From assembly GCA_947502635.1 (NCBI GenBank), contig CANNAN010000001.1, forward strand, positions 310,001 to 374,000: 64,000 bases of DNA, read 5' to 3'. Source of the DNA: an uncultured Flavobacteriaceae bacterium. Lineage in GTDB: Bacteria; Bacteroidota; Bacteroidia; Flavobacteriales; Flavobacteriaceae. Both the position numbers and the translations under genes were made by a program. Shown here in pieces: positions 1 to 64,000 of this stretch. The notes below the pieces were generated by a model. The model saw only the letters and a program-made list of their open reading frames with translations, ran no database searches and was not told the origin of the DNA. Each line of letters starts with the position of its first letter. Position 1 is the stretch's first letter.

Positions 1-930
1 CCAATCTGGATAGATCTCAGAAGAAATAAAAGTCATACCATTTGGAGCAATAGAAGGTACCCAATAAAACAAAGGTTGTTCCATGCCTTCTTTTTCTGTG
101 ATATCGGTAAATGTTGTACCATCATAATTAATGCCATACGAAATAACTGGCCAGCCAAAGTTTTTCCCTTTTTGTATGATATTAATTTCGTCACCACCTT
201 GTGGGCCGTGTTCATTAATCCAAATGGCTCCCGTTTGCGGGTTTTTTATCATGCCTTGCGGATTTCTATGTCCATAACTATAAATAGCCGTCTTTGCATT
301 TTCGGTATTTATAAAAGGGTTGTCTTCAGGGATGCTTCCATCGTCATTTAATCTGTATATTTTACCACAATCTCTAGTGATATCTTGAGGGTTTACATCT
401 CTTTTACCTCGATCTCCTATAGAAAAATACAAATAGCCTTCATTATCAAACTCAATACGAGAGCCCCAATGTTGACCACTTTTAGTATTTGGACCAGCTT
501 TATAGAGTAATTGTTTTTCAACCAAAGTATTGTTGCTTAATTTTGCTCTTAAAATGGCTGTATTACCACCGTCTCCTTCTCCTTCAGACGATGCATATGA
601 TATGTAAATCCATCCGTTGTTTTCATAATTAGGGTGCAACTCTAAATCCATTAAACCTCCTTGACCACGAAGGTATATTTCTGGCACCCCTTCAATATTT
701 GTTTTTACACCGTTTTTAAAATGAATAATTTCACCCGTTTTTTCGGTAATAAGCATGCTGCCATCAGGTAAAAGAACCATACTCCACGGAATATTTAAAT
801 CTGAAACAATGACCTCAGTTGTATAATTAATGGTAACAGGAGTCTCTGCTTTTATTTCAGATTCTATTTGCTGAGCGCACGACATAAATGAAATAAGGGG
901 TATTGATAAAAGTGAAAAAATAGTTTTCAT
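1..930 (-). CDS. PQQ-dependent sugar dehydrogenase lipoprotein (C-terminus off the window)
   Basis: The reverse strand is open from an ATG at 930 to the window edge, giving 310 codons without a stop. The protein starts with a lipoprotein signal (MKTIFSLLSIPLISFMSC, lipid Cys18). It then shows glucose/sorbosone dehydrogenase motifs: LNIPWSMVLLPDG near residue 42, GQGGLMDLELHP near 88, and YSYGHRNPQGM and NEHGPQGGDEIN near 220-245. Soluble PQQ aldose dehydrogenases of this family (E. coli YliI type) oxidise sugars in the periplasm using PQQ and calcium. The start lies 22 bp after the TonB receptor that ends at 953, so the two are probably co-transcribed. Family call is firm; the substrate is unknown. 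The last part of the beta-propeller is missing only because the window ends. Confidence 0.88.
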   Translation of the reverse strand, partial: MKTIFSLLSIPLISFMSCAQQIESEIKAETPVTINYTTEVIVSDLNIPWSMVLLPDGSMLITEKTGEIIHFKNGVKTNIEGVPEIYLRGQGGLMDLELHPNYENNGWIYISYASSEGEGDGGNTAILRAKLSNNTLVEKQLLYKAGPNTKSGQHWGSRIEFDNEGYLYFSIGDRGKRDVNPQDITRDCGKIYRLNDDGSIPEDNPFINTENAKTAIYSYGHRNPQGMIKNPQTGAIWINEHGPQGGDEINIIQKGKNFGWPVISYGINYDGTTFTDITEKEGMEQPLFYWVPSIAPNGMTFISSEIYPDW

Positions 931-952
931 AATTTTTTGTTTAAAAGTGTTT

Positions 953-3253
953 TTAAAACATATAATTTACTTGCACTCCTGTATAATAATTTACAGGATT
1001 TCCAGGATAATAATACCTTGGTGCATTACCATTAAAACCAGATGCATTTATCAGAATTTGAGATGCATAAGTTTTATCAAAGATATTATTTATACCTAAG
1101 AAAATATTGAAGTTTAGTTTTTTATTGAGAGGTATTTTATATCCAAGCTTAAAATTTGTTAAGTTATAACTGTCTGAGTATAGGCTATTACTATCTGTAA
1201 TTGGCATGTCGCCTACATATTGGAGATTAATATTTCCGTAAATTCCAAAAGATGACTCGATATCGATTCCAGCATTAAAAACACTTGAAGGGACTCCTGT
1301 TAAATCATTACCCGAAAAATTAGTATCACCATCAATAAATTCTTTAAATTTAAAATTGTTGAGCGTGTAGTTTACAAAAGAGTTAATAGATAGCGCTTCT
1401 TTGCGTAACCATTGATAATTTAATGATAATTCTAATCCGTCATGTTGAGTACTTCCAGCATTTATCCCTATAAATTCGTCTTGCGCAGTTCTACGAGATA
1501 CTAAAAGGTTTTTAATTGCTAAACGATAAATTGCCAAGTTTAATTGTAAACGATTGTTTATTAAAGTACCTCGGGTGCCAATTTCAAAATTCCACCCTGT
1601 TTCTGGTTTAAGATTGGTATTTATTTGTCCATCTGGTAACAATGTCTCATTTAATGTAATAGGAGAGAAGCCGTGACTAATATTTGAATAGACAGTCATA
1701 TCCTTGGAAAGTAGATGAGACACGCCAAATTTTGGGGATACAATATTCTTAAATTTGAAATTACCAGATTGATCTGGATTATTTTCTGAAATAGGAAACC
1801 TATCTTTTAAATGATATGATGTTTGATTTAAATTTAAACCTATAGAAAGTGTCGTTTTTTCCGAAAGTTCATAGTTAGTCTCAATAAACGCGTTGTAGTA
1901 GCTTCTTTTTTCTTTGAAATTTGATAACTGATTACCTTCAACACTTCCAGTACCATTAGGGAAATCTCTGTATAAGTTCTCAAACGTTCCAGATTTATAT
2001 GTGTCTCTAAAAAGTTCACCTCCTAGTGTCCAATGAAGTATTTTATTGAAAAACTTAGAGTTGCCTAAAATTCGACTTCTAATACCTAAGGCTAAAGTAT
2101 TTTCTTTTAAAACATTAAAAGGTCTGGGCTCGTAAGCATCGTGAAAAGAAGTAAAAAGGCTGGTTACTTGTTTAATATGCTCGTTATATCGATGATTCCA
2201 GGATAGCCCAAAAATACCTCGTTTAGAATCTTCAAAACCTTGAGATTGTTTCCATGTAAATGCAGCAGATTTAGGACTGTTTAGATACGTTTCTTCATTA
2301 ATAGAACTAGGAATAAATGCTTTTAAATCAATATAACTAGCTAAAAAAGACAGTTCATTTTTTTCATTTAAATAATGATTTGAGTTTATGGTAAAAGTTT
2401 GCCTGGTGTATCTGTTATTTTCGCGATATCCATCACTATGAGTATTACTATATACAGCTCTGAAACCATTGGTTTTAGAGCCATGGTTTAAATTTATTGT
2501 ACCCTTTGATAATCCAAAGGAGCCCACTGTGATTCCACTATTTATAGAAGATTGATTAAAATAAGCGTTTTTAGGTGTTAAATGGATAGTACCTCCAAGA
2601 CCAGCACCATAAATGCTGGAAGCTGCGCCTTTTATAATTTCGAAACGCGAAATAGTATTTAATTCAAAATCTTCAATAGTAGTTTCTCCACTACCAGTTG
2701 TTAATGGAATATCTTTAAAGTATGCTCTAATTTTTGAGGTTCCGAATAAGTTTCTGGAGCCAATGCCTCTAATTGTAATTCGGTTAGTGTTTAGAGCACC
2801 ACTCTGCATAAATACCCCAGGCGTTCTGTTTAAAACGGGTGCTATGTTAATATCATTACCAAGTTCAATAGCTTTTAAAGGAATAATACTTATTGATGTT
2901 GTTGCTCTTTTTAGTTTTTTGGGGATATGGTTTGAATTAATAATAACTTCATTTAATTCAGACGGATTCATAATTAGTTGAATAATATGATAAGAGCCAT
3001 CTTTTAATTCGAGAATTTTTTCTAGGTAACCTTCTTTTTTAAATGAATAGGTGTTAATTTCAGAAACTTCAAAGGTTCCATTTAAGTTGGAGAGGACAGA
3101 AGTCTGAGTGTCGAGGTTTGTTATTTGTACGTTAGATAGTATGATTCCATTATCTCTATCAATAATTTTTCCTTTAATTTTTGATTGTCCAAAGGCATTA
3201 AAAATGAACCCGACACTAAGTAAAATAACAATTCTTTTTTTTATAAAAAGCAC
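953..3253 (-). CDS. TonB-dependent outer-membrane receptor, candidate PQQ importer
   Basis: This 766-residue protein has a signal peptide ending near FNAFGQ (residues 1-23). A carboxypeptidase-regulatory-like beta-sandwich follows (about 24-105), then a TonB plug (about 115-225) with IRGIGSRNLFG and IKGAASSIYGAGLGGTIHL, and a 22-strand barrel ending in aromatic F. The only start giving a signal peptide is GTG at 3253. The plug motif IRG-x-GSR followed by the YG-x(3)-GG stretch resembles, from memory, E. coli YncD/PqqU, the PQQ receptor. The next gene downstream is a PQQ-dependent dehydrogenase 22 bp away, which fits PQQ uptake. The family is certain; the ligand is inferred. Confidence 0.9.
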   Translation of the reverse strand: MLFIKKRIVILLSVGFIFNAFGQSKIKGKIIDRDNGIILSNVQITNLDTQTSVLSNLNGTFEVSEINTYSFKKEGYLEKILELKDGSYHIIQLIMNPSELNEVIINSNHIPKKLKRATTSISIIPLKAIELGNDINIAPVLNRTPGVFMQSGALNTNRITIRGIGSRNLFGTSKIRAYFKDIPLTTGSGETTIEDFELNTISRFEIIKGAASSIYGAGLGGTIHLTPKNAYFNQSSINSGITVGSFGLSKGTINLNHGSKTNGFRAVYSNTHSDGYRENNRYTRQTFTINSNHYLNEKNELSFLASYIDLKAFIPSSINEETYLNSPKSAAFTWKQSQGFEDSKRGIFGLSWNHRYNEHIKQVTSLFTSFHDAYEPRPFNVLKENTLALGIRSRILGNSKFFNKILHWTLGGELFRDTYKSGTFENLYRDFPNGTGSVEGNQLSNFKEKRSYYNAFIETNYELSEKTTLSIGLNLNQTSYHLKDRFPISENNPDQSGNFKFKNIVSPKFGVSHLLSKDMTVYSNISHGFSPITLNETLLPDGQINTNLKPETGWNFEIGTRGTLINNRLQLNLAIYRLAIKNLLVSRRTAQDEFIGINAGSTQHDGLELSLNYQWLRKEALSINSFVNYTLNNFKFKEFIDGDTNFSGNDLTGVPSSVFNAGIDIESSFGIYGNINLQYVGDMPITDSNSLYSDSYNLTNFKLGYKIPLNKKLNFNIFLGINNIFDKTYASQILINASGFNGNAPRYYYPGNPVNYYTGVQVNYMF

Positions 3254-3368
3254 AAGAAGGTGGTATATATTTAAGTATGCTAAAGTATTGTTTTTTTGAG
3301 AATGTATTTTTATTATTTCTAGGGATAAATATTTTTAATATAAAAAATGGTGAAATGAATAAAAAGAC

Positions 3369-3376
3369 TATATTTG
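3369..3376 (+). promoter_or_regulatory. -7 promoter box for tRNA-Pro
   Basis: The sequence TATATTTG matches the Bacteroidota -7 consensus TAnnTTTG exactly and sits 23 bp before the tRNA. No clear -33 element was seen. Confidence 0.5.
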
Positions 3377-3399
3377 CAATCCTAAAATGATAACCAATT

Positions 3400-3474
3400 C
3401 GGGGTGTAGCGTAGCCCGGTTATCGCGCCGCGTTTGGGACGCGGAGGTCGCAGGTTCGAATCCTGCCACCCCGA
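3400..3474 (+). tRNA. tRNA-Pro (anticodon TGG)
   Basis: A full cloverleaf can be folded. The acceptor stem pairs CGGGGTG (3400-3406) with CACCCCG (3467-3473), followed by discriminator A. The anticodon stem CCGCG/CGCGG encloses the loop TTTGGGA with TGG at 3435-3437, and the T arm GCAGG-TTCGAAT-CCTGC is canonical. CCA is not encoded. The gene has its own promoter box and is followed by a hairpin terminator. Confidence 0.97.
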
Positions 3475-3536
3475 CGAACCTAGAAATAGGTTGTAACAAA
3501 ACACTGTTAATCGTATGATTATCAGTGTTTTTTTTT
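3472..3536 (+). repeat. Imperfect direct repeat, copy 1 (tRNA 3' flank)
   Basis: This segment aligns with 8368-8437 on the same strand. Shared blocks include CGAC, AACCTA, AAATAG and a 14-bp identical core TTAATCGTATGATT (3507-3520 and 8403-8416), followed by a T-rich tail. The two copies bracket the TonB/DUF4249/lipoprotein block. Confidence 0.6.
3498..3536 (+). terminator. Rho-independent terminator after tRNA-Pro
   Basis: AACACTG and CAGTGTT form the stem around an A/T-rich loop, followed by a run of T residues to 3536. Confidence 0.7.
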
Positions 3537-3894
3537 ATGATATCAAATGAAACTATATGAAACAGAACAAAATCATAAGTTTATTAAAAAAAGAATAATG
3601 ATGGATCAAGCTCAATTGTTGTGTGTCAACCAAAAATTCCAGTTAATCTAAAAGGGAAGAATTATACATTTCTGATACCTCTAAACTGTGCTCATCTCGA
3701 AGCGTTAAAAGATGATTTTAACAAAAGAATATAAAATAGTACATAAATTAACAACAAATACTAATTATGTCATGCAGTTAAGAGGGAGATTATTAATAAG
3801 TATAAAAACGATTGTTTTGAAATTATTTAAGTCTGCAACACAAATACCTGTAACCTTTTATTTTTTTCTAAAAAAAAGTTTAGTTTAATCTAAA
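3537..3894. other. Intergenic region with a possible coding remnant
   Basis: No complete gene is seen. A short open frame on the plus strand at about 3588-3734 reads like a protein tail (key stretch VCQPKIPVNLKGKNYTFLIP) but has no convincing start codon. It may be the end of a decayed gene. The remainder is AT-rich and should hold the promoter of the gene starting at 3895. Confidence 0.4.
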
Positions 3895-6165
3895 ATGAGC
3901 CACCCAAAATATTTATTATACTTTTTAGTTATCTTCACTTTTTTTGTGAAAATTTCAGCTCAGAATTCAATTTCTTCGAAAATACTTGATTTCGACACAA
4001 ACATGGCTGTTCAAGACGTTTCTGTATTAGTTAAAGGGACCAAAAAAGGAACTTATACAAATCAAAATGGTGTATTTTATTTAGATGATATTGATAATAA
4101 CTCTATAATAATTTTATCTAAAATTGGATATAATTCTTTAAGCATACCTATATATGATATAGGCAATATTATTTATCTAGAGCCCGAAATTAGTTTGCTT
4201 AAAGAAGTAACAATAAGAACTTTCTCTAGCAGTCAATTAAAAAAGGTCGTTCCAGATCAAATTCACTTTTCTCAAAAAGATATAGAACGTCTTCCTTTTA
4301 TTTTAGGAGAAAAGGATGTCATTAAATTAATTCAATATACGCCAGGTGTTCAACAAGCAACCGAAGGTCAATCTGGGTTATTGGTAAGAGGAGGTAACGG
4401 AAGCATGAATTTAACGTTGTTAGATGATATGTATTTGCATAATACAGCACACTTAGGAGGCTTGTTTTCTGCTATAAATTCTGATTTTGTCCATTCTTTA
4501 AAATTCTCTAAAGCTGGTTTTGATGCTAGTTTTGGAGGGCGATTATCTTCTGTAACAGATATAAAAACCTTAAAGGCAGCAGATAGTACTTACTTTAATG
4601 GAAGCTTAGGCCTACTGTCAACAAAATTGACAGGTAATATAAAAGTTAACAATAAGAATAGTTTATTAATATCGGGAAGGCGAACGTACTTAGAAATTTT
4701 TAAGCCTTTTATTGGAAATGACAATTCTGTACTAGGTAAGAATAGTAACTATTATTTATATGATTTTTACACAAAGCACAGTTTGCTATTATCAAAAAAA
4801 GGTAAAATAGAAACTAAACTTTATTTAACAAGAGATAATTTTATAGACAAAACTAAAGGAAGAAATAGAAAATTAAATTGGGGTAATTTTTTATTAGGTA
4901 CGACTTATAGTCATCAATTTTCTAGTAGTTTAAGTTCTAAAACAACAATTAGCAATAGTTTTTACGAATTTTCTTTAAGTAGTGATGATTTTATTTATGA
5001 TTACAATGTTAATAGTACGTTTAATGTTTTTAGCTTAAATCATGAATTTTTATGGAATAAGCCTAACTTTCTATTTAAAGTAGGAGCGAGTTATAACAAA
5101 AACAAAATACTTCCTAAGGATGTTCAAGCAAGTGTTGATGAATCACCTATTGAAATTTTAAATCAAGAAACTTTTAAATATGATGATATTAATATTTTTG
5201 GAGATTTAGAGTTTTCAATTTCTGAAAAATTAAAGGTTAAATCTGGATTAAGATTTTCAGCCTATTTAACTCAGCCGAATGGATTGGTTGATCGTGATAA
5301 AAAATATAATTTAGAGCCTAGATTAAGTATTCGGTATAAATTTTCAGATAATCAAGCTTATAAATTTAGTTATCAAAGACTAAATCAGTTTATACATCAA
5401 GCTTCTATTAGTTCATTTAGTTTGCCTGCAGATTTTTTTTTAATAAGTACTAAAGGCATAAAACCTCAAGTAGTGAATCAATTAAGCTTAGGCTATATTT
5501 ATGAGGAAAACGGATTACAATTTAATAGTGCGCTATTTTTTAAAAACGTTTCTAATTATACTGAATTTACCAATGGATCTATTAATAATTTATTTTCGAA
5601 CAATATTTATGAAGATATAGTTGTGGGGCAATTCAATTCTTATGGGTTAGAATTAAGTGTTAATAGAAAGATAGATAAACTTACTTTACAAGGAGCGCTC
5701 ACACTATCAAAAACTATTGCCAAATTTGATGACATAAATCAAGGAAATTATTTCTCAACTAGTTTCGACAGACCCATAAATTTTAACACTATTGTAAATT
5801 ACAAATTAAACAATAGGATAGAATTAGGAGCCATATTTCTGTTTACTAGTGGTCAAAATTATACTAAACCTAAAGATATAAGAATTATAAATGAACGCCC
5901 TATAATTAATTTTGAATCTAAAAACGCTTCTCGTTTCCCTAATTATCACCGTTTAGATTTATCTTGTACTTACTCTTTTAAAAGGAAAGGGAAATGGAAT
6001 TCAAAACTAAATTTAACGTTGTATAATACTTACAATAATAAAAACCCATTTCAAATTTATTTCTCTACAGCTGGAGATACAGATGATTCCTTTGTTGAGA
6101 TTATTGAAAACAGAGATAACCTCTTTCCTTTTTTACCAACATTAAACTGGTTATTTTCTTTTTAA
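3895..6165 (+). CDS. TonB-dependent receptor paired with a DUF4249 lipoprotein
   Basis: This 756-residue outer-membrane receptor has a signal peptide ending in KISAQ (residue 23). A carboxypeptidase-regulatory-like domain follows (about 25-105; VSVLVKGTKKGTYTNQNGVF), then a plug domain (about 120-225; TPGVQQATEGQSGLLVRGG and AGFDASFGGRLSSV), and a beta-barrel ending in an aromatic residue. A TonB receptor of this type directly upstream of a DUF4249 lipoprotein is a recurring Bacteroidota pair; the stop is only 12 bp before the next ATG. By analogy with SusC/SusD the lipoprotein may act as a lid or binding partner, but the ligand is unknown. Confidence 0.92.
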   Translation: MSHPKYLLYFLVIFTFFVKISAQNSISSKILDFDTNMAVQDVSVLVKGTKKGTYTNQNGVFYLDDIDNNSIIILSKIGYNSLSIPIYDIGNIIYLEPEISLLKEVTIRTFSSSQLKKVVPDQIHFSQKDIERLPFILGEKDVIKLIQYTPGVQQATEGQSGLLVRGGNGSMNLTLLDDMYLHNTAHLGGLFSAINSDFVHSLKFSKAGFDASFGGRLSSVTDIKTLKAADSTYFNGSLGLLSTKLTGNIKVNNKNSLLISGRRTYLEIFKPFIGNDNSVLGKNSNYYLYDFYTKHSLLLSKKGKIETKLYLTRDNFIDKTKGRNRKLNWGNFLLGTTYSHQFSSSLSSKTTISNSFYEFSLSSDDFIYDYNVNSTFNVFSLNHEFLWNKPNFLFKVGASYNKNKILPKDVQASVDESPIEILNQETFKYDDINIFGDLEFSISEKLKVKSGLRFSAYLTQPNGLVDRDKKYNLEPRLSIRYKFSDNQAYKFSYQRLNQFIHQASISSFSLPADFFLISTKGIKPQVVNQLSLGYIYEENGLQFNSALFFKNVSNYTEFTNGSINNLFSNNIYEDIVVGQFNSYGLELSVNRKIDKLTLQGALTLSKTIAKFDDINQGNYFSTSFDRPINFNTIVNYKLNNRIELGAIFLFTSGQNYTKPKDIRIINERPIINFESKNASRFPNYHRLDLSCTYSFKRKGKWNSKLNLTLYNTYNNKNPFQIYFSTAGDTDDSFVEIIENRDNLFPFLPTLNWLFSF

Positions 6166-6177
6166 ATTAAATTTATT

Positions 6178-7026
6178 ATGAATAAAATCCTTTTTTCATT
6201 AGTAGTATTAGTTATGTATGGTTGTGTAGATACTGATGCAGATATTTTATCTTCAGATCAACTTACTGTTGAGGGAGAGATTCAAGAAAATAAATTTGCT
6301 GAAATACGTTTAACCAATAGCTTGTTTTTTGAAGGTGTTATTGATTCCTTAGAGATTGCTAAATCAATTGAAACGAAAGCTCGAGTTGAAATTTCTAATG
6401 GAGAAACATCAGAAATATTAACTTTAAAAAGAGAAGATTCTAAGTTTCCTTTTCTATACTATAGAAGTAATATTATAAAAGGTGAATTAGGGAAAAATTA
6501 TGACTTATCAATTACCGTTAGAGGTAAAGAGTTTGTTTCAAGAACAGAACTTCCAGAAAAACCAGAAATATTGGATATTAATTTTTTAGAGTTTATTGAA
6601 GATGGTATATCTAATCCAAACTATAGAGATGTTAAATTAACTATTAATAATGATGTTTCGTCGATTAGATACTTTAAAATACTAATTAAAAATGAAAAAG
6701 AAGATAAGTTTGGTTTGGGTGGTCCTTTTATTTTTAATACAGAAAATATTTCTACCAATAAATTCCCTCTTATAGTTAGATACCTGAAATTTGACGAAGG
6801 AGAAAAAGAGAATCAGTTTAAAGTTAATGAAGTTATGGTGTTGCAGCTTGTAGCTATAACAAAAGAGCAATTTGACTTTTGGAAATCTGTTAAAGGAGAC
6901 GAATCTACTTTTATTGAAAACTCCTCTTTTACTAATGAAGTTGTTACTAATATTAGTAATGGAGCCTTTGGGTATTGGTCTGGAGAAAATGTTGAATCCA
7001 TCAAATTTAAGATTCTCGAAAAATAA
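6178..7026 (+). CDS. DUF4249-family lipoprotein
   Basis: This 282-residue protein has a lipoprotein signal (MNKILFSLVVLVMYGC, lipid Cys16). The beta-rich body fits the DUF4249 family: a SSDQLTVEGEI N-terminal strand, then a domain with regularly spaced beta segments and few Cys residues. It follows its TonB receptor by 12 bp and should be co-transcribed with it. It probably sits at the cell surface or on the inner leaflet of the outer membrane as the receptor's partner. Its molecular function is not known. A strong bidirectional hairpin lies right after the stop, closing the operon. Confidence 0.8.
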   Translation: MNKILFSLVVLVMYGCVDTDADILSSDQLTVEGEIQENKFAEIRLTNSLFFEGVIDSLEIAKSIETKARVEISNGETSEILTLKREDSKFPFLYYRSNIIKGELGKNYDLSITVRGKEFVSRTELPEKPEILDINFLEFIEDGISNPNYRDVKLTINNDVSSIRYFKILIKNEKEDKFGLGGPFIFNTENISTNKFPLIVRYLKFDEGEKENQFKVNEVMVLQLVAITKEQFDFWKSVKGDESTFIENSSFTNEVVTNISNGAFGYWSGENVESIKFKILEK

Positions 7027-7053
7027 AGGCCACCTTTATTTTAGGTAGCCTTT
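7025..7053. terminator. Bidirectional terminator between convergent genes
   Basis: AAAGGCCACC pairs with GGTAGCCTTT (one mismatch) around a 9-nt T/A loop. It lies between the stop of the DUF4249 gene and the stop of the leftward lipoprotein gene, and can serve both strands. Confidence 0.65.
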
Positions 7054-7079
7054 ATAGGTAATAATATTTTGTATGTATC

Positions 7080-8228
7080 TTAATCTATATCTTCAAAAAG
7101 ATTTTCATAAGCTTCAAAAACTGTATCAAACTTATTTTCTAATTCTATAAACGAACCTTCAATATAGGTGTCAAAATCGTTAGAAGTACCATCTTCAAAT
7201 AGAAATCTTAAATTAGCGATGTCTCCATCCTTATAAAATTGTGTTTTAGCGATAGATTTGTTATTGATACTCAACTCTCCCATAACATTACTATTTAATA
7301 AAGCAATTTGGTCATCTATAGAAAGTTCACTTTCAGAATCAAAGTTATCATCAGTAGCTGTTATAGATAACTTGGCATCTAAAAATTGAAATGATATCGT
7401 TAGATCATCAACGATGTCTTCTATGTCAGCATCTTCATTGTTGAAGTTTCCATTTGAGGAAAAATTATAGCCAGTAATAACAGTATCTCCAATTTTAAAT
7501 TCAAAAGATTGGGTAATTGATGTGTTATTATTATTAGAATAAGATGTTGAAAATACAAATGCACCAATAGTAGTCGTGTTATTAATACTCGATGGAATTA
7601 ATTGACCATCTTGAAAAGATGCAGTAAAATCTTGAGCAAATACAGTGGTTGTATTGATTTTTAGATTTGCTTTAATCAAAGTAGGTACTTCATTCTCATC
7701 GTTTCCAATAGTTGCACTGCTAAAGTCTGTAAAACTAAATACAGCAACTTTGTCATTGTAAGTTATATTATAAATAATATCGTCGCTCTCACCAGTTTTG
7801 TCAAATTCTTCATTGGTTGCATTCCATTGATATATTCCTTTTTCGTCATTAAAATCGTCATCAAGAGTGTTTTTTGCTATGATGGCTGCCGATTGCTTTG
7901 CATTAAATAAAATAATATCGGCATTTTCAGTTTTCATTGAAGATGCATTATTTATAGTATTAAGTGCTATTTCTTTAAATCCAGATGATTTAGTAGTTGT
8001 CGAACTATTTAAGTATTCAGCTAACTCAATGATTTCGTTTAATGAGTCATCATTTTTAAAGTCCTCTATATTTTTTAATAGTTCAAGACTGTTATCTTCT
8101 AATTGTTTTTTGCCTTCTTCTACAGTTAGTGAACCTGTTATTTCAGATGATACATTATCATCATTTTTACATGAGATATTTGAAGCTAATATTAAACTTA
8201 ATAAAGCTAAGCTAAATTTTTTTTTCAT
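7080..8228 (-). CDS. Lipoprotein of unknown function
   Basis: I chose the ATG at 8228, because it gives a clean SPII signal (MKKKFSLALLSLILASNISC, lipid Cys20). The longer reading from 8258 only adds MLLQIKKKSA. The mature protein (about 360 residues) starts with an acidic linker (KNDDNVSSE) and is rich in Asp, Asn, Ser and Thr with alternating beta-strand patterns (for example ITYNDKVAVFSFTDFSSATIG). No known domain is recognised. It converges on the DUF4249 gene and seems monocistronic. Surface exposure is likely but not demonstrable from sequence. Confidence 0.75.
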   Translation of the reverse strand: MKKKFSLALLSLILASNISCKNDDNVSSEITGSLTVEEGKKQLEDNSLELLKNIEDFKNDDSLNEIIELAEYLNSSTTTKSSGFKEIALNTINNASSMKTENADIILFNAKQSAAIIAKNTLDDDFNDEKGIYQWNATNEEFDKTGESDDIIYNITYNDKVAVFSFTDFSSATIGNDENEVPTLIKANLKINTTTVFAQDFTASFQDGQLIPSSINNTTTIGAFVFSTSYSNNNNTSITQSFEFKIGDTVITGYNFSSNGNFNNEDADIEDIVDDLTISFQFLDAKLSITATDDNFDSESELSIDDQIALLNSNVMGELSINNKSIAKTQFYKDGDIANLRFLFEDGTSNDFDTYIEGSFIELENKFDTVFEAYENLFEDID

Positions 8229-8255
8229 TGCTGATTTTTTTTTAATTTGTAAGAG

Positions 8256-8263
8256 CAAATATA
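8256..8263 (-). promoter_or_regulatory. Possible -7 promoter box for the lipoprotein gene
   Basis: The reverse strand reads TATATTTG, an exact match to TAnnTTTG, about 28 bp upstream of the ATG at 8228. No convincing -33 box was seen. Confidence 0.4.
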
Positions 8264-8367
8264 CATTTTAACCTCAGAAATGGTTTAAAATTTTTAAGAA
8301 AAGCGATAAAGTTCGAGATATTTATGTATTATTCTAGATTAACTGTATAAAAAAGAAACAGAGGTCT

Positions 8368-8437
8368 CGACAACCTAATAAATAGTTCACAGTAAAGCAC
8401 TATTAATCGTATGATTTTTAGTATTTTTTGTTTTTAC
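8368..8437 (+). repeat. Imperfect direct repeat, copy 2
   Basis: This is the degenerate copy of the tRNA-Pro 3' flank at 3472-3536, with the 14-bp identical core TTAATCGTATGATT at 8403-8416. The terminator stem is decayed here, so it is unlikely to function. Confidence 0.55.
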
Positions 8438-8826
8438 ACATTTTATTTGATTACAAATAAAACCATTAAAAAGGAGTGCAATCAGGTGCGGAATGTTTCA
8501 CTGAAAAAGCATTAACTTTATTATATTAGAAGATGGAGAATAAATGAAAAAAGTTTTAGCCTTATTATTAAGTAACAATGGTACTATCCTATTAATTAAA
8601 ATAGGAAAGAACCGAAAATCGAGAGGCCAAGAAAGGAACAAACTATACAGGTTCAAGTTGATTCTCTGAAAATCTACAATCATGTTTTAAATGACTTGAT
8701 TGAAAACTACCTTTATCATGCATATTTAGGTAGGGATGCACAGCATTTGTTTGTCGATTATCTAATTTTATCATTGATTTTATTGTTTGAATTAGCTAAA
8801 ATTGTCTGTTTTAGTGATTATTTTTT
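8438..8826. other. Intergenic region with a decayed open frame
   Basis: No intact gene is seen. On the plus strand, 8600-8790 is open in one frame and reads like a natural protein (key stretches KIERPRKEQTIQVQVDSL and YLYHAYLGRDAQHL) but lacks an ATG and runs into the end of cobN. It is probably the remnant of a lost gene, which fits the repeat copy just upstream. Confidence 0.35.
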
Positions 8827-11800
8827 TTATTCTGTTATAGCATCAGATTTTTTATAGATTTCTTTTAATTCTGCTATGGTTTCTTCTGAAGGATCTTTCC
8901 ACATGTCTCTTTGAATCGCTTCTAACATACGTTCAGACATATCTTTCAAAGCCCAAGGGTTGTGTGCTTCTATGAAAGCTTTATTTTCATCATCAAACAA
9001 ATACTTTTCGGTAATTTGTTCATACATAAAATCTTCTATTAAGTTGGTGGTCGCATCATAAGCAAAAAGGTAATCCATGGTAGCTGCCATTTCAAAAGCT
9101 CCCTTATAACCATGTTCGCGCATCCCTTGCATCCATTTTGGATTGACAACTCTGGAGCGAAATACTTTTAATAACTCTTCTTTTAAAGATTTCACTTTCG
9201 GATTATCAGGGCGAGAATGATCTCCAAAATACATGTCTGGTTGCTCGCCTTTTATTTTATTTACAGCTGCTGTCATACCGCCTTGAAATTGATAATAATC
9301 ATCCGAATCTAAAATATCGTGTTCCCTATTATCTTGATTTTGCATGACCACTTCAATAGAAGATAATCGTTTTTTAAAGGTTTCATGAGCCGATTTTCCG
9401 CTATTATTTTTTCCAAAATAAGCATAACCACTCCAATTAATATAGGCTTGTGCTAAATCATCTGAGGTAGTCCAGTTTTTACCATCAATTAATCCTTGTA
9501 ATCCAGCGCCATAAGCACCAGGTTTCGATCCAAATACACGATACAAAGCTCTCTCATTGGCTTGTTTAGCATCCAATCCTCCTTCTTGCCATTGCTTTTT
9601 TTCTTCTGCTACGCGTTTTTTTATAGGATTCTGTTCATCAGTTTCGTTCAGTTCTGCAACTTTTTCAATAGCTGCATTAAATAATGAGATTAAATCTGGA
9701 AAAGCATCTCTGAAAAAACCAGAAATACGCAACATAACATCCACTCTAGGTCTTTTAAGCTCTAAAGTAGAAAGCACTTTAAAATCTTTTACTCTTCTGT
9801 TACTTCCTTGCCAAACAGGTTTTACACCAATTAAAGCTAAAGCTTGTGCGATATCATCACCACTGGTACGCATTGTTGAGGTGCCCCAAACAGATAGACC
9901 AATAGACGTTGGGTATTCGCCATTTTCTTGCAAATAACGATCAATAATATTTTGAGCACTTTTTTGTCCTAATTGATACGCCGTTTCAGAAGGAACGGTA
10001 CGGACATCAACAGAATAAAAGTTTCTTCCTGTAGGTAAAATATCTAAGCGTCCTCTTGTTGGAGCGCCAGAGCCTCCAGCAGGTATATATTGTCCGTTTA
10101 AACCTTTAATTAAATGCGTGATTTCATTACTTGTTTTATTTAAAACAGGTAAGGTGTGTTGTTGTATATATGTTACTATTTGTTGTGTATGTTTACCTAT
10201 GTTTTTAATGCTGTTTCCTTGCAATAATTGACTAACAATATTTTTTGCTTTGTTTTCTAATAACTCTACAGCTTGTCCATAAGTTCTACAATGAATACCA
10301 AAAATCTCTTTTTTAAATATATCAGAATATACAATATTTAAAGGATCAAAATTCAGTTGTAAATCTTCCGCTAAACATTGTGTAATTCCTTTTAAATTTC
10401 CTTGTGGTAAACGATGTAAGGCAACGATTAAATCGACTAATTTTTCTTGTCTGGGTAATTTTCCTAAAATATGCAAGCCACCTCTAATTTGAGACTCTTT
10501 TAGTTCGCATAAATAGCCGTCAATGACTTCTAATAAAGCATCAATATCTTTTCCATCTTGATTTAAATCGGTTTTAAGGTGGGTTTCATTTACAAGGTTT
10601 TCAATTTTGGTTTTAATGAGTGTCGCTCTTCTTTTATCTACTAAAGCAGACTCGTAAAATTCATCAATTAAAAGTTCTAGTTTTAGTAAATCACCATAAT
10701 TTTCAGCTCTGGTCATGGGAGGAATTAAATGATCTAATATAATAGCCTGATTTCTTCTTTTGGCTTGCGTTCCTTCTCCTGGATCATTAATAATAAAAGG
10801 ATAAAAATGAGGAATTGGCCCTAAAATTGCAGCAGGAAAACAGGTTTCTTCACTTAAAGCAACACTCTTTCCAGGTAGCCATTCTAAATTACCATGCTTA
10901 CCAATATGCACTAAAGCATCTGCTTTAAAATCGTGTTGTAACCAAATATAATAGGCTAAATAGGCTGGAGGAGGGGGTAAGTCTGGGGAATGATAACTGG
11001 CTTGTAAATCTAAATTGTAACCTCTACTTGGTTGAATGCTCACCAATATATTATTAGAAACAAATCCTGGTATTAAAAAATGTCCTTCTTGGTAATTGGG
11101 AGATTCATTAGGATTTCCCCATTGTGCTTCTATTGTATCGCGAAGCGTTTCTGATAATTGCTTATAATAATGATAAAAAATAGTTTCATCTAACTTAATG
11201 GCATGGCGTTCATTTAAGGTGTTTATAGTTTCTAAATCGTTGGTAACAGAATTTGTTAATTTATCTACAAGTTCATTGGTTGTTTTAGGATAATCAGCAG
11301 CTAAGGCATAATCCTCATTGGCCAATTGTGCTAATATCTGTAAGGTACTTTGCGGCGTATCTAAACCAACACCATTTGCCAAGCGACTATTTTTATTCGG
11401 GTAGTTGGGTAAAACTAATGCGATTTTTTTTTCTGAATTTTTTTTCTGTTGAAGATTTACCCATGCTTTAGCCATTTGAGCAACAAATTCGCAACCTTCA
11501 ATATGTGGTACATAGGAAACAACTTCAGAGTCTGTTAAAGTATCTTTTTCTATGGATTCTTTAAATGAAATAACTTTTGAAATAATTTTGCCATCCACTT
11601 CAGGCAATGCAATATTCATGGCAATATCTGTAGGAGGCAACCCAAAATTTCCTTCTAACCAACTTTCATGATTGCAGCTTCCTATGATCGCCTGAATAAC
11701 AGGAACGTTAAATACATCGAATAAACTTTGCGAGGTATCATGAAACCCCTGTACGCTAAAACCTGTGGTATTAATAATAACTTGAGGTTTTTCTATGCGA

Positions 11801-12573
11801 CGCGTTTTTAGTAAAGCGAAAATTTGTTGTTGAATATCATGTTCCCGATATCCCGCAGCCATTAATGCAATCGCTGAAAGACCTTGCGCTTCTAATGCGT
11901 TAATAATACTATGAATAGGTGCTAAATTATCAGATAAATAATAGCTTCTATATCCAAAAATAATGACTTGTTTTTTTTCTTCTTTTTGTTTTAAGGTATT
12001 GCAAATTCCTTCTTCAGGGTGGTAAAGAAATAAATCGGGAATGGTTTTAATAGCATTAGGGACTGTTTTTAAATCAGAAATTCTATTGCTAATTAATTGC
12101 AAAGCAGCTTGGCAATTTTCAATACCACCAGATTGAATGTATTTCCAAATAAGATCTACATCTTTTAATGGCATATTAGAAGATTGCATTAATTCTAAAT
12201 CTGGTTTGTTATCGCCAGGTAAAAAGACCAATTGAATGTTATTTTCTTCACAACATTCAGTTATAGCTTCACAGAGATAATTGTAATATGCTTTTCCTCC
12301 CAAAAGTTTAAGAACAACAATTTTAGCAGAAGAAATCACCTCATCTACATAGGTGTCTATGGTTAGTTCTTGTTTGAAGTAGCTAAGATTAGCAAACCTA
12401 AAAGAAGGTGCATTGCCTACAGAATTATGTATTAATTTGTAGGCGTTGTTCATCATAAATAAATCGGAATCTGCCGAAGATAAAAAAACAATATCTCCAG
12501 GAGATTGATCGATGTAAAAGACCCCTTCATCGTTAGGATTCCAGCCGCCTGGTATGGTAGAAATTAAATGCAC
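8827..12573 (-). CDS. cobN: Cobaltochelatase large subunit CobN
   Basis: At 1248 residues this is the usual length for CobN, the metal-binding subunit that inserts cobalt into hydrogenobyrinic acid a,c-diamide in the late-insertion pathway. Diagnostic stretches include VHIGKHGNLEWLPGK (about residues 550-565), INDPGEGTQAKRR (near 595) and the C-terminal GMREHGYKGAFEMAATMDYLF. CobN-type chelatases need an AAA+/VWA partner, supplied here by the ChlI-ChlD fusion at 15805-17448, and a CobW protein is immediately upstream (54 bp). It is the last gene of the riboswitch-led operon. The related ChlH/BchH magnesium chelatase subunit is the main alternative, but no chlorophyll genes are present. Confidence 0.95.
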   Translation of the reverse strand: MHLISTIPGGWNPNDEGVFYIDQSPGDIVFLSSADSDLFMMNNAYKLIHNSVGNAPSFRFANLSYFKQELTIDTYVDEVISSAKIVVLKLLGGKAYYNYLCEAITECCEENNIQLVFLPGDNKPDLELMQSSNMPLKDVDLIWKYIQSGGIENCQAALQLISNRISDLKTVPNAIKTIPDLFLYHPEEGICNTLKQKEEKKQVIIFGYRSYYLSDNLAPIHSIINALEAQGLSAIALMAAGYREHDIQQQIFALLKTRRIEKPQVIINTTGFSVQGFHDTSQSLFDVFNVPVIQAIIGSCNHESWLEGNFGLPPTDIAMNIALPEVDGKIISKVISFKESIEKDTLTDSEVVSYVPHIEGCEFVAQMAKAWVNLQQKKNSEKKIALVLPNYPNKNSRLANGVGLDTPQSTLQILAQLANEDYALAADYPKTTNELVDKLTNSVTNDLETINTLNERHAIKLDETIFYHYYKQLSETLRDTIEAQWGNPNESPNYQEGHFLIPGFVSNNILVSIQPSRGYNLDLQASYHSPDLPPPPAYLAYYIWLQHDFKADALVHIGKHGNLEWLPGKSVALSEETCFPAAILGPIPHFYPFIINDPGEGTQAKRRNQAIILDHLIPPMTRAENYGDLLKLELLIDEFYESALVDKRRATLIKTKIENLVNETHLKTDLNQDGKDIDALLEVIDGYLCELKESQIRGGLHILGKLPRQEKLVDLIVALHRLPQGNLKGITQCLAEDLQLNFDPLNIVYSDIFKKEIFGIHCRTYGQAVELLENKAKNIVSQLLQGNSIKNIGKHTQQIVTYIQQHTLPVLNKTSNEITHLIKGLNGQYIPAGGSGAPTRGRLDILPTGRNFYSVDVRTVPSETAYQLGQKSAQNIIDRYLQENGEYPTSIGLSVWGTSTMRTSGDDIAQALALIGVKPVWQGSNRRVKDFKVLSTLELKRPRVDVMLRISGFFRDAFPDLISLFNAAIEKVAELNETDEQNPIKKRVAEEKKQWQEGGLDAKQANERALYRVFGSKPGAYGAGLQGLIDGKNWTTSDDLAQAYINWSGYAYFGKNNSGKSAHETFKKRLSSIEVVMQNQDNREHDILDSDDYYQFQGGMTAAVNKIKGEQPDMYFGDHSRPDNPKVKSLKEELLKVFRSRVVNPKWMQGMREHGYKGAFEMAATMDYLFAYDATTNLIEDFMYEQITEKYLFDDENKAFIEAHNPWALKDMSERMLEAIQRDMWKDPSEETIAELKEIYKKSDAITE

Positions 12574-12627
12574 GTTTTCTTTTTTATGGAAGCATTATAA
12601 ATACCTAAATTCACAATTCTTAATTAA

Positions 12628-13638
12628 CTATTTTAAGCTTTCTATTCCTTTACCAATAACAACCAGTTTTGTTTTACGGGTTTCATTTTCTTCCCATGGT
12701 CTTTCAAAATAATAATCGAAACGAGCCCCTACGCCTTGTAAAACCATACGCATGGGTTTGTTAGGGATGTTAACAAATCCTTTTATGCGATAAATTTCAT
12801 GGTTTTGTACTAATCCTTTTAAATCTTCAACTAAAACCTTAATATCTTCTGTTTCTGGATATTCTAGTAAAGTATTTTGAATATCATCATTGTGATGGTG
12901 GTGATGTCCATGTTTATGATGTGCTTCATGAATGGAATGACGGTTATCTACATCATTTTCCGCGGAAGCTTCCACACCTAGTAATAAGGCATTATCCAAC
13001 TCGCCGTTTACAACAGGAATAATTTTAGTATTTGGTCTTGCTTTGTCGGTTATGATTTGATTTATTTCTTGAAATGTCTCATCATCAACTAAATCTCTTT
13101 TACTTACTAAAACTAAATCAGCACAAGTCAATTGGTCTAAAAATAGTTCTTCTATCGGCGTTTCATGATCTAACGAATCATCTGCTAAACGTTGTGCCTG
13201 CACGCGTGCTCTATCACAAATTTCTCCAGTAGCGATTCCCACAGCATCTACGACTGTAATAACAGAATCTATAGTAATATGAGGCTTTAAATCGGGCCAG
13301 TTTACGGCTTTTACCAATGGTTTAGGCATCGACAAGCCTGATGTTTCTATGACAATATGATCTATTTGATCTTTACGCTCTAGTAATTGTAGCATAGAAG
13401 GTAAAAACTCTTCTTGTACAGTACAGCAAATACAGCCATTTGGCAATTGGATTAAATTACAGTCATCATCGCCACACCCTGTAGAACCTATAAGCTGGCC
13501 ATCTACATCTACTTCTCCAAATTCATTCACTAAAACAGCGATACGCTTTCCATTGGCATTTTTTAACATATTGTGAACCAAGGTCGTTTTTCCTACGCCT
13601 AAAAAACCTGTAACTATAGTAATTGGTATTTTATTCAT
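12628..13638 (-). CDS. cobW: CobW-family GTPase metallochaperone
   Basis: This 336-residue G3E GTPase has the P-loop GFLGVGKTT (11-19), the metal-binding C-x-CC motif GCICC (Cys69, Cys71, Cys72), the VSKRDLVD guanine-recognition segment (178-185) and a histidine-rich loop (about 234-249) typical of metal carriers. Its C-terminal CobW_C domain ends with FDYYFERPWEENE. CobW proteins are thought to deliver or help load cobalt for CobN-type chelation. The position between the adenosyltransferase and cobN fits that role. The start is a clear ATG, and 11 bp separate it from the upstream gene. Confidence 0.94.
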   Translation of the reverse strand: MNKIPITIVTGFLGVGKTTLVHNMLKNANGKRIAVLVNEFGEVDVDGQLIGSTGCGDDDCNLIQLPNGCICCTVQEEFLPSMLQLLERKDQIDHIVIETSGLSMPKPLVKAVNWPDLKPHITIDSVITVVDAVGIATGEICDRARVQAQRLADDSLDHETPIEELFLDQLTCADLVLVSKRDLVDDETFQEINQIITDKARPNTKIIPVVNGELDNALLLGVEASAENDVDNRHSIHEAHHKHGHHHHHNDDIQNTLLEYPETEDIKVLVEDLKGLVQNHEIYRIKGFVNIPNKPMRMVLQGVGARFDYYFERPWEENETRKTKLVVIGKGIESLK

Positions 13639-13649
13639 TATAACAGTTT

Positions 13650-14237
13650 TTATGAGTTTGTTTTTTTCTTTCTCTTATATAAAAATAAATTCCACTTTTC
13701 TTCGGCAACGCCGTGTTTGTCCATTTCTGCTCTGGCCATTGTAAAAAACAAATCTGAGAGCCTATTTATGTAGCTAGAAATGTAATCGTGAACACATTCT
13801 GGATCTTCTTGCATTAAAGTAACCAACTGCCTTTCTCCTCTTCTTATTTGAGTTCTGCAAACGTGGCAAAGTGCAGATATTTCGTTTCCTCCAGGCAATA
13901 AAAAATAGTCTGAAGGTGAGCTAATGCCGTCCTCTAATTCGTCTAACCAATTTTCACAAAACTCAGCACCATCTTCGGGTTTCGGATTCGGGTTTTCTTT
14001 CTTAGAATCTGATGGGCGCGCCAGATGTGACATCATATTCATCATATCTTTTTGGATACGATGTAAATTGACTTGCCATTCGTGATCGTTTCCTAATTTG
14101 CTTCTCATCAATCCTATGGTAGAATTGACTTCATCAAGCGTTCCTATACATTCAATTCGTGGTGAGTTTTTAGATTCTCTTTTGCCTCCAAAAACACCTG
14201 TTGTACCTTTATCTCCTTTGCGGGTATAAATTTTCAT
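13650..14237 (-). CDS. PduO-type ATP:cob(I)alamin adenosyltransferase
   Basis: This 195-residue protein has the PduO-type ATP-binding N-terminus TRKGDKGTTG (residues 4-13), the conserved IECIGTLDEVNSTIG (about 28-42) and the helical RRGERQLVTL and YINRLSDLFFTMAR segments. It transfers the 5'-deoxyadenosyl group of ATP to cob(I)alamin or to a corrinoid intermediate. Its ATG overlaps the stop of cbiA by 4 bp, so translation is coupled. The enzyme is functionally, but not structurally, equivalent to CobA/BtuR of enterobacteria, so no symbol is assigned. Confidence 0.95.
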   Translation of the reverse strand: MKIYTRKGDKGTTGVFGGKRESKNSPRIECIGTLDEVNSTIGLMRSKLGNDHEWQVNLHRIQKDMMNMMSHLARPSDSKKENPNPKPEDGAEFCENWLDELEDGISSPSDYFLLPGGNEISALCHVCRTQIRRGERQLVTLMQEDPECVHDYISSYINRLSDLFFTMARAEMDKHGVAEEKWNLFLYKRKKKTNS

Positions 14238-15550
14238 AAGTTGTGGTTTATTTCGTTTATCAATTGTGAAAGTCGTTCTGTAGTACCAAAATAATGGTGT
14301 ACGTAAGACCCCATCACATGCTGTTTTTTATAAATTTTTGTGGTTGTTTTACCGCCTCTGGCATTCATGATATTCGACTGAATACTAGTTTCGTTATCGT
14401 TTATTAAGCTAGAGTAATGAAACTCATGTCCTTTAAAAAAAAGCTTATTAATTTCAGATGTACGATACCCTAAATGTAATTTCGGATTAGCAATTGTTGA
14501 TTCAAAATTGAAATAATTCACCATGTTGTAGGTTTCATTGTTTTCAGATAGAATCGATTTTCCCAAATACATCATTCCGCCACATTCTGCGTATATTTTG
14601 CCGTTATTTTGAGCATACTTTTTAATAGCTAAAAGCATTTCTTTATTACTAGACAATTCTTTTAAATAAAGTTCAGGGTAACCTCCTGGGAAATAAATGA
14701 AATCGCTATCAGGAATGTCTTTATCATGTATCGGACTAAAAAACTGTACATCTCCTAATAGCTCCATCGCGGCAATGTTTTGAGGATAAATAAAATTAAA
14801 AGCTTCGTCTTTAGCTACTGCAAATTTGATTTTGCTTTTTGACTTCGTTTCTTTTGTTGAATTTGGTACGGATTCTATGTCTTTTGAAGCTTCTAAAATT
14901 CCTTTCCAGTTTACTGTTTCTTCTAGTTTATTTGCAATTTGATCAATTGTGGCATCAAATTTTTTAATGTCTTCGATATTTAATCCTAAATGTCTTGAAG
15001 GTATAGCGATGTCTTTTATATTTTGAAGGTAACCAAACGACTTGACACCAATATCATCACAAGCTTCTTTTAAAAAAGTATAATGATTTGCAGAGCCTAC
15101 GCGATTAAAAATGACGCCCATGATGTTAAGGTCTTTATCAAAATTCACAAAACCTTGAATAAGTGGCGCGACAGAGTAGGCAACTGCTTTCGCATCAATG
15201 ACCATTAGCACGGGGGTCTGGAGTTTTTTTGCTAATTCTGCTGTACTCCCTTTATCTTTTTTTGCGCCATCAAACAAGCCCATAACACCTTCTATGCAAT
15301 TCACTTGTGCGTTTCTACCATAAAAATTCAAACTTGTACGGATGTCTTCTTGAGTCATCATATACAAATCGAGATTGACACCTGTTTTATCACAAGCTAA
15401 CTGATGAAACTTAGGATCTATATAATCAGGTCCTACTTTAAAAGGTTGAGGTACTATGTTTTTTTGCTTAAACAAACGTAGTAAACCTAAAGTGATGGTG
15501 GTTTTCCCCGCATTACTATTTGGTGCTGCTATGATAAATTGTTTTGTCAT
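14234..15550 (-). CDS. cbiA: Cobyrinate a,c-diamide synthase
   Basis: This 438-residue protein has a dethiobiotin-synthase-like ATP domain with P-loop APNSNAGKTT (9-18) and a class I glutamine amidotransferase domain with nucleophile Cys323 (YAECGGMMYLG) and a C-terminal His418 (GSYVHHYFG). It amidates the a and c side chains of (cobalt-)corrin using glutamine and ATP. It starts 254 bp downstream of the ChlI-ChlD gene, the only large gap inside the main cobalamin operon; that gap holds a palindromic repeat. CbiA and CobB are the same family; cbiA is used because CbiD and CbiG accompany it. Confidence 0.95.
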   Translation of the reverse strand: MTKQFIIAAPNSNAGKTTITLGLLRLFKQKNIVPQPFKVGPDYIDPKFHQLACDKTGVNLDLYMMTQEDIRTSLNFYGRNAQVNCIEGVMGLFDGAKKDKGSTAELAKKLQTPVLMVIDAKAVAYSVAPLIQGFVNFDKDLNIMGVIFNRVGSANHYTFLKEACDDIGVKSFGYLQNIKDIAIPSRHLGLNIEDIKKFDATIDQIANKLEETVNWKGILEASKDIESVPNSTKETKSKSKIKFAVAKDEAFNFIYPQNIAAMELLGDVQFFSPIHDKDIPDSDFIYFPGGYPELYLKELSSNKEMLLAIKKYAQNNGKIYAECGGMMYLGKSILSENNETYNMVNYFNFESTIANPKLHLGYRTSEINKLFFKGHEFHYSSLINDNETSIQSNIMNARGGKTTTKIYKKQHVMGSYVHHYFGTTERLSQLINEINHNL

Positions 15551-15599
15551 TTTTTTAAGTGGGTTGGAATTTCTGAAACCATAAAATTTACTTTAGTTG

Positions 15600-15735
15600 T
15601 TGTTTGAAGCTATGAGCGAAACTTACGAGAAGCCTGCCTGCCGACAGGCAGGGAATCTCATCTTTATGAGATGCCTCAAGTTTATCTGTAGCGTAGTCGA
15701 AAGGCTCATGCTTCGCTTTGCCGACATGACAAAAC
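15600..15735. repeat. Intergenic palindromic repeat element
   Basis: This segment carries two hairpins. CCTGCCTG (15633-15640) pairs with CAGGCAGG (15645-15652) around CCGA, and ATCTCAT pairs with ATGAGAT at about 15655-15672. A GTAGTCGAAAGGCTCATGC stretch and GACATGAC follow. Elements with this organisation are, as I recall, dispersed between genes in Flavobacteriaceae genomes. Its position inside the operon could alter readthrough or mRNA stability. Confidence 0.6.
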
Positions 15736-15804
15736 ATTATGTTTCTATTAAAGTTTATATTGAACTCACATTTATAGTAAGTTAATAAATGGTCCTGTCG
15801 TATT

Positions 15805-17448
15805 TTATGATTCATTTCCTGTAATTAAAACTTCGTATTCTGCATGGATTCGTTTGGCAAGGTCTTGAGCGACCCCAATTTTCACGATGCCTTTTTCTGC
15901 ATCCACAATTTGAGTCTTATGTATGCCTTTACAATACGTTTGAAAAGCGAGTGTGACATCTTCCAAATGACTCTCTTCATTTAATTTTCCATCGGTAATA
16001 ACATGAAGAAAATGATGACATTCCATATCTGAGCATAGCCCTTTTATTTGCTTGAAACCAGCAATTAAATTGGTTTTTCCTCCTGTTTTTATTTCTGCCA
16101 ATGTTGTTTCAACAGTACTTAAAACAGTGGTGTTTCTTAAAATAATTTGAGCATCTCCATTAAATAGGGAAACCATAGAAAATTGAGTATTTTGTGTTTT
16201 AGTTTCTTTAGCAATTTTATTTACAGCGCCTTTGGCGTAGGCTATAATTTGGTTTTTAAGCATCGATCCACTAGAGTCTATTAAAAAAATATGATGCTGT
16301 TTTAAAACAGTACTTTTTCGTTTGGTTTTTAACTCAAATTTATCGGTAGCTAGATATTGACTTACTGTTTTTTTTGTGTCTAATGCTGTAAGATCCCCAT
16401 CTAAACTTTGGATTGAGTAAGCACCATTTTGAATGGTATTGGCTTTTATTTCCTTTGGTTTCTGAAATTTATTTTCAGGCATCAAAATAGTTACTTTTTC
16501 TTCTTTTGAAGTATTTGTTTCTGGGTCTGGTTTTTGTGATTGATTATTTTGCTCTTGTGGTTGATTTTGCTGATCTGGAGTATTCAATCTTCTGTGATTT
16601 AGCACAAAATCTGCAATCCTATCAACCTCCTTTGTGGTAACTTCTGCTATGTTTTTATAAGCAGCATAGGCTCTCGCAGTTTTTATCAATAAAATATCAG
16701 CTCGTAAACCTTCAACTTGATGTAGAATGGCTAATTCGCTACAGTATTCAATAATATAATCATCTATTTTTATAGATAATAATTTGCTTTTAGCGGTTTT
16801 AATTTGTGTGGCTATACTTTTGTCTTGACTTTTGTAATTGATTATGAATTGTGAAGGATCATCATCAAAAGCTAAACGTTGTTTTATGATTTTTTGACGC
16901 ACTTTAGCATCTTTTGGAGTTGTAATAGTGACACTTAATCCAAAACGATCTTTTAGTTGCGGTCTTAAACTTCCTTCTTCAGGATTCATAGAACCTATCA
17001 AACAAAATTGGCTTTTAAAATAACGAGAAACGCCTTCTCTTTCTAAATAATAGTTACCAGAAGCTGCGGCATCTAACAAAATATCGGTAAGGTAATCTTG
17101 TAATAAATTAACTTCGTCTACATACAAAACACCTTGATGTGCTTGTGCCATTAATCCAAGATTAACCACTTCTTTTTTTGCATTAATCAATTGTTCTAAG
17201 TCGATGCTTCCAATAAGTCGATCTTCAGAGACACCAATAGGTAAATTAACAAAGGGGTATTCTTTTTCTTCTCCCATTAGATTTGTTAAAGATCTAATTA
17301 AAGTGGTTTTTCCTGTACCTTTATCTCCAATGGCTAATACGCCTCCAATTAATGGATCGACCAAATTTAAAATAAGCGCTAACTTAAAATGGTCTTGACC
17401 AACAATGGCCGAAAATGGAAAGCTCATTTGATTTTTATCTTGTCTCAT
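15805..17448 (-). CDS. ChlI-ChlD fusion: AAA+/von Willebrand chelatase motor subunit
   Basis: This 547-residue protein joins an AAA+ ATPase to a VWA domain. Walker A is GDKGTGKTT (41-49), Walker B is GVLYVDEVN (106-114), a low-complexity Gln/Asn/Pro-rich linker spans about 290-340, and the MIDAS motif is DSSGS (391-395). It corresponds to BchI plus BchD of magnesium chelatase and to CobS plus CobT of cobaltochelatase, and should power CobN. It overlaps the permease gene upstream by 4 bp. The fusion order (AAA+ then VWA) is that of ChlD-like proteins, but the AAA+ motifs are intact, so one chain may do both jobs. Confidence 0.93.
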   Translation of the reverse strand: MRQDKNQMSFPFSAIVGQDHFKLALILNLVDPLIGGVLAIGDKGTGKTTLIRSLTNLMGEEKEYPFVNLPIGVSEDRLIGSIDLEQLINAKKEVVNLGLMAQAHQGVLYVDEVNLLQDYLTDILLDAAASGNYYLEREGVSRYFKSQFCLIGSMNPEEGSLRPQLKDRFGLSVTITTPKDAKVRQKIIKQRLAFDDDPSQFIINYKSQDKSIATQIKTAKSKLLSIKIDDYIIEYCSELAILHQVEGLRADILLIKTARAYAAYKNIAEVTTKEVDRIADFVLNHRRLNTPDQQNQPQEQNNQSQKPDPETNTSKEEKVTILMPENKFQKPKEIKANTIQNGAYSIQSLDGDLTALDTKKTVSQYLATDKFELKTKRKSTVLKQHHIFLIDSSGSMLKNQIIAYAKGAVNKIAKETKTQNTQFSMVSLFNGDAQIILRNTTVLSTVETTLAEIKTGGKTNLIAGFKQIKGLCSDMECHHFLHVITDGKLNEESHLEDVTLAFQTYCKGIHKTQIVDAEKGIVKIGVAQDLAKRIHAEYEVLITGNES

Positions 17449-18161
17449 AATCCTGAAAGACTATTATATGTCCAAAAAATCCCTATAAAAATGGATGCAA
17501 GCCCTGCAAGGCCATTCATCCATTTAAAAATGGATAAATTCCGTTCTAAAAACCGACTCATTACTGCTATTAAAACATAGCTATAAACACCCATTGCTAT
17601 TATGATTCCTAAAGATTCTATAGCTAAAACTAATAGCGCTTCGTTTACTGTATTAGTACTCAATATTAAAGCAGAAGTTAATGCGCCTCCAGTTCCAGCC
17701 AAACCATGCATCATTCCAATCCAAAATGATTTATTCATTGGATTTACTGCTATTTCTTCTCCTTTAGTTCCGTGAAGATGTATGGGGTTAGAAATGTCAT
17801 GCTCGTGTGCTTCAATTTTTTTATGATCTTGTACCATCTCATTAATGGCATAATTTCTCTTAATTGCCGTAATCCCTAACCAGATCATAATAGGACCTAC
17901 AACGATTTCTGCCCAAAAAGAAATATCCTCAATGATTAAATTAGCCATACTTCTAAAAAGTAGTGCAACACCACCAAAAAGTAGAAGTGTTACCGAATGT
18001 CCGAATGCCCATTGAGAGGCTTTAAAAACGGTTTTAATGTTGACCTTTTTTTTATTGATCGCATTTTCAGTTGCCAATACAGAAACTGCTGTGACATGAT
18101 CGGGTTCAAAAGAATGTAAAATACCCGCCATTAGGGGTCTAATCAAAGAAGTTATTGTCAT
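17445..18161 (-). CDS. Ni/Co-type permease, probable cobalt transporter
   Basis: This 238-residue inner-membrane protein has about six hydrophobic segments and the metal signature H-x4-DH as HSFEPDH (His16 to His22) in the first membrane helix. That signature is shared by NiCoT and UreH/NicO-like transporters. A His/Asp/Glu-rich cytoplasmic loop (HKKIEAHEHDISNPIHLHG, about 112-130) could bind metal. The gene lies between cbiD and the chelatase motor with 4-bp overlaps on both sides, so cobalt uptake for corrin synthesis is the natural reading. Nickel selectivity or export cannot be excluded from sequence. Confidence 0.82.
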   Translation of the reverse strand: MTITSLIRPLMAGILHSFEPDHVTAVSVLATENAINKKKVNIKTVFKASQWAFGHSVTLLLFGGVALLFRSMANLIIEDISFWAEIVVGPIMIWLGITAIKRNYAINEMVQDHKKIEAHEHDISNPIHLHGTKGEEIAVNPMNKSFWIGMMHGLAGTGGALTSALILSTNTVNEALLVLAIESLGIIIAMGVYSYVLIAVMSRFLERNLSIFKWMNGLAGLASIFIGIFWTYNSLSGL

Positions 18162-19240
18162 TTTTTATACTTAATAAGTGTTCCGTCTTTATGAATAAGG
18201 TAAATTTCTAATACTACCTGTTTAATTTTTACTTGTGTATGCTGGTAGCAATGTTTTAATAACAGCTGGAAAAAAGGGGAGTTTTGCTCAAAATCAAATA
18301 ACTCAATTAATCGTCCAGCCATATTTAAGGCTCTAATTTTTTCAGTTTCCTGAAATCCTACTTGTTGGGCTAGCTCAACTACAAAATCTTTGTTCCAACT
18401 AGAAACACAACTATGCGTATCAGTAACTCCTCCTGCCAATTTTACCGCCTTCCCAAGCATAATACCAATACTCACTTTTTTTATAGGCGACTGATTGATT
18501 TTTGTTAGCGTTTCTCCAATCCAATTACCATAATGGATAAATGCATATTCTGGAAGATGGTTAAATTTTGTACGCAAATATTTTTCGCTTCTTGCTCCCG
18601 AATTAATAACCAATTCGTTCATTTTATTAGCAACAGCGACATCTATGCCTTGTTCAATACTGGCGATATAAGATGAGGAAGAGTACGGTTTTACAATGCC
18701 ACTTGTTCCTAAAATAGAGATGCCATTCATGATACCTACGCGCTCATTGAGCGTACGTTTTGCTATTTTTTTTCCATCTGTCACAAAAATGGTTATGGAT
18801 ACACCACATTCTAAATCATAATCATGTAGTAGTTTTTGAATAGCACTACACATCATTTTTCTTGGAACAGGGTTGATGGCTGGTTCTCCAATGGCAAGTT
18901 CTAAGCCTTTAAGCGTGACTGTTCCAACACCTTCGCCTGCAAAAAACTGGATGTCTTTTTGTTGTGTTAATGCTACAATACAACCTATTTCTGCACCATT
19001 AGTGACATCGGGATCGTCTCCAGCATCTTTAATTACCGAACATTTGGCAGTATCTTCTGTAAATTCACAAAAATGTATTGGCAACTCAACCACTTTATCA
19101 ATTGGCAAGTGTACGTTTACTTTTAAAGTCGCTTTTTGATGAATAATAGCCATTAATCCTGCTTTTGCTGCAGCAGTTGCACAGGTTCCTGTTGTAAACC
19201 CATCTTTTAACGGCCCTTTTGGAATCTTCCTTAAACTCAT
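18158..19240 (-). CDS. cbiD: Cobalt-precorrin-5B C1-methyltransferase CbiD
   Basis: The 360-residue protein has the CbiD hallmark DGFTTGTCATAAAKA (13-27), the GDDPDVTNGAEIG segment (about 73-85) and the GTSGIVKPYSSS stretch (about 178-189). CbiD methylates C1 in the oxygen-independent pathway and is absent from classic aerobic pathways, which use CobF. It therefore marks an early-cobalt route. The ATG overlaps the cobK stop by 4 bp. Confidence 0.96.
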   Translation of the reverse strand: MSLRKIPKGPLKDGFTTGTCATAAAKAGLMAIIHQKATLKVNVHLPIDKVVELPIHFCEFTEDTAKCSVIKDAGDDPDVTNGAEIGCIVALTQQKDIQFFAGEGVGTVTLKGLELAIGEPAINPVPRKMMCSAIQKLLHDYDLECGVSITIFVTDGKKIAKRTLNERVGIMNGISILGTSGIVKPYSSSSYIASIEQGIDVAVANKMNELVINSGARSEKYLRTKFNHLPEYAFIHYGNWIGETLTKINQSPIKKVSIGIMLGKAVKLAGGVTDTHSCVSSWNKDFVVELAQQVGFQETEKIRALNMAGRLIELFDFEQNSPFFQLLLKHCYQHTQVKIKQVVLEIYLIHKDGTLIKYKK

Positions 19241-19992
19241 AGTTGAGTCTTTTTAGAGATGACTAATTCCAGTTCATTAACATCATAAACCATCTTAAAA
19301 TAACTTGGTATTTTGGGTTGATTGATGATGATGATTTGTGCGTTTGTTTTTAAGGCAGCGGCAATTTTTGTAGATAAAAAACCACTGTTTCCAGTCTCTT
19401 TTGTTAGTACAACATCTATTTTACACTTTTTAAGTAAGGCGATTTCTTCTTCTAAATTTGCAGAAGGTAACCCTAAGATCAATTGCTTTTCAGGAAAGTT
19501 ACTTTCTTTAGCAATGGCTAAGGACTCTGGTCTATTAAGGATTCTAAAATAGCTTGTACTAGTTTGCCACCAAGGTTTTAATTTTTTGATGGATTGAACA
19601 CCTGTTAAAGCTAATAGGGTTTGATTGCTTTTTAATAATTTTAAAGCATCATGATATGTATTTACATAAGAAACTAATGGATGGTTTGTTTTAGAAAGTA
19701 ATTGCCGTCCAAACCGTATAACAGGAATCTGTAATTTTTCAGCAACCTTTGCAATGGTTTGATGCAGTATTTCTGCAAAAGGATGCGATGCATTGATAAT
19801 GATCTCGATATTCTTTTCTATAAGATAAGCTTCTAATTGTTTTTCATTTAACGCGCCATATCGATAACTAGCAACTTCTGTTTCTTCAAAAGTAATGTTG
19901 GTTTTGGTAGAATACACAAAAGGCATCGCCCGTTCTTGTAGCAGGTTTGCTACCTTTTTTCCTTCTGTTGTTCCTCCGAATACTAGTATCAT
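19237..19992 (-). CDS. cobK: Precorrin-6A / cobalt-precorrin-6A reductase
   Basis: This 251-residue Rossmann-type reductase begins MILVFGGTTEGKKVA, the NAD(P)H-binding signature of CobK/CbiJ, and has the conserved IINASHPFAEILH segment (about 65-77) and VVLTKETGNSGF near 200. It reduces the corrin precursor at C18-C19. It starts 30 bp after the CbiG-CobM fusion and overlaps cbiD by 4 bp. With CbiD and CbiG as neighbours the natural substrate is probably the cobalt form, in which case the name cbiJ would apply. Confidence 0.93.
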   Translation of the reverse strand: MILVFGGTTEGKKVANLLQERAMPFVYSTKTNITFEETEVASYRYGALNEKQLEAYLIEKNIEIIINASHPFAEILHQTIAKVAEKLQIPVIRFGRQLLSKTNHPLVSYVNTYHDALKLLKSNQTLLALTGVQSIKKLKPWWQTSTSYFRILNRPESLAIAKESNFPEKQLILGLPSANLEEEIALLKKCKIDVVLTKETGNSGFLSTKIAAALKTNAQIIIINQPKIPSYFKMVYDVNELELVISKKTQL

Positions 19993-20022
19993 TTTTTATA
20001 CTATTTTAACTTTAAAATGGTA

Positions 20023-21864
20023 TTACTCTGTTATTACAAATTTCTTATTGGTTCTAAAAATATGTTTCCATTCAGGACTGTATAATTGCGATCTGTTTTT
20101 ACGTGCTCCAATGGCATGTCCTACCACAATTAATACAGTTCTTGTTTTTTTACTGTCTTTTACAATTTGTGACAGATTCTCTAACTTTCCTTCAAAAATT
20201 TCTTCATCTTTCCAAGTAATCCGATACATAACTGCCACAGGAGTTTCTGGATCAAAATGTTCTAGTAATTGTGCTTGTACCTTGGCGGCAATACCTACGC
20301 TTAAAAAGATGCACATGGTTGCATTGGTAGCCGCAAATGCCGCAATACTTTCTTTTGGAGGCATGGGAGTTTTTCCTTCACCTCGAGTTAAAACTATAGA
20401 TTGTACAACTTCAGGTATAGTGAATTCAGATTTTAAAACTGCTGCTGCTGCGCTAAATGAAGAAATACCAGGTACGATAAAATAATCCATTCCCAACGCA
20501 TCGAAAATGGTCATTTGTTCTTGAATGGCGCCATACAAAGACGGGTCACCACATTGTAAACGCACAATAGCATTCCCTTTTTTATAATGGTCTTGCATTA
20601 AAGAGACTTGTTCCTCGAGTGTCATCGTTGCTGAGTTACGAACTACAGCACCAGCTTTACACCAATCGGTCATTTCTTCGGGGATTAGACTACCTGCATA
20701 TAACACGCAGTCGGCTTGCTCCAAATAATATTTTCCTTTTACGGTGATGAGTTCTTCGTCACCAGGGCCTGCTCCAATAATGGCAATGGATGTTTTACGT
20801 TCAGCATTCGTATTTAAAGCGACAGAAAAAGTGAATTTTTCATTGTTGTCTAAATGTATTTTTTGCTTTTCGACCAATACATTTTTATTTCCAGAAAGTA
20901 GTATGGCACAAGATTCTGACACCCCATCCACACCAATTTTAGATTGCACCACGGCACTAGGGTTTGGCACAGAAATAGTGTTTATTTTTTCTGAAGTAAA
21001 TGTGCTAAATGGAATCTTATTTTTTGTACTAAAATCTAAATACGCTTGCTGTTCTGCTTTAATATCAATAGAACCAAAATTTTTAATGGCAGAAAATCTT
21101 AAACCTCTTGTTTTGAGTTCTAATTCTAAGGTTTCTTGAAAAAGAATGGGGTCTAATTTTTTGGAACATCCCGATCCAACTGAAAGTACTTTTGGAATAT
21201 AAAATAAGCTCGGAATTGTTACATCGTAAATCTTATAACTGACCGCGATGAATAATTCAAATTGAGAAAAGTCAATAGCGCTTTCATCATAAAAAACAGT
21301 CACAAAATTTGGAACCGTTTTTTCTAAATGTTGCGTGCCTTTGTCTTTAATATCTAAAAGTAAGGCGGTGGGTCTGTTGTTTACAAATAAGGCCATGATA
21401 ATGTTCATGGATACGGAACTTTCTATTTGCCAATCAAATTGATTTCCAATGGTATCTAAAGTCCAAATTTCCTGAACGTCGCTTGAAGTCGATATAATAG
21501 CTTTTCCTCCTAAAATGGTAGCGATTTTTAAACAAAAATCATTTGCACCTCCTTTGTGACCGCTTAGTACCGATTGTACATTTAAGCCAAGATCATCAAC
21601 AGAGATTACTGCAGGATCTGTGTTTTTATCTTTAAGATATGGGGCTATCAAACGAACACAAATCCCTAAAGCGGTTACAAAGCAAATACCATCTAACTTC
21701 GAAAAATTTTCGGATAGATAGTCTGAAATAGATGTGATGGTTGATACATGATCGTTGTTTGATTGCAAGGTGGTAATAACCAATGATTTTGGAAATTCTT
21801 TCTGAATAACGAGTGCTTTTTCTACCCCTTTTTCAGTAACTGCTATAATGGCTATTTTTTTCAT
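20023..21864 (-). CDS. CbiG-CobM fusion (cobalt-precorrin-5A hydrolase / C11-methyltransferase)
   Basis: The 613-residue protein has CbiG at the N-terminus (about 1-345), with the central LSGHKGGAN motif (100-108), and a CobM/CbiF SAM-dependent methyltransferase at the C-terminus (about 357-600), with IGAGPGDEELITVKG, VLYAGSLIP and VRLQCGDPSLYG. CbiF methylates C11 and CbiG opens the ring-A lactone, so the fusion joins two adjacent pathway steps in reverse order. A linker near 345-356 separates the units. The start overlaps cobL by 4 bp. Confidence 0.94.
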   Translation of the reverse strand: MKKIAIIAVTEKGVEKALVIQKEFPKSLVITTLQSNNDHVSTITSISDYLSENFSKLDGICFVTALGICVRLIAPYLKDKNTDPAVISVDDLGLNVQSVLSGHKGGANDFCLKIATILGGKAIISTSSDVQEIWTLDTIGNQFDWQIESSVSMNIIMALFVNNRPTALLLDIKDKGTQHLEKTVPNFVTVFYDESAIDFSQFELFIAVSYKIYDVTIPSLFYIPKVLSVGSGCSKKLDPILFQETLELELKTRGLRFSAIKNFGSIDIKAEQQAYLDFSTKNKIPFSTFTSEKINTISVPNPSAVVQSKIGVDGVSESCAILLSGNKNVLVEKQKIHLDNNEKFTFSVALNTNAERKTSIAIIGAGPGDEELITVKGKYYLEQADCVLYAGSLIPEEMTDWCKAGAVVRNSATMTLEEQVSLMQDHYKKGNAIVRLQCGDPSLYGAIQEQMTIFDALGMDYFIVPGISSFSAAAAVLKSEFTIPEVVQSIVLTRGEGKTPMPPKESIAAFAATNATMCIFLSVGIAAKVQAQLLEHFDPETPVAVMYRITWKDEEIFEGKLENLSQIVKDSKKTRTVLIVVGHAIGARKNRSQLYSPEWKHIFRTNKKFVITE

Positions 21865-23066
21865 TTATTTCTTTTTTCTGCTGCGTGAATGCTGATTTTA
21901 TTATGGGCGTTTACTTGAATAACAGTTGTGCTAATCGTGTAATTTAATTTTGTGAATTCTTCTATAAATGTATTACTACTGCTTTCTTTTACGGCATTGG
22001 TAACGAAACGAGCAGATGGATTTAACTGATGAACTATATGGATTAATTCTTTTAGCCTACCGCCATGTCCGCCAATAAAAACGGTATCTGGAATGGGATA
22101 ATCTTTTAAATTTAGATTGAAAAAATCATCGATAACAATCTCAATACCTGGCGTAGAAAAACGTTCTGTGTTTTGTTGAATAATAGCTTCGCATGCTGTT
22201 CGTTTTTCGAAAGCAATAATTTTTACATGTGAAAAGTGTTGCTTGGCTTCAATAGCGACAGATCCCGTACAAGATCCTACATCCCAAAACACCCCTTTAT
22301 TTTGTAGTTGTAACGCACTAATGGTACTTAATCTAATAGGCATTTTGGTGATCATATTTGCACGATTCGGTAAGCCGACAAAAGCATGGTCTGGAATACC
22401 AAATGGTTTGTCTTTTGGTGTTATTTGCTTTAATAAAACACAGTTTAAGGGATCGTGTTCTTTTTGGGTACAAGCTAAAAGATCAAGTTGTTCAATATGT
22501 TCATTATTTCCATCTAAAGCTTCCCCAATCGTTATTGAATAATTATCAAAACCATATTGCAGCATGCGTTTGGCTATTGCTGCTGGTGTTTTTTTAGCAT
22601 CTGTTAACACGCCTATTAACTCACTTCTATTAATTAAAGCGCTATCTAAAGCCGACCAATCTCTACCATGCACTGATACTGTTTTTAATGCATTGTAGTT
22701 GGTTTTTGTTTTATGGCATAGTAACTGAATACTATTGAAATAGGAATATGCTTTTAGTTTTGCATGCGGTAATAAACGTTGTAAAGTATTCCCAAAACCA
22801 TAAAAGAAAGGGTCACCAGAAACAAATACAATTATGGGTAAATGAATTGTTTTATATTTTTGAATGAGAGTTTCCATCTTCCCAGAAATTTCTATCCAAG
22901 AATGATTTGGAGGCAAAAACGGTTTCACTAATTCGTAATGACGTTTTCCTCCAGAAAAGCTAGAAGACTCTTGGATTAACGTACAAATAGCGTCATCCCA
23001 TTTTGGAGTAGCATGATTCCCTATTCCAACCAGATAAAAATCGGTATGTCCTTTAGATACATTCAT
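21861..23066 (-). CDS. cobL: Precorrin-6Y C5,15-methyltransferase (decarboxylating), CbiE-CbiT fusion
   Basis: The 401-residue protein fuses a CbiE tetrapyrrole methylase (about 1-215; VSGDPFFYGFG at 83-92) to a CbiT class I methyltransferase (about 225-401; SAM motif WDVGSCTGSVAIEA at 261-274). It methylates C5 and C15 and decarboxylates the ring-C acetate. The stop is followed by the CbiG-CobM start with a 4-bp overlap, and its ATG directly abuts the bluB stop. Confidence 0.95.
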   Translation of the reverse strand: MNVSKGHTDFYLVGIGNHATPKWDDAICTLIQESSSFSGGKRHYELVKPFLPPNHSWIEISGKMETLIQKYKTIHLPIIVFVSGDPFFYGFGNTLQRLLPHAKLKAYSYFNSIQLLCHKTKTNYNALKTVSVHGRDWSALDSALINRSELIGVLTDAKKTPAAIAKRMLQYGFDNYSITIGEALDGNNEHIEQLDLLACTQKEHDPLNCVLLKQITPKDKPFGIPDHAFVGLPNRANMITKMPIRLSTISALQLQNKGVFWDVGSCTGSVAIEAKQHFSHVKIIAFEKRTACEAIIQQNTERFSTPGIEIVIDDFFNLNLKDYPIPDTVFIGGHGGRLKELIHIVHQLNPSARFVTNAVKESSSNTFIEEFTKLNYTISTTVIQVNAHNKISIHAAEKRNK

Positions 23067-23708
23067 TTATTGGTACGATTCTTTTATTACCACATCATTA
23101 ATATGTTTGCGTTTTTCCCATTGTAACTGCTCTAGTTCTGGGTTTTCATAAAATTTATCAACGTGTCCTAAACATAAATACCCGATAAGTTGTCTGTCTT
23201 CTGGTGCATTTAAGATGTTTTTAATTTTTTGAGCATTTAAAATACTGACCCAACCCAATCCTATATTTAAAGCGCGTGCCATGAGCCACATATTTTGTAT
23301 GGCACAGACTACAGAATATTCACCTGCCTCTTTCATTGAGGTTTGTCCTAAAACGGGATGCTTACTTGGTTTGTAGAAAACAGCGATATTGAGTGCCGAT
23401 TCTATAATACCTTCTAATTTTAATTGTGTATAAGCATCTGCCTTTTTTTCTTCAAAAAGTTGTTTGCCTTTTTCGTTCTCTTCAAAAAAACTATGCTTTA
23501 TTTTATTTCTAATTTTTAAGTCTTTAATGATCACAAATTCCCATGGTTGAGAAAAACCAACTGAAGGGGCATTTACGCCTGCAAATAAAATTTTATCTAA
23601 ATCCTTTTGAGTAACTGGTTCGTCGATAAAACGATTCCCTCTCACATCTCTTCGAGCCAATATTATTTGCTCTAGTGTTTCAATACTTTCAGAAGTGAAT
23701 TTGTTCAT
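23067..23708 (-). CDS. bluB: 5,6-dimethylbenzimidazole synthase BluB
   Basis: This 213-residue flavin-dependent nitroreductase-fold enzyme carries BluB features: ARRDVRGNRFIDEPV (18-32), APSVGFSQPWEF (about 46-57), and GLGWVSILN near 150. BluB cannibalises reduced FMN with oxygen to form 5,6-dimethylbenzimidazole, the lower ligand of cobalamin, so the organism is expected to be at least partly aerobic. A generic nitroreductase is the alternative, but the context and the SVGFSQPWEF motif favour BluB. It lies 3 bp from the CobJ-CbiC gene. Confidence 0.92.
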   Translation of the reverse strand: MNKFTSESIETLEQIILARRDVRGNRFIDEPVTQKDLDKILFAGVNAPSVGFSQPWEFVIIKDLKIRNKIKHSFFEENEKGKQLFEEKKADAYTQLKLEGIIESALNIAVFYKPSKHPVLGQTSMKEAGEYSVVCAIQNMWLMARALNIGLGWVSILNAQKIKNILNAPEDRQLIGYLCLGHVDKFYENPELEQLQWEKRKHINDVVIKESYQ

Positions 23709-23711
23709 CTT

Positions 23712-25094
23712 TTAAGATTTAAAATAGATTGAAGCTTCTTCTAAAGTAAAGGCTGCATTGGTAATCGCTGCGGCAACATTACTACCGCCTCTGTTTCCTT
23801 CTATAAGTGCCCAATGGGTGTTTTTGGTTTGAGACAACTGCTCTTTGGCTTCTAAAACGTTAACAAATCCAACTGGAACACCAATAACGCCAGCTGGTTT
23901 AAACGTGTTATTTGCTCTTAGTTGTTCAATAATTTCAAACAATGCTGTCGGGGCATTTCCAACAACATAAAGCGCATTCGGGTATTGTTCAATGGCTTTT
24001 CTAATGCCTGCTTGCGATCGGGTTATGTTTTCTGTTTTTGCTAATAATTGGGCATCTTCATCATTTAATAAACAATGTACTTTGGTGTTGTATTTTTTAA
24101 TGAATGCTTTTGTTATTCCTGCTTTCACCATGGTAACATCTGTTACTATTTCTCCACCATTTTTAAGATGGTTATGCCAGTTTTCGATGGCATTCGATGT
24201 TGCTGAATAATGACTAAAATCTTCTAAAATTCCTGTGGTATGAATCATTCTAGTAATGGCCCATTTATCAGCAATAGAAAAGGAAAGATCTTTAATATGT
24301 TCTGTAACAATCCTAAAGCTTTCTTGTTGAATTTCTTTACCTGTATGTGGTTTTCTGTTAAGATACCCTCTTGGAGTGACTAAATAATTTTTAAACTGAT
24401 AGGTCTGAGAATTACCAATCATTACTAAACAAAACATATCGACATCGTCTGGATTCAATGCTTCTAAAGTTGTGATTTTAATGGCTTCTTCTGGGCGTGT
24501 TACATGCCTAACAATGGCTACGGGTGTGGAAGGCTCACGTTCTTCTAAAAATATTTTTTGTAATCGTCCTAATTGCCAATGTCTTTTTTTGCTTTTTGGA
24601 TTGTATAAACTAGTCACAAAATCGCCCATGGCTGCTGCTCTAATTCTTTTTTCAATCATGTTCCAGGGCGTCATTAAATCGGATAAAGAAATACAACAAA
24701 AATCGTGACCTAACGGAGCGCCTAATTTACTTCCTGCTGCTAAAAATGCTGAGACACCTGGTAGCGTTTCTAATTCAAGATCTTCTAATTCATGTCCACC
24801 TTTAGAAACCATTTCGTAAACAATACTCGCCATAGCATAAATACTAGCATCTCCAGAACCTATGACCACGACATTTTTACCTGTTTTTGCTTTTTTTATG
24901 GCGACTTCAGCACGACCTTCTTCTTGTCCTAATGGCATCGAAATTAATTCAGCATCCGTCTTTAAATAAGGCTCAGCAAACTGAAAATAATAATCGTAAC
25001 CAATAACAACTTCTGCTTGCTGTAATGTACTTTGAACAACAGGCAATATGTAAGCATGGTCTCCTGGGCCTAGGCCTGTAACGGTAATTTTCAT
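23712..25094 (-). CDS. CobJ-CbiC fusion (precorrin-3B C17-methyltransferase / precorrin-8X methylmutase)
   Basis: This 460-residue bifunctional protein has CobJ/CbiH at the N-terminus (about 1-245; GLGPGDHAYILP and IGSGDASIYAMAS) and CbiC/CobH at the C-terminus (about 265-460). The methylmutase catalytic histidine is visible in TRMIHTTG (His285), and VGNAPTAL and GVPVGFVNVLEAKE are typical CobH motifs. It performs the ring-contraction methylation and a later methyl migration from C11 to C12. The ATG overlaps cbiL by 4 bp. Confidence 0.95.
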   Translation of the reverse strand: MKITVTGLGPGDHAYILPVVQSTLQQAEVVIGYDYYFQFAEPYLKTDAELISMPLGQEEGRAEVAIKKAKTGKNVVVIGSGDASIYAMASIVYEMVSKGGHELEDLELETLPGVSAFLAAGSKLGAPLGHDFCCISLSDLMTPWNMIEKRIRAAAMGDFVTSLYNPKSKKRHWQLGRLQKIFLEEREPSTPVAIVRHVTRPEEAIKITTLEALNPDDVDMFCLVMIGNSQTYQFKNYLVTPRGYLNRKPHTGKEIQQESFRIVTEHIKDLSFSIADKWAITRMIHTTGILEDFSHYSATSNAIENWHNHLKNGGEIVTDVTMVKAGITKAFIKKYNTKVHCLLNDEDAQLLAKTENITRSQAGIRKAIEQYPNALYVVGNAPTALFEIIEQLRANNTFKPAGVIGVPVGFVNVLEAKEQLSQTKNTHWALIEGNRGGSNVAAAITNAAFTLEEASIYFKS

Positions 25095-25807
25095 TTAGTA
25101 ATAGATTTGTTTTTAATGATCATAAGAGAAAAATAAGGGGTGTCTCTTTGCTTAATAGTGTCCCAATTGTTTGTAATAAACTGCTCTGGTGTTCCTAAAC
25201 GTTCTGCGTAGGTTATGTGATGCTTGTCTTCGTCTGTTGCTGATTCAATAATATCCATAACAGATTTTATTTTCATCAAAACAACAGTGTCAAAATGATT
25301 AATTGCTTCTTGCAGTTCTTCTTTGATTTGTACACGAGGAATAACAATTACTTTTTCGTTTTGTAAGCATAAAGGCATGGCATTCTCTGCTGCCAAATGC
25401 AAATACGATGTAATGCCAGGGATTAAATTAATAGTTAATTGGTGGGCTTTAATTTTTTCCAATAGATAGGAAAATGAGCTGTAGGTACTAATATCGCCTT
25501 CGCTAACAATAGCAATAGATAAGCCCTTGTTATAATCTGCTAAAATGAGCTGAAACGTCGTTTCATAAATGGTTTTAGCTTGCTCTCTTTCCAAGTCCAT
25601 TTTTAAATAAAATCCTTCTAATTTCGCTGAATCTAATTCATAATGTTTTAGAATAGTATGAGAATAACTAGCTTTTCTATCATTTTTAAATAATGAACCA
25701 GGGTAATAGATTTTATCTGCTTTATGCAGGATCTTTAACCCTTTTAAAGTGATGAGATCAGGATCGCCTGGGCCTAATGACACGCCATATATTTTGCCTT
25801 TTGTCAT
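25091..25807 (-). CDS. cbiL: Precorrin-2 C20-methyltransferase
   Basis: This 238-residue SAM-dependent tetrapyrrole methylase has GVSLGPGDPDLITLKG (8-23), IYYPGSL (33-39), VSEGDISTYSSFSYL (about 99-113) and NLIPGITSYLHLAA (about 126-139). It methylates C20 of (cobalt-)precorrin-2. It is co-translated with cbiX (4-bp overlap) and CobJ-CbiC (4-bp overlap). CobI and CbiL differ mainly in whether cobalt is already inserted; cbiL is used because CbiX is next to it. Confidence 0.94.
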   Translation of the reverse strand: MTKGKIYGVSLGPGDPDLITLKGLKILHKADKIYYPGSLFKNDRKASYSHTILKHYELDSAKLEGFYLKMDLEREQAKTIYETTFQLILADYNKGLSIAIVSEGDISTYSSFSYLLEKIKAHQLTINLIPGITSYLHLAAENAMPLCLQNEKVIVIPRVQIKEELQEAINHFDTVVLMKIKSVMDIIESATDEDKHHITYAERLGTPEQFITNNWDTIKQRDTPYFSLMIIKNKSITK

Positions 25808-26736
25808 ATTCCTAAACCCTTTTTGATTTTTGAAAAAACATTGCTTTTTTGTCCAACCTTTTCATCTTCTTCAAACAAAACACCTTTTACATTCAAGTGA
25901 TGCCCAATTTGTTCTTTACCTTGTTCGGATTCTACTCCAACAATTTGTTTACGGTATTTGCATAATTGGCAATTCATATTTGCAGTACCGTTTATAGCTT
26001 CTTCCAAGCGTTCATCAAAAGCTTTTAGAATGAGTTCATCGACCCCAAAAGCCTTTGTATAGATATATTGAAGCGGTGAACTTTCATTAAAATCACGTAC
26101 TTGTTTATAGATCCGTTCTAAAAGAATGCCTGTAAAAAAGAAAAAAGGAATCGCTATGGTACGCTTAAATGCCATTTTACTTGTTAGTTCTAATCCTTGA
26201 GTAACATTAGGGTAAGCAGTACCACTATATGAAACTGTTGTAAAACCAAAGCCCATACCTTCGCCTAACATACAAGCCAGTTTATGCACATCTGAATTGG
26301 CATCAGGATCGGTTGTACCTCTGCCAACGACCATTAAACAAACGTCTCTTCTATCAATAGGGGCGTGTTTTTCTTCTTCTTCTAATATTCTTTTTTGAGC
26401 TAATTCTAATAAAAAGGAATTGACACCAAGATGCTTCCCCATTTTTATGGTTAAATCATCATAATAGCCCTGTATGGTATTCATTTCATATGGAATATCA
26501 TTTTTGGCGTGAGAGCCAGCAAAAAGAATAATAGGCAAAGCGTAAATCTCACGAATGCCTTTTTGGTACATGCGTTCTATGGATGCTTCGTAAACGGGGT
26601 GATTAAATTCTAAAAAGCCGTAATCTACTTCGTAGTCTGAATAACGCTTTTGTAAAATATCAACCAATTCTTTAAAAGCTGCCGTTCCTGTTTTAGTTCT
26701 ACTACCGTGTCCGCAAAGTAAAATTCCTTTTTTCAT
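25804..26736 (-). CDS. cbiX: Sirohydrochlorin cobaltochelatase CbiX (long form)
   Basis: This 310-residue two-domain chelatase starts with the HGSR motif (CGHGSRTKTG, 8-17) and has a second metal-side histidine in FAGSHAKNDIP (His76). The second half repeats the fold. Near the C-terminus it carries MNCQLC (254-259), an M-x-C-x2-C motif as reported for Bacillus megaterium CbiX, where it is linked to an iron-sulfur centre. CbiX inserts cobalt into sirohydrochlorin at the start of the oxygen-independent pathway. It lies 4 bp from the SDR-CobA gene. Confidence 0.93.
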   Translation of the reverse strand: MKKGILLCGHGSRTKTGTAAFKELVDILQKRYSDYEVDYGFLEFNHPVYEASIERMYQKGIREIYALPIILFAGSHAKNDIPYEMNTIQGYYDDLTIKMGKHLGVNSFLLELAQKRILEEEEKHAPIDRRDVCLMVVGRGTTDPDANSDVHKLACMLGEGMGFGFTTVSYSGTAYPNVTQGLELTSKMAFKRTIAIPFFFFTGILLERIYKQVRDFNESSPLQYIYTKAFGVDELILKAFDERLEEAINGTANMNCQLCKYRKQIVGVESEQGKEQIGHHLNVKGVLFEEDEKVGQKSNVFSKIKKGLGI

Positions 26737-26740
26737 CGTT

Positions 26741-28285
26741 TTAATTAATTGGTTTTACGCCTATTAAAAACACTACTGGCATTTGTAATTCTTGCTTTTT
26801 TATAGCTGTTTCAATGCTGCCTAAGGTTGATGAAAGTAACACCTCATTATCTCTTGAAACATTAGAAATAGCATTCACTGGAATATTAGGGTTTTTGCAG
26901 ACCTCCATTAGTTTAGGTACAATTTTGTCCAAACTCTTTAAGCCCATATAAAGCGCTAATGTGTTCCCTGCGTTTAACATTTCGGCAATGCCATTTAGTT
27001 GTGCAGTAGAATAATCGGCAGTATGCGCCGTACAAATTAAAATGGCATTGGATTGTCCTCTTTCAGTAATGGGAATATTAACGGTATTGGCTGCTGCTAA
27101 TGCTGCTGAAATTCCTGGAATTACAGTAAAAGGTAGTTTGTGCTGTTTTAAAAAACGGACTTCTTCAGCAGCTCTACCATAAATATATGGATCACCAGAT
27201 TTTAATCGAACGACACTTTTCCCTTGCAGACAATGTGTTTTCATTAATGCATTGATGTTATTTTGCCTCTTTTCTTGACTTTCGGCATCTCCAAATTTCT
27301 TGCCTACATAAATCTTTTCTGCTTGGGTATTGATGTCTAAAATGTCATCTGAAACTAAATTATCGTGCAATATGACTTCTGCTTTTTGGAGCGCATGGAA
27401 TGCTTTTAGGGTTAATAAATTTTTATTACCTGGTCCCGCTCCTGCAATAGTTATTTCTGGTAATTTATTTTTTGAGAAAATCCATTCAGGATTTGAGTAT
27501 TCATACTCGAAATGAAGTGCTTTTTTTGATTTTGAATTGTCGATTATCTTATAACTTTCATTTTCTGTGTCTTCAAAAACAGGCGCTGGTAGCTCCAATT
27601 CTAAAGCTGCTTTTTCGTAAAAGGCTTTCCGTTTAGGATGTTTATCTGCACAGCCATTGATGATGTCTCCAAAATAATGCTGTTCTATAATGGACTCAAT
27701 CAACCCAATCGCATCTTTTTGATGGATTAGATTGACAGGGATATTTGGGTTTTTTAAATGTTTTTTGTTTGCCAAAAACCGTCCTGGGTGACGTTGAGGT
27801 CCGATCAATCCTGCCAAACGCAAAATGGTTAAGTGACTCCCAAAATGTGCTTGCATTAGCTGTTCTGCTTTTAATACCCCTTTACCTGATGCTTTTTCTG
27901 GTTGGCAATTTTCTGTTTCATTTGTTAAACGATTTGTATTTTGATATACCGAAGTAGAGCTAACAAAAATGATGTTTACATGTTTGGGTGTCTGTTGAAT
28001 AATTTGTTCGATTTGGAGCGGATAAATAGTTTCTATATCTTCAATTCGCTTTGGAGGAAAATTAATGATTATGGTAGATGCTTCGTATATAAAAGCATCC
28101 CAATCGCCTATAATTTTATCCGATGTAACATGTATTCTTGTTGTAGGAAACGTATATTTTGCAAAGGTCTTTAGTTTGTCTAATGTTGAGACAGAACCAT
28201 TAATTGAATATCCTTTTTTTTGTAGCTCTAAAGCAAGCGGTAAACCTAACCAACCTAAACCTAGTATAGAAATTTGATTCTTCAT
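26741..28285 (-). CDS. SDR-family dehydrogenase fused to uroporphyrinogen-III C-methyltransferase (CobA)
   Basis: This 514-residue fusion has an N-terminal atypical short-chain dehydrogenase like YeeZ (about 1-270), with dinucleotide motif GLGWLGLPLALEL (9-21), FVSSTSVYQN (107-116) and RLAGLIGPQRHPGRF (156-170). A SUMT methyltransferase follows (about 276-514), with IAGAGPGNKNLLTLKA, VVRLKSGDPYIYGRA and TVIPGISAALAAA. The SUMT makes precorrin-2 from uroporphyrinogen III. The dehydrogenase half is not the CysG/Met8-type precorrin-2 dehydrogenase; its role is unknown, but its fusion partner suggests precorrin-2 oxidation. The start overlaps the ferredoxin-like gene by 4 bp. Confidence 0.92.
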   Translation of the reverse strand: MKNQISILGLGWLGLPLALELQKKGYSINGSVSTLDKLKTFAKYTFPTTRIHVTSDKIIGDWDAFIYEASTIIINFPPKRIEDIETIYPLQIEQIIQQTPKHVNIIFVSSTSVYQNTNRLTNETENCQPEKASGKGVLKAEQLMQAHFGSHLTILRLAGLIGPQRHPGRFLANKKHLKNPNIPVNLIHQKDAIGLIESIIEQHYFGDIINGCADKHPKRKAFYEKAALELELPAPVFEDTENESYKIIDNSKSKKALHFEYEYSNPEWIFSKNKLPEITIAGAGPGNKNLLTLKAFHALQKAEVILHDNLVSDDILDINTQAEKIYVGKKFGDAESQEKRQNNINALMKTHCLQGKSVVRLKSGDPYIYGRAAEEVRFLKQHKLPFTVIPGISAALAAANTVNIPITERGQSNAILICTAHTADYSTAQLNGIAEMLNAGNTLALYMGLKSLDKIVPKLMEVCKNPNIPVNAISNVSRDNEVLLSSTLGSIETAIKKQELQMPVVFLIGVKPIN

Positions 28286-29082
28286 GATACGATTAGGTTT
28301 GTGTTTAGTAACTGAATTTTTGTACAGTAATTCCAGACATAACTTTCATTAGAATCGATGGAAATTTTTCCTAAAGTTTTTCCAAATTTATTCTTGAAAC
28401 GAATCCCTGTTTGTTCTGTTTCCTTTTGATAAAAATATTCTGTAACAGAAATTTTTGATTGCTGTAATTCTTCATTGTCTTTTGGAACTGCGGCAATAGT
28501 TAATGGAATACAATCTGTTTTAGTTGTTAATTCAAGCGTGTGCTCTTTTGAATAGTCTACAGCACATATTTCTTCAAATGGAATTGAATTTTGATTGGAG
28601 ATATGAAGTGTTATGCCTTGTGGGTTTTCGAACAGGTGTAAGAATAATGGATATAAGTATTGGTCTGAACTAAACCCTTTAGTGATATAACATTCACCTA
28701 ATTCTTTATCTTGTCTTAATTCAAAAGGTTTTGGTTTTATAGGGGCTCTTTCATTATTTGATACTTGCTTTTCCCAACCATTTTGATACAATAATTCGGT
28801 TTCGATTGGACATTCATTATGAATATGTCCTTTTACAATATGATTGATTTTTTCTGGAGTCAGTTCTTTATACCAAAACGCTCCTGGATGTACAATGCAT
28901 GTAGGCGCATCTTCGCACCTCCCGTTACACCTGGTTTTAATGGTGTGCGTGTTGTTCCAAAGTTCATTGTTACGCAAATATGCTCTAGCAGTTCTTATAA
29001 CTTGTTCGCTTCCTGCTTTTTGGCAAGAACCTCCATCACAAAAGAAAAAGGTATGTGTAGTATTGACGATATTTTTACCCAT
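28282..29082 (-). CDS. Thioredoxin-like [2Fe-2S] ferredoxin-domain protein
   Basis: First gene of the riboswitch-controlled operon. The 266-residue protein begins with a thioredoxin-like ferredoxin domain (about 1-95) with Cys15 and Cys20 (FFCDGGSC) and Cys52, Cys56 and Cys62 (CNGRCEDAPTC). About 170 more residues without a recognised domain follow; a beta-rich stretch near 135-200 (ITLHISNQNS, HTLELTTK) resembles DUF2218-like or SIP-related folds only vaguely. Ferredoxin-like CbiW proteins occur in other cbi operons. It may supply electrons for cobalt reduction or corrin steps; that is inference from context. Confidence 0.78.
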   Translation of the reverse strand: MGKNIVNTTHTFFFCDGGSCQKAGSEQVIRTARAYLRNNELWNNTHTIKTRCNGRCEDAPTCIVHPGAFWYKELTPEKINHIVKGHIHNECPIETELLYQNGWEKQVSNNERAPIKPKPFELRQDKELGECYITKGFSSDQYLYPLFLHLFENPQGITLHISNQNSIPFEEICAVDYSKEHTLELTTKTDCIPLTIAAVPKDNEELQQSKISVTEYFYQKETEQTGIRFKNKFGKTLGKISIDSNESYVWNYCTKIQLLNTNLIVS

Positions 29083-29116
29083 CTTACTTTTTATAAGGAA
29101 ATAAAAATAAGAGTAA

Positions 29117-29165
29117 GGAGCCCAAAAATTAGGCTATCGAACACTTTAACTTTTATTCCCGAAAG
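29117..29165 (-). promoter_or_regulatory. Candidate riboswitch expression-platform hairpins
   Basis: Downstream of the B12 box, the reverse strand shows AACTTT/AAAGTT around CGGGAAT (about 29142-29165) and AGCC/GGCT closing an A/T loop (about 29117-29134). No long U run follows, so control of translation initiation is at least as likely as termination. The assignment is tentative. Confidence 0.35.
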
Positions 29166-29179
29166 TTTAAATTATGTTG

Positions 29180-29350
29180 TGCATTAGGCAGGTCTTCTGA
29201 CTTACTCTACTTTTAACGTCTTCCCATTCTTTAGAACAGTGACTTTTAATGTTAAAAGCTTTTTTAGAGCTTACAGCTGCGGGAACAGTTTTGGATTTAC
29301 ACCAAATTCCCTTTTAATTCTTAATTTTAATTAAAAAAATAAGAAACCAA
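29180..29350 (-). ncRNA. Adenosylcobalamin riboswitch
   Basis: On the reverse strand all core elements are in order. A 5' stem TTCTTA/TAAGAA is followed by GGGAATTTGGTGTAAATCC (29293-29311), then TTCCCGCAGCTGTAAGC, the CACTG and GGGAAG segments, and finally the B12 box GTCAGAAGACCTGCC (29187-29201). It lies about 100 nt upstream of the ferredoxin-domain gene. Binding of adenosylcobalamin should switch the whole downstream operon off. Confidence 0.95.
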
Positions 29351-29358
29351 AAGCGCTA

Positions 29359-29366
29359 CGAATGTA
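29359..29366 (-). promoter_or_regulatory. Possible -7 box of the cobalamin operon
   Basis: The reverse strand reads TACATTCG, a one-mismatch fit to TAnnTTTG, just upstream of the riboswitch 5' stem. No clear -33 element was seen. Confidence 0.3.
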
Positions 29367-29381
29367 TCATTTTTTTTTGAA

Positions 29382-29909
29382 CTAAAGGATAAAATTCAAA
29401 ATGAATTCAACTCTTTTTAAAGGAGACGTTTTTGAGAGCATGATAATATCAAACCCTCTTTTTTTATAATAATCTAAAAGGACCTTTTCTAATTTGAGGC
29501 AATAATCAAACTCTTGTAACCGCTGTCCGTCTTTGCAATAAATCTCGAACCAAGTTGGAGCAAAAAATACTTTTTTCTGATAGGTTTCATGATAAGGAAA
29601 TGTTTTTAAATAATTTGGAATTTCTTTTTTAGCAACGGTTAAATAAGCTTCTAAATCTAACAAAGAACGATCACAAACAAGTGCTTTATTATTTGATAAC
29701 GCTTCGTTTGTTCTTTTATAAACAAGATTGGTAAATCGATCGATATCTTGCCAAGGCATGCCATGTCGTCCATGCTTTTGTTCATCAATGATTACTTTTC
29801 TTGACACTTCGTCCATACAAGGAACGTTGTGCTTTAGAAGGTTTATCAAAGTTGTTTTTCCAGTACCTGGAGCTCCAGTAATAATGTATTTTTTTTGAAG
29901 ACTATCCAT
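29382..29909 (-). CDS. Small P-loop ATPase/kinase in the cobalamin cluster
   Basis: I place the start at the ATG at 29909 (MDSLQKKYIITG); the longer reading from 29933 overlaps cbiB further and adds only MLCFLCFI. The 175-residue protein has P-loop GAPGTGKTT (12-20) and VCDRSLLDLEAYL near 78-90, with a nucleoside-kinase-like layout (AAA_28 type). It is the last gene of the cobQ-cobC-cbiB unit and overlaps cbiB by 8 bp. Its function is unknown; adenosylcobinamide kinase or L-threonine kinase are both missing from the window and are reasonable candidates. Confidence 0.82.
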   Translation of the reverse strand: MDSLQKKYIITGAPGTGKTTLINLLKHNVPCMDEVSRKVIIDEQKHGRHGMPWQDIDRFTNLVYKRTNEALSNNKALVCDRSLLDLEAYLTVAKKEIPNYLKTFPYHETYQKKVFFAPTWFEIYCKDGQRLQEFDYCLKLEKVLLDYYKKRGFDIIMLSKTSPLKRVEFILNFIL

Positions 29910-30843
29910 TATAAAACACAAAAAACAGAGCAATAATTAATATACAAAACAAAGTACTTACAGCGTAATTAATTAGACTGACTGTTTTAATTTCTTCGTG
30001 TTTAATTTCACGATTATTGCTTCCAATAAATGGTTTTTCAACCAATTTACCATGATAATAATTGGGACCTCCAAATTGACAATTTAAAACATAAGCTAAT
30101 GCTGCTTCTGGATAGCCTGCATTTGGACTACTGTGCTTTTTTCCTTCTTTTAAAACAAAGAAAAAGCCTCCTAACTTAAACTTAACAATTAATATTAAAA
30201 AGGCAGTAATTCTAGCAGGAATGTAATTAACAACATCATCTACTTTTGCGGCAAATTTTCCGAACTGTATATAACGATCATTTTTGTATCCAATCATAGA
30301 ATCTAATGTGTTGATCATTTTATAAGTCATAACACCTGGTATTCCTAAAATTGCAAAATAAAATAGTGGGGCAATGACTCCGTCACTTAAGTTTTCTGAC
30401 ATGGTTTCAAAAGTAGCTATTCGTATTTGTTGCTTATCTAAACGGTTTGTTTCTCGTCCCACAATCCAAGATAAACGCTTGCGTCCAGCGTCTAAACCTT
30501 CCTTTTTTAGTGTTTTAAAAACGGCCTTTCCTTCTTGTATTAATGTTTTGTTTGCTAAACAATAAAATAACATGACTATTGAAAATAAGATACTAAGCAT
30601 CTTAAAACCGTTTGAATTTAGCCATTGTATCATTAATAATGGTACTACAAAAGCAAGGCTTATTAATACCATAGATAAGAGCATGCCTTTTAGTAATTTA
30701 CCGCTGCTTTTGTTTAGTTTTTTTTCACCAAAAGCAATTGCCTTTCCATAAAAAACAATAAGATGTGGCATCCATTTAGGATCGCCAAAAAACAGGTCTA
30801 AGCAAAAAGCACTAATTAATATGTAAATAGTATTTAAAGCCAT
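29902..30843 (-). CDS. cbiB: Adenosylcobinamide-phosphate synthase CbiB
   Basis: The 313-residue inner-membrane protein has several hydrophobic segments and the family motifs LDLFFGDPKWMPHLI (15-29), NTLDSMIGYK near 185-195, and SPNAGYPEAALAYVL near 240-255. It condenses (cobalt-)cobyric acid with aminopropanol phosphate. It overlaps the upstream aminotransferase by 10 bp and the downstream ATPase by 8 bp. CbiB and CobD (Pseudomonas naming) are the same family. Confidence 0.94.
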   Translation of the reverse strand: MALNTIYILISAFCLDLFFGDPKWMPHLIVFYGKAIAFGEKKLNKSSGKLLKGMLLSMVLISLAFVVPLLMIQWLNSNGFKMLSILFSIVMLFYCLANKTLIQEGKAVFKTLKKEGLDAGRKRLSWIVGRETNRLDKQQIRIATFETMSENLSDGVIAPLFYFAILGIPGVMTYKMINTLDSMIGYKNDRYIQFGKFAAKVDDVVNYIPARITAFLILIVKFKLGGFFFVLKEGKKHSSPNAGYPEAALAYVLNCQFGGPNYYHGKLVEKPFIGSNNREIKHEEIKTVSLINYAVSTLFCILIIALFFVFYNG

Positions 30844-31841
30844 TTTTTTAAGGCATGAATAAGTTTGTGATTTGCCTCTTTACTTTGGGTTGAGAGCCGA
30901 ATATGTTCGCCATTTAATCGAGAAAAATTTGTGGCATCTCTAATAAGTATTTGATGTTCTTTTATCAGGAATTCTTTTAATTCCTTGGCCGATTTATTTT
31001 CTAATTGAACTAAAAAATAAGGGGTATTACTTTCACAAACTTGTAGTCCTTCTAATTGAGCGAGTTGTTTTTTAAAAACCATAGCTTCTTTTAGTAATTC
31101 TGAAACGTTAAACTGAAGCGTTTCATAATTGTTAAAAATAAATTCACCTGCTTTTATTGCTAATGAATTCACACTCCAAGGCATTTTTAAACCTAAGATT
31201 TTGACAATGTTTGAAGCACTTGAAACAATGTAGCCTAAGCGTAAGCCAGGAATTGTAAATGTTTTGGTTAAAGAACGTACCACAATTAAATTACTGTAAT
31301 ACTTAGTGAGTGACATGATAGAATCGATGCTATCTGTAAATTCAATATATGCCTCGTCAATAACAAAAGTTGTATGCGGCTTTTGCTTAAATAAATGGTC
31401 TAATTCATTTTTTGAAAAGACAGACCCATCTGGGTTATTAGGGTTGCAAATAAATACAAGGTCTTCATCTGTGTTCGCTAGATCTGTCTGTGAAATTAAC
31501 TTGTAATTAAGTTTAAAAATTTTACAGGCATCTTCATATTCTGAAAAAGTAGGAGCTACAATAGCTGCTTTCTTATTAGAAAATAATTGAGCAATTAGGT
31601 AAAAGGCTTCGGTTGCTCCATTTGTAAATAAAAATTGGTTGTTACTTAGTTGAAAAACTTTAGCGGCTAATTCATTTAACTCATTAGCAATAGGAGAAGG
31701 ATAATTTTGAATTTGATTGATATTGCTTAAAATAGCCTCAATTAATTCTGAAGGACATCCTTTATAATAGACATTAGAGCTAAAGTTATATTTTATTTTC
31801 CCTTCTATTAAATGAAGGTCATCACCATGTCCGTTTAACAT
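30834..31841 (-). CDS. Threonine-phosphate decarboxylase-like aminotransferase
   Basis: This 335-residue class I/II PLP enzyme resembles histidinol-phosphate aminotransferase. The PLP lysine is Lys193 in VRSLTKTFTIPGLRLGY, with CNPNNPDGS (132-140), IDEAYIEF (161-168) and FTNGATEAF (72-80) also visible. Beside cobQ and cbiB it should be the L-threonine-O-3-phosphate decarboxylase that makes aminopropanol phosphate for the corrin side chain (CobD in Salmonella naming, CobC in Pseudomonas). The conflicting names are why no symbol is given. It overlaps cobQ by 7 bp. Confidence 0.9.
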   Translation of the reverse strand: MLNGHGDDLHLIEGKIKYNFSSNVYYKGCPSELIEAILSNINQIQNYPSPIANELNELAAKVFQLSNNQFLFTNGATEAFYLIAQLFSNKKAAIVAPTFSEYEDACKIFKLNYKLISQTDLANTDEDLVFICNPNNPDGSVFSKNELDHLFKQKPHTTFVIDEAYIEFTDSIDSIMSLTKYYSNLIVVRSLTKTFTIPGLRLGYIVSSASNIVKILGLKMPWSVNSLAIKAGEFIFNNYETLQFNVSELLKEAMVFKKQLAQLEGLQVCESNTPYFLVQLENKSAKELKEFLIKEHQILIRDATNFSRLNGEHIRLSTQSKEANHKLIHALKKWL

Positions 31842-33298
31842 TTTTCTATGCTATTTTTTAAGATGGTCGCCATATCTAAATTTTCATCAATCCAATTTGC
31901 CAATTTATCAAATTGTTCAGCTTTAAATGATTTGTAATTCCTGGCTTTAGCATCTGGATATTTTAATTGAAGTAATTCAGTAACAACTTCTTGATTATCA
32001 AAAATTCCGTGAAGATAGGTACCCCAACTTTTATTTCCATCAAAATAGCCTTCTTCTTTGCCATTTACATCATTTAAATGCTTGTTTTTAGGAACGTTTG
32101 TTTCTCCCATATGAATTTCATAGCCTTCACAGTTCTCCTTTAAATCTTTAAACTTAAACTGACGCTGCACGGTTTGTTTCGTTTTCGAAAGTGTTGTTTC
32201 AATATCAAAAATATTCAAGCCTTTTTCTAAAGTAGTATTACTTTCAACAGAAAAAGGATCAGCAATTGATTTCCCTAGCATTTGATAGCCACCGCAAATT
32301 CCAATAATAGAAATGTGTTTGTATCGTTCTTTAATTACAGCCGCCAATCCATCAGATTTTAAGGCGATTAAATCTTCAATTGTATTTTTTGTTCCTGGAA
32401 GAATAATGATGTCTGCTTTTTTTAATTCTTCTAGATCTCTCGTAAAATAAAGATTGATTAAAGGTTCTTGCTCTAAAGATTGAAAATCGGTGTAATTAGA
32501 CATGTAATGAAGTTTGACTACAGCAATATTTAATTTATTATCTCTAGAAGTTGTCGTTCTAAGATTTAGTGCAACCGAGTCTTCTTCTTCAATAATAATA
32601 TCTTTAGTATATGGCATTATGCCTAAAACAGGCAAGCCAGTAAGTTCTTCTAATTTTTTTTTACCTTCAATAAATAATGTAGTATCACCTCTAAATTTAT
32701 TAATAATAATCCCTTTTATAAGTTTTCGTTCCCAATCCTCGAGGAGTTCAATAGTACCATAAACACTACCAAAAACACCACCTTTATCAATGTCTGCTAC
32801 CAAATAAACGCAGGCATTAGCTGCTTTTGCCATGCGCATATTTACAATGTCTCTATGTTTTAGGTTGAGTTCGCTAATGCTTCCTGCTCCTTCCATTACA
32901 ATAGGATTGTATTTTGTTGCCAATTGATGAAACGCTTTTTTAGCTTCTTCGAAAAGGTGTTTTTTATTTTCTCCTAAAAAATATTCTTTAGCCGTTTGAT
33001 TGCCAATAGGTTTACCATGTAAGACAATTTGTGATTTGTTTACTGAGGAAGGTTTTAATAAAATAGGATTCATTTCTACCGTTGGAGGAATCCCACATGC
33101 CTCAGCTTGTACAGCTTGTGCTCTTCCAATTTCAAGATTATCTGGTGTTGAGAAACTATTTAAGGACATATTTTGTGCCTTAAAAGGAGCAGGTTGATGT
33201 CCATTATGTTTAAGCCATCTACAAATCCCTGTTGTTATCCAGCTTTTTCCGACATCTGAACCAGTTCCAACTAGCATTATAGGGTGTAGATTCTCCAT
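31835..33298 (-). CDS. cobQ: Cobyric acid synthase
   Basis: This 487-residue amidotransferase has P-loop VGTGSDVGKSW (10-20), the conserved PFKAQNMSLNS (38-48) and AQAVQAEACG (60-69), and a class I glutaminase domain with nucleophile Cys335 (IIGICGGYQMLG) and the histidine-bearing SWGTYLHGIFDN near the end. It amidates side chains b, d, e and g of adenosylcobyrinate a,c-diamide. It is the first gene of the second cobalamin transcription unit; an exact TAnnTTTG box lies just upstream. CbiP is the alternative name. Confidence 0.95.
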   Translation of the reverse strand: MENLHPIMLVGTGSDVGKSWITTGICRWLKHNGHQPAPFKAQNMSLNSFSTPDNLEIGRAQAVQAEACGIPPTVEMNPILLKPSSVNKSQIVLHGKPIGNQTAKEYFLGENKKHLFEEAKKAFHQLATKYNPIVMEGAGSISELNLKHRDIVNMRMAKAANACVYLVADIDKGGVFGSVYGTIELLEDWERKLIKGIIINKFRGDTTLFIEGKKKLEELTGLPVLGIMPYTKDIIIEEEDSVALNLRTTTSRDNKLNIAVVKLHYMSNYTDFQSLEQEPLINLYFTRDLEELKKADIIILPGTKNTIEDLIALKSDGLAAVIKERYKHISIIGICGGYQMLGKSIADPFSVESNTTLEKGLNIFDIETTLSKTKQTVQRQFKFKDLKENCEGYEIHMGETNVPKNKHLNDVNGKEEGYFDGNKSWGTYLHGIFDNQEVVTELLQLKYPDAKARNYKSFKAEQFDKLANWIDENLDMATILKNSIEKC

Positions 33299-33321
33299 TT
33301 TAATTTTATTCGTTTTGCTGA

Positions 33322-33329
33322 CAAAAATA
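33322..33329 (-). promoter_or_regulatory. Possible -7 box for the cobQ unit
   Basis: The reverse strand reads TATTTTTG, an exact fit to TAnnTTTG, 24 bp before the cobQ ATG. No cobalamin riboswitch is visible here, unlike the neighbouring operon. Confidence 0.4.
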
Positions 33330-33504
33330 TTGAATTAGATATTCTTTTCACATAAACCACTTTATTAAAAGTCTGGTTGGGGTCAAGTTTATCTTTTAAG
33401 ATTCCGTTTACCCATTCTAACCAAAGCATTTTCATAGCTGTGGTTTTTAAGCTTTAGCCCTGAGAATAACCTCTTTCTTTCCTCTTTATTTATGTTAATT
33501 TATT

Positions 33505-34410
33505 GTGAACGGTAATATAATGGGTGCCAATTATGCTTCGAGAGCCATGGCAAACTCGTTGGACCTGTTTGAAGAATTAGCACAATTTACTAGTGTTTAT
33601 GCTGCGATTCAAAAAGAATTTATAGATTCATTAAGTAAACTTAATGGTAAGACTACTGTGAATGATGCAGAATATGCTATTGCTCTAGGTGCGGTAAAAT
33701 CCTTCTCAGAAATTTGTAATCGTGTAGCTGAAGCTTGGAATGTATGGCGAAGTATAAATCTTGATGTGGAAGCCTGTGAATGATGCAGAATATGCTATTG
33801 CTCTAGGTGCGGTAAAATCTTTCTCAGAAATTTGTAATCGTGTAGCTGAAGCTTGGAATGTATGGCGAAGTATAAATCTTGATGTGGAAGCTGGTAGAAT
33901 GGCTACGGAAACGTCGTCAGATTGTATCTTTACCATTTCGGAAGAACCTGCATCACTAACAGATAATGAATTGAGATTAACTATTGAATTGCCTGATGTA
34001 CTAACAGCTCAAAACTATATTCGTTTAAGCTCGTTCCGACTTCCAGCATTGCTTAATGATAGTGATACTTTTCAGCTTCCATTAGTAGAAATTGAAAGTG
34101 AAAAGTATAAAGCAGTACTTATACCAGATCTATTGTATTACCAGTATTGTTATTACCTATAACAAGCATACCACTTCCAGGAGCTTATGAGCCAGAAGGA
34201 GGATCATGTCCCATAGATTATAGTGATGATAATACTTTTGTGTGTAAATTAACAGCGGCAATTGAGCAGTGGTTTAGCCGAAATAAACCCAGTGTTAATC
34301 AGGCTAAATTCCATTTTGATATGGCTTTGTTTTCTGAATTGAATGAAACACAATTACCGCTAATTCGTTTGCGAAAAGTTTATTTAGACGAAAAGGATGT
34401 GATTTGGTAG
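33505..34410 (+). pseudogene. Broken gene of unknown function with an internal tandem duplication
   Basis: Three overlapping open frames reconstruct one protein. Frame one starts at the GTG at 33505 (an ATG follows at 33520) and runs to 33783. A direct duplication of 118 bp (33657-33774 and 33775-33892) is not a multiple of three and throws the frame out. The second copy continues in another frame to 34162. A further shift near 34130-34150 is needed to reach LPITSIPLPGAYEPEGG, which runs to the stop at 34410. The reconstructed product, about 260 residues, has an N-terminal helical part (SEICNRVAEAWNVWRS) and a beta-rich C-terminal part. I recognise no family. The two copies of the duplication are almost identical, so the damage is recent. 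Confidence 0.8.
33657..33892 (+). repeat. 118-bp tandem direct duplication
   Basis: Copy one spans 33657-33774 and copy two 33775-33892. Only about one internal base differs (TCCTTC versus TCTTTC) apart from the junction. The unit length is not divisible by three. Confidence 0.92.
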
Positions 34411-34810
34411 AACTTGTATTTTATAGTTGAAAAATAGATTAAAGACATTGAAATTATAACTAAATGAATCAAAATTTATAAATGATTGATATACAGTTCT
34501 ATCGCATTTAGAATATAAAAAAGCAAAAATCTGTCTTTTCCTTAATAATAAAAGATGTTTAGAGATCGTAGTTTTTCATAGTTAATTATTCTTTAGTCTG
34601 TTACAATATTATAGAGCAAATAAAGCAAAAAGTAATTATCCGTTTTGAAAGTCGCTGGATCTTTTGATTAGGCTTTAAATTAAAAACCAGTCAGAATGCA
34701 AAAAAGCAACGCCTTGTAATTTTATCAAAAATAATTTCTTGTTTTCTGTACTATTACCATATATTTAACGGTGTAAAAATTCCGTTTAACTATAAAATAA
34801 GATAATTGTA
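34411..34810. other. Intergenic region, AT-rich
   Basis: About 400 bp with no convincing gene, RNA or terminator hairpin. It must contain the promoter for the rightward three-gene set, but no exact TAnnTTTG box was identified. Confidence 0.5.
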
Positions 34811-35530
34811 TTGGAGTCCCTTATTGAAAACATCTTATTTAATTATTCCTATATTGCTTTATACGGTTTGACTTTTGGGTACTTTGCATTTCTATATTTT
34901 GGAATAGGATTTTTATTTCTATCTGTTTGTAAGATGTTAGAAAGCAGGTATATACTTAATAAAATTAAAGACAGAGAAGTTTCGAAAAAGCAGATCAGTT
35001 TTGAAATAAAACACTCCATAAAATCGATAGTTGTTTTCGGGTTTTCAATTATACCAATCATATATTTAATAAGAGTTAATGTCATAGAATTATTACCAAA
35101 TACATGGCTTAATATCCTAATAGGGATTGTTTTACTCACGCTATGGAATGAAGTCCATTTTTATGTGGTGCATAGAATAATGCATCAAAAATTCATGATG
35201 AAACATGTACATTTTATTCATCATAAATCTAGAATTTCAACAGTGTATTCTGTTTACAGTTTTCATTGGTTGGAAGCACTTTTATTAAGTACCATACCAT
35301 TAACAATTGTTCCGTTTATTCCTTTTTCTATAGTTGCAGTCTTTATATACCCATTTGTGAGTATTCTATTAAATTTTGCAGGCCATTGTAATTACCGATT
35401 TGGAAATGGAAAAGGCAATAGCTGGAGGCTTTTTGGAACCTATCATAATGAACACCATAGCAGAGGCAGAAAAAACTATGGTTTTTCGCTTAACATCTTG
35501 GATAAATTATTTTCCAAGCATAATAAATAA
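34811..35530 (+). CDS. Membrane fatty-acid hydroxylase / sterol-desaturase superfamily protein
   Basis: This 239-residue integral membrane protein has about five hydrophobic segments and the eight-histidine diiron pattern of the family: HRIMH (121-125), HVHFIHH (132-138), His192 (GHCNYR) and YHNEHH (211-216). Relatives hydroxylate or desaturate lipids with oxygen and two irons. TTG at 34811 is the only usable start; an in-frame TAA lies just before it. It is the first gene of a set with a ketosynthase-diiron fusion 3 bp downstream, so its substrate may be the acyl product of that enzyme. Family call is secure; substrate is unknown. Confidence 0.9.
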   Translation: MESLIENILFNYSYIALYGLTFGYFAFLYFGIGFLFLSVCKMLESRYILNKIKDREVSKKQISFEIKHSIKSIVVFGFSIIPIIYLIRVNVIELLPNTWLNILIGIVLLTLWNEVHFYVVHRIMHQKFMMKHVHFIHHKSRISTVYSVYSFHWLEALLLSTIPLTIVPFIPFSIVAVFIYPFVSILLNFAGHCNYRFGNGKGNSWRLFGTYHNEHHSRGRKNYGFSLNILDKLFSKHNK

Positions 35531-35533
35531 TAA

Positions 35534-37384
35534 ATGAACGAAGTATATATAACAAGCTCAGGTACATTTTTACCAAACAAAGCTGTTTCTAATAAAGAAA
35601 TGGAAGATTTTTTAGGTCGTATAAGCGGTAAGGAGAGTCGTGCTAAAGAGCGTGTATTAAAACAAAATGGTATTAAAACGCGTTATTATGCACTAAACCA
35701 AAAACAAGAAACAACACATTTAAATGCGGAGTTGGCTGTAAATGCGGTAAACGATGCGTTGCAAAAAAGTAATCTAAGAAGTACTGACGTAGAATTGCTA
35801 TGTACTGGAACAACACAAGGGGATTTACCCATACCAGGTTTTGCTAGTATGGTGCATGCAGGGTTGGACTTTAATAGATGTGAAGTTGCTAGTTTTCAAA
35901 GTGTGTGTGCTAGTGGAATAATGGCATTAAAAAATGCCTACACTCAAATTAAAAGTGATGAAAAAGAAAATGCAGTTTGCGTAGGTAGTGAATTAGCGAG
36001 TAGAATGTTTAAAGCATCGCGTTTTGAAGCCCAAGGAGTCGAATCATTGCCATTTGATGCCGAATTTTTAAGGTGGATGTTATCTGATGGCGCTGGTGCA
36101 TTTGTCCTTCAGAATAAGAAAAATGAAAACGGTATTTCTTTAAAAATTGATTGGATTGATATAAAATCTCATGCTAATGAATTTCCTGTTTGTATGTATA
36201 CAGGGAAAACGGATAATAAAAATGAAGAAGAATTAACATGGTTGGATTATCCAAGTTACGAAGAAGCTTCTAAAGCTGGGGCAATTAATCTAAAACAGGA
36301 CACAAGACTGTTAGATAAGGTGATAAAAACAGGAGTGGCACACTATTTTGAGTTGATTGACCAAGGAAAAATTAACAAAGATAGTGTTGATTGGCTATGT
36401 TGTCATTATTCTTCCGAGGTATTTAAGGAACCGATAAAAGAATTAATGTTAAAAGGAGGTGGCGAGATTGCCGATGAGAAATGGTTTAGCAACCTCACCT
36501 CAAAAGGAAATACAGGTGCAGCATCTATTTTTATAATGTTAGATGAATTGATGCATACAGGGAAATTAAAGCTGGATGATAAAATACTTTGTATGGTACC
36601 AGAAAGTGGTCGTTTTGTGACGTCCTATATGCAGCTTACTGTAACAGGAAATACAAAAACAAACACCAAGAGTTATCCTGTAAGAGAAATTGAATCGCCT
36701 GAGTTGATTGTAAATAAAAATGAAACTTCTGAATGGTTAATAAGAAACCTTGCTCAAATCTGGATTGATTTTGAAACGGAATTACTTAAAGTCCCTATTG
36801 TTGCTAAAATTCATGATGGTAATTTGAGTATTTCAGATTATAAATTATTATTAATAGATCTTAGGCAGCAAGTAATAGATGGCTCACAATGGATCTCTCG
36901 TGCAGCTTCAAATATAGATATTGATCTATTTGAATTACGCTCGGCATTTATAAAGCATACCGCAACAGAGCATAAAGACTATCAAATGCTAGAGAAAAAT
37001 TTTGAGGCTTTAGGTGAAGATATAGACACGATAAGAACGGGTGAAAAGAATATTGGTACAGTTTCTTTAACATCTTTTATGTTTCAACAGGCAAGTAAAC
37101 CCAACCCGATCGATTTGTTAGGTTCTATGTTTATTATAGAAGGTATTGGTAAACGATTAGCGGGTTATTGGGGAGAAATGATTAAAGATCAATTAAATTT
37201 GAAAAATAGTCAAGTATCCTTTTTTACTTATCATGGTGTTGCTGATGAAAACCATTTTCATAACTTGGAAGAGGCACTAAACCATCCGAAGATGAATATG
37301 GAAGTCGCAAAAAAGATTGTTAAAACAGCTAAAACTACAGCGAAATTGTACAAAATGCAGTTAGAAGAATTAGGAAATTATTAA
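35534..37384 (+). CDS. Beta-ketoacyl-ACP synthase III fused to a haem-oxygenase-like diiron domain
   Basis: The 616-residue protein has two parts. Residues 1-375 form a thiolase-fold KAS III with catalytic triad Cys125 (FQSVCASG), His291 (CCHYSS) and Asn326 (SKGNTGAA). Residues about 385-616 form an all-helical iron-containing redox domain (Haem_oxygenas_2 / HDO type) with candidate ligands His475, Glu479 and His480 (HTATEH), Glu536 (IIEGIG), and His567, Asp571 and His574 (HGVADENH). KAS III condenses an acyl-CoA with malonyl-ACP; HDO enzymes such as UndA oxidise or cleave acyl or amino-acid substrates. The fusion suggests a chain made and then oxidised on one protein. It is followed after 8 bp by a gene of unknown function. 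Confidence 0.9.
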   Translation: MNEVYITSSGTFLPNKAVSNKEMEDFLGRISGKESRAKERVLKQNGIKTRYYALNQKQETTHLNAELAVNAVNDALQKSNLRSTDVELLCTGTTQGDLPIPGFASMVHAGLDFNRCEVASFQSVCASGIMALKNAYTQIKSDEKENAVCVGSELASRMFKASRFEAQGVESLPFDAEFLRWMLSDGAGAFVLQNKKNENGISLKIDWIDIKSHANEFPVCMYTGKTDNKNEEELTWLDYPSYEEASKAGAINLKQDTRLLDKVIKTGVAHYFELIDQGKINKDSVDWLCCHYSSEVFKEPIKELMLKGGGEIADEKWFSNLTSKGNTGAASIFIMLDELMHTGKLKLDDKILCMVPESGRFVTSYMQLTVTGNTKTNTKSYPVREIESPELIVNKNETSEWLIRNLAQIWIDFETELLKVPIVAKIHDGNLSISDYKLLLIDLRQQVIDGSQWISRAASNIDIDLFELRSAFIKHTATEHKDYQMLEKNFEALGEDIDTIRTGEKNIGTVSLTSFMFQQASKPNPIDLLGSMFIIEGIGKRLAGYWGEMIKDQLNLKNSQVSFFTYHGVADENHFHNLEEALNHPKMNMEVAKKIVKTAKTTAKLYKMQLEELGNY

Positions 37385-37392
37385 ATTGAATT

Positions 37393-38289
37393 ATGATAGA
37401 CGAAAACATGGACATATCAGCGCACGACGAAAGGGATCCCAATCCCTGGTTGGCGTTATTTTTAGATGATAGTATTCCGATTAACCAATTGACAAAGTTG
37501 GCGTTGATGAAAGATAACGCATCGAAATCGGCGAAGTATTTGCTGCCAATAATTCAATTCTGGTCTAAGTTTACCATGTTTTTTATTCATGTATTCAAGT
37601 TTTTCTTTCCTAAACTCATTAACTCTTCAAAGGTCTTGCATCGTATTTTAGCGTGGGGACTTAGAAAATTTGTTAGTCCAGATGCTAACCTGCTTATATT
37701 TAGACACTTTCATATTGGTACAGAAATTTTGCAGTTTATAGGAGGTAATATTCCGAATGTAGAAGTAGAAGGGAACCCTTTAAAACCTAAAAATTTTGAA
37801 GATGTAAAAGATGATTTGTTTTTAAATCATGATTTAAATTTATACAATTTTGTTATTCGTTTAAATAGTAAGTTGAAAGAAAAAAACATAACGATAAGCC
37901 CTCCCGAAAAAATCAATTTAGACATGATTACAGAAGATCAATTTGACCATATAGATTTCCCTAATAAATGGACAAATTTTTTGGATTTACGTTCAGCCAT
38001 TGAACTTTTTACACCTTTTTATCAATTATTTTTAACATCTAATGATTTTGTAAGAGCTTCAAATTCATTGCAATTAGATGAAACAGTTGCGATTTATACT
38101 TCACAAATTTTGGGGACTCCTGGTCATTTAGGATTAGTTAATAATAAACACCCTATGGTGCCTGTTACCACTTACAGTGCTGCTTACAGGCTAGTTTTAC
38201 ATGGCTTAGCAGCTGAAACACTACATGAAGTATTAGTAAAAATGAAGCTTAACAAAAACAGTGATGGTGTTGTAACTCCAAAAAAATAA
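37393..38289 (+). CDS. Conserved-looking protein of unknown function in the ketosynthase-diiron set
   Basis: This 298-residue protein begins 8 bp after the ketosynthase-diiron gene and is almost certainly co-transcribed. It has no signal peptide. A hydrophobic amphipathic stretch lies at about 50-75 (FWSKFTMFFIHVFKFFF), suggesting membrane association. Motifs that look conserved include DPNPWLALFLDDS (15-27), LIFRHFHIGTEILQFIGGN (about 100-118) and the C-terminal SAAYRLVLHGLAAETLHE. Several His and Glu residues in these helices could bind metal, but no recognised motif is present. I recall a Bacteroidota-specific DUF in such neighbourhoods but cannot confirm its name. Confidence 0.8.
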   Translation: MIDENMDISAHDERDPNPWLALFLDDSIPINQLTKLALMKDNASKSAKYLLPIIQFWSKFTMFFIHVFKFFFPKLINSSKVLHRILAWGLRKFVSPDANLLIFRHFHIGTEILQFIGGNIPNVEVEGNPLKPKNFEDVKDDLFLNHDLNLYNFVIRLNSKLKEKNITISPPEKINLDMITEDQFDHIDFPNKWTNFLDLRSAIELFTPFYQLFLTSNDFVRASNSLQLDETVAIYTSQILGTPGHLGLVNNKHPMVPVTTYSAAYRLVLHGLAAETLHEVLVKMKLNKNSDGVVTPKK

Positions 38290-38390
38290 GGCGTCTTATA
38301 GCAAATAAAAAAGTCATAGAAGTTTAAGTGCTACACTGGGATTTTGAGAAAGTAGGAATGGGTGCTAATTTAAACCTGCGGTTTTTTCTT

Positions 38391-38450
38391 AAACTATCTT
38401 ATAGGTTGAACTGTAATAGTTGGTCTAAATTTGGTTTCATAAATTTGAAA
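38391..38450 (+). repeat. Imperfect direct repeat flanking the regulator, copy 1
   Basis: AAACTATCTTATAGG, then TGGTCTAAATTTGG and CATAAATTTGAAAT, aligns with 39105-39165. The copies lie upstream and downstream of the Crp-type gene. Confidence 0.6.
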
Positions 38451-38511
38451 TATTTAGAGATGTTTTGAAAAAGAAATAAATGAATTAGAAAGGCTACTAT
38501 TTTTTCAAGAA

Positions 38512-39087
38512 ATGAATACCAAACCTGTAATAACATACTTTTCCAATTTCTGGAAACTTAATCAAAAAGAGATTGATTTTTTAGTTGAAAGAGCAGACCT
38601 AAGGTTGCTGAAAAAAAAGGCCTTTGTTTTAGAAAAAGGACAAGTATGTAATCACTTTATATTCGTAGTTAAAGGTTGCCTCAAAATGTATAAAGTAGAT
38701 GATAAAGGAAGGTTTCATAATCTTCAGTTTGCTTCAGAAAATAATTGGATTTCAGACTATGGAAGTTTCTATAATGATGAACCAAGCGAGCTTTTTATAG
38801 AAAGTTTAGAGCCTACCGAAATAATTCAGTTCGAAAAAAACAATGTTTTTGAATTATATGATAATCACGTTGTATTTGATCGGAATTTTAGAATTATTAT
38901 TGAAAATGCTTTTATTGAGCAGCAAAAAAGAATACTCCAAACAATAAGTTCTACAGCAGAAGAAAGGTACTTGTATTTTATTAAAAAATATCCGCATTTA
39001 TTAAATAGAATATCTCATGTTCAAATAGCATCATATATAGGCGTTACACCCGAATTTTTAAGTCAAGTAAGAAAAAAAATGATTTGA
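38512..39087 (+). CDS. Crp/Fnr-family transcriptional regulator
   Basis: The 191-residue protein has a cyclic-nucleotide-binding-like beta-roll (about 20-120; LEKGQVCNHFIFVVKGCLKMY at 39-59). A C-terminal helix-turn-helix follows (about 150-190; ISHVQIASYIGVTPEFLSQV). The helix-turn-helix is short, as in many Bacteroidota members that likely sense something other than cAMP. It lies 222 bp after the unknown gene of the ketosynthase set and may control it, but flanking direct repeats also suggest independent duplication. The ATG at 38512 gives the full domain. Confidence 0.9.
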   Translation: MNTKPVITYFSNFWKLNQKEIDFLVERADLRLLKKKAFVLEKGQVCNHFIFVVKGCLKMYKVDDKGRFHNLQFASENNWISDYGSFYNDEPSELFIESLEPTEIIQFEKNNVFELYDNHVVFDRNFRIIIENAFIEQQKRILQTISSTAEERYLYFIKKYPHLLNRISHVQIASYIGVTPEFLSQVRKKMI

Positions 39088-39104
39088 ATTGGTGGCTATT
39101 TCTA

Positions 39105-39165
39105 AAACGATCTTATAAGTAGCGTTGTAAAGGTTGATCTAAATTTGGGTTTTATGAATTTGAAA
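39105..39165 (+). repeat. Imperfect direct repeat flanking the regulator, copy 2
   Basis: AAACGATCTTATAAG, then TGATCTAAATTTGGG and TATGAATTTGAAAT, aligns with 38391-38450. No gene follows this copy. Confidence 0.6.
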
Positions 39166-39825
39166 TTATGATTATTATGAAACAACGATTAATAATTGTA
39201 GAGCTAGGTGTGCTCGACTTGAAACTGCTAACAGAATTTTACGAAAATAAATTTAATTGAAAAAAAATAATAATTCCATTACTTTTTTTCGATTAAATAG
39301 CATTCTTTATAACATTATACCCAAGTGAAAATTAGCAGAAGAATCATGTGTTAGCTCGGAAGGTAGTGGGTTTAATAGCTTTTTGTTAGCTATAATGCCA
39401 GAAAAATAAAAGAGGTAAATACAGTACTTAAAAAACAAGAAAGTAAAGATGTTAATTTTTATTTTGACTAATAAATTCATGGCTCTCAACTTAAAAATGA
39501 GTTTGGCTAGATAAAACTTATCAGATACGAACCATTCACAATAAAGTTTTACAACGATTACTTTCTTTCATCGTGGGAATTGATAGATAATATCTCAATT
39601 CATACCTATAATCAATATCCAAAGTGTTTAAAAAGTTTAAGGCTTGGTAATCCTTATTTTAATTTTGTAAGAAAAATATAATTAAAAAAGAGAGTAAATT
39701 TTTAATTATTGGGTAATTATTCTACTATTTTGAATTTTTTGTCTACTAATTATATCTTTTAAATACGTTGTTTTGGAATAAGCAAACTTTTAATTCTAAA
39801 ATTAGTTTAAAAGGTATTCATTTTT
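39166..39825. other. Intergenic region, AT-rich
   Basis: About 660 bp with no convincing gene. Weak short open frames read like random AT-rich sequence. This may be the eroded remains of a second regulator, since it follows repeat copy 2, but no homologous coding was detected by eye. Confidence 0.45.
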
Positions 39826-40407
39826 ATGAAAAAAGAAGTACTAATTATAAATCACGATAGGTCTCTGGTAGAAAGTCTTAAAGAAGATGAAATATGGGCG
39901 TTTGAAGCGTTGTTTAATCAATATAACAGAAGATTATACGGTTTTGCCTTGGGCTATTTAAAATCTCCAGTTGAGGCAGAAGAATTGGTTCAGGATGTTT
40001 TTTCAAAAATTTGGGAAAAGAGGCGTTTGTTAAAACCAGAGCGTAGTTTTAAGCACTACATTTTTACTATTGCATTTAATTTAATTAAAAAAATCTTTAT
40101 AAAAAGAAGTAGAATTAGAACTTATTTAGATTCAAAGGAAAAAATAATTGATTTTGATCAATCAACTTCGAATCAAATTGATTATAATTTTATGATGGAG
40201 AGAATCATGATTTTGGTAGCTAAAATGCCAACACGCAGAAGAGAAACATTTGTGAAAAGTCGTTTTAAAGATCTTTCCGTTAAAGAAATAGCAAAAGAAA
40301 TGAATATCAGCCCTAAAACCGTAGAGAATCAAATCACTTCAGCTCTAAAGTTTATTAAAGCCAATTGGGAATTTGATGAATCCAGAGATAACATATATAT
40401 AACATAA
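39826..40407 (+). CDS. ECF RNA polymerase sigma factor (sigma-70 family)
   Basis: The 193-residue protein has sigma region 2 (about 22-95; FEALFNQYNRRLYGFALG and EAEELVQDVFSKIWEKR) and region 4 (about 130-180; MPTRRRETFVKSRF and KEIAKEMNISPKTVENQI). This is the FecI-like Bacteroidota type that is often paired with a FecR anti-sigma factor. No FecR gene follows; 780 bp of non-coding sequence separates it from the GH97 gene. It may control the downstream polysaccharide locus, but this is inferred from position only. Confidence 0.93.
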   Translation: MKKEVLIINHDRSLVESLKEDEIWAFEALFNQYNRRLYGFALGYLKSPVEAEELVQDVFSKIWEKRRLLKPERSFKHYIFTIAFNLIKKIFIKRSRIRTYLDSKEKIIDFDQSTSNQIDYNFMMERIMILVAKMPTRRRETFVKSRFKDLSVKEIAKEMNISPKTVENQITSALKFIKANWEFDESRDNIYIT

Positions 40408-40766
40408 TTACATTTAGTTAAAATAGAGAAGCTATATACAGTAACGCTATTACTATATGTATGTTTTCCTTTGAAAGGTGCTTTTACTTATAATACTAGT
40501 CTAAAATACATTTCAGAATACATTTAAATAGACCTTTTAACTAATATTTATCTGCTAAGGAACAAAATAGGGTACTATAAAGAACATTTTTTATGATGTT
40601 AAAGAATTAAAAGTTTCACAACTTTGTGTTTCTATTATCTCACTAAATCTAAATCGTTTAGAAGTCACTTTTTATTAATCATTTAATGGTGGCTTATTAT
40701 TATTATTATTATTTATAAAATTAATAATAAAATAGATTTTGAGTTAGTCATATTTGTCAGTTTAGT

Positions 40767-40805
40767 CACCTCTATTCAAAAATTATTGGATAGAGGTGTT
40801 TTTTT
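40767..40805 (+). terminator. Rho-independent terminator
   Basis: CACCTCTATTCA pairs with TGGATAGAGGTG (one mismatch) around AAAATTAT, followed by seven T residues. It lies 360 bp after the sigma factor stop, so that transcript would have a long 3' leader or end earlier. Confidence 0.75.
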
Positions 40806-40945
40806 GATATATAATAATTGTGTTAAACATGTAAAGCGCTTAATAATGCTCTTGTTTAGTTGGTTTTAAGGTTTATAAATTAATTCTGAACGAATTATAC
40901 GGTAAAAGGAAATATTTGTATCCCGAAATTCCAGATTATAGATAC

Positions 40946-40953
40946 TATATTTG
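40946..40953 (+). promoter_or_regulatory. Possible -7 box for the GH97 gene
   Basis: TATATTTG matches TAnnTTTG exactly, implying a leader of about 230 nt before the ATG at 41188. The nearest upstream TTTG (40915-40918) is further than the usual -33 spacing. Confidence 0.3.
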
Positions 40954-41187
40954 AAATTATATTGCTAGCTTCTTAATTATGTTACAAGTAGAAAATAAAA
41001 ACAAATAATAAAAATATCGTCCAATACATCCTAATCATTAAAATGATAAGCTTTACTGATTTCATTTGATGATGGAATAGAAATTGATATTTAGACTCTT
41101 TTTATTTGAAAAACTATTAATTAAGATAATAAGTGATTGTGTAGTTTAATTCAGAATTTATATTATAATTAATTTTTTTACCACAAA

Positions 41188-43098
41188 ATGAATAAAACGT
41201 ATCTAAATCTCAAAAATAAAAACCTTTACCGTTTAATTTTTTTGATGTTATTATCAATAATAACTATTTCTTACTCAGCGAAGAAAAAGAGTGTAGAAGT
41301 AAATAGCCCAGATGGACATTTTAAATTATTGTTCAAGATTGATGAAAAACTAGGGGCGTCTTACAGTGTAACATATAAAGGAAAAGAGGTTATTGTTCCA
41401 TCTGGTTTAGGAATTGGAGTTATAGATACAACACAAAATATTCAAATAGATTTTGTGAAAACAACAAAAACGGATAATGTCTGGGTGCCAGCTTATGGAG
41501 AGAAGAATCAATATCCAGATAAATATCAAGAGTCGTTTATTGCCTTGAAAGGAGCTGGAGCCAATTTTAACCTTAGGATTAGAGCATACAATGAAGGTGT
41601 TGCATTTAGATATGAATTTCCTAAATACAGAGGTAAAATACAGAGAGAAAAAACAGAGTTTTCATTACCGCCATATGCTAATGTATGGGCTTCAAAAATG
41701 GCTCAAAGTGAAATTGAAAAAATTAAAGTATCGGAAATAGATACCATAATTGAAAGACCTTTATTAATTGAGCTTAAAGACTCCCTATTTGCTGCCATTG
41801 GAGAAGCTGGTTTAGTAGATTATTCTCGGATGAAATTTAAGTCAAAGCCAGATAAACCAGGAACATTAATTTCAGAATTAGATAGCTTGGTACAACTTAG
41901 CAATTCTGTAAATAAAACGCCTTGGCGTTTTATAATGGCAGGTGAACGTCCAGCACAATTATTAGAAAATAATTATTTACTTCTTAATTTAAATGAGGAA
42001 AATAAGATTGAGGATACTTCCTGGATTAGACCAGGGAAAATTATTAGAGAATCAACACTTACAACCAAAGGAGGTATAGCTTGTGTGGATTTTGCGGCAA
42101 AACATAACTTACAATTTATCGAATTCGATGCTGGGTGGTATGGTAATGAATATGATGAGACTTCAGATGCTACCACTATAACTATAGATCCGAATCGGTC
42201 TAATGGTCCATTGGATCTATTGGGAGTTATAGAATATGCCAAGAGTAAAAATATAGGAGTTATTCTTTATGTGAATAGAAGATCAATGGAAAAACAACTT
42301 GACGATGTATTACCTCTGCTAAGCTCTTGGAGAGTTAGTGGACTTAAATACGGTTTTGTAAATGTAGGCTCTCAAGAATGGACAAGCTGGTTGCACGATG
42401 CCGTTAGAAAAGCGGCAGATCATAAATTGATGGTCGATATTCATGATGAATACCGTCCAACAGGCTATTCTAGAACCTATCCAAATTTAATGACTCAGGA
42501 AGGTATTAGAGGCGATGAAGAGGCACCGAAAAATTCTATGGTATTGAATACCCTTTTTACTAGAATGATTGCAGGAGCAGGCGATCAGACTAATTGTTAT
42601 TTTGCAACAAGAGTAGAAGAAAGAATGAGTTCGCATGCTTCACAATTAGCAAAAGCGGTTTGTATTTATAGTCCATGGCAATTTTTATATTGGTATGACA
42701 GACCAGAAGGGTCAGACGCAGAAGGACCAGGTGCAGGGGGTACCAAATCATTTATCCAGGAAGTTCCTGAGTTGGCATTTTATGATGCACTTCCCACAGT
42801 TTGGGACGATACTAAGATCATTGATGGTTACCCAGGAGAATATGGTGTGGTGGTAAGGCGCAGCGGCAATGATTGGTTTTTAGGAGCTTTAACAGGAGTA
42901 AAAGGACGAAAACTAGATATTGCTTTAGATTTTCTGGATCAAGGAAAAACTTATGAAGCCACTATTTATTCAGATGATGAAAATAGCCAAACAATAACTA
43001 AAGTAAAAATAGATAAGAGAAATGTTAAGTTTTCCGATACAATAAATTATGAGGTATTAAAGCAAAACGGGCTTGCCATACATTTTCGAGCTTTATAG
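41188..43098 (+). CDS. Glycoside hydrolase family 97 enzyme
   Basis: This 636-residue secreted protein has a signal peptide (about 1-30). The GH97 N-terminal beta-sandwich follows (about 35-285; SPDGHFKLLFK and NEGVAFRYEFP), then a catalytic barrel (about 290-560; FIEFDAGWYG at 310-319 and IHDEYRPTGYSRTYPN at 418-433) and a C-terminal beta domain. GH97 enzymes are alpha-glucosidases or alpha-galactosidases, inverting or retaining. The KYGFVNVG stretch (387-394) has Gly where I recall retaining members having a nucleophilic Asp, but I cannot settle the mechanism. YSPWQFLYWYDRP resembles the non-SusB branch. It is the first enzyme of the polysaccharide region. Confidence 0.93.
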   Translation: MNKTYLNLKNKNLYRLIFLMLLSIITISYSAKKKSVEVNSPDGHFKLLFKIDEKLGASYSVTYKGKEVIVPSGLGIGVIDTTQNIQIDFVKTTKTDNVWVPAYGEKNQYPDKYQESFIALKGAGANFNLRIRAYNEGVAFRYEFPKYRGKIQREKTEFSLPPYANVWASKMAQSEIEKIKVSEIDTIIERPLLIELKDSLFAAIGEAGLVDYSRMKFKSKPDKPGTLISELDSLVQLSNSVNKTPWRFIMAGERPAQLLENNYLLLNLNEENKIEDTSWIRPGKIIRESTLTTKGGIACVDFAAKHNLQFIEFDAGWYGNEYDETSDATTITIDPNRSNGPLDLLGVIEYAKSKNIGVILYVNRRSMEKQLDDVLPLLSSWRVSGLKYGFVNVGSQEWTSWLHDAVRKAADHKLMVDIHDEYRPTGYSRTYPNLMTQEGIRGDEEAPKNSMVLNTLFTRMIAGAGDQTNCYFATRVEERMSSHASQLAKAVCIYSPWQFLYWYDRPEGSDAEGPGAGGTKSFIQEVPELAFYDALPTVWDDTKIIDGYPGEYGVVVRRSGNDWFLGALTGVKGRKLDIALDFLDQGKTYEATIYSDDENSQTITKVKIDKRNVKFSDTINYEVLKQNGLAIHFRAL

Positions 43099-43567
43099 TA
43101 GATAATAATAATAATAATACTCCATTCTTAATTTAAATCGTTAAGGGTAATGTGCATAGAGACATGTTATCCTTCTTACGGGTGCATTGACTATATATAA
43201 AAATACTTGTTTAAAGCTATGCATTCTACAATGTTGAGCGTGTTAGGTTCAAGAAACCTTAGGGAAGAGAGCGTTCAATTTTTTAATTTATCTCAATAAA
43301 AACAGGTTTTTCTTACGTATATAGCGAGAAACATAGAATAATATTAAGGTTTTTTGTGTCTAATGTCTTTTTTTTAATGAATTGAACAGTTTGTACCCCT
43401 AATATGAAAGTTATATATGAATCTAAGCTTTCTTATTCCTTTAATTTTGTTAACATGGTTAATACATCAATTATTCTATTTATTACTAAAGAAGGTAATC
43501 CAAAACCGATTTTAATAGTGTAATAGTTAGAAAAAAATAACCTACAGTACTAATCAAAAAAAAGAAT
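43099..43567. other. Intergenic region before the first beta-helix gene
   Basis: No gene is seen in 470 bp. It holds a short TAA-type microsatellite at the left end, a small hairpin AGGTT/AACCT near 43249-43263, and a TAATTTTG box at 43442-43449 that fits the -7 consensus. Confidence 0.45.
43442..43449 (+). promoter_or_regulatory. Possible -7 box for the first beta-helix gene
   Basis: TAATTTTG matches TAnnTTTG exactly and would give a leader of about 110 nt. Confidence 0.3.
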
Positions 43568-46543
43568 ATGAATAGAGAAAAAAAAATGCGATCATGTATC
43601 CTGTTTTTAGTGCTTATGTTTTGTGCAAACATGAGTATTAGGGCCCAGGACTTATATGTTGCTACTAATGGTAATGATAGTAATGATGGATCTATAGACA
43701 ATCCATTGGCTACTTTAATAGGAGCCAGAGATAAGGCCAGGAGTACGGGAGCCAAAAATATATTTATTAGAGGAGGACGCTACTATTTTAATGCCACCTG
43801 CGAACTCGATTCTCAAGATAATGGCATCTCATTTAGTGGTTTTCAAGATGAAAAAGTAATCTTTGATGGGAGCAAATTTATTGATCCAAAGCAATTTAAA
43901 ATTGTAACTGATGATAATTTGTTATCCAAATTACACAACAATGCAAAAGGCAAGGTTTACTCAAAAGTGATTACCAATACCGAACTACGATCCCTTTTGG
44001 ATAAACCGAATGCTCAGATTTCGATAAACGATAAAATGGGTACAGTTGCAAGATTTCCCAATATAGGATTTGTGCATATAAATGTTGGAACAGTTACAGG
44101 AGAGACCGTTAACGAATCTGGAACAGAAAGTACTCCAAAAGGTCCAGAATTTAAGCTTATAGAAACAATAGATGCTTCAAAGTGGAATGCAGAATTGGGA
44201 CGGTTGAAAAAAATGAAAACCAGAGGTTATATTTCTGCTGAATGGCATAAGGAAGACAATATAGTTCATGAGATAAGTACATCTGGTGATATAAAGTTAA
44301 GAAACGGGTCTAGATATGGAGTAGCTGATGAAGAGGTAAGTCGATTGTTTTTTTATCACCTTCTATGCGAACTGGACGAACCAGGAGAATGGTATTACGA
44401 TCCTACAGACTCTCGATTATTTATATGGCCTACGGAAGCGATTAATGATAACACATCAATAGGTGTTTGGGCGGGTCCCCAATGTTTCGAAATAGATAAT
44501 GGACAGGATATCCAAATTAAAAAAATGACGATTCAGAATATTGGATTTGGTAATAATGGAGATGGAGCCATTAATGTAGTAGGAGCCAGTCAAAATATAT
44601 TAGTAGCTGGTATTACATTTAGATTTATAGCAGCTCCACTTACATCGGTAAATTTCTGGCATGATGTAAAGAACAGTAAGATACAGAGTTGTGATTTTTA
44701 TGATGTGCCAAACAATAGTAGACTGTATGGAGGTAAAATAACATCTACATCTGTTGAATATGGTAATAATATCATGGAGAATTGCCATTTTACCCAGATT
44801 TATTCAAAGGATTTTTATGGGAAAGCATGTGGTATTTCAGGAGCAGGAAATATATTTAGAAACAATTTGATTCATAATACAAACGGACAACCAGTAACAC
44901 ATCATGGAGTAGATCACCTTATAGAACTTAATGAAGCTTTTAATGTAGGTGTCGAAGAAGGTGACGGAGGTGCTATATATACAGGAGCTAATTTATGGTC
45001 TCATGGAAATGTGATTCGACATAATTTTATTCACCATATTATGAGTATACCTGGTTTTTTTGGTAGAATGGGAGTTTATGTTGATGATAGAGATGGAGGA
45101 GATGATGTTAAGGAAAATGTATTTTATAAAGGCGGTATGTACAGTGTTTTAATAAATGCAGGTAATGGGAATTGGGTACGGGATAACGTGATCTTAAATG
45201 GTTGGGTTGCCATACGCTCTAATAGTGGAGGTACAGCGGAGAAGTATACAGAGATGATGCAATTTTTAACGACAAACCCAACTTCTAATGACAAAAAAAA
45301 CTATATAGGTAGAATGCTAGAGGATGTTGGGATTTCTGGATGGCAAAATGGATTGAATGAAACGAATTGGATTGACCGTATAGAACCTTTTTGGACTAAT
45401 AGATATCCTTTGTTTGGTCCATCTATGCAGGCCTTATTTGATAATAAGTTAGCAAAGCCATATGAGACGCGTTTTCACGATAACATGATTTATGGCAGTA
45501 CTTCTGGCAGAAACTTTGAGTTGCCTCCTGAAGTTGATGTACAGGGAACTATAGATATTAATGAATCTTTGTTTGTTAGTACAGCAAATTTGAATTTAAA
45601 ATTTAAAGAGCCAAGACCTAGCTATGCTCCAGATATTCCGTTTGACAATATTGGATTGTATCTTGATGAGTATAGGTGTCTTGTACCAGATAAAAATGAG
45701 TACCGTCAAAAAGTGAAGCAAAGATTTGATGGACAACCATGTCATAGTAGTTCATCTGTATATAATGTGAATACAATCAATAGTATTTTATACTATAATT
45801 CAGGAGCAGAAATTTATAAATCTATACCATGTTCGGGAGCAATAGAAGAGACGGGCGATGATAGTTATACGGTAAAGGCAATAGGTGAAACCTGTCTGGA
45901 CAAGAGCAACGGCCAGATAAAAATTCAGGCAAAGGCCAGTGGTAGCTATGTGGCCAACCTGGACGGCGGGGCCGATATTAATTTCACCAGTGAGTGGCTT
46001 CTAGAAGACCTAGCCTCTGGTGTTTATGAGCTCTGCATTACCAACACGGCGAGCAGTGCCACCCAGTGTTACGGACTGGAAATAGAGGCAGGTACCTCGG
46101 TAACGGGGAAGACGGTTTCGGATTCGGGCAAGGTTGCGGTGAGTATCACCAAAGGCACGGCGCCTTTCGATGTTTACGTGAACAGCGAGAAGGTCCTTCA
46201 AACCTCTTCGACCTCTTTTTCTGTGAGTGCAGGATACGGTGATCTGGTAGAGGTAAAGACGAGTATTGGCTGCGAGGGTGTGCTCAGCAAGACTATGGAC
46301 GGGATCGCCTCGGTATCTCCCAACCCCACAAACGGGGAGTTTACGGTAGCTCTTTCCATGCCTTTCAAGGCGGTGGCTATAGATATCTACAATGTCTACT
46401 CACAGCTGGTATCATCAAGGGTCTACTCAGTAAGTAACGGTCAGGTGAGTTTAGATATAAGCGGTGTGCCTTCAGGTATTTATTTCGCAGCTGTACAGAT
46501 GGGAGATGATAAGCCAAAGGTTCTAAAAATAATAAAGAAATGA
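43568..46543 (+). CDS. Secreted right-handed beta-helix enzyme with T9SS tail (GH141-like), paralog 1
   Basis: The 991-residue protein has a signal peptide ending in SIRAQ (about residue 26). A right-handed beta-helix domain follows (about 27-720), starting with DLYVATNGNDSNDG and containing LCELDEPGEWYYDPTDSRLF and GDGGAIYTGANLW, typical of GH141-like helices. A linker domain with paired Cys precedes a type A T9SS sorting domain (last 80 residues; VSPNPTNGEFTV to KVLKIIKK). Exoenzyme action on a polysaccharide is likely, but PL6-like lyase activity is not excluded. The tail DNA is much richer in GC than the helix and nearly identical to that of paralog 2. Confidence 0.88.
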   Translation: MNREKKMRSCILFLVLMFCANMSIRAQDLYVATNGNDSNDGSIDNPLATLIGARDKARSTGAKNIFIRGGRYYFNATCELDSQDNGISFSGFQDEKVIFDGSKFIDPKQFKIVTDDNLLSKLHNNAKGKVYSKVITNTELRSLLDKPNAQISINDKMGTVARFPNIGFVHINVGTVTGETVNESGTESTPKGPEFKLIETIDASKWNAELGRLKKMKTRGYISAEWHKEDNIVHEISTSGDIKLRNGSRYGVADEEVSRLFFYHLLCELDEPGEWYYDPTDSRLFIWPTEAINDNTSIGVWAGPQCFEIDNGQDIQIKKMTIQNIGFGNNGDGAINVVGASQNILVAGITFRFIAAPLTSVNFWHDVKNSKIQSCDFYDVPNNSRLYGGKITSTSVEYGNNIMENCHFTQIYSKDFYGKACGISGAGNIFRNNLIHNTNGQPVTHHGVDHLIELNEAFNVGVEEGDGGAIYTGANLWSHGNVIRHNFIHHIMSIPGFFGRMGVYVDDRDGGDDVKENVFYKGGMYSVLINAGNGNWVRDNVILNGWVAIRSNSGGTAEKYTEMMQFLTTNPTSNDKKNYIGRMLEDVGISGWQNGLNETNWIDRIEPFWTNRYPLFGPSMQALFDNKLAKPYETRFHDNMIYGSTSGRNFELPPEVDVQGTIDINESLFVSTANLNLKFKEPRPSYAPDIPFDNIGLYLDEYRCLVPDKNEYRQKVKQRFDGQPCHSSSSVYNVNTINSILYYNSGAEIYKSIPCSGAIEETGDDSYTVKAIGETCLDKSNGQIKIQAKASGSYVANLDGGADINFTSEWLLEDLASGVYELCITNTASSATQCYGLEIEAGTSVTGKTVSDSGKVAVSITKGTAPFDVYVNSEKVLQTSSTSFSVSAGYGDLVEVKTSIGCEGVLSKTMDGIASVSPNPTNGEFTVALSMPFKAVAIDIYNVYSQLVSSRVYSVSNGQVSLDISGVPSGIYFAAVQMGDDKPKVLKIIKK
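45920..46395 (+). repeat. Near-identical tail repeat, copy 1
   Basis: This segment matches 49829-50304 with only a few differences; from about 46021 to 46395 the two are essentially the same. Codons are GC-rich here. Confidence 0.85.
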
Positions 46544-46572
46544 TGAAAAAAGAAACAATAAAAAGTACAACC

Positions 46573-47295
46573 ATGAAAAAGTTTTTGTTTGCTACGATGA
46601 TTGCATCCCTTATGGCCGCTTGCGGTGGAGGTAGTGATGCCCCTAATCCAGATCCAGGTCCAGACCCAGATCCAGAACCAACAGGTAATAATGCGCCAAC
46701 AGTACCCGTTTTGTCGGCTCCAGAGAATAATCTGCTGTGCATAGATAATAATCTCGAGTTCAGCTGGTCGGCCTCCACGGATGCGGAGGAGGACACCATA
46801 AAGTATACCATCGAGGTGTCTCTGAATTCCGAGTTCACTGAAATAACGCATAGTGTCAACAATCTAACTGCTACTAGCAGGGCTATATTGCTAGATAGGG
46901 ATCAAGCTTATTACTGGCGGGTCAAGGCAAGCGATAGCAAGAATGCCTCGAGCGACTTTTCATCGGTATTCCAGCTATATACTGAGGGCTTTGGTGAAGA
47001 GAATCACCTACCCTTTGCGCCTTCGTTACTGAAACCAGAAATAGGAAGTACCGTCCAAGGGAACTCAGCATCCCTGATGTGGGGTGCAACAGATGTAGAT
47101 GGCGACAGCCTGACCTTCGATATTTATCTGGACACAGACCCCTTACCGACAACCTTGGTGGTATCCGACCACCCAAGTAAGGATTATGTGGCCTCTTCTT
47201 TGACAGCTGCAACCACTTACTACTGGAAGGTTGTTGCAAAGGATGGAAAAGGAGGCATAGCCATTGGGCAAGTATGGAGTTTTACTACGAATTAG
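46573..47295 (+). CDS. FN3-repeat surface lipoprotein
   Basis: I place the start at the ATG at 46573, giving MKKFLFATMIASLMAAC with lipid Cys17; an upstream ATG at 46540, overlapping the previous stop, only adds 11 residues. A Pro/Asp-rich linker (DAPNPDPGPDPDPEPTG) is followed by two fibronectin type III-like repeats, each ending in a YYWRVKASD or YYWKVVAKDG motif. This resembles SusE/SusF-type or FISUMP-linked surface glycan-binding proteins, but without the FISUMP domain. Its GC-rich codons match the tail of the beta-helix gene just upstream and contrast with the AT-rich flanks. Confidence 0.82.
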   Translation: MKKFLFATMIASLMAACGGGSDAPNPDPGPDPDPEPTGNNAPTVPVLSAPENNLLCIDNNLEFSWSASTDAEEDTIKYTIEVSLNSEFTEITHSVNNLTATSRAILLDRDQAYYWRVKASDSKNASSDFSSVFQLYTEGFGEENHLPFAPSLLKPEIGSTVQGNSASLMWGATDVDGDSLTFDIYLDTDPLPTTLVVSDHPSKDYVASSLTAATTYYWKVVAKDGKGGIAIGQVWSFTTN

Positions 47296-47476
47296 AGTGG
47301 TAAAGCAGTCATAGTTAATTGAAAAAAGAGTTTTTACAGGAAATAAAATAATACTTTGAGAATTCTTCTAAAACTTTCGAAAAGTTCAGGAGTGAGTATC
47401 AATATTATAATAAGTAAGAACTTTGAAATGCATGCCTGACTCAATTTCAATTTTTGTTAAAATCAGATTGAATTTT

Positions 47477-50452
47477 ATGAATAGAGAAAAAAAAATGCGA
47501 TCATATACCTTATTTTTATTACTTACGTTTTGTGTAAACATAGGTATTACTGCTCAGGATTTATATGTTGCTACTAATGGTAACGATAGTAATGATGGAT
47601 CAATAAATAATCCATTGGCTACTTTAATAGGAGCCAGAGATAAGGCCAGGAGCACTGGAGCTAAAAATATATTTATTAGAGGAGGACGCTACTATTTTAA
47701 TAGCACTTGCGAACTTGATTCTCAAGATAACGGCATCTCATTTAGTGGTTTTCAAGATGAAAAAGTAATCTTTGATGGGAGTAAATTTATAGATTCAGAG
47801 CAATTTAAAATTGTAACTGATGATAATTTGCTATCTAAATTACACAACAATGCAAAAGGAAAGGTTTACTCAAAAGTGATTACCAATACCGAACTACAAT
47901 CCCTTCTAGATAAACCTAGTGCCCAGATTTCGATAAACGATAAAATGGGTACAGTTGCAAGGTTTCCTAATATAGGATTTGCACATATGAACCGTAGTAC
48001 TGTTACGGGAGAGACTATAAATGAATCTGGTACAGAAAGTGCACCAAAAGGCCCAGAGTTTCAGCTTGTAGAGACAATAGATGCGTCTAAATGGGTAGCA
48101 GAATTAGGCAGGTTGAAAAAAATGAAAACCAGAGGTTATATTTCTGCCGACTGGCTTAAGGAAGATAACATAGTCCATGCCATAAGTGCATCTAACAGTA
48201 TAAAGTTGAGAAACGGATCTAGATATGGAACTGGGGAAGGCAGTCCTGCAGAGGTAAGCCGTTTATTTTTTTATCATCTTTTGTGCGAACTGGATGAACC
48301 AGGAGAATGGTATTATGATCCTACAGACTCTCGGTTATTTATATGGCCTATGGAAGCGATTAATGATAACACATCAATAGGTGTATGGGCGGGTCCTCAA
48401 TGTTTCGAAATAGATAATGGGCAGGACATCCAAATTAAAAAAATGACGATCCAAAATATTGGTTCTGGCAATAATGGAAAAGGAGCAATCAATGTAATAG
48501 GAGCCAGTCAAAATATATTAGTAGTTGGGATAACATTTAGATTTATAGCAGCCCCACTTACATCGGTAAATTTCTGGCATGGTGTAAAGAACAGTAAGAT
48601 ACAGAGCTGTGATTTTTATGATGTGCCAAACAATAGTAGGTTGTATGGGGGTGAAATAACACCAACATCGGTAGAATATGGTAATAATATCATGGAGAAT
48701 TGCCATTTTACCCAGGTTTATTCAAAGGATTTTTATGGTAAGGCATGCGGAATTACAGGAGCAGGAAATATATTTAGAAACAATTTAATTCATAACATGA
48801 ACGGACAACCAGTAACGCATTCTGGTGTAGATCATCTTATAGAACTTAATGAAGCTTTTAATGTGGGTATAGAAGAAGGTGATGGAGGTGCGTTTTATAC
48901 AGGTAATGCGATGTGGTCTTTTGGAAATAAAATAAGACATAATTTTGTACATCATATTATGAGTGTCCCTAAGTTATTGGGGAGAGCTTCTTTTTTCTCT
49001 GATGATTTAGATGCAGGAGAAGAAGTTTATGAAAACGTGACATATAAAGGCGGGTGGGAAGTCCTTAAAATGAATAAAGGAGGCGGACATTCTGTTGTTA
49101 GAAATGTAGTGCTTGAAGCTTACAGAGGAATTAGAAATGGTGATGCATCTTCTAGTTTTTATACTCAGGCTATGGATTATTTGTCTACAAATCCTACTTC
49201 CAACGATAAAAGCAATTATATAGGTAGAATGTTAAAAGAGATAGGTGTTACAGGTTGGGAAAATACTGTTACAGCTAATAATTGGTCTGATTTAATAGAC
49301 GACTTTTGGTATCAACGTTATCCAAAATTAAAAGAACTTTTAGAAACATCTAACAATAATAATTCGTTCAAACCATATGCATCTAATTACGAGGGTAATA
49401 TGTTTTATGCTAATGCCAGAAATATTCTTGGAGGCACTGTAGAATCAGTATCAGGAAATCAAGATGTAACATTGGCTATATTCGAAAACCCGAGTACATT
49501 AAATTTAAAATTTAAAGAGCCAAGACCAAGCTATGCTCCAGATATTCCGTTTAACAATATTGGGTTGTATCTTGATGGATATAGGTGTGCTGTACCAGAT
49601 AAAAATGAGTACCGTCAAAAAGTAAAACAAAGATTTGATGGTCAGCCAGCACATGATAATAGTGCTATTTATAATTTTAATACCATTAATGATAGATTAT
49701 ATTATAACTCTGGAGCAGAAATATATAAACTAGTACCATGCTCAGGAGCATTAGAAGAGACGGGTGATGATAGTTATACGGTAAAGGCAATAGGTGAAAC
49801 CTGTTTGGATAAAGCGAATGGACAAATAAAAATTCAGGCAAAGGCCAGTGGTAGCTATGTGGCCAACCTGGACAGTGGGGCCGATATTAATTTCACCAGC
49901 GAGTGGCTTCTAGAAGACCTAGCCTCTGGTGTTTATGAGCTCTGCATAACCAACACGGCGAGCAGTGCCACCCAGTGTTACGGACTGGAAATAGAGGCAG
50001 GTACCTCGGTAACGGGGAAGACGGTTTCGGATTCGGGCAAGGTTGCGGTGAGTATCACCAAAGGCACGGCGCCTTTCGATGTTTACGTGAACAGCGAGAA
50101 GGTCCTTCAAACCTCTTCGACCTCTTTTTCTGTGAGTGCAGGATACGGTGATCTGGTAGAGGTAAAGACGAGTATTGGCTGCGAGGGTGTGCTCAGCAAG
50201 ACTATGGACGGGATCGCCTCGGTATCTCCCAACCCCACAAACGGGGAGTTTACGGTAGCTCTTTCCATGCCTTTCAAGGCGGTGGCTATAGATATCTACA
50301 ATGTGTACTCACAACTGGTATCGTCAAGGGTCTACCCAGTGAGTAACGGTCAGGTGAGTTTGGATATAAGCGGTGCGCCTTCAGGTATTTATTTCGCAAC
50401 TGTACAGGTGGGAGATGACAGACCGAAAATTCTAAAAATAATCAAAAAATGA
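47477..50452 (+). CDS. Secreted right-handed beta-helix enzyme with T9SS tail (GH141-like), paralog 2
   Basis: The start is placed at the ATG at 47477, because it begins MNREKKMRS exactly as paralog 1; the longer reading from 47423 lacks this agreement. The 991-residue product mirrors paralog 1: signal peptide (ITAQ), beta-helix (to about residue 720) and the same T9SS tail. Residues up to about 490 are very similar to paralog 1. The segment about 500-690 diverges strongly (SFFSDDLDAGEEV in place of VYVDDRDGGDDV), and the tail is nearly identical at DNA level. Different substrate details for the two enzymes are therefore plausible. A strong terminator follows about 80 bp after the stop. Confidence 0.88.
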   Translation: MNREKKMRSYTLFLLLTFCVNIGITAQDLYVATNGNDSNDGSINNPLATLIGARDKARSTGAKNIFIRGGRYYFNSTCELDSQDNGISFSGFQDEKVIFDGSKFIDSEQFKIVTDDNLLSKLHNNAKGKVYSKVITNTELQSLLDKPSAQISINDKMGTVARFPNIGFAHMNRSTVTGETINESGTESAPKGPEFQLVETIDASKWVAELGRLKKMKTRGYISADWLKEDNIVHAISASNSIKLRNGSRYGTGEGSPAEVSRLFFYHLLCELDEPGEWYYDPTDSRLFIWPMEAINDNTSIGVWAGPQCFEIDNGQDIQIKKMTIQNIGSGNNGKGAINVIGASQNILVVGITFRFIAAPLTSVNFWHGVKNSKIQSCDFYDVPNNSRLYGGEITPTSVEYGNNIMENCHFTQVYSKDFYGKACGITGAGNIFRNNLIHNMNGQPVTHSGVDHLIELNEAFNVGIEEGDGGAFYTGNAMWSFGNKIRHNFVHHIMSVPKLLGRASFFSDDLDAGEEVYENVTYKGGWEVLKMNKGGGHSVVRNVVLEAYRGIRNGDASSSFYTQAMDYLSTNPTSNDKSNYIGRMLKEIGVTGWENTVTANNWSDLIDDFWYQRYPKLKELLETSNNNNSFKPYASNYEGNMFYANARNILGGTVESVSGNQDVTLAIFENPSTLNLKFKEPRPSYAPDIPFNNIGLYLDGYRCAVPDKNEYRQKVKQRFDGQPAHDNSAIYNFNTINDRLYYNSGAEIYKLVPCSGALEETGDDSYTVKAIGETCLDKANGQIKIQAKASGSYVANLDSGADINFTSEWLLEDLASGVYELCITNTASSATQCYGLEIEAGTSVTGKTVSDSGKVAVSITKGTAPFDVYVNSEKVLQTSSTSFSVSAGYGDLVEVKTSIGCEGVLSKTMDGIASVSPNPTNGEFTVALSMPFKAVAIDIYNVYSQLVSSRVYPVSNGQVSLDISGAPSGIYFATVQVGDDRPKILKIIKK
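49829..50304 (+). repeat. Near-identical tail repeat, copy 2
   Basis: Counterpart of 45920-46395 at a constant offset of 3909 bp, inside the second beta-helix gene. Confidence 0.85.
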
Positions 50453-50534
50453 TGTAAGTATAACAAAGAATAGTGCATTTTAGTGAATTTTTGTCTAAAG
50501 AGATGTATGGGTAATTATAAAAAATATTAAAAGA

Positions 50535-50566
50535 AAAACAGAGAGACTTCGTCTCTCTGTTTTTTT
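50535..50566 (+). terminator. Strong Rho-independent terminator
   Basis: A 13-bp perfect stem AAAACAGAGAGAC / GTCTCTCTGTTTT with loop TTC is followed by a T run. It ends the unit with the second beta-helix gene. Confidence 0.92.
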
Positions 50567-50885
50567 ATGGGATAAAGTATAATCAGGGCTTTAACTTCTA
50601 TATATTTAACGAGTTTTGTTTAAAAAACAAAGCAGAATTTTTAACTAATATCGTTTTTTTTATGAGAGTTAAATAGGTTAAGCTATTATTTAGATAAAAT
50701 ATAAGAAAGAAAAATAAGTCAATTTAAGTAATTGTATCGTTTTGAACATTTTAGACCCCTTTTAGAACATTTTAGATACTTAAGTCTGTTGTAAAGTTTG
50801 TGATATTTACAGTAACAATAAAAGAGTAAAGTTCCCTTTTTTATTGTGGAATGAATTTTTTAATTAATCTTAAAAGACTAAAATT
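50567..50885. other. Intergenic region before the secreted T9SS protein
   Basis: About 320 bp of AT-rich sequence. No gene is seen. The last 100 bp should hold the promoter for the gene at 50886; TAAAGTTTG near 50795 is a spacing variant of the -7 box. Confidence 0.4.
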
Positions 50886-51776
50886 ATGAAAAAAACTTTA
50901 CACAAATTAACTTTTATAGCAATGACCTTATTGACGGTTCAAATATCTTTTGGACAGTTGGTTGTAGTGCCTTTATCAAATGCTACGGGAGGAACACCTC
51001 ATTATGGAATAGGTTCGGGAAATCGTGAATTTCCTATTAATAATATAAATGACCCTTTTTTATATGATCCAGATACTCCGACTAATACCTGGCCTAATAC
51101 CAATGCTAGTGCTGACCCTCAAAATAATTATTTTCAGGCGTCGGCGACCGCAGCAGATAATTGGTGGGAATGTGTGGTAAGTATTCCAACAGGTAAAAGT
51201 ATAAAGTATATGGATTTTTATGGAAGAGATTACAATGGAACAAATTCTGGTCAAGTTAATAGATTTATTAATATAAAAATTACTTTATCTAATGGAGGTG
51301 TTGATCCCGATGAGGTTTTTAATTGGAGCGGATTACCAGAATCGATTTATAATGATGGAATTGCTGATAATAATCATGCAAGGATGGATTTTGTAGCTCA
51401 AGGGTTTTCGGCTACAATGTTGCAAAAAGCCACCTCAATTAGATTAGACCACATAAGTGATAACGATGGAGCTCATCTTGAATTTATGGAATTGCGTTTG
51501 GCTGCAGAATCAACATTAGGTGTTGATGATTTAAAAGCTACCAAATTAGTTGTTAGTCCAAACCCTCTAGAAGCAGGAAATCAGTTAATGATTTCGTTAA
51601 CTAATAATAGTAATGACTCTAATAAATTGCTACAAGTATATTCAATAATAGGTAAAGAAGTTTATAAAACTAATATAGAAGGAAATGATTTTTCTATAGA
51701 TTATAATGTATTTCCATCTGCAGGTCTTTATTTAGTCAAGATAGGTTCTTTTGTGTCTAAGGTTATAATTAAATAA
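50886..51776 (+). CDS. Secreted T9SS-tailed protein, possible carbohydrate-binding
   Basis: The 296-residue protein has a signal peptide ending in ISFGQ (residue 24). A beta-sandwich-like body (about 25-210) contains WWECVVSIPTGKSIKYMDFYGRDY, reminiscent of F5/8C or galactose-binding-like modules, and a type A T9SS sorting domain spans about 220-296 (VVSPNPLEAGNQL to KVIIK). It has no visible catalytic motif. It is flanked by a strong terminator upstream and a long gap downstream, so it appears to be its own unit. Role as a secreted polysaccharide-binding protein is inferred from location and fold impression only. Confidence 0.7.
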   Translation: MKKTLHKLTFIAMTLLTVQISFGQLVVVPLSNATGGTPHYGIGSGNREFPINNINDPFLYDPDTPTNTWPNTNASADPQNNYFQASATAADNWWECVVSIPTGKSIKYMDFYGRDYNGTNSGQVNRFINIKITLSNGGVDPDEVFNWSGLPESIYNDGIADNNHARMDFVAQGFSATMLQKATSIRLDHISDNDGAHLEFMELRLAAESTLGVDDLKATKLVVSPNPLEAGNQLMISLTNNSNDSNKLLQVYSIIGKEVYKTNIEGNDFSIDYNVFPSAGLYLVKIGSFVSKVIIK

Positions 51777-52468
51777 GCATTTTTTTTAATATATAATATT
51801 TTTATAAAAAGAATAACACCACGCTCCTTACCTTCTTTTGTAAATAAAGGATGAAATGGCTATTTGTGTTACGATAATAGTTATTCGTTTTCCTTTATTT
51901 ACTTAAAAAGGATTTATTTGGAACGGAATGAATTCAAGCAAAAAATAATTGCTTCAAATGATAATAGTGTGAATGTTATACAAGGAAGAAAAACCATTGT
52001 ATAATAAATTAAACTATCAGTAAAAACCTGGTTTTTAATATTTCAAAATCAAGATGATCATATAATTTATTAAAGGGAATTTTAGTGATATTAATTTGAA
52101 ATTAAAAATTGCTCTTAAAAAGTTAAAAATGCAATCTAACGAGTGTATTAAGTGCTTTTCAAGGCATGATGAACAAAATATTCACTAAAAAGGAATATAT
52201 GTACCCGATAAAATAACAGTTTTAATATAATATTTGAAAACATATTAATTCAAAAAACTAACCAAAAGTCTCTCAATGTATTTAACTGAAAACGGTTATT
52301 ACATTTAATTTTTGCGCCCTATTAATCTACTCTCAATAAGCCTACCTTATATTAAACATATATTAGGTAAACGCAATTTGTATTGTTAAGAATATAATTA
52401 ATTAAAAAGCATAAAATCAAAGAATAACAACAACTAACAAAATGAACATAATTTAAACTAAAACAACT
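51777..52468. other. Intergenic region before the SusC/D operon
   Basis: About 690 bp with no convincing gene. It presumably contains the promoter and leader of the FISUMP-SusC-SusD operon, but no exact -7 box or regulatory RNA was identified. Confidence 0.45.
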
Positions 52469-54391
52469 ATGAAATATATCAAAAATCTTTTTCTTATAAC
52501 AGTGTTATCATTGTCCTTTTTTGTGATTTCTTGCGAAGAAGATGATAATAATAATGTTGTTGTAATACCTAATATTGATGTAGCAATTCAGTCACCTACA
52601 GATGATGCGCAGTCAATAGGTTTTAACCCAACGTTTGCTTGGACTGCATCTGGAGATAATGTAGAGGCATTTAAGTACGATTTTTATATTGGGACAGAAG
52701 AAAACAAATTAGGTTTGAGGGCTGAAAATATTAAGGAACTTCAATATAAGATAACCAACAAGACTGTATTGAAGGGAATAACATATTATTGGAAAGTAGT
52801 AGCTAAAGATGGCATCTATGAAAAAGAGAGTGATGTTTGGAGTTTTACTACTTCACCAGCACTATCTGAGCCTGTATTAATTGGGCCTATTGGTTTTGGT
52901 AGAGACCCTCTTAATTTTGAATGGGAACCATTATCTGCAGCTACAGACGAAGCCTTAACTTATAAAGTATATTTTGGAAAAGAGAATCCGCCAACTGAAC
53001 TTATTGGAACCGTAGAAGGAACTGGGTCTTATACTTATGATGGCCCAGATTTAGATGAGTTTGAAACTTACTATTGGAGCGTAGAAGTTTCAGATTTATT
53101 AAATACATCGATGAGTGAAGTAGGGACGTTTCAAAAATTATTAGGAGGATATCCTGACTTACCATCTATAGTAGCTCCTTTGGATAAAGCTCTCCTTTTT
53201 GAAAGAGATGGTGATGTTGTGCTAGATTGGACAGATTCAACAGACCCAGAAGGAGATACTGTTACTTATGATATTTATCTGGATACAGCAAACCCACCAG
53301 TGAATATCGTAACTAGTTTTTCTGGTGATTCTGAGTATAATGTAACATCGAATTTAGTAGTGAACACATCTTACTATTGGTATATTGTAGCTAAAGACGG
53401 ATCTGGGAATTCTTATAGTACAGAAACTTTTAATTTTGATTATTTAGGGTCTTCAGGGCCAGCAACACCTATGCTTAGTGAAGAAGTTGTGGATGGTACG
53501 ATGTCTTTAGATGAATCTATTGTTTGGGGTAAAACAATTGGAGCCGCAACTTATGATGTTTATATAGATGAGATGAATCCTCCTGTAAATCAGGTGGCTA
53601 GTGATGTAACGGGCGAAGGCTATGTAGTACAACCTAAAGATATTCCTAGCGATATAACGATAGCTGTTCCAAAAACGTATTACGCACGTATTGTTGCGAA
53701 AAATGTAGATGGTGAAGCAGAATCTTCAGTTATATCTTTTACGCCACAGCTTACAGGTGTTTATACTGATGTAAGAGGGTCGGAATCTATTGATTATAAT
53801 TGGGTTAGATTAGGGCCTCAGGTTTGGATGGCTGATAATTTAAGAACTAAAAAATTAAGAAATGGAGATGACCTGACAAAGGTTGTTCAACCTACAAGTG
53901 ACGATTATCCTATTACGAGTTCTACTACAGAGTTATTTTATGATGAACATCCAGTAGATAATGGACCTATATCTGGACATCCTACTTTTACTTCTCCATG
54001 GAGTGACGGCTCTAATGGACGTGTATATTCTAGTAGGACACCTAGAGAACCACTTATAGCACCAGAAGGCTGGCATGTTATAAATGATAGTGATATATCT
54101 ACCTTAAGAAGTAATTTTTCGAGTGCATCAGACTTATTAGATGAGTGGTACGGTGGTACAGACTCTTACGGGGCTAATTTTGTTATAGCAGGTTATCGAT
54201 ATAATGATTTTAATCCTGGTGGATGGCCTGCAGGTTTCCGTTACGCTGTTGAAGAAGGAAGGGTGGCTTTTTGGCTTAATGGTTCTGGATCTAATGATGT
54301 TTTGGAATTATATCCTAATGGTAACTATAGGCTTTTCAATCAAGGTAATGAGCATAATAGAATGTTTGGTATCCGATTAGTCAAAGATTAA
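52469..54391 (+). CDS. FN3-FISUMP surface lipoprotein, paralog 1
   Basis: The 640-residue lipoprotein (lipid Cys22 in FFVISCEED) has four fibronectin type III-like repeats (about 35-425), each with a Y-Y-W-x-V-V-A-K-D-type end. A C-terminal FISUMP (Fibrobacter succinogenes major paralogous) domain follows, about 430-640, with LGPQVWMADNLRTKKL and WYGGTDSYGANF. It is the first gene of a run with a paralog, SusC and SusD. SusE-like surface glycan-binding proteins usually follow SusD; here they come first. The FISUMP domain has no established enzymatic role. Confidence 0.86.
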   Translation: MKYIKNLFLITVLSLSFFVISCEEDDNNNVVVIPNIDVAIQSPTDDAQSIGFNPTFAWTASGDNVEAFKYDFYIGTEENKLGLRAENIKELQYKITNKTVLKGITYYWKVVAKDGIYEKESDVWSFTTSPALSEPVLIGPIGFGRDPLNFEWEPLSAATDEALTYKVYFGKENPPTELIGTVEGTGSYTYDGPDLDEFETYYWSVEVSDLLNTSMSEVGTFQKLLGGYPDLPSIVAPLDKALLFERDGDVVLDWTDSTDPEGDTVTYDIYLDTANPPVNIVTSFSGDSEYNVTSNLVVNTSYYWYIVAKDGSGNSYSTETFNFDYLGSSGPATPMLSEEVVDGTMSLDESIVWGKTIGAATYDVYIDEMNPPVNQVASDVTGEGYVVQPKDIPSDITIAVPKTYYARIVAKNVDGEAESSVISFTPQLTGVYTDVRGSESIDYNWVRLGPQVWMADNLRTKKLRNGDDLTKVVQPTSDDYPITSSTTELFYDEHPVDNGPISGHPTFTSPWSDGSNGRVYSSRTPREPLIAPEGWHVINDSDISTLRSNFSSASDLLDEWYGGTDSYGANFVIAGYRYNDFNPGGWPAGFRYAVEEGRVAFWLNGSGSNDVLELYPNGNYRLFNQGNEHNRMFGIRLVKD

Positions 54392-54429
54392 GCTCAAAAA
54401 TGAACTTTAAAACAAAAAATATATAAATT

Positions 54430-56316
54430 ATGAAATATATAAATAAGATCCTTTTATTAACAGTGGTCTTGGTTTTTACGACTCTAATATCTTGTGAAGA
54501 TGATGATGGTGCTTTTGTAGAGAAAAAACCAAGTGTATCACTAATTTCACCAACAGATAAAGCTAATGGGATAGATATAGCTCCATCGTTTGAATGGCAA
54601 GCATCAGATCCCAATGAGCGACCTTTAAAGTTTGACTTTTATATGGGGTTAGACAGTACAAAGTTATTTTTACAGTCAGAAAACTTAAAGGTAACAAATT
54701 ACAGTCTGACAGATTATAAAATCCTTAAAGATGAGATTTACTATTGGAGAGTCGTTGCGAAGAATGGTCTTGAGGAAAAAGAAAGTGATATTTGGGAATT
54801 TATGTCTATTCCTGCTCCCGATGCACCAAATTTAACAAGTCCAGAAACAGATGTTTTTGTACGAGATGCTTTAACTTTTGAATGGGAGGCTGTTACTGCT
54901 GGAGAGGGAGAAACGATAAGTTATAAGGTATTACTAGGGAAAACAAATCCACCAACAGATGTTATAGCTACTATTGATGATGGTAGTACATCATTTGTAG
55001 CTGATGCTTCTACTCTAGATATAGGAGATGTTTATTATTGGAAAGTCGATGCTTCAGATTTAATTAATGATTCTTCAAGTGAAGTACGTTCATTTAAGAA
55101 ATTACGAGCAGGTGCTCCAGATGAACCTTTAATTGTTGCTCCAGCTGATAAAACAGGAGTTATGTCGGGTGTTGTACTTGATTGGACAGATGTTACCGAT
55201 CCAGAAGGTGATGCTGTAAGTTACGATGTGTATTTAGATAAACAAGATACACCTGCTACATTAGTAGCTACTGTAACTAATAGCGAATTTACTACATCTG
55301 CATTAGATGCTAATTCAGCTTACTATTGGTATGTGGTCGCAAAGGATCCATCTGGTAATTTTACTGAGTCTGAAATTTCTGGTTTTTCAGTAATAGGAAC
55401 AGGTCCAGGATTCCCTGCTATTCACGAATTTGCTATTCAGGATGTTTTCTCATTAGATGAACTATTAGTATGGGATGCAGCGACAGGAGCAACATCATAT
55501 GATGTTTATATAGATACAGTTAACCCACCTGTTAACATAGTAGCAAGCGATATCACCGAAACAGAATATAAAATTAAGAATAGTGAAATATCTAGTGATA
55601 TTACAGATGTAAAAACATACTATGCGCTTGTTGTAGCAAAAGATGGCAGTGGTGGAGAAACGAATTCCTTCCCTGTAGCTTTTACACCCCAGATGACAGG
55701 TGTTTATACTGATGTTAGAGCAACAGAATCAGTTGATTACAATTGGATTAGGCTAGGGACTCAAGTATGGATGTCTCAAAACTTACGCACAAAAAAGTTA
55801 ACAGACGGTACAGATTTGACAAAAGTTAATCAGGCTACAAGTGCCGATTATCCTATTACAGCATCGTCTACCGAGTTATATTTTGATAGTCATGATTTAC
55901 CTGTTCCTGGGTTTCCAGATGTTTGGGCAGAAGGAGATAATGGGCGCGTATATTCAGATCAAGTTCGAAAAAGTTCACTTATAGCTCCAAATGGCTGGCA
56001 TGTTCCTACAGAAGCTGATATTTCAACTATACAAGGTTATATCCCTCAAGCAGGAGACTTATTAGACGAATGGTATGGTGGTACAGATCCTTATGGAGCA
56101 AATTTTGTTATGGCTGGGTACCGTTATAATGATTTTAATCCTGGTGGATGGCCTGCTGGTTTCCGTTATGTCGTTGAACAAGGTAGAACTACTTTTTGGA
56201 TTGATAACTCAGGTAGTAATAATGCATGGGAAGTATACCCAGATAAATATAGATCGTTCAATCAAGGTAATCCGCATACTAGAATGTTTGGTATCAGATT
56301 AGTGAAAAATGATTAG
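54430..56316 (+). CDS. FN3-FISUMP surface lipoprotein, paralog 2
   Basis: The 628-residue lipoprotein has the same plan as its upstream neighbour (38 bp away): lipid Cys22 (TTLISCEDD), FN3-like repeats, and a FISUMP domain from about residue 421 (YTDVRATESVDYNW and LGTQVWMSQNLRTKKLT). The FISUMP halves are very similar between the two, whereas the FN3 halves differ more. Tandem duplication in one operon suggests that two non-identical surface proteins work with one SusC/D pair. It is followed after 38 bp by susC. Confidence 0.86.
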   Translation: MKYINKILLLTVVLVFTTLISCEDDDGAFVEKKPSVSLISPTDKANGIDIAPSFEWQASDPNERPLKFDFYMGLDSTKLFLQSENLKVTNYSLTDYKILKDEIYYWRVVAKNGLEEKESDIWEFMSIPAPDAPNLTSPETDVFVRDALTFEWEAVTAGEGETISYKVLLGKTNPPTDVIATIDDGSTSFVADASTLDIGDVYYWKVDASDLINDSSSEVRSFKKLRAGAPDEPLIVAPADKTGVMSGVVLDWTDVTDPEGDAVSYDVYLDKQDTPATLVATVTNSEFTTSALDANSAYYWYVVAKDPSGNFTESEISGFSVIGTGPGFPAIHEFAIQDVFSLDELLVWDAATGATSYDVYIDTVNPPVNIVASDITETEYKIKNSEISSDITDVKTYYALVVAKDGSGGETNSFPVAFTPQMTGVYTDVRATESVDYNWIRLGTQVWMSQNLRTKKLTDGTDLTKVNQATSADYPITASSTELYFDSHDLPVPGFPDVWAEGDNGRVYSDQVRKSSLIAPNGWHVPTEADISTIQGYIPQAGDLLDEWYGGTDPYGANFVMAGYRYNDFNPGGWPAGFRYVVEQGRTTFWIDNSGSNNAWEVYPDKYRSFNQGNPHTRMFGIRLVKND

Positions 56317-56354
56317 GACAGTGAATTTATTTAAAAACAAACTAATTAAAACAT

Positions 56355-59300
56355 ATGAATTATAGAATAAAATTTTTCTTAAGTTGTTGCGTCATTTTAA
56401 TTGGCCAACTATTGGAGGCTCAAAATATTAAGGTTTCTGGAGAAGTATTAGATGAAACAGGCATGCCTTTAGTTGGAACCACTATTGTGGCTTCATCTAC
56501 ATCTAGTAGTGGTGTCAATGGTGTTGTTGTAGATTTTGACGGAAAATATTCCATTATCACAGATTCTAAGAGTAAATTAATTTTCTCTTACGTTGGTTAT
56601 ATAACCCAAGAGGTACTGGTTGATGGTAAATCTGTAATCAATGTTACAATGATACCAGATTTGGAGTCTTTAGCAGAGGTCGTTGTATTAGGGTATAACA
56701 AAGTAAAAAAAGCAAATATTATTGGAGCTGTGGCGACTGTGTCGGGAGGCGATTTACAAGAAACGGGACTTACTAATATGTCCCAGGCTATTCAGGATAG
56801 GTTGCCAGGGGTATATACAGAAATACCTTCAGGACAGCCAGGTGCAGATGATGCTAAAATTACCATACGAGGGGTAACTAGTTTTAGAGGAGATAATTCG
56901 CCGCTTATATTAATAGATGGTGTTGAGGCTACAGGTGGTTTTTCTCAATTAGACCCTAGTGAGATCGCTTCTATATCCATATTAAAAGATGCTGCTTCTC
57001 TAGCTGTTTACGGTGTGCGTGGTGGAGATGGTGTTATTTTAATAACGACCAACAGAGGTAGAGAAGGTGCGCCTAAAGTTAGTGTTGGAGGTGGTGTTAC
57101 TGCAAAGTCTATTACCGATATTCCAAATCAATTGTCATCTTATGATGTCTTAACTTTAGGTCAAGAAGCTATTAAAAACTCTGGTCAGTTTAGCGATTTA
57201 AGGCCACAACGTTATATAAATACTTTTTTAGATCCAAATAGAGATATTTATGAATTTCCAGATGTAGATTGGTACGATGCTTTAATAAAAGATATTGGTT
57301 GGGAGTCCAACGCTAGGGTTAATGTTACTGGTGGAACTAAGTTTGTTAAATATTTTAGCTCGCTTAGTATAAATCATGTAGGGGATATTTTAAAATCTGA
57401 AGATTTTTCAGGGTACTACAATCCGGAGTTTACTTTTGATAAAGTTAATTTTAGAACAAATTTAGATTTCAATATAAGCCAAGCTACAAAATTATCTGTA
57501 GATATATCGGGACGTTCTGAAACTAGAAAAACACCAAACGCTGATGTTGGTAGAAATGATTTTAGTAATTTATTTAAGTTTATAGACGAGGCTACTCCTT
57601 ATTTATTCCCTCTATATTATCCAAAAGAGTTTTTACTATCGCATCCAGATCCGCTAGCACCTTTTCCAGAAGAGTTTCGTTTAAGTTCAGCAATTGCAGA
57701 AACCCCTTTTCAGGAAAATCCGTATCAAGCTCTTAATTATTCGGGTATGAGACGTTTTAAGAAAGATGTGGTAGATATTCAAATTGGTTTAAACCAGAAT
57801 TTAGATGTTATTACAAAGGGTTTGAATGTTTCAGGGAAATTTAATTACAGCACCTCTTTTTCTTATGAAAAAGTAGAGGGCTTAGCGCCACAATTATGGC
57901 TGTATGATGCGCTTGATGGATCATGGAGAGGTCAAAAAAATCAATCTTATTATAAATCTAATCCCAGATTTAGAAGCTCGGGAGGTGAAAACTTTAAAGC
58001 TGTTGCAAGAAACATATATTACGAGTTTAAATTGAATTATCAACGTAAATTTGGAGATCATAATGTAGCACTAGTTGGGGTTTTTAATCGTACAGAACGT
58101 GAAAGAAGTGTTGGTAGCCTACCTGAATATAGTGAAGATTTGGCAGGTATATTTAATTATGACTATAAGGATAAGTATTTAGTTAAATTCACTGCTGGTT
58201 ATAATGGTACAGAACGTTTTGCTCCTGGTAAGCGTTATGGTTTTTATCCAGCATTTGCAGCAGGTTGGAATATTGCAAAAGAAAAAATAGTACAAGATAA
58301 TTTACCTTGGTTAAATACTTTTAAGGTGAGATATAGTTATGGAGAAACGGGGGTTTATAAAAACTCACCTAGATTTGATTTCTTAGGAGGCTATAGTACA
58401 ACTTCTTTACGTTTAAGTGAAGCTGTATTTGGATTTCCAGCAAACTCTGAAGTACCTAGATGGGCAGAGGTTAAAATAGCAAATCCAGATGCGACTTGGG
58501 AAACCTCTGTAAAGCATAATTTAGGATTTGATGTTCAGTTGTTTGATTACGATTTAACTCTGGGACTTAATTTATTTAAAGAAACTAGAGAAGGTATAGT
58601 TGTAGGTTTACCTACCCCATCCTATTTTCAACCAAGTTTAGGGACACGAGAAAAGAAATATGGTGGAGAAATAGTCCTGCCAGAAGTAAATTTGGGATCA
58701 GCTAAAAGTCATGGGCTTGAGTTTGAAGCTAATTATAGCCATCTTACAGCGAGTGGATTAGAATATTCATTTGGAGGGCATTTAACGTTGGCAGATAGTC
58801 GAATGATTTATAGAGGGGATAGGGTTTTAACGCCAGACTATAGAAAAAATGCAGGAAAACCTATAGGTTGGTTATCTGGATATCAAAGTAATGGATTTAT
58901 TGGTAATTTTGAAGAAGCTATTAATTCGCCACAAATTAGCAATTTAAGAATCCCTGGACATTATTCTTATGCCGATTTTAATGCAGACGGTCAGATTGAT
59001 GTTAATGATAACATACCCCTTGAAGGTACGAGTCAACCTGAAATCGTTTATGCCTTTAATGGTGGTTTGAAATATAAAGGATTTAATTTTAGTGTACGTT
59101 TCTTTGGTAAAGAAGGTGTTACTTATCATTCCAGTAATTTATTTCCTAATTTCAATTCTACATTGTTAGAAGCAAAAACAATCCATTTAGATCGATGGAG
59201 TCCAGGAAATCCAAATGCAGTTTTCCCAGCCTTTGGCCATACAGATGTTTCTCAAGGATATCAGGCTAAAAGTAACAGAACAACAATTAACTCATCCTAC

Positions 59301-59522
59301 CTTAAACTTCAGAATGTTAGTATAGGATATAGTCTTAAATCTGAATTTTTGAAAAAAGCCTTAAGTATAGAAGCGATGAGATTGAGTTTATCTGGTCAAA
59401 ACTTATATACTTGGTCTAAAGTGCCTTTTGGAGACCCAGAAGGTGGAAATGGAGTTTCTGGTGGTTATGGACAATATCCTTTGGTGAGACGATTTATTTT
59501 TGGTGTAAACATTGATTTTTAA
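56355..59522 (+). CDS. SusC-like TonB-linked outer-membrane transporter
   Basis: The 1055-residue protein has a signal peptide ending LLEAQ (residue 22). A carboxypeptidase-regulatory-like domain follows (about 25-110; VLDETGMPLVGTTIVA), then the SusC plug (about 125-230; GAVATVSGGDLQETG, SILKDAASLAVYGVRGGDGVILITT) and a large barrel ending in GVNIDF. It has no long N-terminal signalling domain, so sigma/anti-sigma control through it is unlikely. The next gene, 10 bp away, is SusD, forming a SusCD complex that imports oligosaccharides. Confidence 0.95.
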   Translation: MNYRIKFFLSCCVILIGQLLEAQNIKVSGEVLDETGMPLVGTTIVASSTSSSGVNGVVVDFDGKYSIITDSKSKLIFSYVGYITQEVLVDGKSVINVTMIPDLESLAEVVVLGYNKVKKANIIGAVATVSGGDLQETGLTNMSQAIQDRLPGVYTEIPSGQPGADDAKITIRGVTSFRGDNSPLILIDGVEATGGFSQLDPSEIASISILKDAASLAVYGVRGGDGVILITTNRGREGAPKVSVGGGVTAKSITDIPNQLSSYDVLTLGQEAIKNSGQFSDLRPQRYINTFLDPNRDIYEFPDVDWYDALIKDIGWESNARVNVTGGTKFVKYFSSLSINHVGDILKSEDFSGYYNPEFTFDKVNFRTNLDFNISQATKLSVDISGRSETRKTPNADVGRNDFSNLFKFIDEATPYLFPLYYPKEFLLSHPDPLAPFPEEFRLSSAIAETPFQENPYQALNYSGMRRFKKDVVDIQIGLNQNLDVITKGLNVSGKFNYSTSFSYEKVEGLAPQLWLYDALDGSWRGQKNQSYYKSNPRFRSSGGENFKAVARNIYYEFKLNYQRKFGDHNVALVGVFNRTERERSVGSLPEYSEDLAGIFNYDYKDKYLVKFTAGYNGTERFAPGKRYGFYPAFAAGWNIAKEKIVQDNLPWLNTFKVRYSYGETGVYKNSPRFDFLGGYSTTSLRLSEAVFGFPANSEVPRWAEVKIANPDATWETSVKHNLGFDVQLFDYDLTLGLNLFKETREGIVVGLPTPSYFQPSLGTREKKYGGEIVLPEVNLGSAKSHGLEFEANYSHLTASGLEYSFGGHLTLADSRMIYRGDRVLTPDYRKNAGKPIGWLSGYQSNGFIGNFEEAINSPQISNLRIPGHYSYADFNADGQIDVNDNIPLEGTSQPEIVYAFNGGLKYKGFNFSVRFFGKEGVTYHSSNLFPNFNSTLLEAKTIHLDRWSPGNPNAVFPAFGHTDVSQGYQAKSNRTTINSSYLKLQNVSIGYSLKSEFLKKALSIEAMRLSLSGQNLYTWSKVPFGDPEGGNGVSGGYGQYPLVRRFIFGVNIDF

Positions 59523-59532
59523 AATATAGATT

Positions 59533-61320
59533 ATGATAAAATATAAATACATATTACTTTTTGTATCTGTCTTTTTATTGACAGGTTGCGAAGATTATTT
59601 AGATAGAACAGAGGAAGGTACTGGTTTTTCTACAGAAGAAGAAGTTTGGAGAGATAGAGCTGCCATAAATAGTTTTGCTTTTAGACTTTATGATACATTG
59701 GGTTGGATGTTTGAAACTAGATATACACATAGTAATAGACGACCAGCTGGGCGTGGAAAAAACTATGGCTGTGTTGAGATTTTTTCTGGAGATGTTATTT
59801 TTAAAAGGTCTCTTAAAGTGCATAATAGTGTCCTTAGGGGAGATTATATGGCTATAATAAATGATGACTTTGCTAACCCAGATTTTTATGATGCTTGGTA
59901 TGACAATTGGGAACTAGTATATACTACAAATAATATATTAGATAGAATAGACGGTGTGACAACAGACATTATGCCCCAAAATGAAATTGATCAAGTAAAA
60001 GGGGAAGCGCTTTTGTTTAGAGCTTTTGCTTATCATGAATTGTCTAAACGCTGGGGAGCATTACCTTACATTAAATCTAAAATTTTACCAGAAACAGATT
60101 TAAATCTTCCTAGACCAACTTATCGAGAGTTAATTACAGATATCGTTGCAGATTGTGATGCAGCTATTCAAATTTTACCTGAGCTAAGTTATCTTAACGA
60201 TCCTGTTCATATGGGACGTATGGGCAAAGCTGCTGCCATGGCACTAAAATCTAGAGCATTAACCACAGCAGCTAGTCCTAATTACACTGCTAATAACCAA
60301 AAGGATACAGAATTATGGGAAATGGCTGCCGCCGCTGCCTGGGATTTAATAAATCTTTCTCAAACTTCAGATAAAGTTGGCTTGTACCAAGGCGATTATA
60401 ATAATATATTTAGTACAGAACCAGGAACTATTGAAGGGGTTTGGCCAAGATATAATGTTCCAATATCTGCAAGTAGTGATTTATACAGACTTAGCTGGTT
60501 ATGGAGAAATATAGATGGAGATGCAGGTTATTCGCCACCACAAGAACTTGTTGATAAATTTGAAACAGCAGATGGTTGGCCGATAACACATGTTAATTCA
60601 AATTATAATGATCAAGATCCATATACAAATAGAGACCCTCGTTTTTATAAAGATATATTATATCATGATGCTCCATTTGCTAAGATTTCTGAAAATGATA
60701 GAATGGATTTAAGAACAACACCATTAGGAGCAGATCGACAAGATCCTAATAGTTCGGTACATGGAAATTCAGCAACAGGTTATTTTGTTAGAAAAATAAT
60801 TCCAGAAAAATATAATAAAAAAGCTTATAACAGAACATTGTATGTAAATGCACCATATATAAGAATGGCAGAGATATATTTAAATTATGCAGAAGCTGTT
60901 AATGAAGCTTACAATAATCCTAATGCAACAGCACCAGGAGCTTCAATGACTGCTGTAGATGCTTTAAACGCAGTTCGTAATAGAGTAGGGCATGTAGATG
61001 TTAGGCCAGAATTTACAGCCGATGCTACAGCTTTTCAAGAAGTTGTTAGAAATGAGTTTAGAGTAGAACTATGTTTTGAATATCATTCTTGGTTTGATTT
61101 ATTACGTTGGAGAACAGCTAAAGAGGAATTGAATGGGAAAGTTTTTCATGGTGTTTTAGTTATAGATGATGCCTCACAGCCAACAGGCGTGCGTTATGAA
61201 AGGTTTCCAATCGATCAAGGCGGAAGAGTTTTTGTTGATAGAATGTATAGGTATCCTATAAAACAAAGCGATCTAGAAGTTTTTGAGATACCTCAATTAA
61301 CCCAAAACCCAGGATGGTAA
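59533..61320 (+). CDS. SusD/RagB-family surface glycan-binding lipoprotein
   Basis: The 595-residue lipoprotein has lipid Cys19 (FLLTGCEDYLDR) and the RagB/SusD alpha-helical TPR-like architecture. Typical stretches are KGEALLFRAFAYHELSKRWGALPYI (about 155-180), MGKAAAMALKSRALTTAA (about 233-250), YIRMAEIYLNYAEAVNEAYN (about 440-459) and the C-terminal ELCFEYHSWFDLLRW. It should cap the SusC barrel and bind the polysaccharide target. It is followed after 25 bp by another SusC-like gene. Confidence 0.95.
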   Translation: MIKYKYILLFVSVFLLTGCEDYLDRTEEGTGFSTEEEVWRDRAAINSFAFRLYDTLGWMFETRYTHSNRRPAGRGKNYGCVEIFSGDVIFKRSLKVHNSVLRGDYMAIINDDFANPDFYDAWYDNWELVYTTNNILDRIDGVTTDIMPQNEIDQVKGEALLFRAFAYHELSKRWGALPYIKSKILPETDLNLPRPTYRELITDIVADCDAAIQILPELSYLNDPVHMGRMGKAAAMALKSRALTTAASPNYTANNQKDTELWEMAAAAAWDLINLSQTSDKVGLYQGDYNNIFSTEPGTIEGVWPRYNVPISASSDLYRLSWLWRNIDGDAGYSPPQELVDKFETADGWPITHVNSNYNDQDPYTNRDPRFYKDILYHDAPFAKISENDRMDLRTTPLGADRQDPNSSVHGNSATGYFVRKIIPEKYNKKAYNRTLYVNAPYIRMAEIYLNYAEAVNEAYNNPNATAPGASMTAVDALNAVRNRVGHVDVRPEFTADATAFQEVVRNEFRVELCFEYHSWFDLLRWRTAKEELNGKVFHGVLVIDDASQPTGVRYERFPIDQGGRVFVDRMYRYPIKQSDLEVFEIPQLTQNPGW

Positions 61321-61345
61321 TATGTTAACAGTTAATGATTTTACA

Positions 61346-64000
61346 ATGATAAAAACAAAGACATTATATTTAGTATTGGTATTTATATTTTATATTTTAC
61401 CTTTTGGAATCGAGGCTCAAGAAGAAAATGATTTGAATTCGGTATCTGCTACTATAACCAATAGAACAGGAGATGTTTTAGAAGGCGTCCATATTCTTGC
61501 ATCTAAGTCTAGAAATAGAGCCGTTACTGATACTAATGGAACTTTTGGTATAAAAGTTCAAAGTAAAGACATTCTTATAATAACCCGTTTAGGTTATGAG
61601 AGAAGCATTGTTCATGTAAGTAATGGTACTTTAGAAAGTGAAACTATTGTGCTAAAGCAATGGGGTGTTATAGATCCTCAGGAAAGTACTAAAATAGCTT
61701 TAGGAAGTATGCCTTTTGAGAGGATTACAGGTTCTGTTGAACGTATAACAGGTGAGGAACTAAACGACTTTCCAACAGCCTTTACTCGTGAGGCTTTGGC
61801 AGGTAGATTGTCTGGTTTAGAAACTTCTTATGGCAATGCATCAGCAGTTGCTGAAAGTTTTGGAAACAGTATACGGAGTCAAGGTGTTGGTCAACTTTTT
61901 GTAGATGGTATACCATCTGCAGATATAGTATTAACACCTGCTGAGGTAGACGATATTGTTATCGCTAAAGATTATGGTTCATCTTTTATGTATGGTGCAT
62001 TGGGAGCCCCAGGTGCTATAATTGTAAACACTAAGCATGGATTGCCTGGAGGACGTTTATTTAGATTTAAATCAAGAACAGGTGTTAGAACACCTACATT
62101 CTTACCTAGCACGATGAACGCTCAGGATTATGCAAGAAATTATAATATTGCGCTGAGTAATGATGGTCTTTCTCCAATTTACACACAAAGTGATATAGAA
62201 GATTATACCAATGGTACAAACCCAGTGATGAACCCTAATAACAATTATTATGAAGATTTTGTTAACGGTATCTCAACATATACCCATATTACGGGCGATT
62301 TTTCTGGAGGAAATGAAGACGTACAGTATTTTTCTCATTTAGGTTATTATACTACTGATGGGATAGAAAATGTGGGTGATGGAAGAAAGTTAACCAGACT
62401 TAGATTAAATAATAATGTTCAAATTAAATTAGGAAATACAGGAAAGGTTAATGTAGGTATTGGTGGAAGTTTCAATAGAAGAAATGAGCCGCGTTTAAAT
62501 GCCGATAGTCAGTTTAATACCATGTATAACTATCCAGCAAACGCGTTACCTTATAAAATCAATGATACTATTTTTGGTAGAACTCAAGAGTATGGTACCA
62601 ATTTACTTGCAGGCTTAGCTCATTCTGCTATCATGGAAGACGAAAGAAGAGACGCTTTTGCACGAATTGGTTTAGACTTAGATTTAAGTGAAATAACAGA
62701 AGGATTAAGTCTTAAAAGTTTAGTTGGTATGTACACGCTAAATGTATTATCATCTTTTCTAGATCTTAGGCCGAATACTGCAGAACCTGTATTTACACCC
62801 AATGGTGATGGTACTTATGATACCAGTTTTAGAGAGTTTAGTGCTGGTAAAATATCATTTAATTTCTCAAAACTTGGAGATCGGGTAGATAGAAGTCAAT
62901 TTATTAATGCTAATCTACATTATGATAGAGATTTTAGTAAAAATCATAAGGTTATTGCAGATGTGTTTTATACAAATCAAAAAATAACAGGAAGTAAGTT
63001 GCAGCAAAATACAATTTTTAGAAATATAGGAATGCGGGTAAACTATTTATTAAATGAAAAATATGTTTTGGAAGGAAAACTTCTAAACTCGCCTATACGT
63101 CAGCTGTCACAAGATGAAAGGGACAAGATAAATTATGATGCAGGTATTGCTTGGTTGTTACATAAAGAGTCTTTTCTGGATAATGCAAGTTGGTTGAACT
63201 TTTTGAAATTTCGAGCTAATTTTGGTGTGCAATCAAGACCAGTAAGTCAGTTTTTTATAACAGAAAACCAGTATGGTAGTAGTGGAGCTGGTACTTTTGG
63301 AGTTTTTCGTGGTGAAACTGCTGGGGCTGGTGGAACTAATAGAATTTTTACAGCTTCAAATTTGGTGACACCTAAGCAAGAATACCTTAGTATTGGTCTA
63401 GACTTTCAAATGTTGAAGTCTAAAATTAACGGCCAATTAAATTACTTCAATATTCGTAATTATGATCAGATAATACCTATTACTTTGGCATATGCCATTA
63501 TACCAAGTAGTTATACGCCTCTAGTTAATAATGGTGATACTAGGTTTAGAGGTATTGATGGAAGTATTTCATATAATAATAAAATAGGGAGTTTAAGTTA
63601 CAAATTAGGTGTTAATGCCATGTATGGAGTTAGTTATGCTACAGAATTTAATTATTTAAATTATCCAGCTGGTGAAGAGCAGAGAAATATCGCAGGTAAT
63701 AGAGGTGGTCGAATTATAGGACTCAAAGCTAACGGAATATTTCAAAACGAAGCAGAAATAGCTAGTGCTCCCCCCCAGTTATTTGGTGAAGTAAAACCAG
63801 GAGATATTCGGTATGTAGATTTTAATAATGATGGTGTTGTTGATGAGAAAGATTACCATGAGGTAGGAAATTCACCAAGAGTTTCATTTGGTTTAAATTA
63901 TATGATGCAGTACAAAAATTGGAGTTTCAGCATTCATGGTGATGGTGCATTAGGAGGAGATTATGTTGAGCAATTAAATTGGAACCGAGGTATTAATGAT
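61346..64000 (+). CDS. Second SusC-like TonB receptor (C-terminus off the window)
   Basis: The frame is open from the ATG at 61346 to the window end (885 codons), so the right edge lies in the barrel. The first residues (MIKTKTLYLVLVFIFYILPFG) form a signal peptide ending near IEAQ; an upstream ATG at 61322 adds only LTVNDFT. A carboxypeptidase-regulatory-like domain (about 35-105; NRTGDVLEGVHILASKSRN) and a plug with REALAGRLSGLETSYG and SSFMYGALGAPGAIIVNTKHG follow. It begins 25 bp after susD, which is unusual: two SusC-like receptors surround one SusD. The second partner may lie beyond the window. Confidence 0.93.
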   Translation, partial: MIKTKTLYLVLVFIFYILPFGIEAQEENDLNSVSATITNRTGDVLEGVHILASKSRNRAVTDTNGTFGIKVQSKDILIITRLGYERSIVHVSNGTLESETIVLKQWGVIDPQESTKIALGSMPFERITGSVERITGEELNDFPTAFTREALAGRLSGLETSYGNASAVAESFGNSIRSQGVGQLFVDGIPSADIVLTPAEVDDIVIAKDYGSSFMYGALGAPGAIIVNTKHGLPGGRLFRFKSRTGVRTPTFLPSTMNAQDYARNYNIALSNDGLSPIYTQSDIEDYTNGTNPVMNPNNNYYEDFVNGISTYTHITGDFSGGNEDVQYFSHLGYYTTDGIENVGDGRKLTRLRLNNNVQIKLGNTGKVNVGIGGSFNRRNEPRLNADSQFNTMYNYPANALPYKINDTIFGRTQEYGTNLLAGLAHSAIMEDERRDAFARIGLDLDLSEITEGLSLKSLVGMYTLNVLSSFLDLRPNTAEPVFTPNGDGTYDTSFREFSAGKISFNFSKLGDRVDRSQFINANLHYDRDFSKNHKVIADVFYTNQKITGSKLQQNTIFRNIGMRVNYLLNEKYVLEGKLLNSPIRQLSQDERDKINYDAGIAWLLHKESFLDNASWLNFLKFRANFGVQSRPVSQFFITENQYGSSGAGTFGVFRGETAGAGGTNRIFTASNLVTPKQEYLSIGLDFQMLKSKINGQLNYFNIRNYDQIIPITLAYAIIPSSYTPLVNNGDTRFRGIDGSISYNNKIGSLSYKLGVNAMYGVSYATEFNYLNYPAGEEQRNIAGNRGGRIIGLKANGIFQNEAEIASAPPQLFGEVKPGDIRYVDFNNDGVVDEKDYHEVGNSPRVSFGLNYMMQYKNWSFSIHGDGALGGDYVEQLNWNRGIND

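Follow-up and report, generated by a model that had tools for sequence, protein, structure and literature searches.

A fusion of a ketosynthase with a predicted dimetal oxidase domain and its DUF6999 partner form a conserved cassette related to StlD/DarB-type pathways

The ketosynthase DarB is described as making 4-carboxy-2,5-dialkylcyclohexane-1,3-diones (PMC5515871), and heterologous expression of darA together with darB is reported to give a dialkylresorcinol (PMC3992019). The haem-oxygenase-like dimetal oxidases (HDOs), in the account of PMC13108848, mostly carry three histidines and three carboxylates as metal ligands on three core helices, to which an auxiliary helix may in some cases add a glutamate. 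Here we describe a locus in which a ketosynthase (KS) domain and a predicted HDO domain are encoded in one reading frame, between a gene for a membrane fatty-acid hydroxylase (FAH) and a gene of the DUF6999 family. The locus lies in a 64-kb stretch of DNA (the window, i.e., the whole stretch that was analysed) from a genome of 5.44 Mb, and its features are listed in Table 1. We conclude that the cassette is real, conserved and uncharacterised, and that it is a relative of StlD/DarB-type pathways. Within the literature searched, outside of which lie most subscription papers and bioRxiv preprints, ketosynthase combined with HDO or "iron-containing redox enzyme" gave nothing that we recognised as this cassette, and the word DUF6999 was not found.

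Table 1. Features of the cassette, in coordinates of the window
Feature	Position	Strand	Description
Membrane fatty-acid hydroxylase family protein (FAH)	34811-35530	+	239 aa, TTG start; PF04116
KS-HDO fusion ORF	35534-37384	+	616 aa
StlD/DarB-like ketosynthase (KS) domain of fusion	35534-36658	+	about residues 1-375; NF005293 top profile
Predicted haem-oxygenase-like dimetal oxidase (HDO) domain of fusion	36692-37384	+	about residues 387-616; PF14518
DUF6999, helical protein, constant partner	37393-38289	+	298 aa; PF22523

The original prediction of a tight three-gene unit is borne out by these coordinates, the three reading frames being on the same strand and separated by 3 and by 8 bp. Among named cassettes, Flavivirga jejuensis has the nearest one, with protein identities of 90% for FAH, 93% for KS, 95% for HDO and 94% for DUF6999, and the comparison with it yields dN/dS ratios of 0.098, 0.061, 0.035 and 0.050, respectively; as judged from these substitution patterns, all parts of the cassette are under purifying selection. 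Since the ratios are low and the same order of genes is met with in several phyla (loci from the best 80 of 403 relatives), the cassette is not a product of chance. A Crp-like gene at 38512-39087 was considered as a further member of the unit and rejected, having no relative in the 20-kb stretches L040-L044 or in the 5.7-kb stretch L045. No ACP or enoyl-supply gene was found within the cassette.

The ketosynthase had been labelled a KAS III enzyme. The catalytic triad noted with this label stands, but the domain is not a generic KAS III; the NCBIfam profiles rank StlD/DarB first (NF005293, 430.1 bits), followed by DarB (393.4 bits, cut-off 550), generic KAS III third (110.9 bits) and FabH fourth (93.2 bits). 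The curated StlD/DarB cut-off of 450 bits is not reached, although NF005293 is the best profile. Among Pfam families the fusion matches the KAS III C-terminal domain PF08541 (41.9 bits). The closest PDB sequence to the KS domain is StlD (E 9.7e-81, compared to 6.4e-14 for the best match other than StlD), and a Foldseek search with a predicted model of the fusion (pLDDT 89.4, pTM 0.67) placed the StlD structure 5gk2, described as an H302A mutant, as the top fold match (TM by target 0.91). Residues C125, H291 and N326 align with the catalytic residues of StlD. These residues, together with the candidate metal ligands of the second domain, are identical in all 56 aligned sequences (the window and 55 others picked from 75 full-length fusions), which agrees with the earlier reading of the middle gene as a ketosynthase with a complete triad joined to a diiron-type domain.

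In a tree of 44 ketosynthases, 24 fusions cluster together (89/84), as do 13 DarB proteins (90/81), with moderate support in both cases; at that level of support the KS domain does not group with DarB, and FabH is separated at 100/100. The nearest rows other than fusions are an unfused Pseudoalteromonas KS (L130) and then a KS from a Streptomyces plasmid (L131); these two and L046 have long branches and their placement is unsure. A generic KAS III/FabH identity is ruled out by the profile ranking, the PDB match and the tree. We infer that the KS domain is StlD/DarB-like and lies outside the DarB group, and, as it scores under both the StlD/DarB and the DarB cut-offs, cyclisation by this enzyme is an extrapolation. 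Because of the resemblance to StlD/DarB, the expected first step would be the joining and cyclisation of two acyl chains rather than the extension or shortening of one.

The C-terminal half of the fusion is all-helical in the predicted model (residues 397-611) and matches Haem_oxygenas_2 (PF14518) with 28.1 bits when the whole fusion is scanned and 29.0 bits when the domain is scanned alone, the cut-off being 28.9; seven of the seven HDO domains scanned match this family at E ≤ 0.01. By its sequence we assign this half to the HDO superfamily. Nine residues, namely E414, H475, E479, D482, E487, E536, H567, D571 and H574, do not vary among the 56 aligned sequences and are also kept in a separate HDO protein of Pseudoalteromonas (36% identity). 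A ligand helix of HDOs has the spacing HxxxDxxH, and H567-x3-D571-x2-H574 and E536 fit two of the three core helices. On the first core helix, the site that corresponds in the alignment to His87 of 3dde, a TenA-like structure, is occupied by Tyr (46 sequences) or Phe (10 of the 56), and H475, E479 and D482 are found near this position. The predicted dimetal set is likely complete but possibly rearranged; since the ligand arrangement of the first helix looks non-standard, metal binding is put forward as a prediction.

Relatives of the cassette were collected by scanning genome contigs with the HDO alignment, which gave 403 relatives; the best 80 of these were analysed and rarer architectures are consequently under-sampled. 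KS and HDO share one frame at 78 of these best 80 loci, and at the two exceptions (L087 and L116) the HDO match lies at the start of a contig. DUF6999 is encoded downstream of the fusion on the same strand at each of the 72 loci where the contig runs on for 2 kb or more past the fusion. It is also present at five of the eight loci where this stretch is shorter; the remaining contigs, L110, L113 and L129, end 784, 458 and 1 bases past the fusion. Among 395 Bacteroidota genomes the HDO profile has six matches. Four are strong and lie without exception within the fusion; the other two are weak (E 3e-4 and 4e-4) and belong to other proteins. DUF6999 was found in five of 395 Bacteroidota genomes, adjoining the fusion in four and an unfused related KS in the fifth (G219), and in nine of 104 genomes of the Paenibacillus family, where it adjoins KS and HDO in one frame in all nine. 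Five loci apparently correspond to genomes (L050, L062, L064, L097 and L126 to G401, G182, G407, G450 and G280, respectively), and counts of loci and of genomes are kept apart; completeness is 80% for G407 and 83% for G450, which makes absence there weak. In keeping with the original prediction, homologues at the loci examined did not as a rule stand apart, the diiron residues did not vary among close relatives, and the triad was not missing from most homologues.

The cassette is patchily distributed, since the full-length fusion occurs in five of 60 relatives of the window's genome and in two of 12 within its own genus. On the Pseudoalteromonas plasmid pTHAF3_a, KS, HDO and DUF6999 each have a gene of their own; one junction is a gap of 2 bp and the other an overlap. 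Because this plasmid keeps all three while the accessory genes vary, we regard KS, HDO and DUF6999 as the constant core of the cassette. A single plasmid record covers at least 80% of the query, with the genes separate. Carriage by phages was considered and rejected, as four phage records match at 21-22% identity in the KS part only; a scan of viral contigs with the HDO part gave no match.

The gene downstream of the fusion had been called an unknown partner. This holds for its function, but its family is already named in Pfam, where it matches DUF6999 over its full length (PF22523, 397.6 bits, cut-off 27). The predicted model is all helical (pLDDT 83.3, pTM 0.84); the fold search against PDB gave no match at E ≤ 0.001, and the sequence search against PDB gave none up to E 10. 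The alignment of this family took 54 relatives picked from 75 DUF6999 proteins. Residues R104, H105, H146, D147, D198, D229, H270 and E275 are kept in nine diverse members, which include a Pseudoalteromonas protein with 27% identity and, at 25%, the fragment from G219, and this persistence suggests a putative catalytic, perhaps metal, site. Two candidate identities were rejected: 1) a copy of the HDO domain (hhalign probability only 0.3%) and 2) an AurF/CmlI-like ferritin-type diiron oxygenase (CmlI E 0.64, AurF E 3.8, TM 0.11-0.15, with fold matches that are not significant). In 61 genomes of the phylum, no member of the AurF family was found.

The hydroxylase gene is less constant. The FAH protein of the window matches FA_hydroxylase (PF04116, 80.7 bits, cut-off 31), and H121, H125, H134, H137, H138, H192, H212, H215 and H216 are invariant in 29 aligned sequences; an OlsE-type hydroxylase was rejected on the score against the OlsE equivalog (35.2 bits vs a cut-off of 475). 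An FAH gene lies no more than 300 bp upstream of the fusion at 55 of the 73 loci that have at least 900 bp of upstream sequence (from the best 80 of 403 relatives). The idea of a conserved three-gene unit thus holds for the fusion and DUF6999, whereas FAH is an optional accessory. Among the other 18 loci, FAH is found just past 300 bp at L069 and 3.8 kb away at L117, and at L123 a P450 gene (190.4 bits) ends 14 bp before the fusion; at the remaining 15 neither FAH nor a desaturase adjoins the fusion. A fatty-acid desaturase-like gene directly follows the fusion at 11 of the best 80 loci out of 403; DUF6999 comes next at nine of these 11, the contigs of the other two ending, and the one desaturase-like gene that was scanned (L059) matches PF00487 with 74.6 bits. 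Neighbouring genes of these three kinds (FAH, desaturase and P450) are consistent with a lipid product.

The hydroxylase and desaturase neighbours would also suit a route, similar to the one first proposed, in which the KS makes an uncyclised beta-ketoacyl chain that the HDO domain cleaves or decarboxylates to a ketone, an alkene or a shortened acid, with possible hydroxylation by the membrane enzyme, and the fatty acid decarboxylase UndA is described as an HDO (PMC13108848). We consider this linear route unlikely, since StlD/DarB ranks first for the KS domain, with generic KAS III profiles far lower (110.9 and 93.2 bits), and no structure matches it better than that of StlD. A different role for the HDO domain, namely protection against oxygen species with no part in biosynthesis, could be suggested by DtpC of Acinetobacter baumannii, a protein with an HDO domain that is described as limiting peroxide in dried cells (PMC13232832). 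We give this very little credence because the domain is fused to a KS with an invariant triad, DUF6999 is constantly present and the neighbouring genes are lipid-modifying.

The DarA protein is named here by position beside DarB and not by family score; the gene beside DarB in L048 resembles flavodoxins at scores below the cut-off only. A DarA candidate stands beside 13 of 13 DarB genes (one in the query's own genome, and one truncated where its contig ends), and a relative of it adjoins the Streptomyces plasmid KS of L131 at 29-30% identity. A tblastn search for the DarA candidate found it at none of 81 cassette loci (L050-L130). In whole genomes the candidate was detected in 4 of 4 DarB controls vs 4 of 17 cassette genomes; the 13 cassette genomes with no match include that of the window, and in G182 and G407 the candidate adjoins a separate DarB. 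As an observation in its own right, the presence of a DarA candidate elsewhere in these 4 of 17 cassette genomes speaks against DarA-independence. A plain DarAB locus is ruled out by the missing DarA candidate, the DarB score (393.4 of 550 bits) and the grouping in the tree.

We estimate at about one half the probability of our main reading, that the cassette makes a cyclised product of two fatty-acid chains by a variant of the cyclohexanedione/dialkylresorcinol route that needs O2 and not DarA. By its family, the KS would join two thioesters, one a beta-ketoacyl and the other probably a 2-enoyl species, and close a 1,3-cyclohexanedione ring. This product would pass to the tethered HDO domain, where O2 and the dimetal site would serve to oxidise it, whether through oxidative decarboxylation, aromatisation or hydroxylation of the ring. 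DUF6999, with its invariant His, Asp, Glu and Arg residues, might take the same product one step further, and FAH, desaturase or P450, where present, would decorate the chains. Because DarB makes cyclohexanediones, darA and darB together give a dialkylresorcinol and no DarA candidate was found at the 81 cassette loci, we infer by analogy a ring start of the same kind as DarB's, and the HDO domain and/or DUF6999 would take the place of DarA.

How that replacement would be divided between the two proteins is touched by G219, where a related KS stands beside a DUF6999-like gene and which is not among the HDO-profile matches. This pairing is the main result that counts against HDO as the sole substitute for DarA. 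It could even be that DUF6999 rather than HDO replaces DarA, performing the ring aromatisation or oxidation, while HDO adds a later oxidation, and the eight residues kept in nine members including the G219 fragment fit such a role. The G219 gene is, however, only 25% identical, its open part scores 21.5 bits vs the cut-off of 27, its longer match (32.2 bits) contains a stop, and neither a fold nor a cofactor can be recognised in DUF6999, so that we hold DUF6999 in this role to be quite improbable. For the cyclised two-chain product of our main reading, a bolder version is speculative and somewhat unlikely: in a widespread and so far undescribed lipid pathway, the HDO domain with its unusual ligand arrangement, supplied by the ring-forming KS to which it is tethered, and DUF6999 as a structurally new second metalloenzyme on the same ring would jointly replace the flavodoxin-like DarA. 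The outcome would be a new class of oxidised ring lipids with two chains, made by Bacteroidota, by Paenibacillus and in other phyla. If the main reading is true, a dimetal HDO would form one covalent unit with the condensing enzyme and act on its fatty-acid or polyketide ring product, DUF6999 would gain its first function, and a lipid would be predicted for many Bacteroidota and for some members of Paenibacillus.

The components of the cassette can be compared with four known systems. With OlsE and the FA_hydroxylase superfamily, FAH shares the PF04116 match and the histidine clusters, but it scores 35.2 of 475 bits on the OlsE equivalog. The predicted HDO domain resembles UndA, CADD, SznF and other HDOs in the PF14518 match and in candidate ligands, His and carboxylates, that are spread over three helices, and differs in being covalently joined to a ketosynthase and in having Tyr or Phe at the position of 3dde His87. 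StlD of Photorhabdus stilbene synthesis is the best PDB match both by sequence and by fold, with aligned catalytic residues; the StlD chain stops where the HDO domain of the cassette begins, and the partner genes are different. Finally, the KS domain is 43-46% identical to DarB of genomes of the same genus and keeps the catalytic Cys, His and Asn of the DarAB pathway, which provides the resorcinol part of flexirubin. The cassette differs from that pathway in that the DarA candidate is missing at 81 of 81 loci, no aryl-polyene cluster surrounds it within the 64-kb window, its KS falls outside the DarB group, and it has instead the HDO fusion and the DUF6999 partner.

On the side of the cassette where its reading begins, a tandem pair of a 118-bp unit, with copies matching 99%, accompanies an open reading frame that had no match in a Pfam scan and looks like a gene fragment, and the genes on the opposite strand probably serve cobalamin synthesis. 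No relatives of the three genes that follow the cassette were found in the stretches examined around other cassettes (five of 20 kb and one of 5.7 kb).

Features flanking the cassette (window coordinates)
Feature	Position	Strand	Location
CobD/CbiB-like, aminotransferase and CobQ-like genes	29902-33298	-	strand opposite to cassette
Tandem 118-bp repeat	33656-33891		upstream of cassette
Open reading frame	33761-34162		overlapping repeat
Crp-like regulator, ECF sigma factor, GH97 glycoside hydrolase	38512-43098	+	downstream of cassette

Among the best 80 of 403 genome-contig relatives, one strain of Flagellimonas algicola carries two cassettes on separate contigs (L086 and L101), and its genome has two DUF6999 matches. 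DUF6999 is split across two reading frames at cassette locus L054 (8702-9597), as is the membrane fatty-acid hydroxylase (FAH) gene at L071 (6119-6839), which may reflect decay or sequencing error. In the Paenibacillus family, an FAH-like frame (169.9 bits at locus L148 and 141.6 bits at L150) lies on the strand opposite to that of the ketosynthase fusion and DUF6999.

Four unannotated records filed as phage (OR849884.1, OR844991.1, OR847395.1 and OR846615.1) contain KAS III-like sequence of 21-22% identity, which is possibly host DNA. A further, apparently undescribed relative is found on the mobilizable Streptomyces plasmid NZ_CP108315.1, where a ketosynthase with 43.6% identity to that of the cassette is accompanied by genes for an ACP, a FAD monooxygenase, a KAS II, a P450 and a protein resembling DarA, the flavodoxin-like neighbour of DarB.
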